A DNA stretch of 64,000 bases from Streptomyces sp. NBC_00237 (GTDB lineage Bacteria; Actinomycetota; Actinomycetes; Streptomycetales; Streptomycetaceae). Position numbers and translations under genes: made by a program. Below are positions 1 through 64,000 of this stretch, one piece after another (the first letter of the stretch is position 1; every line of letters starts with the position of its first letter). Under the pieces are notes generated by a model. That model was given only the letters and a program-made list of their open reading frames with translations. It was not told the origin of the DNA and did no database searches. Location: positions 2,908,501-2,972,500 of the forward strand of contig NZ_JAPEMT010000001.1 of the NCBI RefSeq assembly GCF_026342435.1, in the 5' to 3' direction.

Positions 1-1
1 G

Positions 2-628
2 ATTCGCGTTCCCGAGGTACGCCTCGTCGGACCCAGCGGTGAGCAGGTGGGCATCGTCCCGCTCGCGAAGGCCCTGGAACTGGCGCAGGAGTACGACCTC
101 GACCTCGTCGAGGTCGCGGCGACCGCCCGTCCGCCCGTGTGCAAGCTCATGGACTACGGCAAGTTCAAGTACGAGTCGGCCATGAAGGCCCGTGAGGCGC
201 GCAAGAACCAGGCGCACACGGTCATCAAGGAAATGAAGCTCCGCCCGAAGATCGACCCGCACGACTATGACACCAAGAAGGGTCACGTCGTCCGGTTCCT
301 CAAGCAGGGTGACAAGGTCAAGATCACGATCATGTTCCGTGGTCGTGAGCAGTCCCGTCCCGAGCTTGGCTTCCGGCTGCTTCAGCGACTCGCCTCCGAC
401 GTGGAGGACCTGGGCTTCATCGAGTCCAACCCGAAGCAGGACGGCCGGAACATGATCATGGTTCTCGGCCCGCACAAGAAGAAGACCGAAGCGATGGCCG
501 AGGCCCGCGAGGCCCAGGCCGCCCGCAAGGCGGAGCGTCAGGGCGTCACCGCCCACGACGACGAGCCCGCGGACGACGTCGCCGAAGCAGCTGCCGAGGC
601 TCCGGCCGAGGCGCCTTCCGAGGTGTGA
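2..628 (+). CDS. infC: Translation initiation factor IF-3 (5' end outside window)
   Basis: IF-3 binds the 30S subunit, blocks premature 50S joining and checks start-codon pairing. The frame is open from base 2, so the true start lies upstream; the visible part holds the end of the N-domain, the linker with the YGKFKYE signature and the whole C-domain ([13 protein letters not shown] region, then [10 protein letters not shown]). After the C-domain comes an Ala/Glu/Pro-rich acidic tail of about 40 residues, ending APSEV, which is common in high-GC actinobacterial IF-3 and absent in E. coli. It heads the usual infC-rpmI-rplT group. The internal GTG at 47 lies inside the N-domain and is not the start. 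Confidence 0.97.
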
Positions 629-633
629 TCCAC

Positions 634-656
634 GGGGCCGCCATCCAGGCGGCCCC
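634..656 (+). terminator. Stem-loop between infC and rpmI
   Basis: A perfect 9-bp stem GGGGCCGCC/GGCGGCCCC with loop ATCCA sits just after the infC stop. It may be a partial terminator or processing site that lowers or separates rpmI-rplT expression from infC. Confidence 0.6.
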
Positions 657-758
657 AGGATTTCCGACCGGAAACCCCCATCAAAGATCTGACGCTCCCG
701 CAGTCCGGTGCCCGCACCGGGGACCGGGGGAGCGGCACTGACGAGGAGATACGGCGCG

Positions 759-953
759 ATGCCGAAGAACAAGACGCACAGCGGTTCCAAGAAGCGCTTC
801 AAGATCACCGGCTCCGGCAAGGTGCTCCGCGAGCGCGCCGGCAAGCGCCACCTGCTTGAGCACAAGTCGTCCCGCGTGACGCGCCGCCTCACCGGCACCG
901 TTGAGCTGGCCCCGGGCGACGCCGCGAAGATCAAGAAGCTTCTCGGCAAGTGA
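759..953 (+). CDS. rpmI: 50S ribosomal protein L35
   Basis: The product is 64 residues, the normal L35 length, very rich in Lys and Arg, beginning [15 protein letters not shown], the family hallmark. The ATG at 759 is preceded by GAGGAG at about 742-747. A longer in-frame reading from 708 is not needed and would add a non-conserved extension. L35 is a small protein of the large subunit, and the gene lies between infC and rplT as in most bacteria. Confidence 0.97.
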
Positions 954-1059
954 TCCCGCTGCCTTCGGTCCCCGTACCGGAGGCGCTGGATCGAGACCGG
1001 GACCAATTCATTTCCGGGTCGTGTGAACACCCCCCACGACCCCGCTACAAGGAGTCAAA

Positions 1060-1446
1060 GTGGCACGCGTCAAGCGCGCAGTAAACGCCCACAAGAAGCG
1101 CCGGGCAATCCTCGAAGCCGCCAAGGGTTACCGCGGTCAGCGTTCGCGCCTGTACCGCAAGGCCAAGGAGCAGGTCACCCACTCCCTGGTCTACAACTAC
1201 AACGACCGCAAGAAGCGCAAGGGCGACTTCCGCCGTCTGTGGATCCAGCGCATCAACGCCGCTGCCCGCGAGAACGGCATGACGTACAACCGCCTCATCC
1301 AGGGTCTGAACGCCGCCAACATCGAGGTGGACCGCAAGATCCTCGCCGAGCTGGCCGTCAACGACCCGAACGCGTTCGCCGCGCTCGTCGAGGTCGCCCA
1401 GAAGGCGCTCCCCAGCGACGTCAACGCCCCGAAGGCCGCCGCCTAA
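1060..1446 (+). CDS. rplT: 50S ribosomal protein L20
   Basis: The product is 128 residues, basic, starting [15 protein letters not shown], typical of L20, which binds 23S rRNA early in 50S assembly and in several bacteria represses its own operon. The GTG start is preceded by AAGGAG at 1049-1054. The C-terminal end ([11 protein letters not shown]) is a short actinobacterial extension. It is the last gene of infC-rpmI-rplT and is followed by a strong stem-loop. Confidence 0.97.
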
Positions 1447-1476
1447 TTCCAGGCGCCACGCCCCTTCAGGCATTGA

Positions 1477-1521
1477 AGCCGGACCCGCAGCCGCACGCAC
1501 GCCGTGCCTGCGGGTCCGGTT
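1477..1521 (+). terminator. Terminator after rplT
   Basis: A 12-bp perfect stem (CCGGACCCGCAG at 1479-1490 with its complement at 1508-1519) encloses an inner 5-bp stem GCACG/CGTGC, giving a long stacked hairpin just after the rplT stop. There is no long U tract, as usual in Streptomyces. Confidence 0.85.
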
Positions 1522-1570
1522 CGTTTCCCGGGAGGGCACAGCCCGCCCCTTTCGTACGTACGCAGAAGAA

Positions 1571-2425
1571 GTGAGCCGCACACCCATGGGCACCCCCGAG
1601 CTGATCTCCCCGCGTTCCCCCCGCGTCACCGCCGCCAAGCGGCTGGCCAAGCGCAGTTTCCGGGGCAAGGAGCGCCGGTTCATCGCCGAGGGGCCGCAGG
1701 CCGTACGCGAGGCCGTCGGGCACCGGGGCCCGGACGGGCAGCCGACGCTGATCGAGCTGTTCGCCACCGTGGAGACCGCCGAGCGGTACGCCGACATCGT
1801 CGAGGCCGCCCAGCAGACCGGGGCCCGGGTGCACCTGGCCGGGGACGACGTCCTCGCCGAGATCTCGCAGACCATCACCCCGCAGGGCATCGTCGGCGTC
1901 TGCCACTTCCTGGACTCCCCGTTCGAGGACATCCTCGCCGCGAAGCCCAAGCTGGTCGCCGTCCTCGCGCACGTCCGCGACCCCGGGAACGCCGGTACGG
2001 TGCTGCGCTGCGCGGACGCGGCGGGCGCCGACGCCGTCGTGCTGACGGACGCCTCCGTGGACCTCTACAACCCGAAGTCGGTGCGCGCGTCCGTCGGCTC
2101 GCACTTCCACCTCCCGGTCGCCGTCGGGGTGCCGGTGGAGCAGGCCGTCGCGAAGCTCCAGGCGGCAGGCGTACGCATCCTGGCCGCCGACGGCGCGGGC
2201 GACAACGACCTCGACGACGAGCTGGACGCGGGCACCATGGGCGGCCCCACCGCCTGGGTCTTCGGCAACGAGGCATGGGGCCTGCCCGAGGAGACCCGCG
2301 CGCTCGCCGACGCCGTGGTCCGCGTCCCGATCCACGGCAAGGCCGAGAGCCTGAACCTCGCTACGGCAGCCGCCGTGTGCCTCTATGCGTCCGCGCGGGC
2401 ACAGCGGGTACGCAACCCTGCCTGA
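1571..2425 (+). CDS. SpoU/TrmH-family RNA 2'-O-methyltransferase
   Basis: It is a SAM-dependent RNA ribose methyltransferase of the SPOUT superfamily. The N-terminal part (about residues 15-110, beginning RVTAAKRLAKRSFRGKERRFIAEG within residues 17-40) is the SpoU substrate-binding domain. The C-terminal part has the three family motifs: VRDPGNAGTVLRCADAAGA, WVFGNEAWGLP, and the knot region IHGKAESLNLATAAAVCLY. The start could be GTG 1571 or ATG 1586 (MGTPELISPRS); the second fits related proteins equally well. It sits between the L20 operon and pheST; the exact rRNA or tRNA target cannot be read from sequence. Confidence 0.92.
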   Translation: MSRTPMGTPELISPRSPRVTAAKRLAKRSFRGKERRFIAEGPQAVREAVGHRGPDGQPTLIELFATVETAERYADIVEAAQQTGARVHLAGDDVLAEISQTITPQGIVGVCHFLDSPFEDILAAKPKLVAVLAHVRDPGNAGTVLRCADAAGADAVVLTDASVDLYNPKSVRASVGSHFHLPVAVGVPVEQAVAKLQAAGVRILAADGAGDNDLDDELDAGTMGGPTAWVFGNEAWGLPEETRALADAVVRVPIHGKAESLNLATAAAVCLYASARAQRVRNPA

Positions 2426-2497
2426 GGGGCCTCCGGTCGGAGTAGGGTGACGGGCTCGGGGGCCTACTGCGCTCTACTGATGAGGCGGGGTACGGGG

Positions 2498-3598
2498 ATG
2501 GTCGCGGAAGTCACTGAACAGGCCGCTGTGGCAAGGGAGTTGGGCATGTCGGGGATCGGCCCCGACGACCTTCCCGACGGTCTCGTCGTCGCCGACGAGA
2601 GTGGCCGCGTCATCTGCTTCAACGCCGCCGCCTCCCGCATCACCGCCGTCCCGGCCGACTTAGCGCTCGGGCGCGCCCTCGTCGACGTCCTCCCGCTGGA
2701 GGACTTAAAGGGGCGCCGCTGGTGGACGCTCACCGATCCCTACGAAGGGCTCGCCATCCGAGGCGGGCAGCCCGAGCGGAACCTGCTGCTGCCCGGCGGG
2801 CGCGAGGTGCTGGTCTCCGCGCGGTACGTACGGGAGCGGCCGCGCGGACCCGTACGGCGGGTCGTGGTGTCGCTGCGCGGGACCGAGGCGCGGCGGCGAA
2901 CCGAACGCAGTCACGCCGAGCTGATCGCGACCGTCGCCCATGAGCTGCGCTCGCCGCTGACCTCGGTGAAGGGGTTCACGCGCACCCTGCTGAGGAAGTG
3001 GGAGCGCTTCACCGACGACCAGAAGCTGATGATGCTGGAGACCGTCGACAACGACGCCGACCGCATCGCCCGGCTGATCGCCGAGCTGCTGGACATCGCG
3101 CGGATCGACACCGGGCGGCTGGAACTGCGCAGGCAGCCCGTCGATGTCGCCACCGCCGTGGGACGCCATGTTCACGCGCGTATTTCCGCAGGTCAGAACG
3201 CGGATCGTTTTCTCGTGCGGATCGAGCAGCCGCTGCCCGACCTGTGGGCCGACCCCGACAAGATCGACCAGGTGCTCGGGAACCTGCTGGAAAATGCGGT
3301 GCGCCACGGCGAAGGAATGGTCACCATTGAGGTGGCGCCCGCCACAGCCAAGGACGACGAGAAGGGAACGGCCGTGACCGTCAGCGACGAAGGCCCGGGA
3401 ATTCCCGAGGAGTCGCTGAGCCGTGTCTTCACCCGTTTCTGGCGGGGCAGCAAGCGCGGCGGAACCGGTCTTGGCCTGTACATCGTCAAGGGCATCGTCG
3501 AGGCGCACGGCGGCACGATCACGGTCGGCCGAGGGCCCGGCGGCGGCGCCGAATTCCGATTTATCCTGCCCGTCGGGGCTCCCGCCTATCTGGCCTGA
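2498..3598 (+). CDS. PAS-domain sensor histidine kinase (orphan)
   Basis: It is a soluble two-component kinase of 366 residues from ATG 2498. An N-terminal PAS domain (about residues 20-125) is followed by HisKA with the H-box [11 protein letters not shown] (phosphoacceptor His148) and an HATPase domain with N-box [14 protein letters not shown], then DEGPGIP and [12 protein letters not shown]. No transmembrane segment is seen, so it should sense a cytosolic signal. A -10-like TAGGGT at 2443-2448 overlaps the upstream GTG at 2447 and would put transcription start downstream of it, which is why I prefer ATG 2498 (ATG 2480 is also possible). No response regulator lies nearby, so its partner is unknown. 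It is placed between an rRNA methylase and pheS. Confidence 0.9.
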
Positions 3599-3713
3599 GC
3601 GCCCCACGGGCTCCTTCGCGTCCCACGGCCCTTTAGACTCGACCTTTGGCACCTTTGCGTCCTCACACGTGTCGAGCGGGGCCGCCCACCAGCCATCGGA
3701 AGTACGGGAAGAG

Positions 3714-4844
3714 ATGTCCGCACCCAATAAGTCGTACGACCCTGTCGAGGTCGAGGCGCTGAAACCCGAAGAGATCGAGCGCATGCGGGACGAGGCGCTG
3801 GCCGCCTTCGAGGCCGCCGCCGACCTCGACGCGCTGACGCACGCCAAGACCGCGCACACCGGGCCCACCTCGCCGCTGTCCCTCGCCAACCGCGAGATCG
3901 GCGCGCTCCCGCCCCAGGCCAAGGCCGAGGCGGGCAAGCGCGTCGGCATGGCGCGCGGCGCCGTCAACAAGGCCCTCGCGGCCCGGCTGACGGTCCTGGA
4001 GGCCGAGCGCGACGAGCGCGTGCTGGTCGAGGAGGCCGTCGACGTCACGCTGCCGTACGACCGCGTCCCGGCCGGCGCCCGGCACCCGCTGACCACGTTC
4101 ATGGAGCGCGTCGCCGACGTCTTCGTGGCGATGGGCTACGAGGTCGCCGAGGGCCCCGAGGTCGAGGCCGAGTGGTTCAACTTCGACGCCCTGAACTTCG
4201 TGCCGGACCACCCGGCGCGGCAGATGCAGGACACCTTCTTCGTGCAGGGTGCCGACGGCAGGAAGAACGACGAGTCCGGTGTCGTGCTGCGCACGCACAC
4301 CTCGCCCGTGCAGGCCCGCGCGCTCCTTGAGCGCCGCGAGCCGCCCGTGTACGTCGTGTGCCCCGGCCGCGTCTACCGCACCGACGAGCTCGACGCCACG
4401 CACACCCCGGTCTTCCACCAGATCGAGCTGCTGGCCGTCGACGAGGGCCTCACCATGGCCGACCTGAAGGGCACTCTCGACCACATGGTCCAGGCACTCT
4501 TCGGCGAGGGCATGAAGACCCGGCTGCGCCCGAACTACTTCCCCTTCACCGAGCCGTCCGCCGAGATGGACATGGTCTGCTACGTCTGCCGGGGCGAGTC
4601 CGTCGGCAACCCGGACCGTCCCTGCCGCACCTGCGGCAGCGAGGGCTGGATCGAGCTCGGCGGCTGCGGCATGGTCAACCCGAAGGTCCTCACGGCCTGC
4701 GGCGTCGACCCCCAGAAGTACAGCGGGTTCGCCTTCGGCTTCGGCATCGAGCGGATGCTGATGTTCCGGCACAACGTGGAAGACATGCGAGACATGGTCG
4801 AGGGTGACGTGCGTTTCACTCGGCCCTTCGGGATGGAGATCTGA
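3714..4844 (+). CDS. pheS: Phenylalanyl-tRNA synthetase alpha subunit
   Basis: It is the catalytic alpha chain of the alpha2beta2 class II enzyme that charges tRNA-Phe. The 376-residue product has an N-terminal coiled coil (about 1-100), then the class II core with the [10 protein letters not shown] region, [20 protein letters not shown], the Cys-containing insert CYVCRGES...CRTCGSEGW, and motif 3 [13 protein letters not shown]. The ATG at 3714 lies behind a GGAAG...GGGAAGAG purine run. The stop overlaps the pheT start by one base (TGATG), so the subunits are translationally coupled. Confidence 0.97.
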
Positions 4845-7372
4845 TGCGGGTCCCGCTTTCCTGGCTGCGGGAGTACGTAGACCTCCCCGCCACCGAGACC
4901 GGCCGTGACGTGCAGGCCAAGCTGGTGTCCGCAGGACTTGAGGTCGAGACGGTCGAGCAGACCGGCGGCGGCATCAAGGGCCCGCTGGTCGTCGGCCAGG
5001 TCCTCACCATCGAGGAGCTGGAGGGCTTCAAGAAGCCGATCCGCTTCTGCACGGTGGACGTGGGCTCCGCCAACGGCACCGGCGAGCCGCAGGAGATCGT
5101 CTGCGGCGCGCGCAACTTCGCCGTCGGCGACAAGGTCGTCGTGGTCCTCCCGGGCGCCGTGCTGCCCGGCGACTTCGCGATCGCCGCGCGCAAGACGTAC
5201 GGCAGGACCTCGCACGGCATGATCTGCTCCGGCGACGAGCTGGGCATGGGCGACGACGGCACGCACGGCATCATCGTGCTGCCGATGGAGTACGAGCCCG
5301 GTACGGATGCCATCGAGCTCCTTGAGCTCGTGGACGAGGTGCTCGACATCGCGGTCACCCCCGACCGGGGCTACGCGCTGTCGATGCGCGGCATCGCCCG
5401 CGAGGCGGCCACCGCGTACGGGCTGCCGCTGCGCGACCCGGCGCTCCTCGACGTCCCCGCGCCGAACGCGTACGGCTACCCGGTGAAGATCAGCGACCCG
5501 CAGGGCTGCGACCGCTTCACCGCGCGTACGGTCACCGGGCTCGACCCCGAGGCCCGTTCGCCGATCTGGATGCAGCGACGCCTCCAGAAGGCGGGCATGC
5601 GCCCGATCTCGCTCGCCGTCGACATCACCAACTACGTGATGCTGGAGCTGGGTCAGCCGCTGCACGCGTACGACCGCTCGCGCATCCAGGGCACCATCGG
5701 CGTCCGCCGCGCGGAGCAGGGCGAGAAGTTCACGACGCTCGACGGCGCCCGGCGCGTCCTGGACGCCGAGGACCTCGTCATCACCGACGACCGGGGGCCG
5801 ATCGGCCTGGCCGGTGTCATGGGCGGTGCGAACACCGAGGTCGCCGACGTCGAGATCGACGCCGAAACCGGTGAGGCCAAGGGGACGACCGACGTCGTCA
5901 TCGAGGCCGCGCACTTCGACGCGCTGACCATCGCGCGGGCCTCGCGCCGTCACAAGCTGACCTCCGAGGCGTCCAAGCGCTTCGAGCGCGGCGTCGACCC
6001 GCAGGCCGGCCCCGCCGCCGTGCAGCGCACCGTCGACCTGCTGGTGCTGCTCGCGGGCGGCACCGCCGAGGCCGGGGTCACCGAGGTCATCGCGCCCTCC
6101 GCGCCCCGCTCGATCTCCATGAGGGCGGACCACCCGGACCGCGTCGCGGGCGTCGCGTACGGCCGCGAGACCGTCGTGCGCCGCCTCCAGGAGGTCGGCT
6201 GCGACGTCTACGGCTCCGACGAGCTCGTCGTGACCGTGCCGTCCTGGCGTCCCGACCTGGCGTTCCCCAACGACCTGGCCGAAGAGGTCATCCGGCTGGA
6301 GGGGTACGAGAACCTGCCTTCCACGCTGCCGACCCCGCCGTCGGGCCGTGGCCTCACCGAGCGTCAGCGCCTGCACCGCCGCGTCGGCCGCGCGCTGGCG
6401 GGTGCCGGTTACGTCGAGGCGCTGAACTACCCGTTCGTCGGGGACGCCGCCTTCGACCAGCTCCAGCTGGCCGCCGACGACGAGCGCCGCTCCACCGTCA
6501 AGCTGGTCAACCCCCTCGCCGACACGGAGCCCGCGCTCCGTACGACGCTGCTCCCGGGCCTGCTCGGCGCGCTGCGCCGCAACGACGGGCGCGGCAGCCA
6601 CGACCTGGCGCTCTTCGAGACCGGTCTGGTCTTCCTGCCGTCGGGCGAGGAGACCCGGGCCGTGCGCCTGCCGGTCGACCGCCGTCCGACCGACGAGGAG
6701 ATCGCGCAGCTCAACGCCTCGCTGCCCGCCCAGCCCCGGCACGCCGCCGTCGTCCTCGCGGGCGCCCGCGAGCAGTCCGGCTGGTGGGGCAAGGGCCGCC
6801 CGGCGACCTGGGCCGACGCGATCGAGTCCGCCCGCACGCTGGCCCGCGAGGCCGGTGCCGAGCTGATCGTCGCCAAGGGCGCCACGGAGCCGTGGCACCC
6901 GGGCCGGTGCGCCGCGCTCTCCGTCGTCGTGGACGGCGAGGAGAAGGTCATCGGATACGCCGGTGAGCTGCACCCGCGCGTCAACAAGGCGATGAACCTG
7001 CCCGAGCGCACCTGCGCGATGGAGCTGGACCTGGACGTGCTGGAGAAGGCCGGTCAGGGTGCGCTCCAGGCGCCCCGGATCTCCACCTTCCCCGTCGCCA
7101 CCCAGGACGTCGCCCTGGTCGTCGACGCGGGCGTGCCCACCGTCGTGGTCGAGGACTGGCTGCGTCAGGGTGCGGGTGAACTCCTGGAGGACATCCGCCT
7201 GTTCGACGTCTTCACCGGCGAGCAGCTCGGCGAGGGCAAGAAGTCCCTCGCGTACGCGCTGCGCTTCCGCGCCGCCGACCGCACGCTCACCGTCGAAGAG
7301 GCCACGGCCGCCCGCGACGCGGCGGTGGCGCTGGCGGCCGAGCACACGGGAGCCGTGCTGCGCGGCGCGTGA
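4844..7372 (+). CDS. pheT: Phenylalanyl-tRNA synthetase beta subunit
   Basis: The 842-residue chain is typical for bacterial PheT (about 800-840). In order: N-terminal segment [15 protein letters not shown], tRNA-binding OB domain (about 40-165), B3/B4 editing region with [11 protein letters not shown] and the conserved [16 protein letters not shown]5 domain, the inactive class II-like core ([26 protein letters not shown] within about 506-531), and the C-terminal anticodon-binding FDX-ACB domain ([18 protein letters not shown] ... [18 protein letters not shown]). It overlaps pheS by one base. Confidence 0.97.
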
Positions 7373-7400
7373 CACGCGCAGACGGCGGGGCCGTACCCGC

Positions 7401-7467
7401 ATGAGTGACGCCCGTTGAGGGCGTTACCGAGGGGCACATCCGGGACACGGGTGTGCCCCTCACTCAT
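7401..7467 (+). terminator. Nested hairpins after pheT (three-way-junction-like)
   Basis: An outer pair ATGAGTG (7401-7407) / CACTCAT (7461-7467) encloses two hairpins: ACGCCC/GGGCGT (7408-7413, 7419-7424) and GAGGGGCACA/TGTGCCCCTC (7429-7438, 7452-7461), the last one overlapping the outer arm by one base. The second hairpin alone would serve as the pheST terminator; the enclosing arms are unusual. Confidence 0.65.
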
Positions 7468-7576
7468 TTGGGTGAGATGTGGGGGCGATGTACGCATAGG
7501 GGAACGAACGCTAGACACAATCGTTCCGGCCGACCGGCCGTACCGTTGCGCATCGCTCCGAGGGGGCCGTCCGGAA

Positions 7577-8767
7577 ATGATCCGACACAGGACGGAACCC
7601 CGGTACGGCGACAGCCCGGCGCGCACGGTGCATCGGAACGCGTGGCACCGGGTGGCGCGGCGGTGCGGGGGCGGAGCGCGCAGGCGGTACGGAGAAGGCT
7701 TCGGACACCGGGCGGTGCGCCGGGCCGTCGCCTGGGCGCGGTCCGCGTGCCTGGCCACGCTGCTCGGCCTGTGGGTCGCCGTCGTCGTCCTGTGGGAACT
7801 GTTCTGCCCGCTCTCCGACCGTCCCGGCGTCCTGCCCGACCTCGTCACCTGCCTCGGCTTCCTGCTGGCCGGGGCCGTCCTGATACTGCGGATGCGGATC
7901 GGACCGCTGCGGGACCTGCGCCGGGCGAAGGAGGTGGCGCGCGCCGCCCAGCAGGTGCTGCTCCGCCCGCTGCCCGCCCGGCTCGACGGACTCGCCCTCG
8001 CCGCAGGGCAGTTGTCCGCCAGTGAGGGGGCGGCCGTCGGCGGTGACCTGTACGAGGTGATGTCGACGGTGCACGGCGTGCGGGTGGTCGTCGGAGACGT
8101 ACGGGGGCACGGGCTGCCCGCGATCGCGGCGGTCGCGGCCCTCCTCGGCAGCTTCCGGGAGGCCGCGCACGACGAGCCCGAACTCGGCGGTGTGATGCGG
8201 CGGTTGGAGCGCGCCCTCGGGCGTCATCTGCGGGAGCGCTCCCGCGAGGAACACCCGGAGACGGGCGGGGTCGAGCCCGACAGCGACCTGGTGGAGGAGT
8301 TCGTCACCGTCCTGCTCCTCGAAATCCAGGAGGACGGCGAGGTGCTGGCGCTCAACTGCGGCCATCCGTGGCCCTATCGGCTGCGCAGGACCGCCGAGCA
8401 GGTGGCGGGCGGTGACCCGCTGCCGCCGCTGGGCCCCTTTCCGCTCCCCGCCGACCTGCCCGTACGACGCTGCGTCAGGCTGCTGCCCGGGGAACTGCTG
8501 GTGCTGCACACGGACGGCGCGGAGGACGCCCGCGACGCGCAGGGCAGGTTCTTCTCGCTGAGGGACGCCCTCGCCGGGGCGGCGGCCGTACTCCCGGCCT
8601 CGCCGTCCACGGTGGTCGAACGGGTCCAGCACGCCCTGCTGCGGCACACCGGCGGCCAGGTCTTCGACGACGTGGCGCTGGTGGTGCTGCGCAACGACCG
8701 GCTGCGGGTGCCGACCCAGGGCGGGACGGCCGCCCGGCAGCAGTGCCCCGAACCCTCGCGCAACTGA
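7577..8767 (+). CDS. Membrane-anchored SpoIIE-type PP2C phosphatase
   Basis: The product has 396 residues from ATG 7577. Two hydrophobic segments near residues 55-77 and 88-106 anchor it, leaving a cytosolic SpoIIE/PP2C phosphatase domain: GGDLYEV and GDVRGHGLPA supply the metal-binding aspartates, followed by LNCGHPWPY and LVLHTDGAEDARD. Such Streptomyces proteins dephosphorylate anti-sigma-factor antagonists or related signalling proteins. The frame is open further upstream (to 7415), but that would run into the pheT terminator. No anti-sigma factor or antagonist gene is adjacent, so the substrate is unknown. Confidence 0.85.
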   Translation: MIRHRTEPRYGDSPARTVHRNAWHRVARRCGGGARRRYGEGFGHRAVRRAVAWARSACLATLLGLWVAVVVLWELFCPLSDRPGVLPDLVTCLGFLLAGAVLILRMRIGPLRDLRRAKEVARAAQQVLLRPLPARLDGLALAAGQLSASEGAAVGGDLYEVMSTVHGVRVVVGDVRGHGLPAIAAVAALLGSFREAAHDEPELGGVMRRLERALGRHLRERSREEHPETGGVEPDSDLVEEFVTVLLLEIQEDGEVLALNCGHPWPYRLRRTAEQVAGGDPLPPLGPFPLPADLPVRRCVRLLPGELLVLHTDGAEDARDAQGRFFSLRDALAGAAAVLPASPSTVVERVQHALLRHTGGQVFDDVALVVLRNDRLRVPTQGGTAARQQCPEPSRN

Positions 8768-8941
8768 ACTGCCCGACAGCAGAGGGGATGTCACGGCGAC
8801 TGGGAGGGTGTCACGGCGTCCGCCCGCCCCGCCACGGGGGTGCAGGTCGGCCGGGCGGGACGGGCGGGGGTGGGGATCGGGCCGCCGCACTGATGGAGGG
8901 GGGAGCCGACGGCCCGGCCGCCTCTTGCGAGGCAGTTCAGT
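8763..8941. repeat. 11-bp inverted repeat pair, 157 bp apart
   Basis: ACTGAACTGCC (8763-8773, overlapping the stop of the phosphatase gene) is matched by its exact complement GGCAGTTCAGT at 8931-8941. The region between is GC-rich and without an open gene. It could base-pair as a long-range RNA arm or reflect an excised element; no function is known. Confidence 0.5.
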
Positions 8942-9063
8942 CAACCGATTCGTGGGGTGCGGCGGGAGTGGGTGAAGGCTGTGGATGCGGGTATTCCGTT
9001 CACCCCCCGTGTGAATGCCCCGGTACTACGCTGGTCAGGACCGAGTCAGCCGGAGGCGCTCCC

Positions 9064-10416
9064 ATGCAGCCCAATGCACTCCTCGACGCCCTGCTCGACG
9101 AAGCGGGGATCTCCCAAGCGGGTCTCGCGGCCCGCGTCAACCATGCGGGCGGGAAACGGGGGTTGGCGCTCCGGTACGACCACACGGCGGTCCGCCGGTG
9201 GCTCAAGGGGCAGCGACCGCGCGGCCAGGCACCCGACCTGATCTGCGAGGTGCTCAGTTCCCGGCTGCACCGGCAGGTCGCCCTCGACGACATCGGACTG
9301 GGCGGGATGCCGGGGGAGTCGGTCTCCCCCGACGGAGGTTCCAGCTCCACCCTCTCCGGATTCGTGGAACGGGCCACCGCGCTGTGGCGCTCCGACGAAC
9401 AGCAGCGCCCGCACGTCCTGGGCGCACCCGCCGTCACGGGCACGCCCGCCGTGATGCCGGTCTGGGAGTGGGAGAACCCGCCCGAGGACAGCGACGTGTC
9501 GAGGTCCGGTCTCGCCCAGGTGAACCTCGCGGACATCGAGACCCTCAAGGGTGCCCGCGCGCACTACGAGCTGATGTACCGCAAGGCCGGTGGCATCGCG
9601 ACCCGCACCCGTGTCGTCGGCTTCCTCAACTCCGAGACCGCGCCCCTGCTGCGCGGCGGCTACAACGACGCGACGGGTCGTCAACTCCACCGCGCCACCG
9701 GCGGGTTGGTGGCCATCGCGGGCATCTGCGCGTACGACTCCGACGCCCAGGGGCTCGCCCAGCGGTACTTCCACCAGGCACTGCGGCTCGCCAAGGCCAG
9801 CTGCGACCGGGGGCTCGGCGCGTACGTCATCGCTCTGCTCGTCAACCAGTCGCTGTTCATGCGGGAGTACCGCCAGGCGGTCGCCTTCGCCGAGGCGGCG
9901 CTGCGGACGGCCGGGCGTGAAGTCACCCCGGCGCTCGCCGCGGACCTCTACGCGATGCAGGCCAAGTCGTACGCCCACCTCGGGGACGGGGCGAGCGCGC
10001 TCGCCTGCATCCGGCGGGCCGAGAAGGCCGCCGACCGCATCCGCCCCGGCAGCGAGCCGGACGAGACCGGGTACGTACAACCGGGCCTGGTCAACGTGCA
10101 GGTGGCGGAGGCGCTGCTCAGCATGGGGGACCTCACCACCGCGCGGGAGCATGCGGCGGCGGCGGTCGACACCCGCGCACACGACCGCGGCCGGGTGCAC
10201 CGGCTCGCGATCCTCACCCACGTCGAACTGCGGCAGGGGGAGGCCGACCGAGCCGTGGCCACCGCGGTCGAGATGGCCGAGCAGGCGCGGGGCATGGAGT
10301 CCCAGCGGCTGAGAGACCGGCTGCGGGCCGTGCGCGAACATCTGGCGGCCAGTGGCTGTGCCGAGGCCGACGAGGCGGCCGAAATGATCGACGGGGCACT
10401 GCGCATTCCCCTGTAA
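9064..10416 (+). CDS. HTH plus TPR-type regulator (Streptomyces paralogue family)
   Basis: The product has 450 residues from ATG 9064, which has GGAGG at about 9050-9054. The N-terminus (MQPNALLDALLDEAGISQAG to HTAVRRWLKGQRPRG, about residues 1-60) looks like an XRE-type helix-turn-helix; the C-terminal 300 residues are alpha-helical repeats rich in AL/A pairs like tetratricopeptides (AQRYFHQALRLAKA, AVAFAEAALRTAG, ASALACIRRAEKAA). This architecture is shared by a large Streptomyces family of differentiation-related regulators such as NsdA; I infer that kinship and cannot prove it. DNA target and signal are unknown. Confidence 0.8.
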   Translation: MQPNALLDALLDEAGISQAGLAARVNHAGGKRGLALRYDHTAVRRWLKGQRPRGQAPDLICEVLSSRLHRQVALDDIGLGGMPGESVSPDGGSSSTLSGFVERATALWRSDEQQRPHVLGAPAVTGTPAVMPVWEWENPPEDSDVSRSGLAQVNLADIETLKGARAHYELMYRKAGGIATRTRVVGFLNSETAPLLRGGYNDATGRQLHRATGGLVAIAGICAYDSDAQGLAQRYFHQALRLAKASCDRGLGAYVIALLVNQSLFMREYRQAVAFAEAALRTAGREVTPALAADLYAMQAKSYAHLGDGASALACIRRAEKAADRIRPGSEPDETGYVQPGLVNVQVAEALLSMGDLTTAREHAAAAVDTRAHDRGRVHRLAILTHVELRQGEADRAVATAVEMAEQARGMESQRLRDRLRAVREHLAASGCAEADEAAEMIDGALRIPL

Positions 10417-10469
10417 GGCACCTGCAAAGGGCCGTCGGGCGCTGGTTCCCCCAGCGCTGCGCTACTGCG

Positions 10470-11075
10470 ATGTTGCCATCTACGTGCATCTACATGCCGG
10501 AAGGTGGCAGAACTGTGCAGTGGACGAACCTAAACGAACAAACTGTGTATGAGAACCCGTGGTTCCGGGTGAATCTCGCGGACGTCGAACTCCCCAACGG
10601 CCGTCATCTGGACCACTTCCTCATCCGCCTGCGCGCGGTCGCCGTCGCGACGGCCGTCAACGAGGCGAACGAGGTGCTGATGCTCTGGCGCCACCGCTTC
10701 ATCACCGACAGCTGGGGCTGGGAACTGGCCGCGGGCGTCGTCGAGGACGGCGAGGAGGTCGAAGCGGCAGCGGCGCGCGAGATGGAGGAGGAGACGGGGT
10801 GGCGGCCGGGGCCGCTGCGCCACCTGCTCACCGTCGAGCCGTCCAACGGCCTCACCGACGCCCGGCACCACCTGTACTGGGCCCAGGGGGCCACGTACAT
10901 CGGCTACCCCGAGGACGACTTCGAGTCCTCGCGCCGTGAGTGGATACCGCTGAAGCTGATCCCCGACATGATCGCCCGGGGTGAGGTCCCGGCCGCCAAC
11001 ATGGCGGCCGGGCTGCTGATGCTGCATCACCTCAGGCTGGGCCAGGGGGAGTTGGCCTCCGGCTCCAGCAGGTAG
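10470..11075 (+). CDS. NUDIX hydrolase
   Basis: It contains a perfect Nudix box, GX5EX7REUXEEXGU, seen as GVVEDGEEVEAAAA followed by REMEEETGW. It is most like ADP-ribose or nucleoside-diphosphate-sugar pyrophosphatases (N-terminus ENPWFRVNLADVELPNG, then the WRHRFI segment). The listed start is ATG 10470; ATG 10494 (MPEGGRTVQW) and GTG 10515 (MQWTNLNEQ), which has GGAAGG 5' of it, are equally possible and only shift the first 8-15 residues. Substrate cannot be fixed from the box. Confidence 0.88.
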   Translation: MLPSTCIYMPEGGRTVQWTNLNEQTVYENPWFRVNLADVELPNGRHLDHFLIRLRAVAVATAVNEANEVLMLWRHRFITDSWGWELAAGVVEDGEEVEAAAAREMEEETGWRPGPLRHLLTVEPSNGLTDARHHLYWAQGATYIGYPEDDFESSRREWIPLKLIPDMIARGEVPAANMAAGLLMLHHLRLGQGELASGSSR

Positions 11076-11116
11076 TACGTACGGCGCAGTGCGTACGGGT
11101 GTCGTGCGTACGGTGT

Positions 11117-11374
11117 CTAGCGACCGATGGCCTGCCACACGGCGACGGCGAGCGCACCGAGTGCGGTGAGCGCCGCCACCGCGGGCAACGGCCACCGGGA
11201 GTGTTCCAGCACGCTGACGCGGGCGATCAGATCGGCGAGGTCCTTGTCGTTCTGGTCGTCGCGCAGCGTGTGCAGGGCCAGCCGTCCCTCGATGTGGGTG
11301 AGACCCACGTCGAGGCGACGGCGCATTTCGGCGATGTCCTCTACGACCACGCTCTGTTCGGGGTCGGTGGTCAC
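11117..11374 (-). CDS. Small coiled-coil, C-terminally membrane-anchored protein
   Basis: The product is 85 residues from a GTG with AAGGAG seven bases upstream. A polar, helix-forming part (EDIAEMRRRLDVGLTHIEG ... ADLIARVSVLEHS) of about 60 residues is followed by one transmembrane helix (LPAVAALTALGALAVAVWQA) and a three-residue end. This plan resembles XhlA-like haemolysin-associated proteins, but the resemblance is structural and I do not assign a function. It is convergent with the NUDIX gene. Confidence 0.7.
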   Translation of the reverse strand: MTTDPEQSVVVEDIAEMRRRLDVGLTHIEGRLALHTLRDDQNDKDLADLIARVSVLEHSRWPLPAVAALTALGALAVAVWQAIGR

Positions 11375-11492
11375 GATGTCCGCTCCTTCACGGGAGAGTC
11401 GATTCACGGGTTGTGACGGTGAGTCAACTCCCTTTGCGGGCAGGGCGGGAGCGTGTGTTCGGGGCATATGCGAGCACGCCCCGCACACCGCG

Positions 11493-11538
11493 CGCGCCCC
11501 CGCACACTCCGTGCGAATCAGGAGAGTGCGGGGGCGCG
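11493..11538 (-). terminator. Terminator after the hydroxybutyryl-CoA dehydrogenase gene
   Basis: A 13-bp perfect stem CGCGCCCCCGCAC/GTGCGGGGGCGCG continues, after one A-A mismatch, with CTCC/GGAG around a 10-base loop. It lies 60 bp beyond the stop of the minus-strand gene that ends at 11599. Confidence 0.8.
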
Positions 11539-11598
11539 GACGCGGCGGGTGACGCTGGGTGGCCAGCCGTACGGGGTAGGCGCGCGGCGTGTCCGTGC

Positions 11599-12459
11599 CT
11601 ATCCGTACGGGTAGAAGCCCGAGCCCGTCTTGCGGCCGAGGCGGCCCGCGTCGACCATGCGCTGGAGCAGCGGCGGGGCCGCGTACAGCGGCTCCTTGAA
11701 CTCGTCGTACATCGAGTCCGCCACCGAGGCGACCGTGTCCAGGCCGATCAGGTCGGCCAGCTTCAGCGGACCCATCGGGTGGGCGCAGCCCAGTTCCATG
11801 CCGTTGTCGATGTCCTCGCGGGACGCGATGCCCGACTCGAACATCCGGATCGCCGACAGCAGGTACGGGATCAGCAGCGCGTTCACCACGAAGCCCGAGC
11901 GGTCCTGGGCGCGGATGGCGTGCTTGCCGAGGATCTTCTCCACCATGGCGTGCGCCCGGCTGATGGTGCCCTCGGACGTGGTGAGGGCCGGGATCAGCTC
12001 GACGAGCTTCTGCACCGGGGCCGGGTTGAAGAAGTGGATGCCGATCACGGCGTCCGGGCGGGACGTCGCGACGGCCAGCTTCACCAGCGGGATGGAGGAG
12101 GTGTTGGAGGCCAGGATCGCGTCCGGGCGGGTCACGACCTGGTCCAGGACCTGGAAGATCTCCGTCTTGACCTGCTCGTTCTCGACGACGGCCTCGATCA
12201 CGAGGTCACGGTCGGCGAACTCGCCGAGGTCGGTGGTGAAGCTCAGGCGCGCCAGCGTCGCGTCGCGCTCCTCCTCGGTGATCTTGCCGCGCTCGGCGGC
12301 CTTCGAGAGGGAGTTGTAGAGCCGTGTACGGCCGATCTCCAGGGCCTCGCCCGTGGTCTCGGCGACCTTGACCTCAAGGCCGCTGCGGGCGCACACCTCC
12401 GCGATGCCGGCGCCCATCTGGCCGCAGCCCACCACTCCGACGCGTTCGATGTCGGTCAC
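11599..12459 (-). CDS. 3-hydroxybutyryl-CoA dehydrogenase
   Basis: It oxidises (S)-3-hydroxyacyl-CoA, mainly the C4 ester, with NAD(P)+, in butyrate/PHB or fatty-acid turnover. The 286-residue length is normal for the single-function family. Visible are the Rossmann motif VGVVGCGQMGAGIAEVCA, the ASNTSSIP stretch, the catalytic IHFFNPAPVQKLVE and HPMGPLKLADLIGLD, and the C-terminal GRKTGSGFYPY. It is preceded by a TTGGTCAACG direct repeat in its upstream region, and is divergent from the hydrolase gene at 12670. Confidence 0.93.
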   Translation of the reverse strand: MTDIERVGVVGCGQMGAGIAEVCARSGLEVKVAETTGEALEIGRTRLYNSLSKAAERGKITEEERDATLARLSFTTDLGEFADRDLVIEAVVENEQVKTEIFQVLDQVVTRPDAILASNTSSIPLVKLAVATSRPDAVIGIHFFNPAPVQKLVELIPALTTSEGTISRAHAMVEKILGKHAIRAQDRSGFVVNALLIPYLLSAIRMFESGIASREDIDNGMELGCAHPMGPLKLADLIGLDTVASVADSMYDEFKEPLYAAPPLLQRMVDAGRLGRKTGSGFYPYG

Positions 12460-12501
12460 ATCGTGCCTTTCGCTCTACGGTCGCGTTCTTGGTTCACGCT
12501 T

Positions 12502-12521
12502 TTGGTCAACGTTGGTCAACG
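12502..12521. promoter_or_regulatory. Direct repeat TTGGTCAACG x2 in divergent region
   Basis: Two abutting identical 10-bp copies (12502-12511, 12512-12521) lie 43-62 bp upstream of the dehydrogenase start. On the minus strand they read CGTTGACCAA twice, each containing a TTGACC -35-like hexamer. They may be a duplicated promoter element or tandem operator. Confidence 0.45.
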
Positions 12522-12669
12522 TATCGGTGTCCCGGGGGCCCGGCCGGTGTCTCCGACGAGGCCCGCCACGAACCCCCGACGTTACTCCGCGCCTGCCGGG
12601 CCGGGGCCGGGAGGGCGGGCATGCTGGGCCCGGAAGCGGGTCCGTACCGGAGTGGTGAGGGGTGGTTTT

Positions 12670-13899
12670 GTGGGACATGTCGCACGAAGGAGGCTTGTGG
12701 CGGGCGCGGCCGGAGCCCTGTCGGCGCTGGCGCTCGGCAGGGGGTCGGCGGCCGTCCCGGTGACCGCCGGCGCGGTGGGCGGCACGGGCGCGGGGGAGAG
12801 GGCGATGCGGGGGATGTGGCTGGCCACCGTGGCGAACCGGGACTGGCCGTCGAAGAAGGGGCTGAGTGCGGCGCGGCAGCGCGCTGAGCTGCTGGTTCAC
12901 CTGGACCGGGCGGTGGAGATGCGGCTCAGCGCGGTCATCTTCCAGGTCCGGCCGACGGCCGATGCGCTGTGGCCCTCCCCGTACGAACCCTGGGCCGAAT
13001 GCCTCACCGGGCGGCAGGGCGAGGACCCCGGCTGGGACCCCCTCGGCACGGCCGTCGAGGAGGCCCACCGACGGGGTCTGGAGCTGCACGCCTGGTTCAA
13101 CCCGTACCGGGTGGCGAATCACACAGACCCCACAAGGCTCGCGGCGACCCATCCGGCGCGACTGCACCCGGGATGGGTGGTTCCCTACGGCGGAAAGCTG
13201 TACTACCACCCGGGGCTGCCGGAGGTCCGCCGCTTCGTGCAGGACGCGATGCTGGACGCGGTGCGGCGGTACGCGGTGGACGCCGTGCACTGGGACGACT
13301 ACTTCTATCCGTACCCGGTGGCGGGGGAGGTCTTCCCCGATGCCGACGCCTTCGCACGGTACGGGAGCGGGTTCGCCTCCGTGGGGGACTGGCGGCGGCA
13401 CACGACGGACGTGCTGGTGAAGGAGATGGGGGAGCGGATCCGGGGGGTGCGGGCGGGGGTGCGGTTCGGGGTCAGCCCCTTCGGCGTGTGGCGGAACGCG
13501 GCGGCCGACCCGGAGGGGTCCGCGACCCGGGCGGGCGTGGGAACCTACGACGACCTGTACGCGGACACGCGGAAGTGGGTGCGGGAGGGCTGGGTGGACT
13601 ATGTCTGCCCGCAGCTGTACTGGCACGTGGGGTACGAGGTGGCGGACTACGCGGAGCTGGTGCGGTGGTGGGCGGGGGCGGTGCGGGGGACGGGGGTCGC
13701 CCTGTACGTGGGCGAGGCCCTGTACAAGGCGGGTGACCCGGCGCAGTTCGCGCCGTGGCAGGACCCGGCGGAGCTGTCGCGGCACCTGACGCTGGCGGGG
13801 GCGTATCCGGAGGTCGGGGGGCATGTCTTCTTCTCCGCCCGAGAGGTGGGGGCGGATCGGGTCGGGGCGATGGGGAGGGTGGTGGCGGACCACTACTGA
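12670..13899 (+). CDS. Secreted GHL10/YngK-type family-10-like glycoside hydrolase
   Basis: The mature part is a TIM-barrel hydrolase of the YngK/DUF187 (GHL10) type: RGMWLATVANRDWPSKKGLS, VIFQVRPTADALWPS, ELHAWFNPYRVA, AVDAVHWDDYFYPYP, GVSPFGVWRN, WVDYVCPQLYWHVGY and LYVGEALYKAG. The family is thought to act on cell-wall glycans, though substrates are largely unproven. I take the GTG at 12670 because it gives a signal peptide with an Arg-Arg-Arg motif (MGHVARRRLVAGAAGALSAL) ending near AAVPVTAGA, suggesting Tat or Sec export. The reading frame upstream of 12670 lies over the dehydrogenase gene on the other strand and is not coding. Confidence 0.85.
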   Translation: MGHVARRRLVAGAAGALSALALGRGSAAVPVTAGAVGGTGAGERAMRGMWLATVANRDWPSKKGLSAARQRAELLVHLDRAVEMRLSAVIFQVRPTADALWPSPYEPWAECLTGRQGEDPGWDPLGTAVEEAHRRGLELHAWFNPYRVANHTDPTRLAATHPARLHPGWVVPYGGKLYYHPGLPEVRRFVQDAMLDAVRRYAVDAVHWDDYFYPYPVAGEVFPDADAFARYGSGFASVGDWRRHTTDVLVKEMGERIRGVRAGVRFGVSPFGVWRNAAADPEGSATRAGVGTYDDLYADTRKWVREGWVDYVCPQLYWHVGYEVADYAELVRWWAGAVRGTGVALYVGEALYKAGDPAQFAPWQDPAELSRHLTLAGAYPEVGGHVFFSAREVGADRVGAMGRVVADHY

Positions 13900-13999
13900 G
13901 GGCGTGGCCGGGCGCGCGCCGCGCAGGGACACGGCCCCACGCCCCGGTCGGGTCGCCCCCCCACGCGCCGACGGGCCGGTTCCCCCGCAGAATGCCCCC

Positions 14000-14392
14000 A
14001 TGAGCGACGACACCCTTCCCGGCCCCTGGACCGAACTCAGCCCCGAGGAGCGCCGCACCCGGCTCGCCGACGTACAGGCGCGGTACTTCGCGCGGCCCGG
14101 TGGGGCGGGGGCCGACAAGGAAGCCGGGAGGACCTACGCCCTCGACGGGCGTCACATCACCGACCGCTCCGCCCTCTTCCTCGCCCTCGGGGAGGCCGTC
14201 AACGGCCCAGGAGGCTACTTCGGGGGCAACCTCGACGCCCTCAGTGACTGTCTCAGCGGCGGCTTCGGCGTCACCGCTCCCTTCGTCCTGGAGTGGGGGC
14301 ACTCCGACGTCGCCCGCACCCACCTCGTCGCGTACTTCGACTCCGCCCTCGACGTCCTGCGCGAGCATGCGGTGGAGGTGCGGCTCAGGTAG
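14000..14392 (+). CDS. Barstar-family protein
   Basis: The product has 130 residues. The C-terminal 90 fit the barstar fold: RTYALDGRHITDRSALFLALGEAVNGPGGYFG, then NLDALSDCLSGGFG, matching the conserved D-G-x2-I/L ... N-x-D-A-L/F-x-D. Barstar proteins inhibit barnase-like ribonucleases. No barnase-like gene lies within several kilobases, so it either protects against a distant or foreign RNase or has another role. Its 3' end overlaps the 3' end of the convergent MocR gene by 8 bases (14385-14392). ATG 14000 has no strong ribosome site. Confidence 0.82.
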   Translation: MSDDTLPGPWTELSPEERRTRLADVQARYFARPGGAGADKEAGRTYALDGRHITDRSALFLALGEAVNGPGGYFGGNLDALSDCLSGGFGVTAPFVLEWGHSDVARTHLVAYFDSALDVLREHAVEVRLR

Positions 14393-15836
14393 CTCCCGAG
14401 GCCGTCAGGGCGTCGTACGCGGTGCGCAACCTCCTTACTCCCTCGGTGAGTTCGGCCGTGCTCGACACCGCGGCGAAGCTCAGCCGTACGTGGTCCGCCG
14501 GGGGCTCCGCGCTGAAGTACGGGCGGCCAGGGGCGATCGACACCCCGGCGCGGAGCGCGGCGGACGTCAGGGCAGGCTCCTCCACGCCGTCGGGCAGGCG
14601 CAGCCACAGCTGGTAACCGCCGGACGGCACGTGGGGGAGAGCCAGCCCGGGCAGGTGCAGGCGCAGCGCGGAGACCATGGTGTCGCGGCGGCCCTGCAAC
14701 TCGGCGGAGACCGTGCGCAGATGGCGGGGCCAGGCGGGGGAGCCGACCAGTTCGATCGCCGCCTCCTGGAGGGGGCGGGGGACGAAGAAGTTCTCCACCA
14801 CCTGGATGGCGCGGAGGCGTTCCAGGACCGGGCCCCGGGCCGCGAGCGCGCAGACGCGGAAGCTCGGCGAGGTGGCCTTGGTGAGCGAACAGACGTGGAC
14901 GACGACGCCGTCGGAGTCGTCGGAGGCGAGCGGGCGGGGCAGCGGCCCCGCGTCCGCGTGGACCAGACGCCGTACGAAGTCGTCCTCGACGACGAAGGCC
15001 CCCGCCGCCCGCGCGATCCGCAGGACCTCCGGGCGGCGTTCGGCGGAGAGCACCGCGCCGGTCGGGTTCTGGAAGAGGGGCTGGCAGACGAAGACGCGCG
15101 CGCCGGTGGCCCGGAAGGCGGCCTCCAGGAGGTCGGGACGTACGCCGTCGGCATCCACGGGCACCGGAACCGGGCGGAGCCCGGCGGCCCGCGCGATCGC
15201 GAGCATCCCCGGGTACGTCGGCGACTCGACCAGCACCGGGGAGCCGGGCGGCGCGAGGGCGCGCAGGGTCGTGGTCAGCGCGCTCTGGCCACCGGCCGCG
15301 ATCAGGACGTCGGCGGCGGTGATCGCCCCTCCGACGCCCCGGGCGAACCATTCCCGCAGCTCGGGAATGCCGTCCACGGGCGGCCGCCCCCAGGCACCCG
15401 GCCGCCTGCCGGCCCGGGCGAGGGCGGCGGCCATGGCCTGCTCGGGCTGGAGGGAGGCGTGCAGGTAGCCGCCGTTGAACTCGATCACGCCGGAGGCGGG
15501 CGCGGAGAGGGTGGCCAGGAGGCCCGACGCGTCGACCGTGCGCGGCGTGCGGTCGGTGCAGCCCTCGGCGCTGAGCGTCACCTCCTGCCAGGAGGTGTCC
15601 CCGGGGGTACGGGCCTCCGCACGGCGGTCCTCGACGCGGAACGCGCCCGCACCGGGCCGGGTCACCACGAGCCCCTCCGAGGCGAGCTGGGCCAGGGCCC
15701 GGGAGACGGTGACGGGGCTGACCCGGTACTGCTCGACCAGGGCCCGACTTGACGGCAGCTTTCCACCGGGGGAGTAGCGGTGAAGATCCGCGCGAAGGGC
15801 TGATGCCAGTTCAGCGACGCTGCTACGCTCATGCAT
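14385..15836 (-). CDS. MocR-type GntR/aminotransferase regulator
   Basis: The 483-residue product joins an N-terminal GntR winged helix (SSVAELASALRADLHRYSPG, LPSSRALVEQYRVSPVTVSRA) to a fold-type I aminotransferase-like domain (about 105-475) with the PLP-lysine region SLTKATSPSFRV. MocR proteins use PLP or an amine ligand to control adjacent genes. Its ATG (15836-15834) overlaps the ATG of the divergent EamA gene (15835-15837), and both starts lie inside a 20-bp near-perfect palindrome, so it very likely controls itself and the exporter. A TATTCT box 8 bases before its ATG suggests a leaderless transcript. Confidence 0.9.
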   Translation of the reverse strand: MHERSSVAELASALRADLHRYSPGGKLPSSRALVEQYRVSPVTVSRALAQLASEGLVVTRPGAGAFRVEDRRAEARTPGDTSWQEVTLSAEGCTDRTPRTVDASGLLATLSAPASGVIEFNGGYLHASLQPEQAMAAALARAGRRPGAWGRPPVDGIPELREWFARGVGGAITAADVLIAAGGQSALTTTLRALAPPGSPVLVESPTYPGMLAIARAAGLRPVPVPVDADGVRPDLLEAAFRATGARVFVCQPLFQNPTGAVLSAERRPEVLRIARAAGAFVVEDDFVRRLVHADAGPLPRPLASDDSDGVVVHVCSLTKATSPSFRVCALAARGPVLERLRAIQVVENFFVPRPLQEAAIELVGSPAWPRHLRTVSAELQGRRDTMVSALRLHLPGLALPHVPSGGYQLWLRLPDGVEEPALTSAALRAGVSIAPGRPYFSAEPPADHVRLSFAAVSSTAELTEGVRRLRTAYDALTASGAT

Positions 15837-15843
15837 GAACGTA
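15824..15843. promoter_or_regulatory. Palindromic operator spanning two divergent start codons
   Basis: The 20 bp match their reverse complement at 18 positions, with perfect core TCATGCATGA. It covers both ATGs and the TACGCT -10 (15824-15829) of the plus-strand gene; the minus-strand -10 TATTCT lies just beyond. A bound regulator would cover both starts at once. Candidate MocR site. Confidence 0.7.
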
Positions 15844-16854
15844 GAGAATAGCGCTACTGGCGGCAAGGCGATAGCAGTTGGCGGCTCGCCGGAGGCTCCT
15901 GACCACGCTTCTGGCCTTGCTCCTGGGCGTGTTCCCGTCGGTGTGCCCGCCCGTGTGCGCGTCCGTGTGCCCGTCCCTGTGCGCGTCCGCGGAGGAACGG
16001 CCCGCAGCGGCACCCTGCTCGCCGCCCTCGGCGTGGTCGCCTTCTCCCTCACCTTCCCCGCCACCGCCTGGGGCCTTGAGGGCTTCGGGCCCTGGACGCT
16101 GGTCTCCGTACGCAGCATCCTGGCCGCCCTCGTCGCGGGCGGCGCGCTGCTCGCCCTGCGGATACCCGTGCCCGACCGGCGGCACTGGGGCGGCCTCGCC
16201 GTCGTCGGCATCGGCGTCGTGCTCGGCTTCCCGATGCTGACGACCCTGGCGCTCCAGACGTCCACGACGTCCCACGCGGCCGTGGTGGTGGGCCTGCTGC
16301 CGCTGACCACGGCGGTGTTCGCCGCCGTACGCACCGGGCACCGGCCGTCGCGCGCCTTCTGGGCGGCGGCGCTCGTCGGGGCGGCGGTCGTCATCGCCTT
16401 CACCGTGCAGCAGAGCGGGGGCGCGCTGTCCGGCGGAGACCTCTACCTGTTCGGGGCGCTGCTCGTCTGCGCGGCCGGGTACACCGAGGGCGGGCGGCTG
16501 GCCAGGGAGATGCCGGGCTGGCAGGTCATCGGCTGGGCGCTGATCCTGTGCCTGCCGGTGGCGGTGCCGACGGCCGCGGTCGCGCTCGCCGTGGAGCCGC
16601 TGCACCTGACGGGCACGGCGGTGGCCGGGCTGCTGTGGGTGGCGGTCGGGTCGCAGTTCCTGGGCCTGGTGGTCTGGTACCGGGGAATGGCCGAGATCGG
16701 AGTCGCCCGCGCAAGTCAACTCCAGCTCGCACAGCCGCTGTTGACGCTCGTGTGGTCCGTGCTGCTGCTCGGCGAGGTACTGCCGGTGGCGGCACCGGTG
16801 GCGGCGGTGGCGGTGCTGGTGTGCATCGCGGTGACGCAGCGGGTGCGCAGCTGA
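15835..16854 (+). CDS. EamA/DMT-family transporter
   Basis: It is a drug/metabolite-superfamily exporter of about 10 transmembrane helices in two EamA halves (first half from about residue 60, LLAALGVVAFSLTFPATAWGL; second with GDLYLFGALLVCAAGYTEG and VVWYRGMAEIGVARASQLQ). The 339-residue reading from ATG 15835 has a strange 50-residue N-terminus, including VPVGVPARVRVRVPVPVRVR, made by a GTGTGCCCGTCC-type low-complexity DNA stretch (about 15928-15992); an internal GTG may be the real start. Pairing with a MocR regulator suggests export of an amino acid or amine. Confidence 0.85.
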   Translation: MNVENSATGGKAIAVGGSPEAPDHASGLAPGRVPVGVPARVRVRVPVPVRVRGGTARSGTLLAALGVVAFSLTFPATAWGLEGFGPWTLVSVRSILAALVAGGALLALRIPVPDRRHWGGLAVVGIGVVLGFPMLTTLALQTSTTSHAAVVVGLLPLTTAVFAAVRTGHRPSRAFWAAALVGAAVVIAFTVQQSGGALSGGDLYLFGALLVCAAGYTEGGRLAREMPGWQVIGWALILCLPVAVPTAAVALAVEPLHLTGTAVAGLLWVAVGSQFLGLVVWYRGMAEIGVARASQLQLAQPLLTLVWSVLLLGEVLPVAAPVAAVAVLVCIAVTQRVRS

Positions 16855-16937
16855 CATGTCTGATGCGTGGTGGGTTCAACTCCCTTGTCCGCAACTAGAC
16901 TTGGCCGCTCGAACCCGACCTCTGGAGGTCAGTGGCG

Positions 16938-17129
16938 ATGCGAGCCAGCGTGGGTGACCGGTTGTTGATGCACGGCAGGATCGTGGGTCAGCGGGACCGG
17001 GTCGCGGAAGTCGTGGAGGTACTCGGCACGAACGGACTCCCTCCGTACCGGGTGCGCTTCGAGGACGGACACGAGACAGTCATGTCCCCAGGCCCGGACA
17101 CAGTGGTACGGCCCCGCGAACGGCCGTAG
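16938..17129 (+). CDS. DUF1918 protein
   Basis: The 63-residue product, with VGDRLLMHGRIVGQRDR, VLGTNGLPPYRVRFEDGHE and a PGPDTVV end, fits DUF1918, a small SH3-like beta-barrel domain common in actinobacteria, function unknown. I choose ATG 16938 because GGAGG at 16924-16928 lies nine bases before it; GTG 16932 would be too close to that site. Confidence 0.88.
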   Translation: MRASVGDRLLMHGRIVGQRDRVAEVVEVLGTNGLPPYRVRFEDGHETVMSPGPDTVVRPRERP

Positions 17130-17139
17130 ACCAGCCGCG

Positions 17140-17205
17140 CGGCCAGCACTTGAGGGGAAGGGGCGGGGAGGGGGGAACCCGCCCCGCCCGGCGGCCTGAA
17201 CCCCC
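17140..17205. repeat. Short member of the GC-rich intergenic repeat family
   Basis: The segment contains CTTGAGGGGAAGGGGCGGGG, then a CCCGCCCCGCCCGGCGG tail, resembling the pieces found at about 57500, 54860 and 24200. It lies between the DUF1918 gene and the 3' end of the convergent glycosyltransferase gene. Confidence 0.4.
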
Positions 17206-17244
17206 GCCCCCGCTCACAGCCCTACCTCTCCCCTTGCCCCGCCC

Positions 17245-18762
17245 TCAGTAGAAGTGCCGCAACCGGGGCCACAGCTCCGACCACCGCGACACCGTTCCCG
17301 CGCACACCACCACCGCCGTCCCCTGCTCCTCGTTCTCCACCCCCGCCCCGTTGTCCACCCGCCCCACGTCCTGGCACCCCCGGAAGAACCGCGACGCCCC
17401 ACCCCCGCTGCCCCGCTGCCGCACCAGCACCACCCGCCCCGTCGCGGAATCCGGCGGCGGCCCCCAGTCCGCGAAGCTCATGTGCCCCGAGTACGGCGCG
17501 GGCAGCCCCCGCGCGGGCCCGTACCGTACGAGCGCCCCCGCCTGCCCGTAGTTCTGCGTGAAGACCACCGACGTGGCCCGCTCACCCGGCGGCACCCTCC
17601 GCCAGCCCGCCGCCACCGCGTCCGCGAACTCCGGCCAGCCCACCTGCTCGCCCTGCTCCGGGTTGATGCCGTTCACCCACTCCAGCTGGCTCGGGGGCAA
17701 CACCGGCAGTCCCACCGTCAGACTCATCGCCGCCGTCACCGTCACCGCCCCCACCAGCACGGAGCGCCGCACCCGCCGCGCCCCACCCGCCAGCCACGCC
17801 ACCGAGGGCGGGCACCCCGCCGCCAGCAGCACCAGCAGCAGCGGCAGCGCGTAGTACGGCTTGCCGCCCGTGCCGATCACCTGGAGGCACAGCAGCGGAT
17901 ACGCCCACGCCACCGCCCGCGCCCACCCCACCCGCGCGTCCCGCCACAGCCGCAGCCACCCCGCCGCGCACACCGGCGCGTACAACGGCGACAGGAACAG
18001 CAGCTGCTGCGGTACGAAGAGGAGCCGGTTCTCGGTGCCGTCGTCGGCCACGATGCCGCCCGCCACGGTGAGCTGGGGCCAGCCGTGCTGCTCCTGCCAC
18101 CACAGGTTGGGCCAGGCGATCAGCACCGCCAGCGCCACCCCCACCCCCAGCCACCCGCTGCGCAGCAGCCGCCGGGGCCCGGCCACCGCGAGGCCGCCGA
18201 GCAGCGCGGCGACCAGCATCGCCACCAGGTACTTGTTCTGCACGCCGATCCCGACGGCGGCCCCCATCGGCGCCCACCAGCGCGGGTTCCCGGTGCGCAG
18301 CAGCCGCAGGAACAGCCAGCCGATCGCCAGCCACGCCACCAGGTCGTACGTCGCCGTGGTCACGATGTGCCCCACGGCCAGCACGAACGTCGACGTCGCC
18401 GCGCACCCGGCGGCCAGGATCTGCGCCCGCCGGTCGCCGCCCAGCTCCCGGACCACGGAGGCGACCAGCAGCACCAGGATCACGCAGGCGAGCGTCCCGG
18501 CGACCCGCAGTCCCGCCGGGCTGTCGCCGAAGACGGAGCTGAACGCCCGGGTCAGCAGCGGGGTCAGGGGCGGCTGGTCGACGTACCCCCAGTCCGGACG
18601 GTCCCCGGCGACCAGGAAGTACAGCTCGTCGCGGTGGTAGCCGTACCGTCCCGACAGGGCGGTGAGGAGCCCCGCCACGGCGACGCACACGGCGGCGACG
18701 GGAACGGTGGCGAAGGAGTGGAGCGCGCGGGACGCGGAGAGGGGCTCGCCCTTGTCGTACAC
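17245..18762 (-). CDS. GT39/ArnT-like membrane glycosyltransferase
   Basis: It is an integral-membrane protein of about 505 residues with 10 or more hydrophobic helices. The N-terminal loop SGRYGYHRDELYFLVAGDRPDWGYVDQPPLTPL is the typical PMT_2/GT39 catalytic loop (acidic pair DE), followed by further family features (AWPNLWWQEQHGWP and GGKPYYALPLLLVLL). These enzymes move sugars from polyprenyl phosphate to wall polymers or proteins. I take the GTG at 18762, with -10-like TAGGCT seven bases before it (leaderless); a TTG at 18825 adds 21 residues and is possible. The acceptor is unknown. Confidence 0.87.
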   Translation of the reverse strand: MYDKGEPLSASRALHSFATVPVAAVCVAVAGLLTALSGRYGYHRDELYFLVAGDRPDWGYVDQPPLTPLLTRAFSSVFGDSPAGLRVAGTLACVILVLLVASVVRELGGDRRAQILAAGCAATSTFVLAVGHIVTTATYDLVAWLAIGWLFLRLLRTGNPRWWAPMGAAVGIGVQNKYLVAMLVAALLGGLAVAGPRRLLRSGWLGVGVALAVLIAWPNLWWQEQHGWPQLTVAGGIVADDGTENRLLFVPQQLLFLSPLYAPVCAAGWLRLWRDARVGWARAVAWAYPLLCLQVIGTGGKPYYALPLLLVLLAAGCPPSVAWLAGGARRVRRSVLVGAVTVTAAMSLTVGLPVLPPSQLEWVNGINPEQGEQVGWPEFADAVAAGWRRVPPGERATSVVFTQNYGQAGALVRYGPARGLPAPYSGHMSFADWGPPPDSATGRVVLVRQRGSGGGASRFFRGCQDVGRVDNGAGVENEEQGTAVVVCAGTVSRWSELWPRLRHFY

Positions 18763-18879
18763 GGCCCGGAGCCTACGACCGGAACGTCCCCGCCAGAAGA
18801 CCTCGTACCACAACGAAACGGTCAAGTCGGGTGCAGGGGAGTGGGGTTGGGCGTGAGCGGAGTCCCCGGCGGCCCTTCG

Positions 18880-19092
18880 TCACGCCTGCGCTCCCAGCAT
18901 CTTCCGGAACAGTCCCCTGATCTCCTCCGTCAGCTCCGGCGCGGGGCCCTCGACGAGGATGCCCGGCACCACCTGCTGCACCGACAGGGCCGTCAGCGGC
19001 GGCTCGGGTGCGTTCAACTCACCGAGTCGGCCAATGAGTTGCTCGGAAGGGCTGGCGTACGAGATCCGGCCGAGCCCCACCCAGCCGCACAC
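18880..19092 (-). CDS. Small hypothetical protein
   Basis: A GTG-started reading of 70 residues (CGWVGLGRISYASPSEQL ... LTEEIRGLFRKMLGAQA) has Streptomyces-like third-position GC. The frame stays open upstream for 14 more codons, back to a CTG (LGFRLQRALHDV), right after a TACGAT -10-like box (19128-19133, minus strand), so the protein may be longer with an unusual start, or the gene may be a remnant. I recognise no family. It is divergent from the fusion gene at 19189. Confidence 0.45.
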   Translation of the reverse strand: MCGWVGLGRISYASPSEQLIGRLGELNAPEPPLTALSVQQVVPGILVEGPAPELTEEIRGLFRKMLGAQA

Positions 19093-19188
19093 ATCGTGCA
19101 GTGCTCGCTGGAGGCGAAATCCCAGTGATCGTAAACGAGGCAGAGGTTACGGTGACGGCTCGCCCAGCAGACGGAGAGACGCCACCGC

Positions 19189-21234
19189 ATGCCGCACACC
19201 CCGCCCCACCCGGCCGAGGTCATCGCCACCGACCGCCTCGACCTGATCCCCCTCGCCGCCGCCCACGCCCCGGACATGGCCGAGGTCCTCGACGACCCCG
19301 CCCTGCACGCCTTCATCGGCGGGGCCCCGCTCACCGCCGACGCGCTCCTCGCCCGGTACGAGCGGCTGGAACGCGGCGCACCCGACCCCGCCGTCGGCTG
19401 GCTCAACTGGGTGGTGCGGCTGCGCGACGAGGACCGCCTGACCGGCACGGTCCAGGCCACCGTCGAGGGCGGCGTCGCGGAGATCGCCTGGGTGACCGGC
19501 ACGGCCTGGCAGGGACGGGGCATCGCGGGCGAGGCGGCCCGCGCGCTGGCCGCCTGGCTCGCCGCCCGTCCGGGCGTCACCGAACTGCGGGCGCACGTGC
19601 ACCCCGAGCACCGCGCGTCCCAGAGCGTCGCCCGCGCCGCCGGACTCCTGCCGACGGACGTGCGGCAGGACGGAGAGGTGCGCTGGGTGCGTACCGTCCG
19701 TCCGGGCGGAGAGGACGCGGACCGCCCGCCCGCCGTACGTGTGGAGGCGGGACTCGTGCGGGGTGCGCACGCCGCTCCCGGCATCGTCTCCCACCTCGGA
19801 ATCCCTTACGCCGCACCGCCGTTCGGGCCGAACCGCTTCCGTGCCCCGCAGTCGCCCGCATCCTGGGGCGGCGTCCGCGACTGCATCTCGTACGGCCCCG
19901 TCGCCCCGCAGTCGGCCGAACTGCCGGGCGCTCCCTCCTGGAAGCCCGGCGACGAGGACGTCCTCACCCTCAACCTCTGGGCCCCGGAGGGGAGTTCGGC
20001 TCTGCCGGTGCTCGTCTGGCTGCACGGCGGCGCGTACAGCTTCGGTTCCTCCGCCCAGCCCGACCACGACGGTACGGTCCTGGCGCGCGCCGGACTGGTG
20101 GTCGTGACGCTCAACTACCGGCTCGGCTTCGAGGGGTTCGGGCACCTGCCGGGCGGCGACGAGGCCGGGTACCCGGAGAACCGGGGCCTGCTCGACCAGG
20201 TCGCCGCCCTCCGCTGGGTCCATGCGAACATCGCGGCCTTCGGCGGCGACCCCGACCGCGTCACCGTCGCAGGGCAGTCCTCCGGGGCCACCGCCGCCGT
20301 GAGTCTGCTGCTGGGCGAGGAGACGCGCGGGCTGGTTCGGCGGGTCATCGCGCACAGCGCGGTCGGGCCGTGCTTCTCCCGGGAGCTGGCCGAGGACATC
20401 ACCCGTGCGGTGGCTGCGGAAGCCGGTGTTCCGGCCACCGTCCAGGGGCTTCTCGGCGCGTCGCCGCAGGAGCTGACGGCGGCTTCGGACCGGGTGGCCG
20501 GGGTCTGGAGGCGGGACGCGGGGGTGGGGCGGAGGTACTACGACCCGGTCCTCTACGGTCCGGTCGCGGACGGTCCGGTCCCCGGTGACGGGCTCCTGCC
20601 CGCCGACCCCCTCGCCGTGCACGCCGGAGCCCCGCTCGCCGGAGTGGACCTGCTGGTCTGCCACACCACCGAGGAGTACTGGCTGCTGGATGCGGTCGGG
20701 AGCAGCGCCAAGGTGACCACGGAGGCCGAACTCGCCGTTTTCTGCGCCGACTTCAAACTTCCGCAATCCCTCGTCGCCGCCTACCGGGACCGCATGCCCG
20801 GCGCCCCCGTCCTGGACGTGTACCTCGCGCTCCTGGGCGACCGGATGTTCGCCGAGTACAGCCATCGCGTCGCCGACGCCCACGTCCGCGCCGGGGGCCG
20901 CACCTTCCTGTCCCGCTTCGCCCGTCGGCGTACCGACGCCGACGGCACGCCCCGGGTGCGCGCCTGGCACTGCGCGGACGTGCCCTTCGCCTTCGGCAGC
21001 CACCACGATCCCGCCCTGGAATTCCTCATCGGCGGGCCCCCGGACGAGGCGGACGACGCCCTGTCCCGCCAACTGGTGCGTGCCTGGGCCGAGTTCGCGA
21101 CGACGGGTGATCCTGGCTGGGAGCCGTACGACGGTTCGGACGCGGGTGCCGTACGGATCTGGGGCGCGGTCGCGGCGGAAGGGCCGCCGCGCGAGGCGTG
21201 GCGCGAGGTGGCCTCCGGGCTCGAACGCCCCTGA
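19189..21234 (+). CDS. GNAT acetyltransferase fused to type-B carboxylesterase
   Basis: One uninterrupted 681-residue frame holds two enzymes. Residues about 8-175 form a RimJ/RimL-like GNAT domain (TDRLDLIPLAAAHAPDMAEV, ITWVTG-type strand EIAWVTGTAWQGRGIAGEAA, HPEHRASQSVARAAGL). Residues about 184-670 form a carboxylesterase/lipase of the para-nitrobenzyl esterase type: oxyanion loop WLHGGAY, nucleophile GQSSGA (Ser364), CHTTEEYW, and VPFAFGSHHD with the likely catalytic His. Each is normally a separate gene. A GTG at the joint (VEAGLVRG) has no clear ribosome site, so a fusion is the simplest reading, but two coupled proteins cannot be excluded. Confidence 0.85.
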   Translation: MPHTPPHPAEVIATDRLDLIPLAAAHAPDMAEVLDDPALHAFIGGAPLTADALLARYERLERGAPDPAVGWLNWVVRLRDEDRLTGTVQATVEGGVAEIAWVTGTAWQGRGIAGEAARALAAWLAARPGVTELRAHVHPEHRASQSVARAAGLLPTDVRQDGEVRWVRTVRPGGEDADRPPAVRVEAGLVRGAHAAPGIVSHLGIPYAAPPFGPNRFRAPQSPASWGGVRDCISYGPVAPQSAELPGAPSWKPGDEDVLTLNLWAPEGSSALPVLVWLHGGAYSFGSSAQPDHDGTVLARAGLVVVTLNYRLGFEGFGHLPGGDEAGYPENRGLLDQVAALRWVHANIAAFGGDPDRVTVAGQSSGATAAVSLLLGEETRGLVRRVIAHSAVGPCFSRELAEDITRAVAAEAGVPATVQGLLGASPQELTAASDRVAGVWRRDAGVGRRYYDPVLYGPVADGPVPGDGLLPADPLAVHAGAPLAGVDLLVCHTTEEYWLLDAVGSSAKVTTEAELAVFCADFKLPQSLVAAYRDRMPGAPVLDVYLALLGDRMFAEYSHRVADAHVRAGGRTFLSRFARRRTDADGTPRVRAWHCADVPFAFGSHHDPALEFLIGGPPDEADDALSRQLVRAWAEFATTGDPGWEPYDGSDAGAVRIWGAVAAEGPPREAWREVASGLERP

Positions 21235-21382
21235 CCGGGGGCGGGCGTTACCTCGTTACCTGGGGAGTAATCGACGGTCGGGCGGGGTTGCGAGATCGTG
21301 AGGTCGTCGCCGGGGGACAAGCCCGGCGGACAGCCAGAAGCACTCGCCAGCAGTTCACACACGCCGATCAGAGGACACCGCC

Positions 21383-21757
21383 ATGAGCGTCGACTTCCGC
21401 ACCGCCCTCCAGCACTACTTCGCCGCCTGGAACGCCAGCACGGGCCCCGACGACCTCGCCAAGGCCGTCGCGGTCGCCTTCACCGAGGATGTCGCCTACA
21501 CCGACCCGGGCACCGAGGTGCGCGGCCACGCGGAGGTCGCGGAGATGATCGCCGGGGCGCACGCCCAGTTCCCCGGCTTCGAGTTCCGGCTGCACGGCGA
21601 GCCCGACGGTCACCACGACATCGTCCGCTTCGGCTGGGAGCTGGTCTCGCTGGCCGACGGGTCCGCCCCCGTCGCGGGCTTCGACGTCGCGACCGTCGAG
21701 GAGGACGGGCGGGTCTCTTCGGTGAAGGGCTTCCTGGACCGGGTTCCGGGGGCCTGA
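21383..21757 (+). CDS. SnoaL-like/NTF2-fold protein
   Basis: The product is 124 residues of the SnoaL-like cone fold: FRTALQHYFAAWNA, AFTEDVAYTDPGTEVRGHAEV, FRLHGEPDGHHDIVRFGWEL and a C-terminal VKGFLDRVPG. The fold serves as isomerase, cyclase or binding domain; the active residues here do not pick one. ATG has GAGGA eight bases upstream. It is transcribed in line with, but 148 bp from, the esterase fusion. Confidence 0.85.
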   Translation: MSVDFRTALQHYFAAWNASTGPDDLAKAVAVAFTEDVAYTDPGTEVRGHAEVAEMIAGAHAQFPGFEFRLHGEPDGHHDIVRFGWELVSLADGSAPVAGFDVATVEEDGRVSSVKGFLDRVPGA

Positions 21758-21831
21758 GCGGGGAGGCGCGTGCACCCGGGGGCAGGTGGGGCCCGTGGGG
21801 CTGGCGGGGCGGAAGTCTATGGTTGCTCCCC

Positions 21832-22797
21832 ATGTGGCCAGGAGAGCAGTCGTCGGGGGCAGGACAGCACCCGCCGCACCCGCAGAGCAACCCGTACCAG
21901 CAGCACCCCACGCAACCGCAGGGGTACCAGCCGTACGCGCAGCAGCAGACGCAGTCGCAGTCGCGGTCGCCGCTCCCGCCCCCGGGCGGCGGCGGAGACG
22001 GGAGCGGCTGGAGCCTCGCCACCCAGCTCGTCGTCGGAGCGGCAGCCGTGGCCGTCGTCGGGTGCGCCGTGACCGGGTTCCTGGTCCTCGGCGGCGACGG
22101 CGACGACAAGGTCGTCACGAAGCCCACCGCCACCGCCACCCCCGGACGGACCCCGTCGGCGGACGCGCGGCCCGGCACCGACCGGGGCCCGGCGGCCGAG
22201 CCGACGCCGGTCGTCCCCGGCTGGAAGACCGTCGTCAACCCCCAGCTGGGCATCGCCTTCGACGTGCCGCAGGAGTGGGACCGCAAGGCGAGCAGCTGGG
22301 TCAGTTACGTCGCCGACGCGAAGGACGAGACCGAAACGCCCCTCGTCGGCTTCACCGCACCCGGGGTCCTCCAGGAGAAGTGGTGCACGTCCGACGACGA
22401 CAAGGACGGCAACCGCGAGGAGACCGCCCTCGCCTCGGCCGGTTCCCGGGGCGAACGCAAGGCCGCGTCCGCCGCCGACGCGGCCCGCGAGACCGCGCGG
22501 CTGTGGCTGTACGGGGCCTACACCCAGCCCGACCGCAGCCGGGCGAACGCGACCCCGGCCGAACCCTTCACCACCTCGTCCGGCATCAAGGGCAGCCTGG
22601 CGAGCGCCGCATCCTCGGGCGTGCCCAAGAAGGGCAAGTGCTCCACCGACGGCAAGGTCACGACCTTCGCCTTCACCGGCTCCCGGGGCACGCTCGTCTC
22701 CTGGAGCTTCGTCGGGGCGAAGGGCGTGCCCCAGGAGGTTCCGGACGCTACGGTACGCAAGATCGTCGGGACGGTGCGGCTGGTGGGCGCCAAGTAG
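21832..22797 (+). CDS. Membrane-anchored protein with Pro/Gln-rich N-terminus
   Basis: Of 321 residues, the first 60 are a Pro/Gln/Tyr-rich cytosolic segment (QSNPYQQHPTQPQGYQPYAQ), residues 64-87 one transmembrane helix, then a Thr/Pro linker and an exported domain of about 190 residues starting VVNPQLGIAFDVPQEWDRK. Two cysteines (in KWCTSDDD and GKCSTDG) could form a disulphide. Such proteins are common in Streptomyces and have no known role. A TATGGT box seven bases before the ATG suggests a leaderless message. Confidence 0.75.
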   Translation: MWPGEQSSGAGQHPPHPQSNPYQQHPTQPQGYQPYAQQQTQSQSRSPLPPPGGGGDGSGWSLATQLVVGAAAVAVVGCAVTGFLVLGGDGDDKVVTKPTATATPGRTPSADARPGTDRGPAAEPTPVVPGWKTVVNPQLGIAFDVPQEWDRKASSWVSYVADAKDETETPLVGFTAPGVLQEKWCTSDDDKDGNREETALASAGSRGERKAASAADAARETARLWLYGAYTQPDRSRANATPAEPFTTSSGIKGSLASAASSGVPKKGKCSTDGKVTTFAFTGSRGTLVSWSFVGAKGVPQEVPDATVRKIVGTVRLVGAK

Positions 22798-22826
22798 GGG
22801 CGACGGGGCCGTTGTTGGTCCGGCCC

Positions 22827-22852
22827 GTCACATTCTCCGTGCGGCGATCGTC
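22827..22852 (+). promoter_or_regulatory. ECF41-type promoter, likely autoregulatory
   Basis: GTCACA (22827-22832) and CGTC (22849-22852) are exactly 16 bp apart. The known ECF41 consensus, as I recall it, is TGTCACA-N16-CGTC. It stands 65 bp before the sigma gene. Confidence 0.65.
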
Positions 22853-22916
22853 AAGCAGGTGCGGCCGTACGAGACAGGGCCGCGACCCTACGACGAGAGA
22901 CACGGGGCCCTCACCC

Positions 22917-23861
22917 ATGGAACCGATACGCAGGGCAGGCAACGGCACCGAAGGCAGCGGCGCGGCGGGCGCGGCCGGGCCCGACTTCCTGGCAGGCCAG
23001 TTCGAGGCCAACCGGGACCGGCTGCGCGGTGTCGCCTACCGGATGCTCGGCTCCGCCGCGGAGGCCGAGGACGCGGTCCAGGAGGCATGGCTGCGCCTCG
23101 GCCGCCAGGACGCCGCCACCATCGACAACCTTCCCGGCTGGCTGACCACGGTCGTCGCCCGGGTCTGCCTCGACCAGCTGCGCTCGCGCACCTCCCGCCG
23201 CGAGGACCCCCTCGACCCGCTCTCCGACACCCACGTCCCCGACCCGATCGTGCGCCGCGACGACGAGGCGGACCCGGAGCAGCAGGCGCTGCTCGCGGAC
23301 TCGGTGGGCCTCGCACTCCTGGTCGTACTGGAAACCCTGGGCCCCGCCGAACGGCTCGCCTTCGTCCTGCACGACATGTTCGCGGTGCCCTTCGAGGAGA
23401 TCGCGCCGCTCGTCGACCGGACCCCGGCGGCGACCCGCCAGCTCGCCAGCCGGGCCAGGCGCCGGGTGCAGGGCACGGCCCCCGCGCCCGACACGAACGC
23501 GTCCCGCCAGCGCGAGGTGGTCGCGGCGTTCCTCGCCGCCTCCCGGGGCGGCGACTTCGACGGCCTGCTCTCCCTCCTCGACCCGCAGTGCCTGCTGCGC
23601 GCGGACGCGGGGGCGGGGACGCCGGGGCTGTCGAAGGTGGTGCGGGGGGCGAGGGAGGTCGTGTCGAACGCGCTCATGTTCTCGCGGGGGGCGCGGTTCG
23701 CCCGGCCGGCGCTGGTCAACGGGGCGCCGGGGCTGGTCACCGTGATCAACGGAAAGGTGATGGGGGTCATGGCCTTCACGATCGTCAACGACAAGATCCT
23801 CGAACTGAACATCCTCGCCGATCCCGACCGCCTCTCCACCCTGGACGTATCCACCCTCTAA
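22917..23861 (+). CDS. ECF41-family sigma factor with fused SnoaL-like domain
   Basis: The 314-residue product has sigma region 2 (about 28-95, LRGVAYRMLGSAAEAEDAVQEAWLRL within 36-61), region 4 (about 130-185, LAFVLHDMFAVPFEEIAPLVDRTPAATRQLASRARRR within that span) and a C-terminal SnoaL-like extension (about 195-314) with VNGAPGLVTVINGKVMGVM and the end NILADPDRL. ECF41 factors lack a classical anti-sigma factor; the extension controls activity. They usually neighbour a carboxymuconolactone decarboxylase, oxidoreductase or epimerase gene, and none is here, although a separate SnoaL-like gene lies 1.2 kb upstream. Confidence 0.93.
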   Translation: MEPIRRAGNGTEGSGAAGAAGPDFLAGQFEANRDRLRGVAYRMLGSAAEAEDAVQEAWLRLGRQDAATIDNLPGWLTTVVARVCLDQLRSRTSRREDPLDPLSDTHVPDPIVRRDDEADPEQQALLADSVGLALLVVLETLGPAERLAFVLHDMFAVPFEEIAPLVDRTPAATRQLASRARRRVQGTAPAPDTNASRQREVVAAFLAASRGGDFDGLLSLLDPQCLLRADAGAGTPGLSKVVRGAREVVSNALMFSRGARFARPALVNGAPGLVTVINGKVMGVMAFTIVNDKILELNILADPDRLSTLDVSTL

Positions 23862-26753
<2,892 letters not shown>

Positions 26754-26786
26754 GTCTCCGGCTCAGTGTCTGACGCTGCGTCAACA

Positions 26787-26825
26787 GGACTGCCCCGGAC
26801 GGTACTTCACCGGACGGGGCAGTCC
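26787..26825. terminator. Bidirectional terminator between icd and the membrane-protein gene
   Basis: An 11-bp perfect stem GGACTGCCCCG/CGGGGCAGTCC with a 17-base loop lies between two convergent genes. Confidence 0.85.
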
Positions 26826-26830
26826 CGCGT

Positions 26831-27598
26831 TCAGGCCGCGAGACTCCAGGCGAGGGCCCCCGCCACCGCCACCCCGTACGCCCACACGCCACCCCGCACG
26901 ACTCGCTCCCGTACGTCCTCGCTCCATGCCGTACGGGCCGCCGGCAGCCACGCCAGGACGGGCAGCACCAGCACCGCGTGCAGGCTGACCCCGTGCAACG
27001 GCTTCAGCACGCCCGTCGAGGCGTACGCGTCCAGCTGATGCCCCGTACGCGTCAGGACCACTCCGCGCGCGATCATCGCCGCCCCCGACGCCAGCCCCAC
27101 CAGCAGGATCGCGAACCCGGCCCGCAGCGCGAGCGGCATCCCGGCGGGCCCGCCCGGCCGCCGCCGGAACGCCGCCACCGCCAGCACGGTCAGCAACAGC
27201 ACCAGGACCACCCCGCCCACCGCGAGCCCCATGGACACGACCGTGTCGAAGCCGGTCTCCATGTTGAGGTGCGAGGGCCGGTGCCGCCACGCCTGAAGCG
27301 TGATCCCGCCGACCTCCAGCACGCAGTCCGCCGCGAAGAGGCCGAGTACCACCGTCCGCGTCCGCTCGCCGATCCGCAGGTACGACGCCACCCACGCCAC
27401 GGCCATCAGCGTCAGCCCGAAGGACAGGCCGAAGGTCACGGGCTTGCGCCAGGAAACGGGCCCGTTCCACGGCCCGCCGTCCACCGCGAAGACCGCCAGG
27501 TGCAGCAGGCCGGACGCGAGGAGCAGCAGGCCGACCAGGAGGCAGGCGCGCTCGACGGGACGCAGGGTGCGGGCGCGGGGAGCGAGGGTCGTCGTCAT
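26831..27598 (-). CDS. Polytopic membrane protein, unknown function
   Basis: The 255-residue product has about six hydrophobic helices, for example ACLLVGLLLLASGLLHLAVF, FGLSFGLTLMAVAWVASYL, VSMGLAVGGVVLVLLLTVLA and GFAILLVGLASGAAMIARGV, with the charged stretch WRKPVTFGLSF between the first two. I recognise no catalytic motif; the WNGPVSWRKPVTFG loop appears in several actinobacterial proteins of unknown function. It is convergent with icd and shares its terminator. Confidence 0.75.
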   Translation of the reverse strand: MTTTLAPRARTLRPVERACLLVGLLLLASGLLHLAVFAVDGGPWNGPVSWRKPVTFGLSFGLTLMAVAWVASYLRIGERTRTVVLGLFAADCVLEVGGITLQAWRHRPSHLNMETGFDTVVSMGLAVGGVVLVLLLTVLAVAAFRRRPGGPAGMPLALRAGFAILLVGLASGAAMIARGVVLTRTGHQLDAYASTGVLKPLHGVSLHAVLVLPVLAWLPAARTAWSEDVRERVVRGGVWAYGVAVAGALAWSLAA

Positions 27599-27670
27599 GA
27601 CGTACAGCTTCGGCGGGCGCGGCCCGACGGGCGTCGTACCCGAGGAGGCAGCCCTCCTGCTCCTCGGGCA

Positions 27671-27733
27671 GTACGGTCCCGGCAGTTGCGGTCCCGCCGG
27701 TTGCGGTCCCGGCAGTGACGGTCCTGGTGGTCA
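27671..27733. repeat. Tandem 15-bp repeats
   Basis: Four imperfect head-to-tail copies of a unit close to GCGGTCCCGGCAGTT lie between the membrane-protein gene and the 3' end of the MauE-like gene. No gene is assigned here. Confidence 0.7.
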
Positions 27734-27758
27734 CTGCCCCGGCCGTGCGGCCGCAGTC

Positions 27759-28316
27759 CTACGAAGCGGCCGCAGGCCGCTGCTCGGGGACCTCGGCCGT
27801 CCCCTTGGTGAAGAGCTCGGCCAGGTTGTCGGTGGACAGCACCAGCGCCGCCCCGACCAGTCCCGCGAGAACGGCCCCCAGCACGCCCGCCCAGTGCGTC
27901 TGCCCCGGCCCGCCGGTCCGGCAGAGCAGCCCGGCCGCGACCACTGCCAGCAGCGCCGCATTGCGCACCACATGACGCGGGCCGATCGGAGCGGTGGTGG
28001 ACCCGAAGCAGTTGCAGGACTGGTCCTTCCCCCGCAGCAGGACCCCCGCGATCCCGGCGGTGAAGCCCACCAGCAGCACTCCCGCCACGACGAAGCCCGC
28101 CACACCGCCCGGCCACAGCGCCAGCAGCACCGCGGAGGCGCACTCGCCCGCCACCACACCCACCGCGACGCCGGGAGCGATCGCGGCGGGAACCCCCATG
28201 TCACGGGTCGCGGTCACGAACGACCGGAACGACGCGGCCGAGAGCAGCTTGCTCGCCGCCGAGGCGACGAACATCGTCCCGACCAGTACGCGGCACGCCA
28301 GCACGACGTATTCCAC
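27759..28316 (-). CDS. MauE/DoxX-like membrane protein
   Basis: The 185-residue product has four transmembrane helices and the Cys-Asn-Cys-Phe-Gly motif (KDQSCNCFGSTT) of the MauE family, in which the thiols serve electron transfer for disulphide formation in periplasmic partners. The N-terminus (EYVVLACRVLVGTMFVASAASKL) is DoxX-like. No amine-dehydrogenase gene is near, so a general extracytoplasmic thiol-redox role is the more likely one. It is divergent from the iron-regulated reductase. Confidence 0.85.
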   Translation of the reverse strand: MEYVVLACRVLVGTMFVASAASKLLSAASFRSFVTATRDMGVPAAIAPGVAVGVVAGECASAVLLALWPGGVAGFVVAGVLLVGFTAGIAGVLLRGKDQSCNCFGSTTAPIGPRHVVRNAALLAVVAAGLLCRTGGPGQTHWAGVLGAVLAGLVGAALVLSTDNLAELFTKGTAEVPEQRPAAAS

Positions 28317-28451
28317 AGGCCGACCTCACTTCCCCCGGCAATTCGGCAGCCGCCATCTAATCTCATGCGCCCCACACGCAACAGGCATCTTTCCGTCAAC
28401 AAGAACCCCTCCGGCCTTCGTTGACCCAGTACCCGCCCACCACCAGCAATG

Positions 28452-28470
28452 TTAGGTTTGCCTAACCTAA
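28452..28470. promoter_or_regulatory. Iron box (DmdR/IdeR site)
   Basis: TTAGGTTTGCCTAACCTAA is a 19-bp match to the DmdR1/IdeR iron box consensus (TTAGGTTAGSCTAACCTAA). It lies 22 bp before the reductase start, so the gene should be repressed when iron is plentiful. Confidence 0.93.
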
Positions 28471-28492
28471 ATGAACCGGGGGAGTGGGCGAC

Positions 28493-29302
28493 ATGGCCAA
28501 GGACGGTAAGTACCGCAAGCCCGAGCGGCGGGAGTTCCTCGTCCCGCACGTGGTGGCCCGCAAGCAGATCAGCCCCCACTTCGTCCGCGTCACCCTCGGC
28601 GGCGAGGCCCTGAAGTCCTTCGTCCCCATGGGCTACGACCAGTGGTTCCGCGTCTTCCTCCCCACCGCCGATGGCGTACTCCGCCTTCCCCGGCGGACCA
28701 ACGGCCTCTGGGTCGCCGAGTACCTGCTCATGTCCAAGGACACCCGCCCCATCGGCCGCAACTACACCGTCCGTCACCACCGCACCGAGGGCCTCTACGG
28801 CGAAGGCCCCGAACTCGACGTCGACTTCGTCCTCCACGAGGACGCCGACGGCACACTCGGCCCCGCCTCCGCCTGGGCCCGCGACGCCTCGCCCGGCGAC
28901 GAGATCGGCATCTTCGACGAGGGCGTCACCTTCCTCCCCCCGCCCCGCGCGACCTGGCACCTCCTCGTCGGCGACGAAAGCGCGCTCCCCGCCGTCCTCG
29001 GCATCCTCGCCTCGTCCCCCGACGACGTCCCGACCGAGGCGTACGTCGAACTCCCCGACGCCCGGGACGCCCAGCCCGTCGACACCCGCCCGAACACCAC
29101 CCTCCACTGGCTGACCCGGCCCCCCGGTACCCCCGTCGGCGACACGGCCCTCGCCGCCGTCCGCGCCGCCACCCTCCCGGACGGCCCCGGCTACGCGTGG
29201 ACGGCGGGCGGCCAGCGCCTCGCCACCGGAATCCGCCGCCACCTGGTCACCGACCGAGGCTTCCCCAAGGACGCGGTGACCTTCACCGGCTACTGGCGCT
29301 GA
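28493..29302 (+). CDS. Siderophore-interacting (ViuB-like) flavin reductase
   Basis: It is a cytosolic FAD-dependent reductase that frees iron from imported ferric siderophores. The 269-residue product has the FAD-binding beta-barrel (SPHFVRVTLGGEALKSF, IGRNYTVRHHR with the R-x-Y-T/S-x-R flavin motif) and the SIP C-terminal domain (WHLLVGDESALPAVLGIL, GYAWTAGGQRLATGIRRHLV, ending TGYWR). I choose ATG 28493 because the GGGGGAG at 28477-28483 is nine bases before it and would abut GTG 28484. The iron box upstream fits the role. Confidence 0.93.
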   Translation: MAKDGKYRKPERREFLVPHVVARKQISPHFVRVTLGGEALKSFVPMGYDQWFRVFLPTADGVLRLPRRTNGLWVAEYLLMSKDTRPIGRNYTVRHHRTEGLYGEGPELDVDFVLHEDADGTLGPASAWARDASPGDEIGIFDEGVTFLPPPRATWHLLVGDESALPAVLGILASSPDDVPTEAYVELPDARDAQPVDTRPNTTLHWLTRPPGTPVGDTALAAVRAATLPDGPGYAWTAGGQRLATGIRRHLVTDRGFPKDAVTFTGYWR

Positions 29303-29365
29303 GCCCCCGGCTTCCCGTGCCCACTCCGTCGGGGGTGGGTGCGATGTCGTACGCCGCATTCACTC

Positions 29366-31595
<2,230 letters not shown>

Positions 31596-31599
<4 letters not shown>

Positions 31600-32561
31600 G
31601 TACCGACAAGGGCACTCCCACGACCGCGCGCAAACACACCGCCCTCCCCAAGGCGCAGATCCTCATCGAGGCGCTGCCCTGGCTGACCCGCCACCAGGGC
31701 AAGACCGTCGTGATCAAGTTCGGCGGCAACGCCATGATCGACGAGGACCTGAAGGCGGCCTTCGCCCAGGACGTCGTCTTCCTCCACCACGCCGGTCTCA
31801 AGCCCGTCGTCGTGCACGGCGGCGGCCCCCAGATCAGCAAACAGCTCGACGCGGCGGGCATCGTCAGCGAGTTCAAGGCCGGGCTGCGGGTCACCACGCC
31901 CGAAGCCATGGACGTCGTACGCATGGTCCTGGCGGGACAGGTGCAGCGCGAACTGGTCGGCCTGCTCAACCAGCACGGCCCCCTCGCCGTCGGCCTGACC
32001 GGCGAGGACGCCCACACCATCAGCGCCACCCAGCACTTCCCGCAGATCGACGGAGAAGCCGTCGACATCGGCCGGGTCGGCGAGATCACCTCGATCGACA
32101 CCGGTGCCATCGAGGCGCTCCTTGCGGACGGCCGCATTCCGGTCGTCTCGTCGATCGCGCGCGCCCAGGACGCCTCGGAGGGCGGCCATGTCTACAACGT
32201 CAATGCTGATACGGCGGCTGCGGCACTCGCTGCGGCGCTGGGCGCCGAAACGCTGATGGTCCTGACCGACGTCGAGGGCCTCTACGAGGACTGGCCGAAC
32301 AGCGACGACGTCATCAGCCGCCTCACCGCCACCGAACTGGAGAAGCTCCTCCCGGAGCTGGCCAGCGGCATGGTGCCCAAGATGCAGGGCTGCCTGCACG
32401 CGGTGCGGGGCGGCGTCACCACCGCCCGCGTCATCGACGGGCGGGTCCAGCACTCGATCCTGCTGGAGATCTTCACGGACGAAGGAATCGGCACGATGGT
32501 CGTGGCCGACCAGCCGGACGCAGCAGACGCACACGACGCGCAGGGGGAGCCCCAGTCATGA
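31596..32561 (+). CDS. argB: Acetylglutamate kinase
   Basis: It phosphorylates N-acetylglutamate with ATP, step 2 and often the feedback-controlled step. The 321-residue product has the amino-acid-kinase motifs [12 protein letters not shown] and [12 protein letters not shown], and [18 protein letters not shown]. The N-terminal helix ([20 protein letters not shown]) is the type that gives arginine-inhibited hexamers, which I infer. Start and stop both overlap neighbours by four bases. Confidence 0.97.
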
Positions 32562-33754
32562 GCAACGCCGACCTCACCGGACGGTGGCAGAACGCCCTCA
32601 CCGACAACTACGGCACCCCGAAGCTCGCCCTCGTCCGAGGCGAAGGCTCCACCCTCTGGGACGCCGACGGCAAGGAATACGCCGATTTCGTCGGCGGCAT
32701 CGCGGTCAACGCCCTCGGCCACGCCCACCCCGCGATCGTCGAGGCGGTCTCCCGCCAGATCGGCTCCCTCGGCCACGTCTCCAACCTCTTCGTCGCCGAG
32801 CCCCCCGTCGCCCTCGCCGAGCGGATCATCGAGCTCTCCGGTCGTCCCGGCAAGGTGTACTTCTGCAACTCCGGCGCCGAGGCCAACGAGGCCGCCTTCA
32901 AGATCGGCCGCCTCACCGGCCGCACCCACATGGTCGCCACCACCGGTGGCTTCCACGGCCGCACCATGGGTGCCCTGGCCCTCACCGGCCAGGAGGGCAA
33001 GCGCACGCCCTTCCTCCCGCTCCCCGGCGACGTCACCCACGTACCGTACGGAGACGTGGAAGCCCTCCGCGAGGCCGTCACCGAGGACACCGCGCTCCTG
33101 ATCATCGAGCCGATCCAGGGCGAGCTCGGCGTCGTCGTGCCCCCGCCCGGCTACCTCGTGGCGGCCCGCGAGATCACCCGCGCCACCGGCACCCTCCTCG
33201 TCCTCGACGAGATCCAGACCGGCACGGGACGCACCGGCCACTTCCTCGCCCACCAGGCCGAAGAGGGCATCGACCCGGACCTCGTCACCCTCGCCAAGGG
33301 CCTCGGCGGCGGCCTCCCGCTCGGCGCGACCGTCGCGTACGGACCGGCCGCCGACCTCCTGATGCCCGGCCACCACGGCTCCACCTTCGGCGGCAACCCC
33401 GTAGCGTGCGCCGCCGGACTCGCCGTCCTGGAGACCATCGCCGCCGACGGTCTCCTCGACGCGACCAAGCGCAAGGGCGAGAAGCTGCGTGACGGAATCC
33501 AGTCACTCGGACACCCGTTGGTCTCCCACGTCAGGGGTGCGGGCCTGCTCCTGGGTATCGTCTTGTCCGAGTCCCTCGCTCCCCAGGTGCAGCAGGCGGC
33601 TCAGGACGCCGGTTTCCTGGTGAACGCGCCCGCCCCCGATGTCGTACGGCTCATGCCCGCCCTGACCATGGGCGACGACGTGGTGGACGCGTTCCTCCAG
33701 GCCCTTCCCGGCGTTCTCGACACGGCACACGGGGACCAACGATCCGGAGAATGA
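32558..33754 (+). CDS. argD: Acetylornithine aminotransferase
   Basis: It is a class III PLP aminotransferase converting N-acetylglutamate semialdehyde to N-acetylornithine. In 398 residues: [49 protein letters not shown] and the PLP lysine in [13 protein letters not shown] (Lys247). Start overlaps argB and stop overlaps argR, each by ATGA. Confidence 0.97.
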
Positions 33755-34320
33755 CGCAGATGACCGAGGCGCAGGCGCGGGACAACGAACACGGCGGCAA
33801 CGGGGGCAACGGCGGTCCCGCCGTACCCCAGACCCGGACCGCGCGCCACCGCCGGATCGTGGACATCCTCAACCGGCAGCCGGTGCGCTCGCAGAGCCAG
33901 CTCGCCAGGCTCCTCAGCGACGACGGGCTGAGCGTCACCCAGGCGACGCTCAGCCGCGACCTCGACGAGCTCGGCGCGGTGAAGATCCGCAACACCGGCG
34001 GCGAGTTGATCTACGCGGTCCCCAGCGAGGGCGGCTTCCGCACCCCGCAGGCACCGCTCGGGGAGTCCGCGAAGGAGGAGCGGATGAGCCGCCTCGCCGC
34101 AGAACTCCTGATCTCCGCCGAAGCCTCGGCCAACCTCGTCGTGCTGCGCACCCCGCCCGGCGCCGCCCAGTTCCTGGCCTCGGCCATCGACCAGGCGGAG
34201 CTGCGCGCGATCCTCGGCACCATCGCGGGCGACGACACGCTGATGCTGATCAGCCGCGACCCGGCGGGCGGCCAGGCCCTGGCCGACCACCTGCTGCGCC
34301 TCGCGCAGAAGGAGCGGTAG
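33751..34320 (+). CDS. argR: Arginine repressor
   Basis: The 189-residue product has an N-terminal winged helix ([38 protein letters not shown]) after a 25-residue Gly/Asn-rich lead, and a C-terminal arginine-binding hexamerisation domain ([34 protein letters not shown]). It should bind the boxes at argC and argH, closing a feedback loop since it lies in the operon it controls. The last 12 bases with the stop (AAGGAGCGGTAG) are duplicated immediately after the gene. Confidence 0.96.
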
Positions 34321-34408
34321 AAGGAGCGGTAGAGGGAGCGTTCGTCAGCCGTCGGCCTGGCTGTCCGGTCTGAGGCATCGGGGCTGGTGCGGTCGCCGCA
34401 CGTACGCG

Positions 34409-35107
34409 TCAGTAGCGGGTGACGGCCGTCTCCCCGCGCACCGTCCCGATGGCGATATGGGGCTTACGCGCCGGATCCGCCCAGCGCAGGATCCGCCGCA
34501 TCGCCTCCTTCGGCACGGACACGCAACCGGCCGTCGCCCCGTCCCCGTTGACGTGCAGGAAGATGCCCGCGCCCCGCCCGCGTACGGGCTTGGCGTAGTT
34601 GAAGTCGATGAGCAGCGCGTGCGCGTACTGCACCCCGTACGCGTCCAGCTTCTCGGCCTCGCCCGCCCGGCAGTCCTTCGGGAGCCCCTCCACCCACCGG
34701 TTGTACGAGCGCGAGAGGTTGTCCTGACACCACCACGACCGCGCCCCGATCCGCCGGTACGCGACATCCGTCCCCCGGGGCGCGCTCTCGGTCCCGAACC
34801 CGTACGGCAGCCCGTACAGCCCCGTCGGCGTCGTGTTCGTGCTCTGCACACGCACCGCCCCCTCGACGAGCCCCTTCGCCCCGAACCGCGCCGGGGCACT
34901 CCCCACCTCGGTCCACTTCCGCCCCCGGAGCTCCCACCAGGTCACGGTCCCCGTGGTGGCCCGCACGTCGTCGGCGACGGCGGTGACGAGCTGCCGCCCG
35001 CCGCCGGTGTCGGCCATCCGCTCCGGAAGCGGAGCCGCCGGAGTGTCCGGGGCGAGCAGGAGGGACACCAGGACGGCACAACCGGCGGCGACGCGCGTGA
35101 GGATCAT
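34409..35107 (-). CDS. Secreted L,D-transpeptidase (YkuD-like)
   Basis: The 232-residue product has a signal peptide (MILTRVAAGCAVLVSLLLAP) and the L,D-transpeptidase active-site pattern H-x-N-x10-15-G-C-V, seen as FLHVNGDGATAGCVSVP with Cys195. Such enzymes make 3-3 crosslinks in peptidoglycan or attach proteins. No other named domain is visible. It is downstream of ndh on the same strand and convergent with argR. Confidence 0.87.
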   Translation of the reverse strand: MILTRVAAGCAVLVSLLLAPDTPAAPLPERMADTGGGRQLVTAVADDVRATTGTVTWWELRGRKWTEVGSAPARFGAKGLVEGAVRVQSTNTTPTGLYGLPYGFGTESAPRGTDVAYRRIGARSWWCQDNLSRSYNRWVEGLPKDCRAGEAEKLDAYGVQYAHALLIDFNYAKPVRGRGAGIFLHVNGDGATAGCVSVPKEAMRRILRWADPARKPHIAIGTVRGETAVTRY

Positions 35108-35191
35108 GCCCCGACGTTACGAAGCCTTCAGCGGCGGAAGCGGCAACGCCACGGCCCCTTGAGCCCCTCGGGGGCGTCGGCCGGTCGCCGT

Positions 35192-36550
35192 CTACACCCC
35201 GGCCCGCAACTGCTCGCTGTACTTCTTCACCTCGTCCGGCGACAGATACGCCTTCGTCTGCTCGAAGTCCTGGAGCGTCTTCGGCTTGTTGTCCTGGAAG
35301 CCGGTACGGACGAAGTCGTCGCCCGCCACCGCGTTGAGCCCCCAGTTGACCACCACCCGCGCCCGAGCCGTCAGCGTCGGCAGCGCCATCACGTGGTAGC
35401 CGCGCGCCACCACCTGGGCGGGCAGGCCGTGGAGTTCGATGCCGAGCGGCTTGGAGACGGCGTCCGCGCCGCCCAGGTCCACGACCAGGCCGAGGTCCTT
35501 GTGGATGTACGGCTTGAGCGGGGTGCCCGACATGCTCGCCACGATGTTGTCCGCGAGCACCTTCCCCTGCCGCTGCGCGTGCTGCGCGGTCGGCGGGCAG
35601 ATCGCGTCGCCGCCCTTCGCGACGTCGGGCACCGCCGCCACGTCCCCGGCCGCGTAGAGGCCGTCGTAACCCGGCACCTTCAGGTGGTCGGAGGAGATGA
35701 TCCGGCCCCGGACGGTCTCCGCGCCCAGCGTGGTGACCAGCGGCGACGCGGCGACGCCCGCCGTCCAGATCAGGGTGCGGGAGGGCAGGGTGCGGCCGTC
35801 CGTGAGCTTGATGGTGGTCTCGTCGACGGACGCCACCGACGTGCCCAGCGAGAACTCGATCCCCCGCTCCCGCAGCATCGCCATCGCCTTGATGCCGAGC
35901 CGCTCGCCCAGCTCCGGGAGGAGCCGGGGGGCCACGTCCACCAGGTGCCAGCGGACCAGCGAGGGGTCCAGACGGGGGTACCGCTTGAGGGCGTTGGTGG
36001 TGAGGCGTTGCAGGCAGGCGGCGGTCTCCACGCCCGCGTAGCCGCCGCCGACCACCACGAACTGGAGCCGCGCCCTGCGCTCCTCCTCGTCGACGGCGGC
36101 TGCCGCCAGGTCGAGCTGGGCGATCACGTGGTCGCGGATGTACGCGGCCTGCCCGAGGGTCTTCACGCCGAGCGCGTGGTCCGTGAGCCCCGGGATGTCG
36201 AAGGTGCGGGTGGTGGACCCGGCGGCGATGACCAGGTGGTCGTACGGCTTGACCGTCACCTCGCCCGTCGTGCGGCGGACGACGCACGCCTTGGCGGCGG
36301 CGTCGATGCCGATGCAGACCCCGGGCACGATCTTCGTACGGCGCAGCCGCCGACGGAGCGAGACCGCGACGGACTGGGGGGTCAGGACGCCCGCCGCCAC
36401 GTGCGGCAGCAGGGGGAGGTAGAGCTGGTAGTCCTGTGGGGAGATCAGGATCAGTTCGGCGTCGCGCGGGGAGAGCTTGCGCTCCAGGCGGTGCAGGCAC
36501 TCGATCCCGACGAAGCCTGCGCCGACCACCACAATCCTCGGTCGCGTCAT
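35192..36550 (-). CDS. ndh: Type II NADH dehydrogenase
   Basis: It is a non-proton-pumping NADH:quinone oxidoreductase of 452 residues. Two dinucleotide-binding motifs are seen: FAD, RIVVVGAGFVGIECLHRL; NADH, FVVVGGGYAGVETAACL; also LIWTAGV and YAAGDVAAVPD. The C-terminal part supplies membrane attachment. ATG 36550 is chosen with AAGGAG about 12 bases before; upstream residues in the same frame do not fit. It is divergent from argH. Confidence 0.94.
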   Translation of the reverse strand: MTRPRIVVVGAGFVGIECLHRLERKLSPRDAELILISPQDYQLYLPLLPHVAAGVLTPQSVAVSLRRRLRRTKIVPGVCIGIDAAAKACVVRRTTGEVTVKPYDHLVIAAGSTTRTFDIPGLTDHALGVKTLGQAAYIRDHVIAQLDLAAAAVDEEERRARLQFVVVGGGYAGVETAACLQRLTTNALKRYPRLDPSLVRWHLVDVAPRLLPELGERLGIKAMAMLRERGIEFSLGTSVASVDETTIKLTDGRTLPSRTLIWTAGVAASPLVTTLGAETVRGRIISSDHLKVPGYDGLYAAGDVAAVPDVAKGGDAICPPTAQHAQRQGKVLADNIVASMSGTPLKPYIHKDLGLVVDLGGADAVSKPLGIELHGLPAQVVARGYHVMALPTLTARARVVVNWGLNAVAGDDFVRTGFQDNKPKTLQDFEQTKAYLSPDEVKKYSEQLRAGV

Positions 36551-36704
36551 CGTGTCCACTGCTCCTTCGCTCCGGCGGGAATCGCGGAAATCGTCTCCAG
36601 CATCGGCGCTCACTCGCCTGCCCGCTCGTTGGCGGGGGATTCGCGGGGCATCCGGGGGAGATCGCAGGGAGCCGCGGGTTCCCCCACACGGGTGACCCGG
36701 AGCT

Positions 36705-36740
36705 TTGACAAAACATACGGACCTCTGCATAGTTATGCCC
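36705..36740 (+). promoter_or_regulatory. argH promoter with ARG box
   Basis: TTGACA (36705-36710) and CATAGT (36728-36733) have a 17-bp spacer. GCATA-GT-TATGC (36727-36738) is a perfect inverted repeat overlapping the -10, as expected for an ArgR site. Confidence 0.85.
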
Positions 36741-36782
36741 ATCCTCCGCGTGGGGAGGAGGCAGTACATCGACACCTCATGA

Positions 36783-38222
<1,440 letters not shown>

Positions 38223-38229
38223 TCATGAA

Positions 38230-38268
38230 CGCCGCAGGGCCCGGACGCCTCGTCCGGGCCCTGCGGCG
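38230..38268 (+). terminator. Strong terminator after argH
   Basis: A perfect 17-bp stem starting CGCCGCAGGGCCCGGAC with a 5-base loop (GCCTC). Confidence 0.92.
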
Positions 38269-38317
38269 CGTCGTGCGTCACTTCCGCAGGCCCGGCATTC
38301 CGCCCGTCCGGCCCGCG

Positions 38318-38348
38318 TGAGACGTCAACGTCTCATTCGGGCTATCCT
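38318..38348 (+). promoter_or_regulatory. TetR operator and leaderless promoter
   Basis: TGAGACGT-CA-ACGTCTCA (38318-38335) is a perfect inverted repeat; a -10 TATCCT follows at 38343-38348, six bases before the tetR ATG. The repeat covers the -35 position, so binding should shut off the tetR-MFS pair. Confidence 0.8.
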
Positions 38349-38354
38349 CGTCTC

Positions 38355-38903
38355 ATGACAGTCGACCGCGACCGCGTCCTCCGCTCCGCCGCCGCCCTCC
38401 TCACCCGCAAGGCCACCGCGACCATGGACGAGGTCGCCAGGGCCGCAGGCATCGGACGCGCCACCCTGCACCGGCACTTCGCCGGTCGTGACGCCCTCAT
38501 CAAGGCACTCGAAGACCTCGGGCTCCGCGAGCTCGACGCGGCTCTCGACGCGGCCCGCCTCGACGAGGACACCGCGACCGAGGCCCTGCGCCGCCTCATC
38601 GCCGGATCCGAACCCGCCGCCGGGCTCTTCGCCTTCCTCATCACCGAGAACCAGCTCTTCGAGGGCGAGCAGAACCAGGGCTGGGACCGCATCGACGCCC
38701 GCATCGCCGCCCTCTTCCGGCGCGGCCAGGAGAGCGGCGAATTCCGGATCGACCTCGGCCCGGCCTGGCTGACCGACGCCCTGTACGGGCTCGTCACCTC
38801 CGCCGCCTGGTCGATCCAGGACGGCCGCAGCGCCGGCAAGGACTACCAGCACATGATCGTCGAGTTGCTGCTCGGCGGTGTACGACGGAGCGTGGAGAAA
38901 TGA
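38355..38903 (+). CDS. TetR-family repressor
   Basis: The 182-residue product has an N-terminal helix-turn-helix (RVLRSAAALLTRKATATMDE, ARAAGIGRATLHRHFAGRDAL) and a variable helical ligand domain. The transcript appears leaderless. Its stop overlaps the ATG of the exporter gene (ATGA), so regulator and pump are one operon; the inverted repeat upstream is the likely operator, and the pump's substrate the likely inducer. Confidence 0.93.
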   Translation: MTVDRDRVLRSAAALLTRKATATMDEVARAAGIGRATLHRHFAGRDALIKALEDLGLRELDAALDAARLDEDTATEALRRLIAGSEPAAGLFAFLITENQLFEGEQNQGWDRIDARIAALFRRGQESGEFRIDLGPAWLTDALYGLVTSAAWSIQDGRSAGKDYQHMIVELLLGGVRRSVEK

Positions 38904-40447
38904 CAAGCACCGAACAGCGGCACCAGGAACAGGGCTCCGGGGGGACAGCCAGCCCCGGACGCTGGCTCGCCCTCGCGGTGCTCGTCTTCGCCGTGCTCCT
39001 GGTGGCCGTCGACGCCACGGTCCTCGGCCTCGCGACCCCGTTCCTGAGCGAGGACCTGAAACCTTCCGGCACCCAGCTCCTGTGGATCGGCGACGTCTAC
39101 TCGTTCGTCATCGCGGGCCTGCTCGTGTCCATGGGCAGCCTCGGCGACCGGATCGGCCGCAAGAAACTGCTGCTCACGGGTGCCGTCGCGTTCGGTGCGG
39201 TGTCCGTGCTCAACGCGTACGCCACCAGCCCCGAGATGATGATCGTCGCCCGCGCGCTGCTCGGCGTCGCCGGTGCGACCCTCATGCCGTCCACCCTCGC
39301 GCTGATCCGCAACATCTTCCACGACCCCAAGGAACGCAGCCTCGCGGTCGGCATCTGGGGTGCCGCCGCCTCCGCCGGTGCGGCCGTCGGCCCGGTCGTC
39401 GGCGGATTCCTCCTCGAACACTTCTGGTGGGGGTCGGTCTTCCTCATCAACCTCCCGGTCATGGCCGTCCTCGTCGTCGTCGGCATCAAGCTGCTGCCCG
39501 AGTCCAAGGACCCCTCGCCCGGGCCGTGGGACGTACTCAGCGTGCTGCTCTCGCTGGTCGGCATGGTCGCCGTCGTGTACGCCATCAAGGAGGCCGCGGT
39601 ACACGGCTTCCGCTGGGACATCGCCGTCGCGGCCGTCGTCGGCCTCGGCGCGCTGTACTGGTTCGTACGCCGCCAACGCACCTTGGAATCACCGCTCCTG
39701 GACATGCGGCTCTTCCAGCACCGAGGCTTCTCCGGTGCGGTGCTCGCCGACCTGCTGACCATCCTCGGCCTGTCCGGTCTGGTCTTCTTCCTCTCCCAGT
39801 TCCTCCAACTGGTCCAGGAACGCTCCCCGTTGAATGCCGGACTCATCGAACTCCCGGCCGCCGTCGGCGCGGTGGGCGCCGGCCTGACCGCCGGATTCCT
39901 GGCCCGCCGTACGTCCGTACGCCTCGCGGTGTCGGGCGGCCTGACCGCCGTCGGCCTCTCCCTCGCCGCGTGCACGCTGATGACCTCCGACACCGGAGTG
40001 GTGGCGCTCGGCTGCGCGCTCTTCCTCGGCGGCCTCGGCGCGGGCCTCGCCTTCACGGTCACCGCCGACGTCATCCTCTCCAGCGTGCCCAAGGAACAGG
40101 CGGGTGCCGCGTCCGCCGTCTCGGAGACCGCCTACGAACTCGGCGCGGCCCTCGGCATCGCCCTGCTCGGCTCCATCGTCACCGGCATCTACCGGGGCTT
40201 CCCGGTCCCGGACGGGGTTCCGGCCGACGTCTCGGCGGCGGCGCACGACTCGCTCGGCGGGGCCGTGGAGGCGGCCACCCGGCTGCCGCAGGACCAGTCC
40301 GCCGCCCTGCTGACGGCCGCCCGGGACTCCTTCACCGACGGCTTCCAGACCGCCGCCCTCATCGGCGCGCTGGTGCTGCTCGCGACGGCGTGCGCGGCGT
40401 GGTTCATGCTGCGCGGCCAGAAGCTCGAAGAGGGCATCGAGCACTGA
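38900..40447 (+). CDS. MFS drug exporter, DHA2 (EmrB/QacA) type
   Basis: The 515-residue product has about 14 transmembrane helices and DHA2 motifs: LVAVDATVLGLATPFLSEDL (motif D1-like), GDRIGRKKLLLTG (motif A), LLGVAGATLMPSTLALIRN (motif B) and GPVVGGFLLEHFWWGSVFLINLP (motif C) within their helices. It is a proton-driven multidrug exporter, controlled by the TetR just upstream. The C-terminal end with its stop is duplicated: 24 bp at 40438-40461 recur at 40464-40487. Confidence 0.93.
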   Translation: MTSTEQRHQEQGSGGTASPGRWLALAVLVFAVLLVAVDATVLGLATPFLSEDLKPSGTQLLWIGDVYSFVIAGLLVSMGSLGDRIGRKKLLLTGAVAFGAVSVLNAYATSPEMMIVARALLGVAGATLMPSTLALIRNIFHDPKERSLAVGIWGAAASAGAAVGPVVGGFLLEHFWWGSVFLINLPVMAVLVVVGIKLLPESKDPSPGPWDVLSVLLSLVGMVAVVYAIKEAAVHGFRWDIAVAAVVGLGALYWFVRRQRTLESPLLDMRLFQHRGFSGAVLADLLTILGLSGLVFFLSQFLQLVQERSPLNAGLIELPAAVGAVGAGLTAGFLARRTSVRLAVSGGLTAVGLSLAACTLMTSDTGVVALGCALFLGGLGAGLAFTVTADVILSSVPKEQAGAASAVSETAYELGAALGIALLGSIVTGIYRGFPVPDGVPADVSAAAHDSLGGAVEAATRLPQDQSAALLTAARDSFTDGFQTAALIGALVLLATACAAWFMLRGQKLEEGIEH

Positions 40448-40487
40448 CGTACGCGGGAAACACCGAGCACTGACGTACGCGGGAAAC
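40438..40487. repeat. 24-bp direct repeat duplicating the end of the MFS gene
   Basis: The 24 bp beginning CGAGCACTGACGTACGCGGG occur at 40438-40461 and, two bases on, at 40464-40487, each copy with the TGA. Confidence 0.9.
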
Positions 40488-40510
40488 GCGAATGGCACGC
40501 ACACATGGAC

Positions 40511-40554
40511 ACGGGAGAGGGCCCGCCGGACGGTTCCGGCGGGCCCTCTCCCGT
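40511..40554. terminator. Bidirectional terminator, 20-bp perfect stem
   Basis: ACGGGAGAGGGCCCGCCGGA pairs completely with its complement around a CGGT loop. It is shared by the MFS gene and the convergent plsC gene. Confidence 0.95.
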
Positions 40555-40570
40555 ATCGAATCGGCTGCGG

Positions 40571-41242
40571 TCAGGCGGCCTTGGCCTTCGTGGCGTACAT
40601 GTCGACGTACTCCTGACCCGACAGCTGCATGACCTCCGACATCACCGAGTCGGTCACCGCCCGCAGCACGTACCGGTCGCGGTCCATGCCCTCGTAGCGC
40701 GAGAACTCCATCGGCTTGCCGAAGCGCACCGTCACCTTGCCGGGGCGCGGCAGGCCCGCGCCGCCCGGCTGGATCTTGTCGGTGCCGATCATCGCGAACG
40801 GGATCACCGGGGCGCCCGTCATGAGCGTCAGTCGGGCGATGCCGGTGCGGCCCCGGTACAGGCGGCCGTCGGGGGAGCGGGTGCCCTCGGGGTAGATCGA
40901 GAACATCTTGCCCTCCTCCAGCACCCGGCGGCCGGTCATCAGCGCCGCGACGCCCCCGCGCCCGCCGTCCCGGTCGACCGGGATCATGCCGCAGCTGGTG
41001 AAGAACCACGCCATGAGGCGGCCCTTGAGGCCCTTGCCCGTGACGTACTCGTCCTTGCCGATGTAGTGGACGGGGCGGTCCAGGCAGATCGGCATGATCA
41101 TCGAGTCGATGAAGGTGAGGTGATTCCCGGCGAGGATCACCGGACCCGTCCCCGGGATGTTCTCCGCGCCTTCCACCTGGGGGCGGAACATCAGCCGCAG
41201 GATCGGTCCGAGCACTGCCTTGATGAGCCCGAGACGGGACAA
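40571..41242 (-). CDS. plsC: 1-acyl-sn-glycerol-3-phosphate acyltransferase
   Basis: It acylates lysophosphatidic acid in phospholipid synthesis at the membrane. The 223-residue product has the acyltransferase motifs NHLTFID (H41, D46) and YPEGTRSPDG, plus the VIPFAMIGTDKI region. The TTG start is supported by GGAGG eight bases upstream. Its N-terminus is amphipathic/hydrophobic (LIKAVLGPILRLMF), consistent with monotopic membrane binding. Confidence 0.92.
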   Translation of the reverse strand: MSRLGLIKAVLGPILRLMFRPQVEGAENIPGTGPVILAGNHLTFIDSMIMPICLDRPVHYIGKDEYVTGKGLKGRLMAWFFTSCGMIPVDRDGGRGGVAALMTGRRVLEEGKMFSIYPEGTRSPDGRLYRGRTGIARLTLMTGAPVIPFAMIGTDKIQPGGAGLPRPGKVTVRFGKPMEFSRYEGMDRDRYVLRAVTDSVMSEVMQLSGQEYVDMYATKAKAA

Positions 41243-41344
41243 CGGTTCCTCCGAAGTCGTGGGATTCCGGGGTACGGAATCGGGTTTACGCGGGACGGCG
41301 CAGGTGAGGACGATACTCGCGGGTCACTGTTGATCGCACATCGG

Positions 41345-41432
41345 GTTCACCCAGTGGATACGCAGTGTTGACGTGTGTTTGCAGTGCGTTCCGTCCAGTG
41401 TCTCCCCTCCTTCATGCGTACGCGTCTACGAT
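41345..41432 (+). promoter_or_regulatory. PHO-box repeats and promoter of the glycerophosphodiesterase
   Basis: Five adjacent 11-base units (GTTCACCCAGT, GGATACGCAGT, GTTGACGTGTG, TTTGCAGTGCG, TTCCGTCCAGT) occupy 41345-41399, the spacing expected for PhoP direct repeats (GTTCACC type). A -10 TACGAT lies at 41427-41432. The first and third units fit best. Confidence 0.7.
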
Positions 41433-41501
41433 CAGGCCCCCATCGGGGCATGGGCCGGTCAAGTCCGGGTCAAGAACCCGCCAGAACAACAAGGAGATTT
41501 C

Positions 41502-42665
41502 ATGACACACGGTGCGGAATTCGGCCCCGGGCGACGGATGTTGCTGGGCGCGGCGGTCCTCGGAGCGTCCGGTGCCGCCCTCGGAATCTCCGGTACGGCA
41601 CACGCCGCCGAGTCCGCGAGACGTGGCGACGGTCACGGCGGACCGGCGTACAAGCGCCTGCCCGTCCCCACGGTCGTGGCCCACCGGGGGGCCAGCGGCT
41701 ACCGCCCCGAGCACACCCTCGGCTCGTACCAGCTCGCCCTCGACATGGGCGCGCACGTGATCGAGCAGGACCTCGTCCCCACCAAGGACGGTCACCTGGT
41801 CTGCCGCCACGAGAACGACATCACCGGCACCACCGACGTCGCCGACCACCCCGAGTTCGCCGCCCGCAAGACCACCAAGACGGTCGACGGGACGAAACTC
41901 ACGGGCTGGTTCACGGAGGACTTCACCCTCGCCGAGCTGAAGACCCTCCGCACCAAGGAGCGCATCCCGGCCGTCCGTCAGCGCAACACCCTCTACGACG
42001 GCCGCTGGCAGATACCCACCTTCGAGGAGGTGCTGCGCTGGGCCGAGAAGGAGAGCCGCAAGCGCGACCGCCCGGTGTGGCTGCACGTCGAGACGAAGCA
42101 CCCCACCTACTTCCGCGGCTTGGGCCTCGGCCTCGAAGAGCCCCTCGCCCGTCTCCTCCGCAAGTACGGCCGCCACAAAACCAACTCCCCGACGTTCCTC
42201 CAGTCCTTCGAGCCCAGCAGCATGCAGCGCATGGCCAAGCTCGTCTCAGGCCCCCGCGTCGTCCTCCTCGGCGCCGCCACCGACCGCCCCTGGGACTTCG
42301 TCCAGTCCGGCGACCCGCGCACCGTGGCCGACCTGGTCAAGCCCGAGGGCCTGAAGTGGATCTCCACGTACGCCCAGGGCATCGGCCCCAGCCTGGACCT
42401 GGTCATCCCGCGCGACGCCTCCGGCAAGCTCGGCAAGCCGACCACCCTGGTCCGCGACGCCCACGCGAAGAACCTGGTCCTGCACCCCTACACGGCCCGC
42501 AACGAGAACGCCTTCCTGCCCGCCGACTTCCGCAAGGGGACGGACCCGGCCGCCTACGGTGACGCCTTCGCGGCCTTCCGCACCTACTTCGCCACGGGCA
42601 TCGACGGCATCTTCTCCGACAACCCGGACACGGCACTGCTCGCGGCGGCCGACCACCGCCCGTAG
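41502..42665 (+). CDS. glpQ1: Secreted glycerophosphodiester phosphodiesterase
   Basis: It hydrolyses glycerophosphodiesters outside the cell to glycerol 3-phosphate. The 387-residue product has a twin-arginine signal (GPGRRMLLGAAVLGASGAAL) with an AHAA cut near residue 37, and a GDPD TIM barrel: VVAHRGASGYRPEHTLGSY, IEQDLVPTKDGHLVCRHEN, VWLHVETKHP and GIDGIFSDNPD. ATG 41502 follows AAGGAG. In S. coelicolor the glpQ1 gene in this neighbourhood is PhoP-regulated; the PHO-like repeats here fit, so I use that symbol. Confidence 0.9.
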   Translation: MTHGAEFGPGRRMLLGAAVLGASGAALGISGTAHAAESARRGDGHGGPAYKRLPVPTVVAHRGASGYRPEHTLGSYQLALDMGAHVIEQDLVPTKDGHLVCRHENDITGTTDVADHPEFAARKTTKTVDGTKLTGWFTEDFTLAELKTLRTKERIPAVRQRNTLYDGRWQIPTFEEVLRWAEKESRKRDRPVWLHVETKHPTYFRGLGLGLEEPLARLLRKYGRHKTNSPTFLQSFEPSSMQRMAKLVSGPRVVLLGAATDRPWDFVQSGDPRTVADLVKPEGLKWISTYAQGIGPSLDLVIPRDASGKLGKPTTLVRDAHAKNLVLHPYTARNENAFLPADFRKGTDPAAYGDAFAAFRTYFATGIDGIFSDNPDTALLAAADHRP

Positions 42666-42757
42666 CCGCGTCTCCCCCGTGATCAATCCGTTACCCGTAC
42701 GAGTGAGACCCGGCCGGACCGGCAACCGCCGCCGCCCCCGGCCGCGTCCCGCCGGGC

Positions 42758-43273
42758 ATGGATCTACAGCCGCAAGAGGTACAGGCCCTGGCCCCGCTCC
42801 TCGCCGCCGAGGCCGCAGCGGAGGCGATGGGTGCGGGCGTCGACGCAGCCGACCTCGAACAGGCCGTCTGGGTAAGGCTGTTGGAGCAGCCGGGCGGAGT
42901 TCCGCAGGAGCCCGCGGGCTGGCTGCGCGGCGCGGTCCGCGCGGAGGCGCGGCTGGCCCGCCGCCGGGTCGGGCGGGAGACGTCGTACGCCGCCGAGCCT
43001 CCGGCGGCGTACGACGCGGGCCCGGAACCGGCCGTCCTGGCCGCCGAGCGCCGCCGGGCCCTGCGCGCGGCGGTCCGCCGCCTCCCGGCCCGCTGCCGCC
43101 CGCTCCTGGCTCTGTTGTTGTCCCCGTCCGACCCCACCTACCGGGAAATCGCAGGGGAGTTGGGAATGTCACAAGGGAGTTTGGGGCCCATGCGTTCCCG
43201 TTGCCTGGGATGCCTGCGCAGAATGCTCGCGGCGGAGGTTGCGCCCCCTGCGCGCAGGGGAATGGAGCCGTAG
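42758..43273 (+). CDS. Sigma-70 region-4-like (ECF-type) factor
   Basis: The 171-residue product has a helix-turn-helix like sigma region 4 (RRLPARCRPLLALLLSPSDP, YREIAGELGMSQGSLGPMRS, RCLGCLRRML). The N-terminal half (ADLEQAVWVRLLEQPGGVPQ, PAGWLRGAVRAEARLARRR) looks like a shortened region 2 whose core-binding helix is weak. It may be a small ECF sigma factor or only sigma-like. No anti-sigma factor is next to it. Confidence 0.75.
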   Translation: MDLQPQEVQALAPLLAAEAAAEAMGAGVDAADLEQAVWVRLLEQPGGVPQEPAGWLRGAVRAEARLARRRVGRETSYAAEPPAAYDAGPEPAVLAAERRRALRAAVRRLPARCRPLLALLLSPSDPTYREIAGELGMSQGSLGPMRSRCLGCLRRMLAAEVAPPARRGMEP

Positions 43274-43309
43274 AACCGGCCGGTGGAGCGGGCGAGCAGG
43301 AGGCAGCAC

Positions 43310-43810
43310 ATGGGCACGAGCGTGATCATCTCTGCGGTGGCGGACGAACGGGACGCCGAGCAGATCCTCAAACTCCAGTACCTCTGCTACCAGAGCGAGG
43401 CGGAGCTGTACGACGACTACACCCTCGAACCCCTCACCCAGTCCCTCGCGGACCTGACGGCCGAACTCGGCCGGGGCTACGCGCTGGTGGCACGGCTGGG
43501 GGAGGAGGTCGTCGGCTCCGTCAGGGCGGTGGTCGACGAGGACGGCACGGCCCGCATCGAGAAACTCGTCGTGCACCCGCGCATGCGCCGCCACGGCTTG
43601 GGCGGCCGCCTGCTCGGAGCGGTGGAGGCCCACTTGGCCACGTCCCTCGACGCGAAGCGCTTCCGCCTCTTCACGGGCCACCGCAGCGAAACGAATCTGC
43701 GCCTCTACCGAAGCAGGGGCTACGCGACGGTGTCCCGGAAACCGGTCGGCCCCCAGCTGACCCTGATCACCCTGGAGAAAGACGCGGAGTCGTACGCGGC
43801 GAGCGCGTAG
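43310..43810 (+). CDS. GNAT acetyltransferase
   Basis: The 166-residue product has the GNAT core: RIEKLVVHPRMRRHGLGGRLLG (acetyl-CoA loop R-R-x-G-L-G) and NLRLYRSRGYATVSRK. ATG 43310 is chosen for GGAGG six bases before; the in-frame GTG 43283 lacks one. Substrate unknown. Its stop codon is part of a terminator palindrome shared with the next gene. Confidence 0.88.
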   Translation: MGTSVIISAVADERDAEQILKLQYLCYQSEAELYDDYTLEPLTQSLADLTAELGRGYALVARLGEEVVGSVRAVVDEDGTARIEKLVVHPRMRRHGLGGRLLGAVEAHLATSLDAKRFRLFTGHRSETNLRLYRSRGYATVSRKPVGPQLTLITLEKDAESYAASA

Positions 43811-43872
43811 CTCCTGAGAGGACGGGGCGGGGACCCGGACGGACCGCCCCCGCCCCGCCCTCGAGGAGCTAC
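43807..43872. terminator. Palindromic terminator that contains both stop codons
   Basis: GTAGCTCCT (43807-43815) pairs with AGGAGCTAC (43864-43872), then GAGG/CCTC and CGGGGCGGGG/CCCCGCCCCG inside. The TAG stops of the two convergent genes lie at its two feet. Confidence 0.88.
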
Positions 43873-44297
43873 CGCCGCCCCCGCAGCCACAGCAGGCCCG
43901 TCACCGGGAGGATCACCGGGATCAGGAGGTACCCCAACCCGAACTTCGACCACACCGTCGCGTCCGGAAACGCCCCCGGCGCCACCAGCGTCCACGTCCC
44001 CACCACGAGCACCCCCAGAAGCTCCACCGCGCAACACCCGAACGCGACCCGCCGCGCCGTCTCCCCGCCCCGCACCAACGTGTACGTGATGAAGGCGTAC
44101 ACCGCCGCCGCCACCGCCGACAGCGAGTACGCCAGCGGCGCCCGGTCGAACTCCGTCGCGATCTGGTACGCCGACCGCGACACCGCTCCGACGGACATCA
44201 CTCCGTACAACCACACGAGCAGCAGCCCCGGCCCCTTGACCAGTCGCTTCCGCTCATCACCGCCCCGGGGTGCCCGGGGCGCAGTCTCCGCAGCCAT
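43869..44297 (-). CDS. Small polytopic membrane protein
   Basis: The 142-residue product has about four helices (GLLLVWLYGVMSVGAV, YSLSAVAAAVYAFITYTLV, VAFGCCAVELLGVLVVGTW, GLGYLLIPVILPVTGLLWL). The ATG lies one base after the stop of the upstream membrane gene, so the two are coupled. Function unknown. Confidence 0.82.
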   Translation of the reverse strand: MAAETAPRAPRGGDERKRLVKGPGLLLVWLYGVMSVGAVSRSAYQIATEFDRAPLAYSLSAVAAAVYAFITYTLVRGGETARRVAFGCCAVELLGVLVVGTWTLVAPGAFPDATVWSKFGLGYLLIPVILPVTGLLWLRGRR

Positions 44298-44298
44298 C

Positions 44299-44658
44299 TC
44301 AGCCACTCCAGATGTCGTACAGCCGTACTTCCAGCACGGCGAGCACCACCGCACCCGCCGCCACCGTGATCGAGCCCCACTTGGTCCGCTCCGCGAGCGA
44401 CATGAACCCCGCCGCGGGCACGGCCGCGAACGACCCGACCAAGTACGACACGAAGATGACGTTCCCTTCCGCGGGCTTCTCCCCCCGCGCCAGCTGCACG
44501 ATCCCGACCACCAGCTGGGCCAGGGCGAGGACCGACACCACGGCCATGCCGATGAAGTGCCAGTCCTTGGTGGGCTGGTCGCGGAAGGCGGCGTAACCGC
44601 ACCACGCGGCGAGGGCGAGCGCGGTCACGGCGACCGCGACCGTCAGGGCGTCAAGCAT
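44299..44658 (-). CDS. Small polytopic membrane protein
   Basis: The 119-residue product has about four hydrophobic segments (MLDALTVAVAVTALALAAW, FIGMAVVSVLALAQLVVGIV, FVSYLVGSFAAVPAAGF, ITVAAGAVVLAVLEV). A TACGCT -10-like box seven bases before the ATG suggests a leaderless message; an open upstream frame is then not used. It forms an operon with the next gene; they may make a heteromeric membrane complex, which is inference. Confidence 0.8.
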   Translation of the reverse strand: MLDALTVAVAVTALALAAWCGYAAFRDQPTKDWHFIGMAVVSVLALAQLVVGIVQLARGEKPAEGNVIFVSYLVGSFAAVPAAGFMSLAERTKWGSITVAAGAVVLAVLEVRLYDIWSG

Positions 44659-44783
44659 GGGATGGAGCGTACTGGGCGCTTCCGGACGTCCTGCCCCCGG
44701 ACCCCCACCCCCGCGCCCGGCGTGGCGTTGGCCACACGCCCGTGCCCGCGCACCCTCTGACATCAGGGCGGCGGCCCTTCAGG

Positions 44784-44822
44784 TGTCCACCCCTGGACAT
44801 CATCTGTCCGCTATTCGGACAG
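44784..44822 (+). promoter_or_regulatory. Two TGTCC/GGACA inverted repeats upstream of the metN leader
   Basis: TGTCCA-CCCC-TGGACA (44784-44799) and CTGTCCG-CTATT-CGGACAG (44804-44822) are adjacent and use the same half-site. They look like paired operators for one regulator of the methionine importer. Confidence 0.6.
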
Positions 44823-44862
44823 GAGTCCTTCGCCCGGACACCCGTCTGGTTTACTCGTTCCC

Positions 44863-44949
44863 ATGACCACGACGAGCAGCCGCACCCTTGCGACCGAGGC
44901 GATGATGACGCCCGGTGCTCGTTGTATGTGTCGAATGTGCGACTTCTGA
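44863..44949 (+). CDS. Cys/Met leader peptide of metNIQ
   Basis: A 28-codon ORF (starts MTTTSSRTLATEA, ends ARCMCRMCDF) lies 224 bp before metN. The C-terminus reads Cys-Met-Cys-Arg-Met-Cys, using two TGT codons, which are rare in this genome; also two Met codons at 14-15. A ribosome slowed on Cys or Met codons could control downstream RNA folding, as known for cysteine-rich leader peptides in mycobacteria. Downstream RNA can form GTACGC/GCGTAC, CTCGGCT/AGCCGAG and a GTGCG-GGCGG/CCGCC-CGCAC hairpin (about 45120-45150) close to the metN start. No SAM riboswitch motif was found in this leader. Confidence 0.6.
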   Translation: MTTTSSRTLATEAMMTPGARCMCRMCDF

Positions 44950-45173
44950 GGGCCCCCGCCTGAGCCTCGCGCCCCGAAGCGAGACCCATTCCGGCCGCGC
45001 GTCCGTACGCACCGCGTCCCCGCACCGCGTACACGACCGCGCCGCCGGCCCCCGCGCGCCCTCGGCTCCCTTTCAGCCCGACCGAGCCGAGCTGTGCCGC
45101 GCCCCCGGACACCTGCCCCGTGCGTCCGGCGGAACGAAACCGCCGCGCACTCGACAACAGTGATGGAAACCCT

Positions 45174-46247
45174 GTGATCACCACTACTGGCCTGACCAAG
45201 GTCTACGCCTCGCGCGGCCGAGAGGTCACCGCCCTCGACGGCGTCGACCTGCACGTCCGCGAGGGCGAGGTGTTCGGCGTGATCGGTCAGAGCGGCGCCG
45301 GTAAATCCTCGCTCATCCGCTGCGTCAACCTGCTGGAACGCCCCACCTCCGGCACCGTGACCGTCGACGGCGTCGACCTCACCGCACTCGCCGGACGAGG
45401 CCAGCGCGCCAGCAAGGAACTGCGCGCCGCCCGCTCCCGCATCGGCATGGTCTTCCAGCACTTCAACCTGCTGTCCTCGCGCACCGTGCAGGGCAACATC
45501 GAACTGCCCCTCGAAATCCTCGGCGTCTCCGGCAAGGAGCGCAGCCGCAAGGCCCTCGAACTCCTCGACCTCGTAGGACTGGCCGACAAGGCGAAGTCCT
45601 ACCCCGGTCAGCTCTCCGGCGGTCAGAAGCAGCGCGTCGGCATCGCCCGCGCCCTCGCCGGTGACCCCAAGGTGCTGCTCTCCGACGAGGCGACGAGCGC
45701 GCTCGACCCCGAGACGACCCGCTCGATCCTCCAGCTCCTGCGCGACCTCAACCAGCAGCTCGGCCTGACCGTCCTGCTCATCACGCACGAGATGGACGTC
45801 GTCAAGACGATCTGCGACTCGGCGGCCCTGATGAAGCGCGGACGTGTCGTCGAGACCGGAACCGTCGCGGAACTGCTGGCCACCCCCGGCTCCGAGCTGG
45901 CCTCCGAGCTGTTCCCGGTGACCGGCCACGCGACGGGACCCGGCCGCACCGTCGTCGACGTCACCTTCCAGGGCGAGGCCGCCACCCAGCCGGTCATCTC
46001 GCAGCTCTCCCGCACGTACAACATCGACATCTCGATCCTGGGCGCCGCCATGGACACCGTCGGCGGCAAGCAGATCGGCCGGATGCGGATCGAGCTTCCC
46101 GGCCAGTACGAGGAGAACGTCGTCCCGGTCGGCTTCCTGCGCGAGCAGGGCCTTCAGGTCGACGTCGTCGAGGACGAAGACGACGCCGACGAGCCAGCCG
46201 ACGTACCGGCCCCGATCCCCGCCCTGGCCAAGGAGAGTGCCAAGTGA
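45174..46247 (+). CDS. metN: Methionine ABC transporter ATP-binding protein
   Basis: It is the 357-residue ATPase of the D/L-methionine importer. Walker A GQSGAGKSS, Q-loop VFQHFN, signature LSGGQKQR and Walker B VLLSDEATSALDPE are seen; the C-terminal 100 residues (TVVDVTFQGEAATQPVISQL) form the NIL/ACT domain that binds methionine and inhibits transport. GTG 45174 gives the usual MITTTGLTKVY start. Stop overlaps metI (GTGA). The preceding 500 bases hold the leader described above. Confidence 0.95.
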   Translation: MITTTGLTKVYASRGREVTALDGVDLHVREGEVFGVIGQSGAGKSSLIRCVNLLERPTSGTVTVDGVDLTALAGRGQRASKELRAARSRIGMVFQHFNLLSSRTVQGNIELPLEILGVSGKERSRKALELLDLVGLADKAKSYPGQLSGGQKQRVGIARALAGDPKVLLSDEATSALDPETTRSILQLLRDLNQQLGLTVLLITHEMDVVKTICDSAALMKRGRVVETGTVAELLATPGSELASELFPVTGHATGPGRTVVDVTFQGEAATQPVISQLSRTYNIDISILGAAMDTVGGKQIGRMRIELPGQYEENVVPVGFLREQGLQVDVVEDEDDADEPADVPAPIPALAKESAK

Positions 46248-46912
46248 CCTGGTCAGAGATGCAGCCCCTGCTGGAGCAGGGCATCATCGACACGCTCTAC
46301 ATGGTCCTGTGGGCCACGATCGTCTCCGTACTCGGCGGCCTCCCGCTGGGTCTGCTCCTCGTCCTCACCGACAAGGGCGGTCTGCTCCAGAACACGGTCG
46401 TGAACAAGGTCGTCGGCGTCATCGTCAACATCGGCCGCTCGCTGCCCTTCATCGTGCTGCTGATCGCGCTGATCCCCTTCACGACCTTCGTGGTCGGTAC
46501 GTTCATCGGCCCCAGCGCCATGGTCGTACCGCTGGCCATCGGCGCCATCCCCTTCTTCGCCCGGCTTGTCGAGACGGCCGTCCGCGAGGTCGACCACGGG
46601 CTGGTCGAAGCCGCCCAGGCGATGGGCGGCGGCGTGCCGACGGTCGTCTTCAAGGTGCTCCTCCCGCAGGCCCTGCCGACCCTGATCTCCGCCGTCACCA
46701 CCACGGTGATCGTCCTCGTCGGCTACTCGGCGATGGCCGGAGCGGTCGGCGGCGGCGGACTCGGCAGCGTGGCCGTCAACTACGGCTACAACCGCTTCGA
46801 GACCAACTTCATGCTCATCACCGTCGTGGTGCTGGTCGCCCTGGTCACGGTCGTCCAGCTGATCGGCGACGGCGCCGTGCGCCTGCTCGCCCGCCGGGGC
46901 CGCACCGCCTAG
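46244..46912 (+). CDS. metI: Methionine ABC transporter permease
   Basis: The 222-residue product has five transmembrane helices and the EAA loop (VEAAQAMGGGVPTVVFKVLLPQALPT within its span), with VGYSAMAGAVGGGGLGSVAV, typical of MetI. GTG start overlaps the metN stop. Confidence 0.95.
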   Translation: MTWSEMQPLLEQGIIDTLYMVLWATIVSVLGGLPLGLLLVLTDKGGLLQNTVVNKVVGVIVNIGRSLPFIVLLIALIPFTTFVVGTFIGPSAMVVPLAIGAIPFFARLVETAVREVDHGLVEAAQAMGGGVPTVVFKVLLPQALPTLISAVTTTVIVLVGYSAMAGAVGGGGLGSVAVNYGYNRFETNFMLITVVVLVALVTVVQLIGDGAVRLLARRGRTA

Positions 46913-47002
46913 GACCCCGCGTCCTTCCCGAACTTCTCTTCCCCGAGCCCGCACTCCTTGTCCGGGCGTTCCATCCGCAAGATCAAGAAAGAGGCACTTT
47001 TC

Positions 47003-47866
47003 GTGCGTAAGAACATCAAGATCTCCCTCGCCGCCGCCGCTGTCACCGCCCTCGCCCTGGGCGTCTCCGCCTGCGGCACGGCCTCCGACCCGGCCGCCGC
47101 CAAGAAGGACGAGGGCGGCAAGGTCGACGCGTCCAAGGCGCTCGTCGTCGCCGCGTCCCCGACGCCGCACGCCGACATCCTCAACTTCGTCCAGAAGAAC
47201 CTGGCGGAGAAGGCCGGACTGAAGCTGACGGTGAAGGAGTTCTCGGACTACGTCCTGCCGAACACCGCCACCCAGTCCGGCGAGGTCGACGCCAACTTCT
47301 TCCAGCACAAGCCCTACCTCGACGACTTCAACAAGAAGCGCGGCACGGACATCGTCCCGGTCGTCAACGTCGAGCTGGAGCCGCTGGCCCTGTACTCCAA
47401 GAAGGTCAAGGACCTCAAGGAGCTGAAGTCCGGCCAGACCGTCGCCGTCCCCAACGACACCACCAACGAGGGCCGCGCCCTCCACCTGCTCGCCGACAAC
47501 GGCGTCATCGTCCTCAAGGACGGCGTGGGCACCGACGCCAAGCTGTCCGACATCAAGGACAAGAAGGGCCTGGAGTTCAAGGAGCTGGAGGCCGCCACGC
47601 TGCCCCGCGCCCTGGACCAGGTCGACGCCGCCGTCATCAACGGCAACTACGCCATCCAGGCCAAGCTGTCCCCCGCCAAGGACGCCCTCGCCTCCGAGAA
47701 GGCCGACGGCAACCCGTACGCGAACTTCCTCGCCGTCAAGAAGGGCAACGAGAAGGACCCGCGCGTCGAGAAGCTCGCCAAGCTCCTCAACTCCGACGAG
47801 GTCAAGCAGTACATCGAGAAGAAGTACACCGGCCTGGTCGTCCCGTCCTTCGGCGCGGTCAAGTAA
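47003..47866 (+). CDS. metQ: Methionine-binding lipoprotein
   Basis: It is the 287-residue substrate-binding protein. A lipoprotein signal ends LGVSAC with Cys24 lipidated. Motifs of the MetQ/NlpA family: SPTPHADILNFV, FSDYVLPNTATQSGEVDANFFQHKPYL region, VPNDTTNEGRALHLL and VDAAVINGNYAIQA. GTG 47003 follows AAAGAGG. It is last in metNIQ. Confidence 0.95.
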   Translation: MRKNIKISLAAAAVTALALGVSACGTASDPAAAKKDEGGKVDASKALVVAASPTPHADILNFVQKNLAEKAGLKLTVKEFSDYVLPNTATQSGEVDANFFQHKPYLDDFNKKRGTDIVPVVNVELEPLALYSKKVKDLKELKSGQTVAVPNDTTNEGRALHLLADNGVIVLKDGVGTDAKLSDIKDKKGLEFKELEAATLPRALDQVDAAVINGNYAIQAKLSPAKDALASEKADGNPYANFLAVKKGNEKDPRVEKLAKLLNSDEVKQYIEKKYTGLVVPSFGAVK

Positions 47867-47924
47867 CCCCTGACCCACCACGGCGCCGGTCAAGCCGCCG
47901 TCCCCGTACGGCATGTGACCGCCG

Positions 47925-47955
47925 AGCCCCGTACTCCCGCGTGGAGTGCGGGGCT
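47925..47955 (+). terminator. Terminator after metQ
   Basis: AGCCCCG-T-ACTCC pairs with GGAGT-G-CGGGGCT around a CGCGT loop, with one T-G pair. Confidence 0.85.
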
Positions 47956-48105
47956 TCGGGCATGTGACCGGGCGTCACCCCCACCACCGACCCGGCCATG
48001 CGTTCCGCCCGGCCCGTGCGGCATGCTGTGCCTTCACGCCCGTACGACTGCTGAACCGTTTCCCGTACGACCTCGGCCCGACGCCTCTTCGGTATGGAGC
48101 AGCGC

Positions 48106-48756
48106 ATGACAACCACCTTCCCGGACGTCTCCATCAGCACGGACCGGCTGGTGCTGCGCCCCTACGAGGAGGCGGACATCCCGGCGCACGTCGAGATGAT
48201 GAACGACGAGGCGGTGACCGCCTGGACCACCGCCCCCCACCCCTACACCGCGCGCGACGCCGAACGGTGGGTGCGCCGCATCGCGCCCACCGAGCGCACC
48301 CAGGGCCGGGGCATCGTCTTCGCCGTCACCGAGTTCCTCACCCAGCGCCTCGTCGGCCTCATCCACCTCTCGGCCACCGACTGGCGCATCCAGGCCGCCG
48401 AGCTCCGTTACGTCACAGCCCCCTGGGCCCGTGGCGAGGGGTACGCCACCGAGGCCGTCCTCGCGGTCGCCCAGTGGCTCTTCCGCGACCAGCGCTTCGA
48501 GCGCATCGAACTGCGCACCCCGGCCGACAACACCGCCGCCCAGCAGGTCGCCCAGCGGGTCGGCTGCATCAGCGAGGGCGTCCTGCGCAACGCCTGGATA
48601 GCGCGTACGCGCACGGAGAACGGCACCGCCGAAGGCTGGACGGACATCCGTACCGACCTCATCGTGTGGAGCCTGCTGCCCGAGGACCTCGAAGGCGTGG
48701 GTGACCAGATGGCGGACGCGGGCGGCTACGCGTCGGCGTACACCGACTGGAACTGA
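48106..48756 (+). CDS. RimJ/RimL-type GNAT acetyltransferase
   Basis: The 216-residue product has STDRLVLRPYEEADIPAHVE, then LRYVTAPWARGEGYATEAVLA (acetyl-CoA loop) and RIELRTPADNTAAQQVAQRVG. These enzymes acetylate protein N-termini or small amines. ATG 48106 has GGAG six bases before; ATG 48094 would lack one. It stands alone. Confidence 0.9.
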   Translation: MTTTFPDVSISTDRLVLRPYEEADIPAHVEMMNDEAVTAWTTAPHPYTARDAERWVRRIAPTERTQGRGIVFAVTEFLTQRLVGLIHLSATDWRIQAAELRYVTAPWARGEGYATEAVLAVAQWLFRDQRFERIELRTPADNTAAQQVAQRVGCISEGVLRNAWIARTRTENGTAEGWTDIRTDLIVWSLLPEDLEGVGDQMADAGGYASAYTDWN

Positions 48757-48930
48757 CGCCCGGACCGGAGCCGGCGCTCCGGACGGGAACCGACGCCCCG
48801 CCGCACGCGTCGGCAGTGGTCTGGACCAGGTACTCTCAGCCTGCCCCGACCACCTGTGCGGCATCCCTCCGCGTGCCGGGTTCCCACCCCGCACGCGGCA
48901 CCCCCCTTGACCTCCAGGAGACTGACCACG

Positions 48931-50166
48931 ATGGCCGACCGCGTCACGGTGATCGGCTGGGACGGCTCACCCCTCACCGCCGCGGCCACCTCCGCCCTCG
49001 CGGCCGCCACCCTCGTCGCGGGCGCCGCGCACCACCTCGCCCTCCCCGAGGTCCCGGCGGGCGCCGAACGCATCCGGCTCGGCAGCGTCGACCTCGCCGC
49101 CCGCCGGATCGCGGGCCACCGGGGCACCGCCGTCGTCATGGCGGACGGCGACCCCGGGTTCTTCGGCGTCGTGCGCACCCTGCGCGCCCCCGAACACGGC
49201 CTGGAGGTCGAGGTCGTACCGGCCGTCTCCGCCGTCGCCTCCGCCTTCGCCCGCGCCGGAATGCCCTGGGACGACGCCCAGGTCGTCGTCGCGCACCGCC
49301 GCACCCTGCGCCGTGCCGTCAACGTGATCCGCGCCCACACCAAGGTCGCCGTCCTCACCTCCCCGGGGGCAGGACCCGCCGAACTCGCCCTCCTCCTCGA
49401 CGGCGTGCACCGCACCTTCGTCATCTGCGAGGAGCTCGGCTCCGACCGCGAACGCATCACCGTCCTCACCTCCGACCGGGTCGCCGACCACTCCTGGCGC
49501 GACCCCAACGTCGTCATCGCCATCGGCGGCAGCGCGCCCCCCGCCCAGCGCGGCGGCTGGCTGTTCGGCCACGACAGCGCGTACCCCGAGGGCCTGCGCG
49601 GCTGGGCCCTGGGCTCCGAGGAGTACGGGGAGGACCTGGCCGACGGCGAGACCCCGGGCCTGCGGGCCGCCCAGCTCGCCCGGCTCGGCCCGCGCACCGG
49701 CGACCTCGTCTGGGACATCGGCACCGGCTGCGGCGCGCTCGCCGTGGAGGCCACCCGCTTCGGCGCGGCGGTCATCGCCGTCGACGAGAGCGCGGACGCG
49801 TGCGTACGGACGGCGGCCGCCGCGCGCCGGTTCGGCGTACAGCTCCAGGTGGTGCGCGGCACCGCCCCGCACGTCCTGGAGGACCTTCCCGAGCCGGATG
49901 TCGTACGCGTCGGAGGCGGCGGCGTCCCCGTCGTCGAGGCGTGCGTGGACCGCCGCCCGGAGCGGATCGTCACGCACGCCCAGACCCGGGACGCCGCCGA
50001 ACTGATCGGCCGCACGCTGGAGGAGGGCGGATACGCGGTGGAGTGCTCCCTGTTCCAGACCGTCGACCTGCACGCGGCGGGGGAGTGGGAGGAGCGCAGG
50101 CGCTCCGTGGTCTTCCTGCTCACCGGCCGCCGCCAGGAACGGACCACGCGAGACCCTCGTAACTGA
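48931..50166 (+). CDS. cobL: Precorrin-6Y C5,15-methyltransferase (CbiE-CbiT fusion)
   Basis: It methylates C5 and C15 of precorrin and decarboxylates the acetate side chain in cobalamin synthesis. The 411-residue product has an N-terminal tetrapyrrole methylase domain (VTVIGWDGSPLTAAATSAL, VVMADGDPGFFGVVRTL, VPAVSAVASAFARAGMPW) and a C-terminal CbiT domain (GDLVWDIGTGCGALAVEATR). ATG 48931 has AGGAG ten bases before. No cobalamin riboswitch is visible upstream. Confidence 0.94.
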   Translation: MADRVTVIGWDGSPLTAAATSALAAATLVAGAAHHLALPEVPAGAERIRLGSVDLAARRIAGHRGTAVVMADGDPGFFGVVRTLRAPEHGLEVEVVPAVSAVASAFARAGMPWDDAQVVVAHRRTLRRAVNVIRAHTKVAVLTSPGAGPAELALLLDGVHRTFVICEELGSDRERITVLTSDRVADHSWRDPNVVIAIGGSAPPAQRGGWLFGHDSAYPEGLRGWALGSEEYGEDLADGETPGLRAAQLARLGPRTGDLVWDIGTGCGALAVEATRFGAAVIAVDESADACVRTAAAARRFGVQLQVVRGTAPHVLEDLPEPDVVRVGGGGVPVVEACVDRRPERIVTHAQTRDAAELIGRTLEEGGYAVECSLFQTVDLHAAGEWEERRRSVVFLLTGRRQERTTRDPRN

Positions 50167-50588
50167 TCCGGCGGGACCATGTCCCCTTCTTCGCGCGGAT
50201 GTTCTACCGATCGCTCCCCAGGGCGAGCGCTGTCGGTGGCGCGAGGTAGGCTGGCCGATCGTTGTACCGCAGATGGGCGGTTGGTGGATCGTTCGCCAAT
50301 GTCCTGAAACAGGGCCCTCTTTGGGACCTTGTGCGATACGGCGGACCCGGGACGTGCGCGACGTGGCGCAGCCCACAGTGGGCCGTGGCGGATCTCCCTG
50401 CCCCGGCCCCGAAGGGCCGCGACAATGCTTGGTGTCCGCGGAACCTTTCGTGCCGCACGACACCCCCGCTCGTTCATCCATGGACGGGCGCGGCCGTGTC
50501 GGGCGGTCGTTCCGGGGGACGGGGCCCTGCCGGCGGAAGGCGGTGCGGCCGAGGAAGCGTTGGTGCTACAGATGGGCGAGGGGTACGC
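50167..50588 (+). other. 422-bp region between cobL and the bluB-cobT gene
   Basis: It holds no recognised gene and no B12-box or cobalamin riboswitch that I can find. A TAGGCT -10-like box lies at 50247-50252. One frame, 50329-50592, is open for 87 codons, ends AAEEALVLQMGEGYA and overlaps the next ATG by ATGA, but its composition and lack of conserved motif make it doubtful. Confidence 0.5.
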
Positions 50589-53500
50589 ATGACGGACACC
50601 GGCCAGGTCCCGGGCGAGGGACTGCCGGAGAACGCAGGCATGGTGGAGCAGCCGGGCGTCCCCGCCCCAGGCGTCTACACCTTCCTCGACCCCTCCGACT
50701 CAGCGGTCCACTCCGGGGATTCCGGGATGGACGACGACGACCTCCTGCTGATGCCCGCCGCGCAGGGCGCGTGGAGCGACCCGCAGGTGGTCCCCGCGCA
50801 GCCGCCGCACGTGCCGCAGCCCGAGACGGGCGCGCACGAGGCCGGTGGCCGGGACTCCGGCTCCGTGGACCTCTCCGGCGTACGGATGCCCCCGCAGCCC
50901 GCGTCGATGACGCCGCCCCCGTCCCGCCGCCCGCTGCACATGGGCCCGCCCGTGCCGGACGCCTCGGGCGGTGTCGTACGCTCGCTGGCCGACCGGGGCC
51001 CGGCCGCGCAGACTCCGCCGCTGCCCGCGCAGGGCATGGCACCGGCCGCGGCACCGGCCACGCCGCTGGGGACTCCGACGGGCGTGCCCGCGGGGGCCGT
51101 TCCGGGACAGTTCCCGACCGCGACTCCGACCGCGACCCCGGCCTCGACTCCGGTCGCGGCGCCGATGCGGCACGCGGGTCCGCCGACGACGGGCCCCGAG
51201 TACCTCGACATCCCGCGCGACGAGGCCGCGCTGCTGCCCGGCCCGCAGCTGGGCGAGATCCCGGCGCAGGGCCCGACGCCGTGGGCGTCGCAGCCGCAGG
51301 CCGCGCAGCCGGTGACGCAGCACGTGCAGACGGCATCCGTGCCGGTGCCCGCGCAGGCCACCCGGGCGGACGGGCTCGCGACGCCGCCTCGGACGGCCGT
51401 ACCGGTCCCGCCCGAGGCGGCCCAGACGCACGTCCAGGTGCGGGTTCCGGCTACTGCGACGGCCGAGCCGGTGCAGGTCGAGCCGGTGCAGGCCGAGCTG
51501 GTGCAGGGCCTTGCGCAGGCCGGGACGGAGACGCCCCAGCCGCTCCCTCAGCCCGCTGAACCCCAGTCGTCCCAGGAGCCTCAGGAGCCCCAGGACAACG
51601 CAGCAGAAACGGTCGTTCCGGAACAGTCCATTCCGGAAGCCGTCGCGGAAGGCACGGCCCCCGAGCCCGCCGCCGGTGCCGCGCCCGAAGAGGTCCCGGC
51701 ACCTCTGGAGGCCGTCCCGCCCGTGACCCCGGAAGCTCCCACCGCCCCGGAGGGTACGGAGCCGACTGCCGACGCCGCGTCGCAGCCCGGGTTCCAGCCG
51801 GGCCCCGCGCACGCCACGCCGATGGTCCCGATTCCGGCCCAGGGCCCGACGGCGGTTCACGCGACGCCGCCGCAGGGCCAGTTCGTCCAGGTCGAGGGTT
51901 CGGTACCGGACGGTGCTCACCTCGCCCCGACGCCGACGGCGGCCGTCCCGGTCGCCCCGGCCCCCGCCCAGGAAACTCCGGCGGACGGCACTCCCGCAGC
52001 CTCCGGGCGGCCGGTGGCTCCGGAAGCGGAGACGGAGCCGGAGTCCGCGCAGGCGGCCGTGCCGGTACCGCAGCAGCATGCGCCGGAGGCTCCGGAGGCG
52101 CCCGCCACGAACGCGGAAGCCGTGCCCGTGGCCGTACCGCAGGAAGCGGAGCAGACCGCACCGGTCGCGGCGCAGCCCGAGGCGGCGGCTTCGGCCAAGC
52201 AGCCCGGGGACGTACCGGCGGAGCAGTCCGCGACGGTGCCCGCACCGCGCGACGGCGGCCCGGTCACCCGGCTGGCTGCGCAGCCCGACCCAGAGCCCAC
52301 GGAGGTCCCGGCCCAGGCGGCGGACGAGGGCGCCCAGCCGCTGGCGGCCCCGGCCGAGGCGGCGCAAGCCGAGCAGGTCCAGCCCGTGACGCCCGAGGCT
52401 CCGGTGGCGCCCGAGGCTCCGGTGGCGCCCGAGGCTCCGGTGACGCCCGAGGCTCCGGTGGCGCCCGAGGCCCCGGTGGCGCCCGAGGTGCCCGTGGCGC
52501 AGGAGTCCGTACCGGAGGCCACCGAGGCACAGGCCGCCCCTGCCGAGGCCGACGTCCAGCCCGAGGCGGTCGTCCTGCCCGAGGCCGCCGCGCAGCCGGA
52601 GCCCGCCCAGCCCGCCCCGTCCGTACCGCAGGAATCCGTACAGCCCCGGCCCGTCACGCAGCCGGAACCCGTACAGCCCGCGCAGCCCCTACAGGAGGAA
52701 TCCGTGCTGTCCGTACAGCCGGAGCCCGCCGCCCACGCCGGGCACGAAGCACCGCAGCCGTCGCAGGAACCCGCACAGCCCCCGGAGCCCTCCCAGACCC
52801 CGGAAGCCACGCAGGCCCCCGAGCCCTCGCAGCCCTCCGAGGCCCCTCAGATCATCGAGGCGTCCGAGGTCCCCGAAACCTCGGAATCCCCTGAGGCCAC
52901 GGCCACGGACCCCGCCGCACCGGAGTCCGCCGCACCGGAGTCCGCCGAGCCGGGGTCCGCCGAGCCGGAGGCCATCGCGCCGGAGGTTGCCGCACCCGAG
53001 CCCGTCACACCGGACGACGCTCCCGAACTCCCGGCGACGCCCCCCGCCTCCGGCTACGACGACGCCGAGCGCGAAGCGGTCCTGCGCGTGATGCGCGAGC
53101 GCCGCGACATCCGCAACGGCTTCCGCAGCGACCCCATCCCGCACGAGGTCCTCCTCCGCGTCCTGGAGGCCGCCCACACGGCCCCCAGCGTCGGCCACTC
53201 CCAGCCCTGGGACTTCGTCGTCATCCGCTCCGCCGAGACGCGCCGCGCGATGCACGAACTGGCCGCCCGCCAGCGCGACGCGTACGCGAAGTCGCTGCCC
53301 AAGGGCCGCGCCAAGCAGTTCAAGGAACTGAAGATCGAGGCCATCCTCGACACCCCGGTGAACATCGTCGTCACCGCCGACCCGACCCGTGGCGGCCGCC
53401 ACACCCTCGGCCGCCACACACAGCCGCAGATGGCCCCGTACTCCTCGGCGCTCGCCGTCGAGAACCTCTGGCTGGCGGCACGCGCCGAGGGCCTGGGCGT

Positions 53501-54770
53501 CGGCTGGGTCAGCTTCTTCGACGAGCGCGAGATGGTCCGCGCGCTGGGCCTGCCCGAGCACCTCGAAGTGGTCGCCTACCTCTGCGTCGGTTACGTCGAC
53601 GAGTTCCCTGAGGAGCCCGAACTCCTCCAGGCGGGCTGGTCGAAGCGCCGCCCGCTCTCCTGGGTCGTCCACGAGGAGACCTACGGCCGCCGCGCCCTCC
53701 CGGGCGAGGAGCCGCACGACCTCCTCCAGGAGACAATCTCCAACATCCGCCCGCTGGACGCGAAGGCGCTCGGCGAGGCGTGGGAGCGGCAGAAGCGGAT
53801 GACCAAGCCCGCCGGTGCCCTGGGCATGCTGGAGATCATCTCCGCGCAGCTCAGCGGCCTGGCCCGGGTCTGCCCGCCGCCCATCCCCGAGCCCGCGGCC
53901 GTCGCGATCTTCGCGGGCGACCACGGTGTGCACGCGCAGGGCGTCACGGCGTGGCCCCAGGAGGTCACCACGCAGATGGTGGCCAACTTCCTGGGCGGGG
54001 GAGCGGTCTGCAACGCGTTCGCCAACCAGGTCGGCGCGGAGGTCTGCGTGATCGACGTGGGCGTCGCGGGCGACCTCCCGGCGACTCCCGGCCTCCTGCC
54101 CCGCAAGGTCCGTGCGGGCACGGCCGACTTCACGACCGGCCCCGCCCTGTCCCGCGAGGAAGTCCTCGCCGCGATCGAGGTCGGCATCGAAACCGCCCGC
54201 GACCTGGTGGCAGCAGGCAACAAGGCCCTCCTCACCGGTGAGATGGGCATCGCCAACACGACGGTCTCCGCCGCCCTGATCTGCGTCTACACGGGCCAGG
54301 ACCCGGCCGAGGTGACGGGTCGCGGCACGGGCATCAACGACGAGATGCACGCCCGCAAGGTGGACGTGGTCCGTCGCGCCCTGGACCTGCACCAGCCGGA
54401 CCCGGCCGACCCGATCGGCGTCCTCGCGGCGGTCGGCGGCCTGGAGCACGCGGCCCTCGTCGGCTTCCTCCTCGGCGGAGCATCCCTGCGTACGCCGGTG
54501 ATCCTGGACGGCGTGAGCGCGGGAGCCGCCGCCCTGGTGGCCCGCGCGGTCGCCCCGGAGGCGCTGGCAGCCTGCATCGCGGGCCACCGCAGCGCGGAAC
54601 CGGGCCACGTCGCCGCCCTCAACAAGCTGGGCCTGCGCCCCCTGGTCGACCTGGACCTGCGCCTCGGCGAGGGAACGGGCGCCCTGCTCGCCCTCCCGGT
54701 GGTGCAGAGCGCGGCACGGGCGATGCACGAGGTGGCGACGTTCGACTCGGCGGGAGTCACGGAGAAGTAG
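50589..54770 (+). CDS. cobT: Giant fusion: disordered region, BluB, CobT
   Basis: It joins two steps of the cobalamin lower ligand. Of 1393 residues, 1-820 are Pro/Ala/Glu/Gln-rich and predicted unfolded. About 826-1040 form a BluB-type flavin oxidoreductase (EREAVLRVMRERRDIRNGF, HTAPSVGHSQPWDFVVIRS, GWVSFFDEREMVRALGLP), which makes 5,6-dimethylbenzimidazole from FMNH2. About 1052-1393 form CobT (KPAGALGMLEIISAQLSGL, FAGDHGVHAQGVTAWPQEVT, NTTVSAALI, and LRLGEGTGALLAL with the catalytic Glu), which activates the base. ATG 50589 follows GAGGGG. The long tail holds six 18-bp tandem repeats. Confidence 0.92.
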   Translation: MTDTGQVPGEGLPENAGMVEQPGVPAPGVYTFLDPSDSAVHSGDSGMDDDDLLLMPAAQGAWSDPQVVPAQPPHVPQPETGAHEAGGRDSGSVDLSGVRMPPQPASMTPPPSRRPLHMGPPVPDASGGVVRSLADRGPAAQTPPLPAQGMAPAAAPATPLGTPTGVPAGAVPGQFPTATPTATPASTPVAAPMRHAGPPTTGPEYLDIPRDEAALLPGPQLGEIPAQGPTPWASQPQAAQPVTQHVQTASVPVPAQATRADGLATPPRTAVPVPPEAAQTHVQVRVPATATAEPVQVEPVQAELVQGLAQAGTETPQPLPQPAEPQSSQEPQEPQDNAAETVVPEQSIPEAVAEGTAPEPAAGAAPEEVPAPLEAVPPVTPEAPTAPEGTEPTADAASQPGFQPGPAHATPMVPIPAQGPTAVHATPPQGQFVQVEGSVPDGAHLAPTPTAAVPVAPAPAQETPADGTPAASGRPVAPEAETEPESAQAAVPVPQQHAPEAPEAPATNAEAVPVAVPQEAEQTAPVAAQPEAAASAKQPGDVPAEQSATVPAPRDGGPVTRLAAQPDPEPTEVPAQAADEGAQPLAAPAEAAQAEQVQPVTPEAPVAPEAPVAPEAPVTPEAPVAPEAPVAPEVPVAQESVPEATEAQAAPAEADVQPEAVVLPEAAAQPEPAQPAPSVPQESVQPRPVTQPEPVQPAQPLQEESVLSVQPEPAAHAGHEAPQPSQEPAQPPEPSQTPEATQAPEPSQPSEAPQIIEASEVPETSESPEATATDPAAPESAAPESAEPGSAEPEAIAPEVAAPEPVTPDDAPELPATPPASGYDDAEREAVLRVMRERRDIRNGFRSDPIPHEVLLRVLEAAHTAPSVGHSQPWDFVVIRSAETRRAMHELAARQRDAYAKSLPKGRAKQFKELKIEAILDTPVNIVVTADPTRGGRHTLGRHTQPQMAPYSSALAVENLWLAARAEGLGVGWVSFFDEREMVRALGLPEHLEVVAYLCVGYVDEFPEEPELLQAGWSKRRPLSWVVHEETYGRRALPGEEPHDLLQETISNIRPLDAKALGEAWERQKRMTKPAGALGMLEIISAQLSGLARVCPPPIPEPAAVAIFAGDHGVHAQGVTAWPQEVTTQMVANFLGGGAVCNAFANQVGAEVCVIDVGVAGDLPATPGLLPRKVRAGTADFTTGPALSREEVLAAIEVGIETARDLVAAGNKALLTGEMGIANTTVSAALICVYTGQDPAEVTGRGTGINDEMHARKVDVVRRALDLHQPDPADPIGVLAAVGGLEHAALVGFLLGGASLRTPVILDGVSAGAAALVARAVAPEALAACIAGHRSAEPGHVAALNKLGLRPLVDLDLRLGEGTGALLALPVVQSAARAMHEVATFDSAGVTEK
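52386..52493 (+). repeat. Six 18-bp tandem repeats in the cobT coding region
   Basis: The unit GTGGCGCCCGAGGCTCCG (encoding VAPEAP, with VTPEAP variants) is repeated head to tail at 52386-52493. Confidence 0.9.
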
Positions 54771-54778
54771 GGCCCCCA

Positions 54779-54805
54779 CCCGGCGGGCGCCCACAGCCCG
54801 CCGGG
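54779..54805 (+). terminator. Terminator after cobT
   Basis: A perfect 10-bp stem CCCGGCGGGC/GCCCGCCGGG with a 7-base loop, ten bases past the stop. Confidence 0.85.
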
Positions 54806-55198
54806 CAAATCCAGCCCGTCGAGGGGGTCCCCCTGCTCGAACGGAGTTGAGAGCTTGGGGAAGGGGCTGGGGCAGCCCGCCGCAGGCGCACCCCACTCCC
54901 GCCCAACCGCTCGGACGAGCACCCCCCCCGCCCTCGGAGAGGCCATCTGGACACCGCCCCTCCGAGGCGGGGGCCGGGCCCCCGCCTTCGGGAGGGCGCA
55001 ACGAACACCGCCCTCCACGGAGGGCCAGGAGCCGGGCCCCCGAAACGCCCCCTCACCCCCCAGCCCCGTAAAGTAAGCCCCACACCCGAAAACCCCTCCC
55101 CACCAGCGCCGCTCCACCGCCGCAGCGGCTCACCCGGCCCCGGCACCCCCTCCCTCGGAGGGGCCCGCCAAGCCCCACCCTCCCGAGGAGCCGCACCC
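54806..55198. repeat. Intergenic repeat and hairpin array before cobA
   Basis: No gene is seen. The segment at about 54855-54900 (GGAAGGGGCTGGGGCAGCCC...GCAGGCGCACCC) is an inverted copy of part of the 24175-24230 region. Further hairpins: CCTCGGAG/CTCCGAGG (54932-54939, 54960-54967), GGCGGGGGC/GCCCCCGCC (54966-54986), GGAGGGCG/CGCCCTCC (54991-55016) and CCCCTCC/GGAGGGG (55147-55163). Confidence 0.7.
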
Positions 55199-56494
55199 AT
55201 GACCGCGCACGCCGCAGGCGACCCGCACCAGGCCGGAGCGACGCAGGGCCAGGAAACGCCCCCCGAGCCCCCCGCCTACCCCGTGGGCCTCCGCCTCTCC
55301 GGCCGCCGCACGATCGTCCTCGGCGGCGGCCAGGTCGCCCAGCGCCGTCTGCCCGCCCTCATAGCGGCGGGGGCGGACATCACCCTGATCTCCCCCTCCG
55401 CGACCCCCTCCGTCGAGGCGATGGCCGAGTCCGGCGAGATCACCTGGCAGCAGCGCCCGTACCAGAAGGGCGACCTCGCCGACGCCTGGTACGTCCTGAT
55501 CTCCTCCAGCGACCCCACCGCCAACACCACGGCCTCCGCCGAGGCCGAGCGCAACCGCATCTGGTGCGTACGTTCCGACGATGCGGAGGCGGCCACCGCC
55601 TGGACCCCGGCCACCGGCCGCTCCGACGGCGTCACCGTCGCGGTCCTCACCGGCCACGACCCCCGCCGCTCCGCCGCCGTGCGCGACGCGATCGTCGAGG
55701 GCCTGCGCGACGGCAGCCTCGCCGCCCCGCACCACCGCCCCCGCACCGCCGCCGACGCCCCGCGCGTGCACCTGGTGGGCGGCGGCCCCGGCGACCCCGA
55801 CCTGATCACCGTGCGCGGTCGCCGCCTCCTCGCCGAGGCGGACGTCGTCATCGCCGACCGCCTCGGCCCCCGCGACCTCCTGGACGAACTCCCCCCGCAC
55901 GTCGAGGTCATCGACGCCGCGAAGATCCCCTACGGCCGCTTCATGGCCCAGGAAGCCATCAACCAGGCCCTCATCGACCACGCCAAGCAGGGCAAGACGG
56001 TCGTACGCCTCAAGGGCGGCGACCCCTTCGTCTTCGGCCGAGGCATGGAAGAGGCCCAGGCCCTGGCCGCCGAGGGAATCCCCTGCACGATCGTCCCCGG
56101 CATCTCCTCCACGATCAGCGTCCCCGGCGCGGCGGGCATCCCGGTCACGCACCGGGGCGTCGCCCACGAGTTCACGGTGGTCAGCGGCCACGTCGCCCCC
56201 GACGACCCGCGCTCCCTCGTCGACTGGCAGTCCCTCGCCAAGCTCCGTGGAACGCTCGTCCTCCTGATGGCCGTCGAGCGCATCGGCTCGATCGCCGAAG
56301 CCCTCGTCACGTACGGCCGCTCGCCGGAAACCCCGGTGGCGATCATCCAGGAGGGCACGATGGCGACCCAGCGCCGCGTCGACGCGACCCTGGCCACGGT
56401 CGGGGCGAAGGCCAAGTCCGAGAACGTACGACCGCCCGCCGTGATCGTCATCGGCGACGTAGTCTCACTCAACCGCCCCGCCCCCCAGGGATAA
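55199..56494 (+). CDS. cobA: Siroheme synthase-type uroporphyrinogen-III C-methyltransferase
   Basis: It makes precorrin-2, the branch point to cobalamin and siroheme. The 431-residue product has an N-terminal NAD-binding CysG-like dehydrogenase domain (LSGRRTIVLGGGQVAQRRL, LISSSDPTANTTASAEAERN, VAVLTGHDPRRSAAVRDAI) and the C-terminal SUMT domain (VHLVGGGPGDPDLITVRGRR, VRLKGGDPFVFGRGMEEAQA, VPGISSTISVPGAAGIPVTH). ATG 55199 follows GAGGAG. A 30-residue Pro/Gln-rich lead precedes the first domain. Confidence 0.94.
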   Translation: MTAHAAGDPHQAGATQGQETPPEPPAYPVGLRLSGRRTIVLGGGQVAQRRLPALIAAGADITLISPSATPSVEAMAESGEITWQQRPYQKGDLADAWYVLISSSDPTANTTASAEAERNRIWCVRSDDAEAATAWTPATGRSDGVTVAVLTGHDPRRSAAVRDAIVEGLRDGSLAAPHHRPRTAADAPRVHLVGGGPGDPDLITVRGRRLLAEADVVIADRLGPRDLLDELPPHVEVIDAAKIPYGRFMAQEAINQALIDHAKQGKTVVRLKGGDPFVFGRGMEEAQALAAEGIPCTIVPGISSTISVPGAAGIPVTHRGVAHEFTVVSGHVAPDDPRSLVDWQSLAKLRGTLVLLMAVERIGSIAEALVTYGRSPETPVAIIQEGTMATQRRVDATLATVGAKAKSENVRPPAVIVIGDVVSLNRPAPQG

Positions 56495-56546
56495 CGTCCC
56501 TTCCCGCCCCTTGGGCACCGCACCCACGACAAGGCAGGATCACCCT

Positions 56547-57362
56547 GTGGCCGAACTCCTCACCATCGACGACCCCGACGACCCGCGCCTGCGCGACTAC
56601 ACGGGGCTGACCGACGTCGAACTCCGGCGCCGCCGCGAGCCCGCCGAGGGACTGTTCATCGCCGAGGGCGAGAAGGTCATCCGCAGGGCCCGCCAAGCCG
56701 GTTACGAGATGCGCTCCATGCTGCTCTCCGCCAAGTGGGTCGACGTCATGCGCGACGTCATCGACGAGGTCCCGGCCCCGGTGTACGCGGTCAGCCCGGA
56801 CCTCGCCGAACAGGTCACGGGCTACCACGTGCACCGAGGCGCCCTCGCCTCGATGCAACGCAAGCCCCTCCCCGCCCCCGAAGACCTCCTCACGACCGCC
56901 CGCCGAGTCGTGGTCATGGAATCGGTCAACGACCACACCAACATCGGCGCGATCTTCCGCAGTGCGGCGGCCCTGGGCATGGACGCCGTCCTGCTCTCCC
57001 CGGACTGCGCCGACCCCCTCTACCGACGCTCCGTCAAGGTCTCGATGGGCGCGGTCTTCTCCGTACCGTACGCACGCCTCGCATCATGGCCGGGCGACCT
57101 GGAAACGGTCCGCCAGGCGGGCTTCACGCTCCTCGCCCTGACCCCGGCCGACAAGGCCCGCTCCCTGGACGAGGTCGCCCCGCACACGATGGACCGGGTG
57201 GCCCTCATGCTGGGCGCCGAGGGCGAAGGACTGTCCCGTCGCGCCCTGGTCGCGGCCGACGAATGGGTCCGCATCCCGATGGCCCACGGCGTGGACTCCC
57301 TGAACGTGGGCGCGGCAGCGGCGGTCTCCTTCTACGCGGTGACAACAGGCCGCCCCACTTAG
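56547..57362 (+). CDS. SpoU/TrmH-family RNA methyltransferase
   Basis: It is a second SPOUT ribose methyltransferase in this window. The 271-residue product has the substrate-binding part (RREPAEGLFIAEGEKVIRRA, with EVPAPVYAVSPDLAEQVTGY) and the methylase motifs NDHTNIGAIFRSAAALG, MLGAEGEGLSRRAL and IPMAHGVDSLNVGAAAAVSFY. GTG start; upstream AAGGCAGG is weak. It is closer to TsnR/TrmH-like rRNA or tRNA Gm methylases than to the gene at 1571, though the target is unknown. Confidence 0.92.
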   Translation: MAELLTIDDPDDPRLRDYTGLTDVELRRRREPAEGLFIAEGEKVIRRARQAGYEMRSMLLSAKWVDVMRDVIDEVPAPVYAVSPDLAEQVTGYHVHRGALASMQRKPLPAPEDLLTTARRVVVMESVNDHTNIGAIFRSAAALGMDAVLLSPDCADPLYRRSVKVSMGAVFSVPYARLASWPGDLETVRQAGFTLLALTPADKARSLDEVAPHTMDRVALMLGAEGEGLSRRALVAADEWVRIPMAHGVDSLNVGAAAAVSFYAVTTGRPT

Positions 57363-57406
57363 CCCCTCCGCACCCTCTAACCCCTCCGCACCCTCTAGCC
57401 CCTCCG
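57362..57406. repeat. 18-bp tandem repeat after the methyltransferase
   Basis: CCCCTCCGCACCCTCTA occurs twice fully and a third time partly, in 18-bp steps. Confidence 0.75.
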
Positions 57407-57425
57407 GCGTTTGAGGAGCGGGGGT

Positions 57426-57444
57426 CCGGGGGCAGCGCCCCCGG
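57426..57444. terminator. Hairpin between convergent methyltransferase and kinase genes
   Basis: CCGGGGGC-AGC-GCCCCCGG, a perfect 8-bp stem, is set in a typical Streptomyces intergenic repeat (TTTGAGGAGCGGGGGTCC ...). Confidence 0.7.
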
Positions 57445-57506
57445 CCTGAACCGCAACCAAAGGACCCAGCCGCGCGGCGAGCGCCACGCGGCGGAGCCGC
57501 AGCGTG

Positions 57507-58865
57507 TTACGTGGGAAGGGGCGGGGAGGGGCACTCTCCCGCCGAAGGCGGGCACACCCCACTTCCCGCACCGAGAACGGGAGCGACAACCCCCACCCCC
57601 CGCGACTCCTTCGGCCCCTGACACCCCTGCGCAGCAGCAATCCCCAACGCCACCAACAACGTCACCACCACGAAAACCACCAACCGCTGCCGCAACAACC
57701 GCGGATTCGCGGGCCGCAACTTCCCCCCGGAAGTAGCCCGCCCCCCGGGCCGCGTCCCCTTCCGAGCAGCCCCCGACCGCGTCGTGTTCCGCACCGCCCC
57801 ATTCCGGCCGGGCCCGGACGAGGACCCCGTACGCCGTGCCCCCGCACCTCCCCGGGACGACGGAGCCTGCGCCGAGGAGTCGGACGGGGCACCGGAAGCC
57901 CCTCGCGACCCCTGCCCGCCCCCCGTCTCCCCTCTCGGCTGCGTACTGCGCTGCGTCCGCTGATCGGCGTACGAGTCAACAGCCGCCCCCCGCTGCACAG
58001 GCGGTCGCTTCTCGGAGCCGGAGCCACCGGGCCCCGCCCCCCCTTGCGCCTCCCGCGCCGCGATCTCCTTCAACCGCATCGACAGCTGCAACGTGCTGGG
58101 ACGTTCCTCCTGCTCCTTCGCCAGACAGGCCCGTACCAGCGGCGCCAGAGCGTCGGGCACCCCGTCCAGCAACGGCTCCTCGTGCACCACCCGGTACAGC
58201 ATGACCTCGGAACTGCCCTGCCCGAAGGGAGAGTCCGCCGTCGCCGCGTACGCCAGCGTCGCGCCCAGCGCGAACACATCCGTCGCGGGCGTCACAGCCG
58301 CCCCCCGCACCTGTTCCGGCGCGAGGAATCCGGGCGAACCCACAGCGGTGCCCACATGGGTCAGCGTGCTCGCGCCCGTGGCCCACGCGATCCCGAAGTC
58401 GATGATCCGAGGCCCCTTGGGCGACAGCAGGATGTTGGACGGCTTCAGATCCCGGTGAACGACCCCCGCCTCATGAACCGCCACCAGCCCCTCGGCCAGC
58501 GCGGCCCCGATCGCGGCGACCTCGGCGGCGATCAGGGAGCCCTCCTCGGCCACCCGGTCGTGCAGCGAGGGCCCGGGAACGTACTGCGTCGCGAACCACG
58601 GCCGGTCGGCATCCAGATCGGCGGCCACCAGCCGCGCCGTGCACCCACCTCTGATCCGCCGCGCGGCAGAGACCTCACGCGCGAACCGCGACCGGAACTC
58701 CTGATCCTCCGCCAGGTCGGGCCGGATCACCTTCAGCGCGACCCGCTGGCCCCGCCGGTCCGATCCCAGGTAGACGACACCCATGCCGCCCGCACCGAGC
58801 CGCCGGTGAATCCTGAACGATCCGACGACACGCGGGTCCTCGCGCCGGAGCCGCATCATCGCCAT
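57507..58865 (-). CDS. Membrane-anchored Ser/Thr protein kinase
   Basis: It is a Hanks-type (PknB-like) kinase of 452 residues. Catalytic domain about 17-270: G-loop LGAGGMGVVYLG, ATP-lysine in RVALKVI (Lys45), HRDLKPSN (Asp139), DFG at 156-158, and GSPGFLAPEQVRG. A Ser/Gly/Arg-rich linker (about 275-390) leads to one transmembrane helix near 393-413. Outside there are only about 40 residues, without a sensor domain, encoded partly by the GC-rich repeat near 57507-57625. The substrates are unknown. It is divergent from the small gene at 59097. Confidence 0.92.
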   Translation of the reverse strand: MAMMRLRREDPRVVGSFRIHRRLGAGGMGVVYLGSDRRGQRVALKVIRPDLAEDQEFRSRFAREVSAARRIRGGCTARLVAADLDADRPWFATQYVPGPSLHDRVAEEGSLIAAEVAAIGAALAEGLVAVHEAGVVHRDLKPSNILLSPKGPRIIDFGIAWATGASTLTHVGTAVGSPGFLAPEQVRGAAVTPATDVFALGATLAYAATADSPFGQGSSEVMLYRVVHEEPLLDGVPDALAPLVRACLAKEQEERPSTLQLSMRLKEIAAREAQGGAGPGGSGSEKRPPVQRGAAVDSYADQRTQRSTQPRGETGGGQGSRGASGAPSDSSAQAPSSRGGAGARRTGSSSGPGRNGAVRNTTRSGAARKGTRPGGRATSGGKLRPANPRLLRQRLVVFVVVTLLVALGIAAAQGCQGPKESRGVGVVAPVLGAGSGVCPPSAGECPSPPLPT

Positions 58866-58978
58866 GTCCGTCCCCTACCTCCGGTGGAGCCTCCCCCACC
58901 CCACTGCTGACCGGTCCGTTCGACGTGGCACAGCTTACGTATCCCTGGCGCGGTGTGCTCATAGGCCACACCCGCTCG

Positions 58979-58990
58979 AATCGATCGATT
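58979..58990. promoter_or_regulatory. 12-bp palindrome in the divergent region
   Basis: AATCGATCGATT is a perfect palindrome 114 bp from the kinase start and 107 bp from the DUF5703-like gene. Possible operator. Confidence 0.4.
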
Positions 58991-59024
58991 GTCAGTGCTG
59001 GGTGCGAAACTTGAGGAGTGGTCA

Positions 59025-59040
59025 GGGAACGTACGTTCCC
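59025..59040. promoter_or_regulatory. 16-bp perfect palindrome
   Basis: GGGAACGTACGTTCCC lies 57 bp before the start of the small gene, flanked by GGTCAGG/CCTGACC (59020-59026, 59046-59052). A likely regulator site for one or both divergent genes. Confidence 0.55.
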
Positions 59041-59096
59041 ATCTTCCTGACCCCTGCTCATTTCCAACGGGCAACAGCGGAAGGGGTATTGGATCA

Positions 59097-59357
59097 ATGA
59101 AGGGTGATCGAGTCGAGATAGTGGTGGACGCCGGAGACACCACCCGAACGTACGAAATGGTGGCCAGCAGGGCGGGCCGAAGGGTCGAGACTGCGGTCCG
59201 CAGGGGGGTGGTGGAAGTGAGTGAAGTCACCCGCAACGGCAGCGTCGTGCGTACGGCACGCTTCATGGCCACCCGCGTCCTGGCCCTGGTCGAACAGCCG
59301 GTACCCAGGGAAGACGCGTCCGAGCGCCGCCCCACTCCGCCCGGCACGCGGGAGTGA
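59097..59357 (+). CDS. Small conserved actinobacterial protein (DUF5703-like)
   Basis: The 86-residue product (MKGDRVEIVVDAGDTTRTYE, RRGVVEVSEVTRNGSVVRTA, RFMATRVLALVEQP) is mostly beta-strand and resembles DUF5703 proteins common in Streptomyces. No function is known. ATG 59097 is preceded by AAGGGG about twelve bases away; the frame upstream is not conserved in character. Confidence 0.8.
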   Translation: MKGDRVEIVVDAGDTTRTYEMVASRAGRRVETAVRRGVVEVSEVTRNGSVVRTARFMATRVLALVEQPVPREDASERRPTPPGTRE

Positions 59358-59537
59358 ACGGGGGGACACCGCCCGCCAGTCGTCCGGTGAACCCCCCGCC
59401 GGCCCCTCGGGGATGTCCCCGAGACCTCCACCCGCCTCTCCACCCAGGGGAGTACGCCATCACCCGGTGGCTCATCCTCCGGGAGGCCAGCCAATAGGTA
59501 CGAGGGCATGACGACCGGGCCCGCACCCGCCCCTAAT

Positions 59538-59549
59538 CTTGAACTCAAG
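59538..59549. promoter_or_regulatory. CTTGA-AC-TCAAG site similar to the icd palindrome
   Basis: ATCTTGAACTCAAGC at 59536-59550 matches the icd site ATCTTGACGTCAAGC at 13 of 15 positions. It lies 69 bp before the small membrane-protein gene. Possible second site for the same regulator. Confidence 0.4.
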
Positions 59550-59617
59550 CGGTGGGTGCAGCACTCGTCCCCCGAGGTCAGACACCCGCCGCTTGCCAAG
59601 ACGACAGGGAGAGGACC

Positions 59618-59839
59618 ATGGCGGACACGGCATCGAGGACGATGATCCGCACGCACGCGATCCGCGTCCACGGACGCCGCGCCTTCGCCGCGTTCGGCGG
59701 TCGCAGTTCGGGCCCGCGCCACCCCCTGGTGGCAACGGCCATGGTCCTTCCTCTGGCGGCCCTGCTCCTCTTCCTCTTCGGAGGCTGGGAAGCGGTGGTC
59801 ACGCAAGCGTCGTCCGTGGGCATGTTGCTGGGGCGCTGA
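59618..59839 (+). CDS. Small membrane protein
   Basis: The 73-residue product has a basic N-terminal half (RTMIRTHAIRVHGRRAFAAF) and one transmembrane helix (LVATAMVLPLAALLLFLFGG). ATG has GGAGAGG four bases before. No family is recognised. Confidence 0.7.
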   Translation: MADTASRTMIRTHAIRVHGRRAFAAFGGRSSGPRHPLVATAMVLPLAALLLFLFGGWEAVVTQASSVGMLLGR

Positions 59840-59848
59840 GCGGCGCCG

Positions 59849-59875
59849 CCGATCCGGAAGAGCGGTCCGGATCGG
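59849..59875 (+). terminator. Terminator after the small membrane-protein gene
   Basis: CCGATCCGG pairs with CCGGATCGG around a 9-base loop, nine bases past the stop. Confidence 0.8.
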
Positions 59876-59928
59876 AACAACATCTTGCCCATCAGCCCCG
59901 TGGGGACGGGGGTGCGGCGGACGGCTGA

Positions 59929-59964
59929 GTTTGCCCGGACAGCTGGGGAGCTGTCCGGGCAAAC
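59929..59964. terminator. Second, stronger hairpin
   Basis: A perfect 16-bp stem starting GTTTGCCCGGACAGCT with loop GGGG. It lies 90 bp past the small gene's stop and before the repeat region. Confidence 0.85.
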
Positions 59965-59984
59965 GTGCGTCCGGACCCTCTCGG

Positions 59985-60345
59985 AGTCGATTCCCTCCGA
60001 GCCCCTCCACGCTTGGCGTTCGCACGCGCGGGCGCGCCATGGCTGATCGCGCAGCCCCCCGCGCCCCTCAACGCCCCTTCCCCAGCCCCCTTGGGCTCCG
60101 CCTGGCCCAGCCCCCTTGGGTTGGGCGGCGGGGCCGCTCGCCTAGCCTCCTTGGGCGGCGGGGCCAGCCCCCTCCGCCTCCCTCGCCTCCTTGCCCGCCC
60201 GTCCCGCCCCCCCGGGGGGCGGGACGGGCGCGCGGGGGCGGCCCCTCTCGCTCCGGGCCCACCCCGGAGCGCCCCCGCCCAGCCCCACTACCGGCGCACC
60301 GCCCGAGAGGGCCCCACCCAGCCCCGCCCAGCCCCACCCCCTCCG
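59985..60345. repeat. Second copy of the dispersed GC-rich repeat
   Basis: No gene is seen between 59965 and 60396. The block at about 60118-60325 repeats that at 23990-24137, with the same GCTCCGGG/CCCGGAGC hairpin (60250-60270) and the GAGAGGGCCCCACCC end. The piece GCGCAGCCCCCCGCGCCCCT near 60047-60070 resembles 24279-24300. Confidence 0.75.
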
Positions 60346-60396
60346 AGCCCCCCGCCCCATAGGCTCGCCCCCCGCCCCCAACCCCGGCCGGAGACC

Positions 60397-61347
60397 ATGC
60401 CCCCACCCACCCCCGAACCCACCCCCGCCCCGGAACTCCTCGCCACCCGCCCCGACGACGCCACCGTCATCCGCCAAGGCCCCCTCGTCCTCAAGACCCA
60501 CGCCCCCGACTCCGACCCCACCGCCCTCGCCACCCGCATCGCCGTCGCCGCCCACCCCCTCCTCACCGGCATCCTCCTGCCCCCGCTCCCCATCCCCGCC
60601 GCAGCGACCCCCGCCCACCCCGACCGCTCCCTCTCCGCCTGGCCCTACGGCACCCCGGTCGACCCGGAAGACCCCGACGCCGCCCCCTGGGAAGAGACCG
60701 CGACCCTCCTCGCCCGCCTCCACCGCACCCCGCCGGAGGCCCTCCCGGCCCCTCTCCCTCCCATGCGCGGCCCCGCCAAAGCAGCCCGCGCCCTCGCCCG
60801 TATGCACGCCACCGCCCCGCACCCGGCGGCCCCCGACGCCCACCGCACCGTCCTCGCCGCCTGGCACGGCCTCCCCGCGTGGGCCCGCGACGAACGCGAC
60901 GAACCCGACGAACCCGACCAAGACCACGTCCGCCCCACAGCCGCCCTCTGCCACGGCGACCTCCACCTCGGCCAACTCGTCCGCCACCCCGCCCCCTCAG
61001 GCCCCTGGCACCTCATCGACGTGGACGACCTCGGCCTCGGCGACCCCGCCTGGGACCTGGCCCGCCCCGCCGCCTGGTACGCCGCAGGTCTGCTGGACCC
61101 CGACGTCTGGCAGCGCTTCCTCACCGCCTACCGGGCGGCCGACGGCCCGGCCGTACGTCCCCACGGCGATCCGTGGCCCGAACTCGACGTCGCAGCCCGC
61201 GCCCTGACGGTCCAGACGGCGGCCCTCGCCCTCGCCAAGTCCACCACCGAGGCCCGCCCCCTCGACGAGGTGGAGCACCTGATGATCGACTCCTGCGCCC
61301 GCATCGCCTCGCTCCGACCGGAGTTGGACGGATCCCCTCCGCCGTAG
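60397..61347 (+). CDS. Aminoglycoside phosphotransferase-fold protein
   Basis: The 316-residue product has the APH/choline-kinase catalytic motifs LCHGDLHLGQLV and HLIDVDDLGLGDPAWDLARP, with an N-terminal half that is short and rich in Pro/Ala, so the nucleotide-binding lobe is poorly conserved. Members phosphorylate small molecules or antibiotics; most such Streptomyces proteins are of unknown function. A -10-like TAGGCT lies at 60360-60365. ATG 60397 has GGAG eight bases before. Confidence 0.83.
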   Translation: MPPPTPEPTPAPELLATRPDDATVIRQGPLVLKTHAPDSDPTALATRIAVAAHPLLTGILLPPLPIPAAATPAHPDRSLSAWPYGTPVDPEDPDAAPWEETATLLARLHRTPPEALPAPLPPMRGPAKAARALARMHATAPHPAAPDAHRTVLAAWHGLPAWARDERDEPDEPDQDHVRPTAALCHGDLHLGQLVRHPAPSGPWHLIDVDDLGLGDPAWDLARPAAWYAAGLLDPDVWQRFLTAYRAADGPAVRPHGDPWPELDVAARALTVQTAALALAKSTTEARPLDEVEHLMIDSCARIASLRPELDGSPPP

Positions 61348-61431
61348 GGTGAATTCCGGCCCACCGGGCATGCATCCCGACGACGTACGCCCCGTACGAG
61401 ACCACACCGATCGGAAACCGGAGCGAACCTC

Positions 61432-61716
61432 ATGCACTGTCCCAAATGCCACGCCCCCATGCACACCTTCAACCGCAACGGCGTCCAGATCGAGCAGTGC
61501 GGCAACTGCCGCGGCATATTCCTGGACTACGGCGAACTGGAGTCGCTGACCCGCCTGGAGTCCCAGTGGTCCCAGCAGTCCATGCCGCCCGCGGGCCCGC
61601 CCCCGCAGGCGTACCCCGCCGCTCCCGCATGGGGCGCCCCCCAGCACGGCGGCCACGGCGCCCACCACGGCCACCACCGCCAAAAGGGCTTCGGCCGCAT
61701 GCTCTTCTCCTCCTGA
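61432..61716 (+). CDS. Zinc-ribbon (zf-TFIIB-like) protein
   Basis: The 94-residue product starts MHCPKCHAPM ... IEQCGNCRGIFLDYGELE, a four-cysteine zinc ribbon of the zf-TFIIB type. The rest is a Pro/Gly/His-rich tail (GGHGAHHGHHRQKGFGR). Such proteins are small and widespread; function unknown. Confidence 0.88.
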   Translation: MHCPKCHAPMHTFNRNGVQIEQCGNCRGIFLDYGELESLTRLESQWSQQSMPPAGPPPQAYPAAPAWGAPQHGGHGAHHGHHRQKGFGRMLFSS

Positions 61717-61879
61717 CCCGCGCCGACCGGGGCCGCCGCCCCTGCCCCATCGGCCCCGGCCCCGGCCGCAGGGCCCCCGGTTCCGGCCCGGGGGCTCACC
61801 CTTCCGGTGCCGGTCGCGCCCCCGCCGGTCGGCCCACCGCCTGGCCCAACCCCCCATCCGGAACCTAGGGTTCGGCCCC

Positions 61880-63277
61880 ATGACCTTCCTCGACAGGTCC
61901 CGGACCGTCGCCCCGCCCGGCTGGAGCCGCTGGCTGGTGCCGCCCGCGGCCCTCGCCGTCCACCTCTCCATCGGCCAGGCGTACGCCTGGAGCGTCTTCA
62001 AGCCCCCGCTCGAAACCTCCCTCGGCCTCTCCGGCACCGCCAGCGCCCTCCCCTTCCAGCTCGGCATCGTCATGCTCGGCCTGTCCGCCGCGTTCGGCGG
62101 CACCCTCGTCGAGCGCAACGGGCCCCGCTGGGCCATGTTCGTCTCCCTCGTCTGCTTCTCCTCCGGCTTCCTGATCTCCGCCCTGGGCGCCGCCACCCAC
62201 CAGTTCTGGCTGATCGTCCTCGGTTACGGCTTCGTCGGCGGCATCGGCCTGGGCATCGGCTACATCTCGCCGGTCTCCACCCTCATGAAGTGGTTCCCGG
62301 ACAGGCCCGGCATGGCCACCGGCATCGCCATCATGGGCTTCGGCGGGGGAGCGCTCATCGCCTCGCCCTGGTCGTCGCAGATGCTGGAGTCCTTCGGCGG
62401 CCTGAAGCCGGAAGGCGACGGAGGCATCGCCCTCACCTTCCTGGTGATGGGCCTCGCGTACGCCGTCTTCATGGCGCTCGGCGTCCTCCTCGTCCGGGTA
62501 CCGCCCCCGGGCTGGAAACCGGACGGCCGGCAGCCCGACCTCCGGAAGGCGAGTGCCCTGATCACCACCGCCGACGTCTCCGCCCGCAACGCCCTGCGCA
62601 CCCCGCAGTTCTGGTGCCTGTGGGTGGTCCTGTGCCTCAACGTCACCGCCGGCATCGGCATCCTCGAAAAGGCCGCCCCGATGATCAAGGACTACTTCGC
62701 GGACACCCCGGCCCCCGTCTCGGTCTCCGCCGCCGCCGGATTCGTCGCCCTGCTCTCCCTCGCCAACATGACCGGCCGCCTCCTGTGGGCCTCCACCTCC
62801 GACCTCATCGGCCGCAAGTCCATGTACCGGATCTACCTCGGCGCCGGCGCGCTGACGTATCTCGCCCTCGCCCGCTTCGGCAACGACTCCAAACCCCTCT
62901 TCATCGTCTGCGCCCTGGTGATCCTGTCCTTCTACGGCGGAGGCTTCGCCACCGTCCCCGCCTACCTCAAGGACCTCTTCGGCACCTACCAGGTCGGCGC
63001 CATCCACGGCCGTCTGCTCACCGCCTGGTCCACCGCGGGCGTCCTCGGCCCGCTGATCGTCAACCGGGTCGCCGACAGCCAGGAACAGGCGGGCCACAGC
63101 GGTCCCAGCCTCTACACGACCTCGATGTACATCATGATCGGCCTGCTCCTGGTGGGCTTCGTCGCCAACGAGCTCGTCCGCCCGGTCGCCCCCCGCTTCC
63201 ACGAGCCCCGCCCGACCGTCCCCGAAGGCAGCCTTGCCATGGAAGGAGGGCCCGCCCATGCGGCCCCGCAGCAGTAG
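61880..63277 (+). CDS. MFS transporter, oxalate/formate antiporter (OFA) type
   Basis: The 465-residue product has about 12 transmembrane helices and OFA features: LSIGQAYAWSVFKPPLET, GGIGLGIGYISPVSTLMKWF and GRLLWASTSDLIGRKSMY. Many actinobacterial members carry monocarboxylates; the exact substrate is not known. It overlaps the next small gene by 20 bases, so they are co-translated. Confidence 0.92.
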   Translation: MTFLDRSRTVAPPGWSRWLVPPAALAVHLSIGQAYAWSVFKPPLETSLGLSGTASALPFQLGIVMLGLSAAFGGTLVERNGPRWAMFVSLVCFSSGFLISALGAATHQFWLIVLGYGFVGGIGLGIGYISPVSTLMKWFPDRPGMATGIAIMGFGGGALIASPWSSQMLESFGGLKPEGDGGIALTFLVMGLAYAVFMALGVLLVRVPPPGWKPDGRQPDLRKASALITTADVSARNALRTPQFWCLWVVLCLNVTAGIGILEKAAPMIKDYFADTPAPVSVSAAAGFVALLSLANMTGRLLWASTSDLIGRKSMYRIYLGAGALTYLALARFGNDSKPLFIVCALVILSFYGGGFATVPAYLKDLFGTYQVGAIHGRLLTAWSTAGVLGPLIVNRVADSQEQAGHSGPSLYTTSMYIMIGLLLVGFVANELVRPVAPRFHEPRPTVPEGSLAMEGGPAHAAPQQ

Positions 63278-63380
63278 CCCCCGCGCACTCGCCGTCGCCG
63301 TCTGGCTCTGGGTCCTGCTGCCCTTCGCGTACGGCCTGTACGAACTCATCCGCAAGGCCACCCAGCTCTTCACCGGCTGA
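63258..63380 (+). CDS. MFS transporter small subunit
   Basis: A 40-codon ORF from ATG 63258 (AAGGAGGG seven bases before) encodes one transmembrane helix with RPRSSSPRALAVAVWLWVLL and LYELIRKATQLFTG. It overlaps the OFA transporter gene by 20 bases. Such small partners are typical after OFA-type MFS genes in Streptomyces and are named MFS transporter small subunit. Confidence 0.88.
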   Translation: MRPRSSSPRALAVAVWLWVLLPFAYGLYELIRKATQLFTG

Positions 63381-63399
63381 CCGGGGGAGCGGACACGAA

Positions 63400-63432
63400 G
63401 AAGCCCCCGACCGAGAACCGGTCGGGGGCTTC
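63400..63432 (+). terminator. Terminator after the MFS pair
   Basis: A 14-bp stem (GAAGCCCCCGACCG and its complement) with loop AGAAC, 20 bases after the small-subunit stop and 8 bases before the first tRNA gene. Confidence 0.9.
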
Positions 63433-63440
63433 AACTGCTG

Positions 63441-63512
63441 TGCGCGATACTGGGATTGAACCAGTGACCTCTTCCGTGTCAGGGAAGCGCTCTCCCGCTG
63501 AGCTAATCGCGC
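63441..63512 (-). tRNA. tRNA-Val (GAC)
   Basis: Minus strand GCGCGATTAGCTCAGCGGGA...; acceptor GCGCGAT/ATCGCGC, anticodon loop CTGACAC with GAC, T-arm GGTTCAATC. No encoded CCA. Identical copies at 63561-63632 and 63674-63745. Confidence 0.97.
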
Positions 63513-63560
63513 GGGACGGTCCTTGCGAACCTGATCTTGCACCGTACTGCTGGTGCTGCG

Positions 63561-63632
63561 TGCGCGATACTGGGATTGAACCAGTGACCTCTTCCGTGTC
63601 AGGGAAGCGCTCTCCCGCTGAGCTAATCGCGC
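63561..63632 (-). tRNA. tRNA-Val (GAC), second copy
   Basis: Same sequence as the first copy, 120 bp away; the bases before it (GGGACGGTCC on the plus strand) are also repeated. Confidence 0.97.
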
Positions 63633-63673
63633 GGGACGGTCCAAGCGGACCGTATCTGTTCAGTTGTTCTGCG

Positions 63674-63745
63674 TGCGCGATACTGGGATTGAACCAGTGA
63701 CCTCTTCCGTGTCAGGGAAGCGCTCTCCCGCTGAGCTAATCGCGC
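63674..63745 (-). tRNA. tRNA-Val (GAC), third copy
   Basis: Same sequence; spacer to the second copy is 41 bp and to tRNA-Cys 4 bp. Confidence 0.97.
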
Positions 63746-63749
63746 TTGG

Positions 63750-63820
63750 AGGTGGAGACGGGATTTGAACCCGTGTAGACGGCTTTGCAGGCCGTTGCCT
63801 CGCCTCTCGGCCACTCCACC
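63750..63820 (-). tRNA. tRNA-Cys (GCA)
   Basis: Minus strand GGTGGAGTGGCCGAGAGGCG...; acceptor GGTGGAG/CTCCACC, anticodon loop CTGCAAA (GCA), T-arm GGTTCAAAT. Confidence 0.97.
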
Positions 63821-63860
63821 AGGAGTGCAGTAAGGGTATCGGGATGATCCCCCACTATCG

Positions 63861-63933
<73 letters not shown>

Positions 63934-63975
63934 TTGTCTGTTCCGTTTCACTTGCGTGTCCCGGCGACGTGTTGA

Positions 63976-63981
63976 ACTCTA
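63976..63981 (-). promoter_or_regulatory. -10 box for the tRNA cluster
   Basis: TAGAGT on the minus strand, about 43 bases before tRNA-Gly; the -35 would lie at or beyond the window end. Confidence 0.5.
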
Positions 63982-64000
63982 GCGGATTCCTGGGCCAGCA

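Follow-up and report, generated by a model that had tools for sequence, protein, structure and literature searches.

The metNIQ operon of Streptomyces sp. NBC_00237 is preceded by a short leader open reading frame (ORF) which, with a probability that we put at about 60%, is translated from a leaderless message and reports the supply of cysteine, possibly together with that of methionine, to the genes of the methionine importer. The window analysed here is the whole stretch of 64,000 nucleotides around this locus; within it, the element with its promoter spans about 44804-45176 and the conserved RNA starts at the ATG of the leader (Table 1). The leader probably serves to sense how well the cell is supplied with sulfur amino acids; almost all Streptomyces genomes examined have it, and it most likely controls the uptake of these amino acids in antibiotic producers.

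Table 1. Features of the metNIQ leader element and its operon, in window positions.
Feature	Position	Strand	Basis or remark
Palindrome CTGTCCGCTATTCGGACAG	44804-44822		Sequence; centred near -50 from the predicted start
-10-like hexamer TTTACT	44850-44855	+	7 nt before the ATG; leaderless-type promoter
Leader ORF	44863-44949	+	Sequence; 154/155 Streptomyces metN loci; frame kept in all 32 loci selected with the RNA model
Helix P1, 5' strand (codons 3-5)	44869-44877	+	Predicted fold; pairs with 44917-44925
Hairpin P1a (44881-44884 with 44889-44892)	44881-44892	+	Two pairs with two-sided changes, 7 cells
Hairpin P2 (44893-44896, 44898-44901 with 44909-44916; bulged A 44897)	44893-44916	+	Two two-sided pairs, 4 cells
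Helix P1, 3' strand (codons 19-21, including Cys21 TGT)	44917-44925	+	Predicted fold
Codons 23-27, TGTCGAATGTGCG	44929-44941	+	Possible long-range arm to 45144-45156; minimum-energy fold of the window
Post-stop hairpin P3, CUCGC-GCCCCGAA-GCGAG	44966-44983	+	One two-sided pair, 2 cells
Hairpin H3 (45120-45124, 45127-45132 with 45140-45150)	45120-45150	+	Just before the metN ribosome-binding region
CGCGCACTCGACA block	45144-45156	+	Before the metN Shine-Dalgarno region; arms of the possible long-range helix largely conserved
metN	45174-46247	+	TIGR02314 best match; GTG start (VITTTGLTKV) placed by comparison with relatives
metI	46244-46912	+	NF008049 best match
metQ (lipoprotein)	47003-47866	+	NF008285/TIGR00363 best matches; GTG 47003 start chosen by reading

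The leader ORF comprises 28 codons (MTTTSSRTLATEAMMTPGARCMCRMCDF) and its product terminates with CMCRMCDF, with TGT ATG TGT CGA ATG TGC near the end of the frame and 224 nt between the leader stop codon and the metN start. An initial annotation, made from the sequence alone, had described the same ORF with CMCRMC near its end at this distance from metN, as the sequence confirms; its statement that the motif uses TGT codons applies to two of the three Cys codons, the third being TGC. An ORF that is found again at 154 of 155 Streptomyces metN loci is not a chance frame. It is probably translated. Downstream, the assignments of MetN, MetI and MetQ correspond to best NCBIfam matches, all of which lie under the curated cut-offs. 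In Streptomyces coelicolor, oxidative stress raises metN, metI and metQ 5.2, 3.5 and 2.3 fold, and cysteine genes rise along with them (PMC4991794).

A -10-like hexamer is located 6-8 nt upstream of the leader ATG in 150 of 152 relatives, and the sigma-70 pattern was absent from positions 44500-45300 in a simple scan. A transcription start downstream of 44863 would have spoken against the initial annotation; in Streptomyces lividans, the RNA-seq data reported in the sections of PMC8079986 on this leader place a leaderless start at the leader itself. The palindrome further upstream may be a regulator site, and a strict TGTCCG-N4-6-CGGACA, beginning 57-59 nt before the ATG, is present in 56 of 152 Streptomyces metN promoters.

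The comparison was based on 162 metN loci: the window, 140 further genomes of the genus and 21 named actinobacterial loci used out of 80. A metN match was found in 143 of 150 genus genomes, the window's own among them; two genomes (G050 and G008) in which metN is partial or at a contig edge and a second copy in G002 were left out. An ORF pattern picked a leader in 152 of the 162 loci. Among the ten loci outside the pattern, L216 and L218 have a leader on reading, the two Kitasatospora loci (L014, L015) carry a diverged form and the Actinomadura locus (L017) has a leader 373 nt before metN; L209, truncated by a contig end, is the one Streptomyces locus of 155 for which no leader was called, and no leader was seen before metN in four loci of other actinobacterial genera (L019, L053, L067 and L076). 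The counts given here are not independent, because the sequences are related and some species are present twice.

Searches with two RNA models extended this distribution. Model R1 matched 28 genomes of the genus and one other among 296 genomes of the class, with none of the genus among the 20 non-matches listed, and all 28 genus matches begin at most about 375 nt before metN. In the family of that other genome, R1 matched 4 of 80 genomes, three of them new, and the four best matches precede metN. Among 394 genomes, model R2, which spans codon 19 to hairpin P3, gave strong matches in 39 of the genus and in 3 from outside it, with one genus genome among the non-matches listed; one of the three strong matches from outside the genus, in G467 (L257), had not been part of the model. 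Of ten weaker R2 matches (E 5e-4 to 0.01), the five that were read have no leader and are noise. In the window's own genome, the metN copy alone is a strong R2 match, the next having E 0.3; R2, the 18-nt hairpin pattern and the palindrome each have one full-quality match there, the others having 2-3 mismatches or E>=0.3 (for the palindrome, one exact copy and two further sites with 3 mismatches). The predicted core from codons 24-25 to the post-stop hairpin crosses families, and the matches checked precede metN.

No R1 match at E<=0.01 was detected in 28 metN upstream regions of other genera, 7 of which contain an ORF passing a loose Cys criterion; for L285, only 49 nt were available before metN. 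In L267, an other-genus locus without an R1 match, an ORF that is rich in Cys and Met but differs from the leader (MTPQGRVMCRAARMCGTPCACAMGGMPSMR) is located 189 nt before metN and may be an independent leader. Another short ORF, ending with GRCRMCR, is located 283 nt before an other-genus metN, also without an R1 match (L266).

The reading frame of the leader is kept. In all 32 loci chosen by R1 (28 from the genus, window included, and 4 others), i.e. selected by the RNA model and not by an ORF, the hexamer CGAATG is in frame with the start codon, the distances of 63-96 nt all being divisible by three, and 15 nt separate its first base from the stop codon that follows. The same holds for 151 of the 152 leaders chosen by ORF, with start-to-CGAATG distances of 69-96 nt that are always multiples of three, L212 having no such motif. 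The spacer from the stop codon to P3 falls in all three frames (91, 30 and 29 of 150), and of 119 leaders, 81 use TGA as the stop codon and 38 use TAG. The invariance of CGAATG in alignment A2 is partly a matter of choice, the sequences being cut at that motif.

The codons were compared in the leaders of 28 codons (119 loci, 88 distinct sequences). Codons 10-12 are GCG ACC GAG and codon 5 is AGC in all 119, codon 18 is GGT in 117, codon 24 is CGA in 116 and codon 25 is ATG in 116; at codons 6, 8, 9, 14 and 15 the amino acid is often altered. Compared with the consensus, the 88 distinct leaders show 437 codon changes, 386 nonsynonymous and 51 synonymous (the possible single changes being 179 and 59, respectively), and 183, 284 and 122 changes at codon positions 1, 2 and 3, with the third position the least changed. 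Judged from these alignments, the substitution pattern is the opposite of protein constraint, the nucleotides being better conserved than the peptide, and this nucleotide conservation is likely due to RNA. Since the ORF overlaps the RNA junction and its changes are mostly nonsynonymous, much of the conservation of Cys and Met in Streptomyces may itself reflect RNA pairing; for the Cys codons, the predominance of nonsynonymous changes (386/437) and the replacement of Cys26 by Arg in 35 of the 119 leaders suggest that they may be kept by pairing.

The folding of the region is stronger than that of shuffled sequences, with z -4.3 for 44863-45200 (0/100 shuffles as good) and z -2.5 for 44863-44991 (3/200 shuffles as good). 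A hairpin (H3) lies beside the metN ribosome-binding region; the initial annotation had noted several hairpins between leader and metN, one of them next to the metN start. The helices P1, P1a, P2 and P3 were examined on 61 leaders chosen out of 91 diverse ones, using a structure taken from the window's own fold and therefore leaning towards that one sequence. In these alignments, 95.8% of cells are paired compared with 94.8% in shuffles, and two-sided changes affect 6 pairs and 14 cells compared with 1.7 and 2.1; none of 500 shuffles reaches any of the three values (paired share, two-sided pairs or two-sided cells). Controls with slid partners gave 25-46% paired cells and at most 9 two-sided cells, one of them also reaching 6 two-sided pairs and another 5, and the number of further pair types (18) was no higher than in shuffles, being reached in 119 of 500. 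The main helix of P2 is paired in 99.8% of cells and is also present in the RNAalifold consensus, which drew other pairs and retained none of P1, P1a and P3. For P1, there is one two-sided cell, and two pairs are broken in 10 and 11 of the 61 leaders, so that its support is weak. The arms of P3 become CUCAC/GUGAG in L258. Covariation thus partly supports the predicted RNA junction. Besides these helices, a GGGC after the leader stop could, on reading of 44950-44983 and its relatives, pair with GCCC in the P3 loop as a pseudoknot.

We infer stalling, cue and output from the sequences, and the element could work as follows. Transcription would start at the leader ATG, and a ribosome would load at once and run through RNA that would otherwise fold into the P1/P1a/P2 junction. 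When Cys-tRNA (or Met-tRNA) is short, the ribosome would stall in the Cys/Met cluster, which lies 3-8 codons ahead of the stop codon; when the supply is sufficient, it would end at the stop codon, facing hairpin P3. A stalled ribosome would allow the synthesis or translation of the metNIQ message and an unstalled one its shut-off. Some form of ribosome-mediated control is highly probable, and ribosome-mediated attenuation by Cys or Met, as advanced in the initial annotation, is the best reading of the locus. The conditions that would have refuted it turned out mostly in its favour; the codon conservation in Streptomyces is confounded by RNA pairing as an argument for it. More tentatively, the element could be a ribosome-gated switch in which the sequence of the ORF is set by RNA folding and not by the peptide, and in which the charging of cysteine tRNA, and not that of methionine tRNA, controls a methionine importer; in this reading, the frame, the Cys codons near the end and the core from codons 24-25 to P3 are kept across two actinobacterial families.

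Alternatively, the RNA itself could bind a metabolite as a riboswitch, with the ORF as a by-product; in favour of this are nucleotides that are strongly conserved, a predicted junction of three helices for which there is some covariation, and an amino acid sequence that is not under selection. However, the unpaired nucleotides of the junction are mostly variable (identity 0.74 in the P1a loop, 0.71 in the P2 loop with one insertion column left out, and 0.73 in the linker, compared with 0.94-0.99 in the stems), the bulged A alone being fixed, and a ligand-binding RNA is not favoured because loops and linker vary. Moreover, the frame is kept in every locus chosen by the RNA model and the Cys-rich ends are kept in diverged leaders, which makes this explanation improbable. 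A known riboswitch family was rejected as well: in line with the initial annotation, which had seen no SAM-riboswitch motif, no Rfam family matches near the site at the gathering score, the five gathering matches of the window being tRNAs. Under permissive settings, the 441 bases of 44760-45200 yielded three matches, all below gathering and none of them a sulfur riboswitch; the best of them, the snoRNA sR1 on the leader (E 0.0034, 20.8 bits against 45), was taken as chance. Elsewhere in the window, five tRNA genes are clustered on the minus strand (63441-63933). Finally, the CxCxxC peptide could act by nascent-peptide arrest or by sensing metals or thiols, and on reading alone its Cys spacing does resemble a metal site; the peptide varies freely, however, and its Cys spacing is variable (CMCRMC, CMCRRMC, CCRMC, CPCRCRMC and CMCRMR). 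Arrest was rejected on the grounds that the peptide is not conserved as such, and we hold this whole class of explanations to be very improbable.

Within ribosome-mediated control, either cysteine or methionine could be the cue. Over the final 14 codons of the 152 leaders, Cys occurs at least twice in 148 and at least once in all, and Met, nearly as constant, at least twice in 134 and at least once in 151. In the window, TGT21 lies in helix P1, and TGT23 and TGC26 lie in the possible long-range helix, in which the replacement of Cys26 by Arg turns a U-G into a C-G pair. Because the Cys codons sit in proposed RNA helices, codon conservation in Streptomyces cannot decide between Cys and Met. The Cys/Met region, whose conservation the initial annotation had proposed to compare, is conserved in Streptomyces and also in leaders from other genera, seven of which were read (L014, L015, L017, L250, L257, L258 and L259); these end with 2-5 Cys and 1-3 Met, e.g. 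RMCGRRMCRR, RMCCRRMCDR, RCCRMCAF, GCTCRCRMCSH and CPCRCRMCDR. Their nucleotides have diverged and yet Cys is kept, which would mildly favour Cys as the cue. On balance, cysteine is probably the main cue.

The competing possibility is that methionine, or methionine with cysteine, and not cysteine alone, is sensed, so that an importer would respond to what it takes up. By family, the genes downstream encode a methionine importer, and the S. lividans counterpart of the leader, metL, is labelled methionine-dependent in the passages of PMC8079986 that list it. Codon 22 is ATG in 100 of 119 leaders and lies outside every proposed helix, and in the possible long-range helix the A of the nearly constant ATG25 (116/119) faces a C and is unpaired. 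Against this, divergent leaders are richer in Cys than in Met (5 Cys and 1 Met in L257, 4 and 1 in L249, 4 and 0 in L212, 3 and 1 in L220), and the most constant Met is encoded within CGAATG, a hexamer that hardly varies at the nucleotide level (116/119 for codon 24 and for codon 25); CGAATG is present in all seven leaders from other genera, though model matching and the anchor favour loci that have it. We regard this alternative as rather unlikely. The published label of the element is methionine; our comparison leans to cysteine and, by naming the helices in which mutations would be informative, opens the question to a direct test in S. lividans or S. coelicolor. It also carries a warning, since the conservation of codons in a leader ORF can stem from RNA pairing.

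As for the output, two predicted structures near metN have bases in common, hairpin H3 and the outer half of a possible long-range helix between the leader and the metN ribosome-binding region, with covariation in H3 alone. An H3 arm GCAC is preceded by GTGC in 129 of 135 cases and an arm GTAC by GTAC in 10 of 11, the test asking whether the tetramer occurs within 40 nt ahead of the arm and not whether the two pair, and 6 of 152 loci having another arm; the GTAC/GTAC cases are probably mostly close relatives. The long-range helix would allow translational control of the type known from the LEU element, with the control codons pairing to the stretch that precedes the metN Shine-Dalgarno sequence until a stalled ribosome releases it. 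It is part of the window's lowest-energy fold (UGUCGA-A-UGUGCG with CGCGCA-C-UCGACA), both arms are largely conserved in Streptomyces, and the CGCGCACTCGACA block pairs on average better than a control stretch (-27 vs -20 kcal/mol). In simulations on the 119 leaders, a ribosome mask on codon 23 removes the helix, frees UCGACA from 0.29 to 0.59 and raises the local pairing of the H3 arm from 0.55 to 0.71. However, exposure from the Shine-Dalgarno to the start codon stays at 0.42 on average under the mask (of 119 leaders, 31 show an increase and 28 a decrease), and the arms do not co-evolve, matched arms being no better than swapped ones in four sets (p 0.27, 0.25, 0.31 and 0.33; a control stretch further upstream gave p 0.07). 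Moreover, at least 5 long-range pairs are present in the lowest-energy fold of 76 of 152 loci and at least 8 in 24 of 152, and the UCGACA block was not seen in the seven loci of other genera. Because there is no co-evolution and masking did not expose the metN Shine-Dalgarno, the helix stays a candidate and not a proven switch, and control of ribosome binding to metN, by this pairing or otherwise, is a possible but doubtful output.

We prefer, at slightly less than even odds, premature termination in the C-rich spacer, perhaps dependent on Rho, as the output. An intrinsic terminator was rejected, with no terminator-like site in 44500-45300 and a run of five T in one of 152 relatives. In the region corresponding to 44984-45119, the spacers of the relatives contain 45% C and 29% G, with C exceeding G in all 147 of the 152 spacers that could be delimited (5 could not), compared with 38% C and 37% G upstream of the promoter; for the first 300 nt of metN, the values are 39% C and 32% G (42 loci). 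This C-rich composition without T runs fits Rho-dependent termination, making 44984-45119 its candidate region.

The initial annotation had presented a mixed Cys/Met leader for metNIQ as new; in fact, the same element has been published in S. lividans TK24 as metL (SLIV_29928, MSTTSDRTPATEATTTPGARCMCRRMCAF), located before the metNIQ operon (PMC8079986). As described in the parts of that paper devoted to metL, it has several hairpins but no typical Rho-independent terminator, is listed as methionine-dependent and is said to hold several methionines and threonines. It is the same ORF in the same place, i.e. an orthologue; its peptide differs from that of the window by six substitutions and one codon, and is identical to the peptides of L109 and L112. 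The study concerns one genome, and its passages on metL contain no cross-species comparison, RNA model or cysteine reading. No other paper was recognised as describing the leader in the literature searched, in which the locus tag SLIV_29928 appeared in PMC8079986 only. To metL, the present comparison of sequences would add a predicted structure for the RNA, a distinction between constraint on the RNA and constraint on the codons, and the proposed cysteine reading.

Related control elements are known. The portions of PMC1262725 dealing with actinobacterial leaders report no conserved structures before methionine operons; they describe Cys leader peptides of cys/cbs operons in Mycobacterium, Propionibacterium and Bifidobacterium, which share with the element described here Cys codons near the stop and the lack of an obvious terminator (Rho was proposed there), but have cys/cbs genes downstream instead of metNIQ. 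The LEU element upstream of leuA, described in the same portions (PMC1262725), also combines a leader ORF with control codons able to pair downstream; it uses Leu codons and a pseudoknot and pairs with the Shine-Dalgarno box itself, whereas the pairing proposed here precedes the Shine-Dalgarno region and has no co-evolution support. For cysteine genes of mycobacteria, PMC13236596 speaks of control by translation attenuation. Transcription attenuators of the trp type share a leader ORF with clustered control codons, but have an intrinsic terminator before the structural gene, no candidate for which was found here in 44500-45300. Canestrari and colleagues reportedly described in 2020 polycysteine leaderless short ORFs in mycobacteria with sulfur genes downstream. 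Short ORFs with a leaderless start (predicted here), Cys codons and sulfur genes downstream are common to both systems; the mycobacterial ORFs contain an adjacent Cys run, whereas here the Cys codons are interspersed with Arg and Met, with CC in some relatives only, and the ORF overlaps a conserved RNA junction and has metNIQ as its target.
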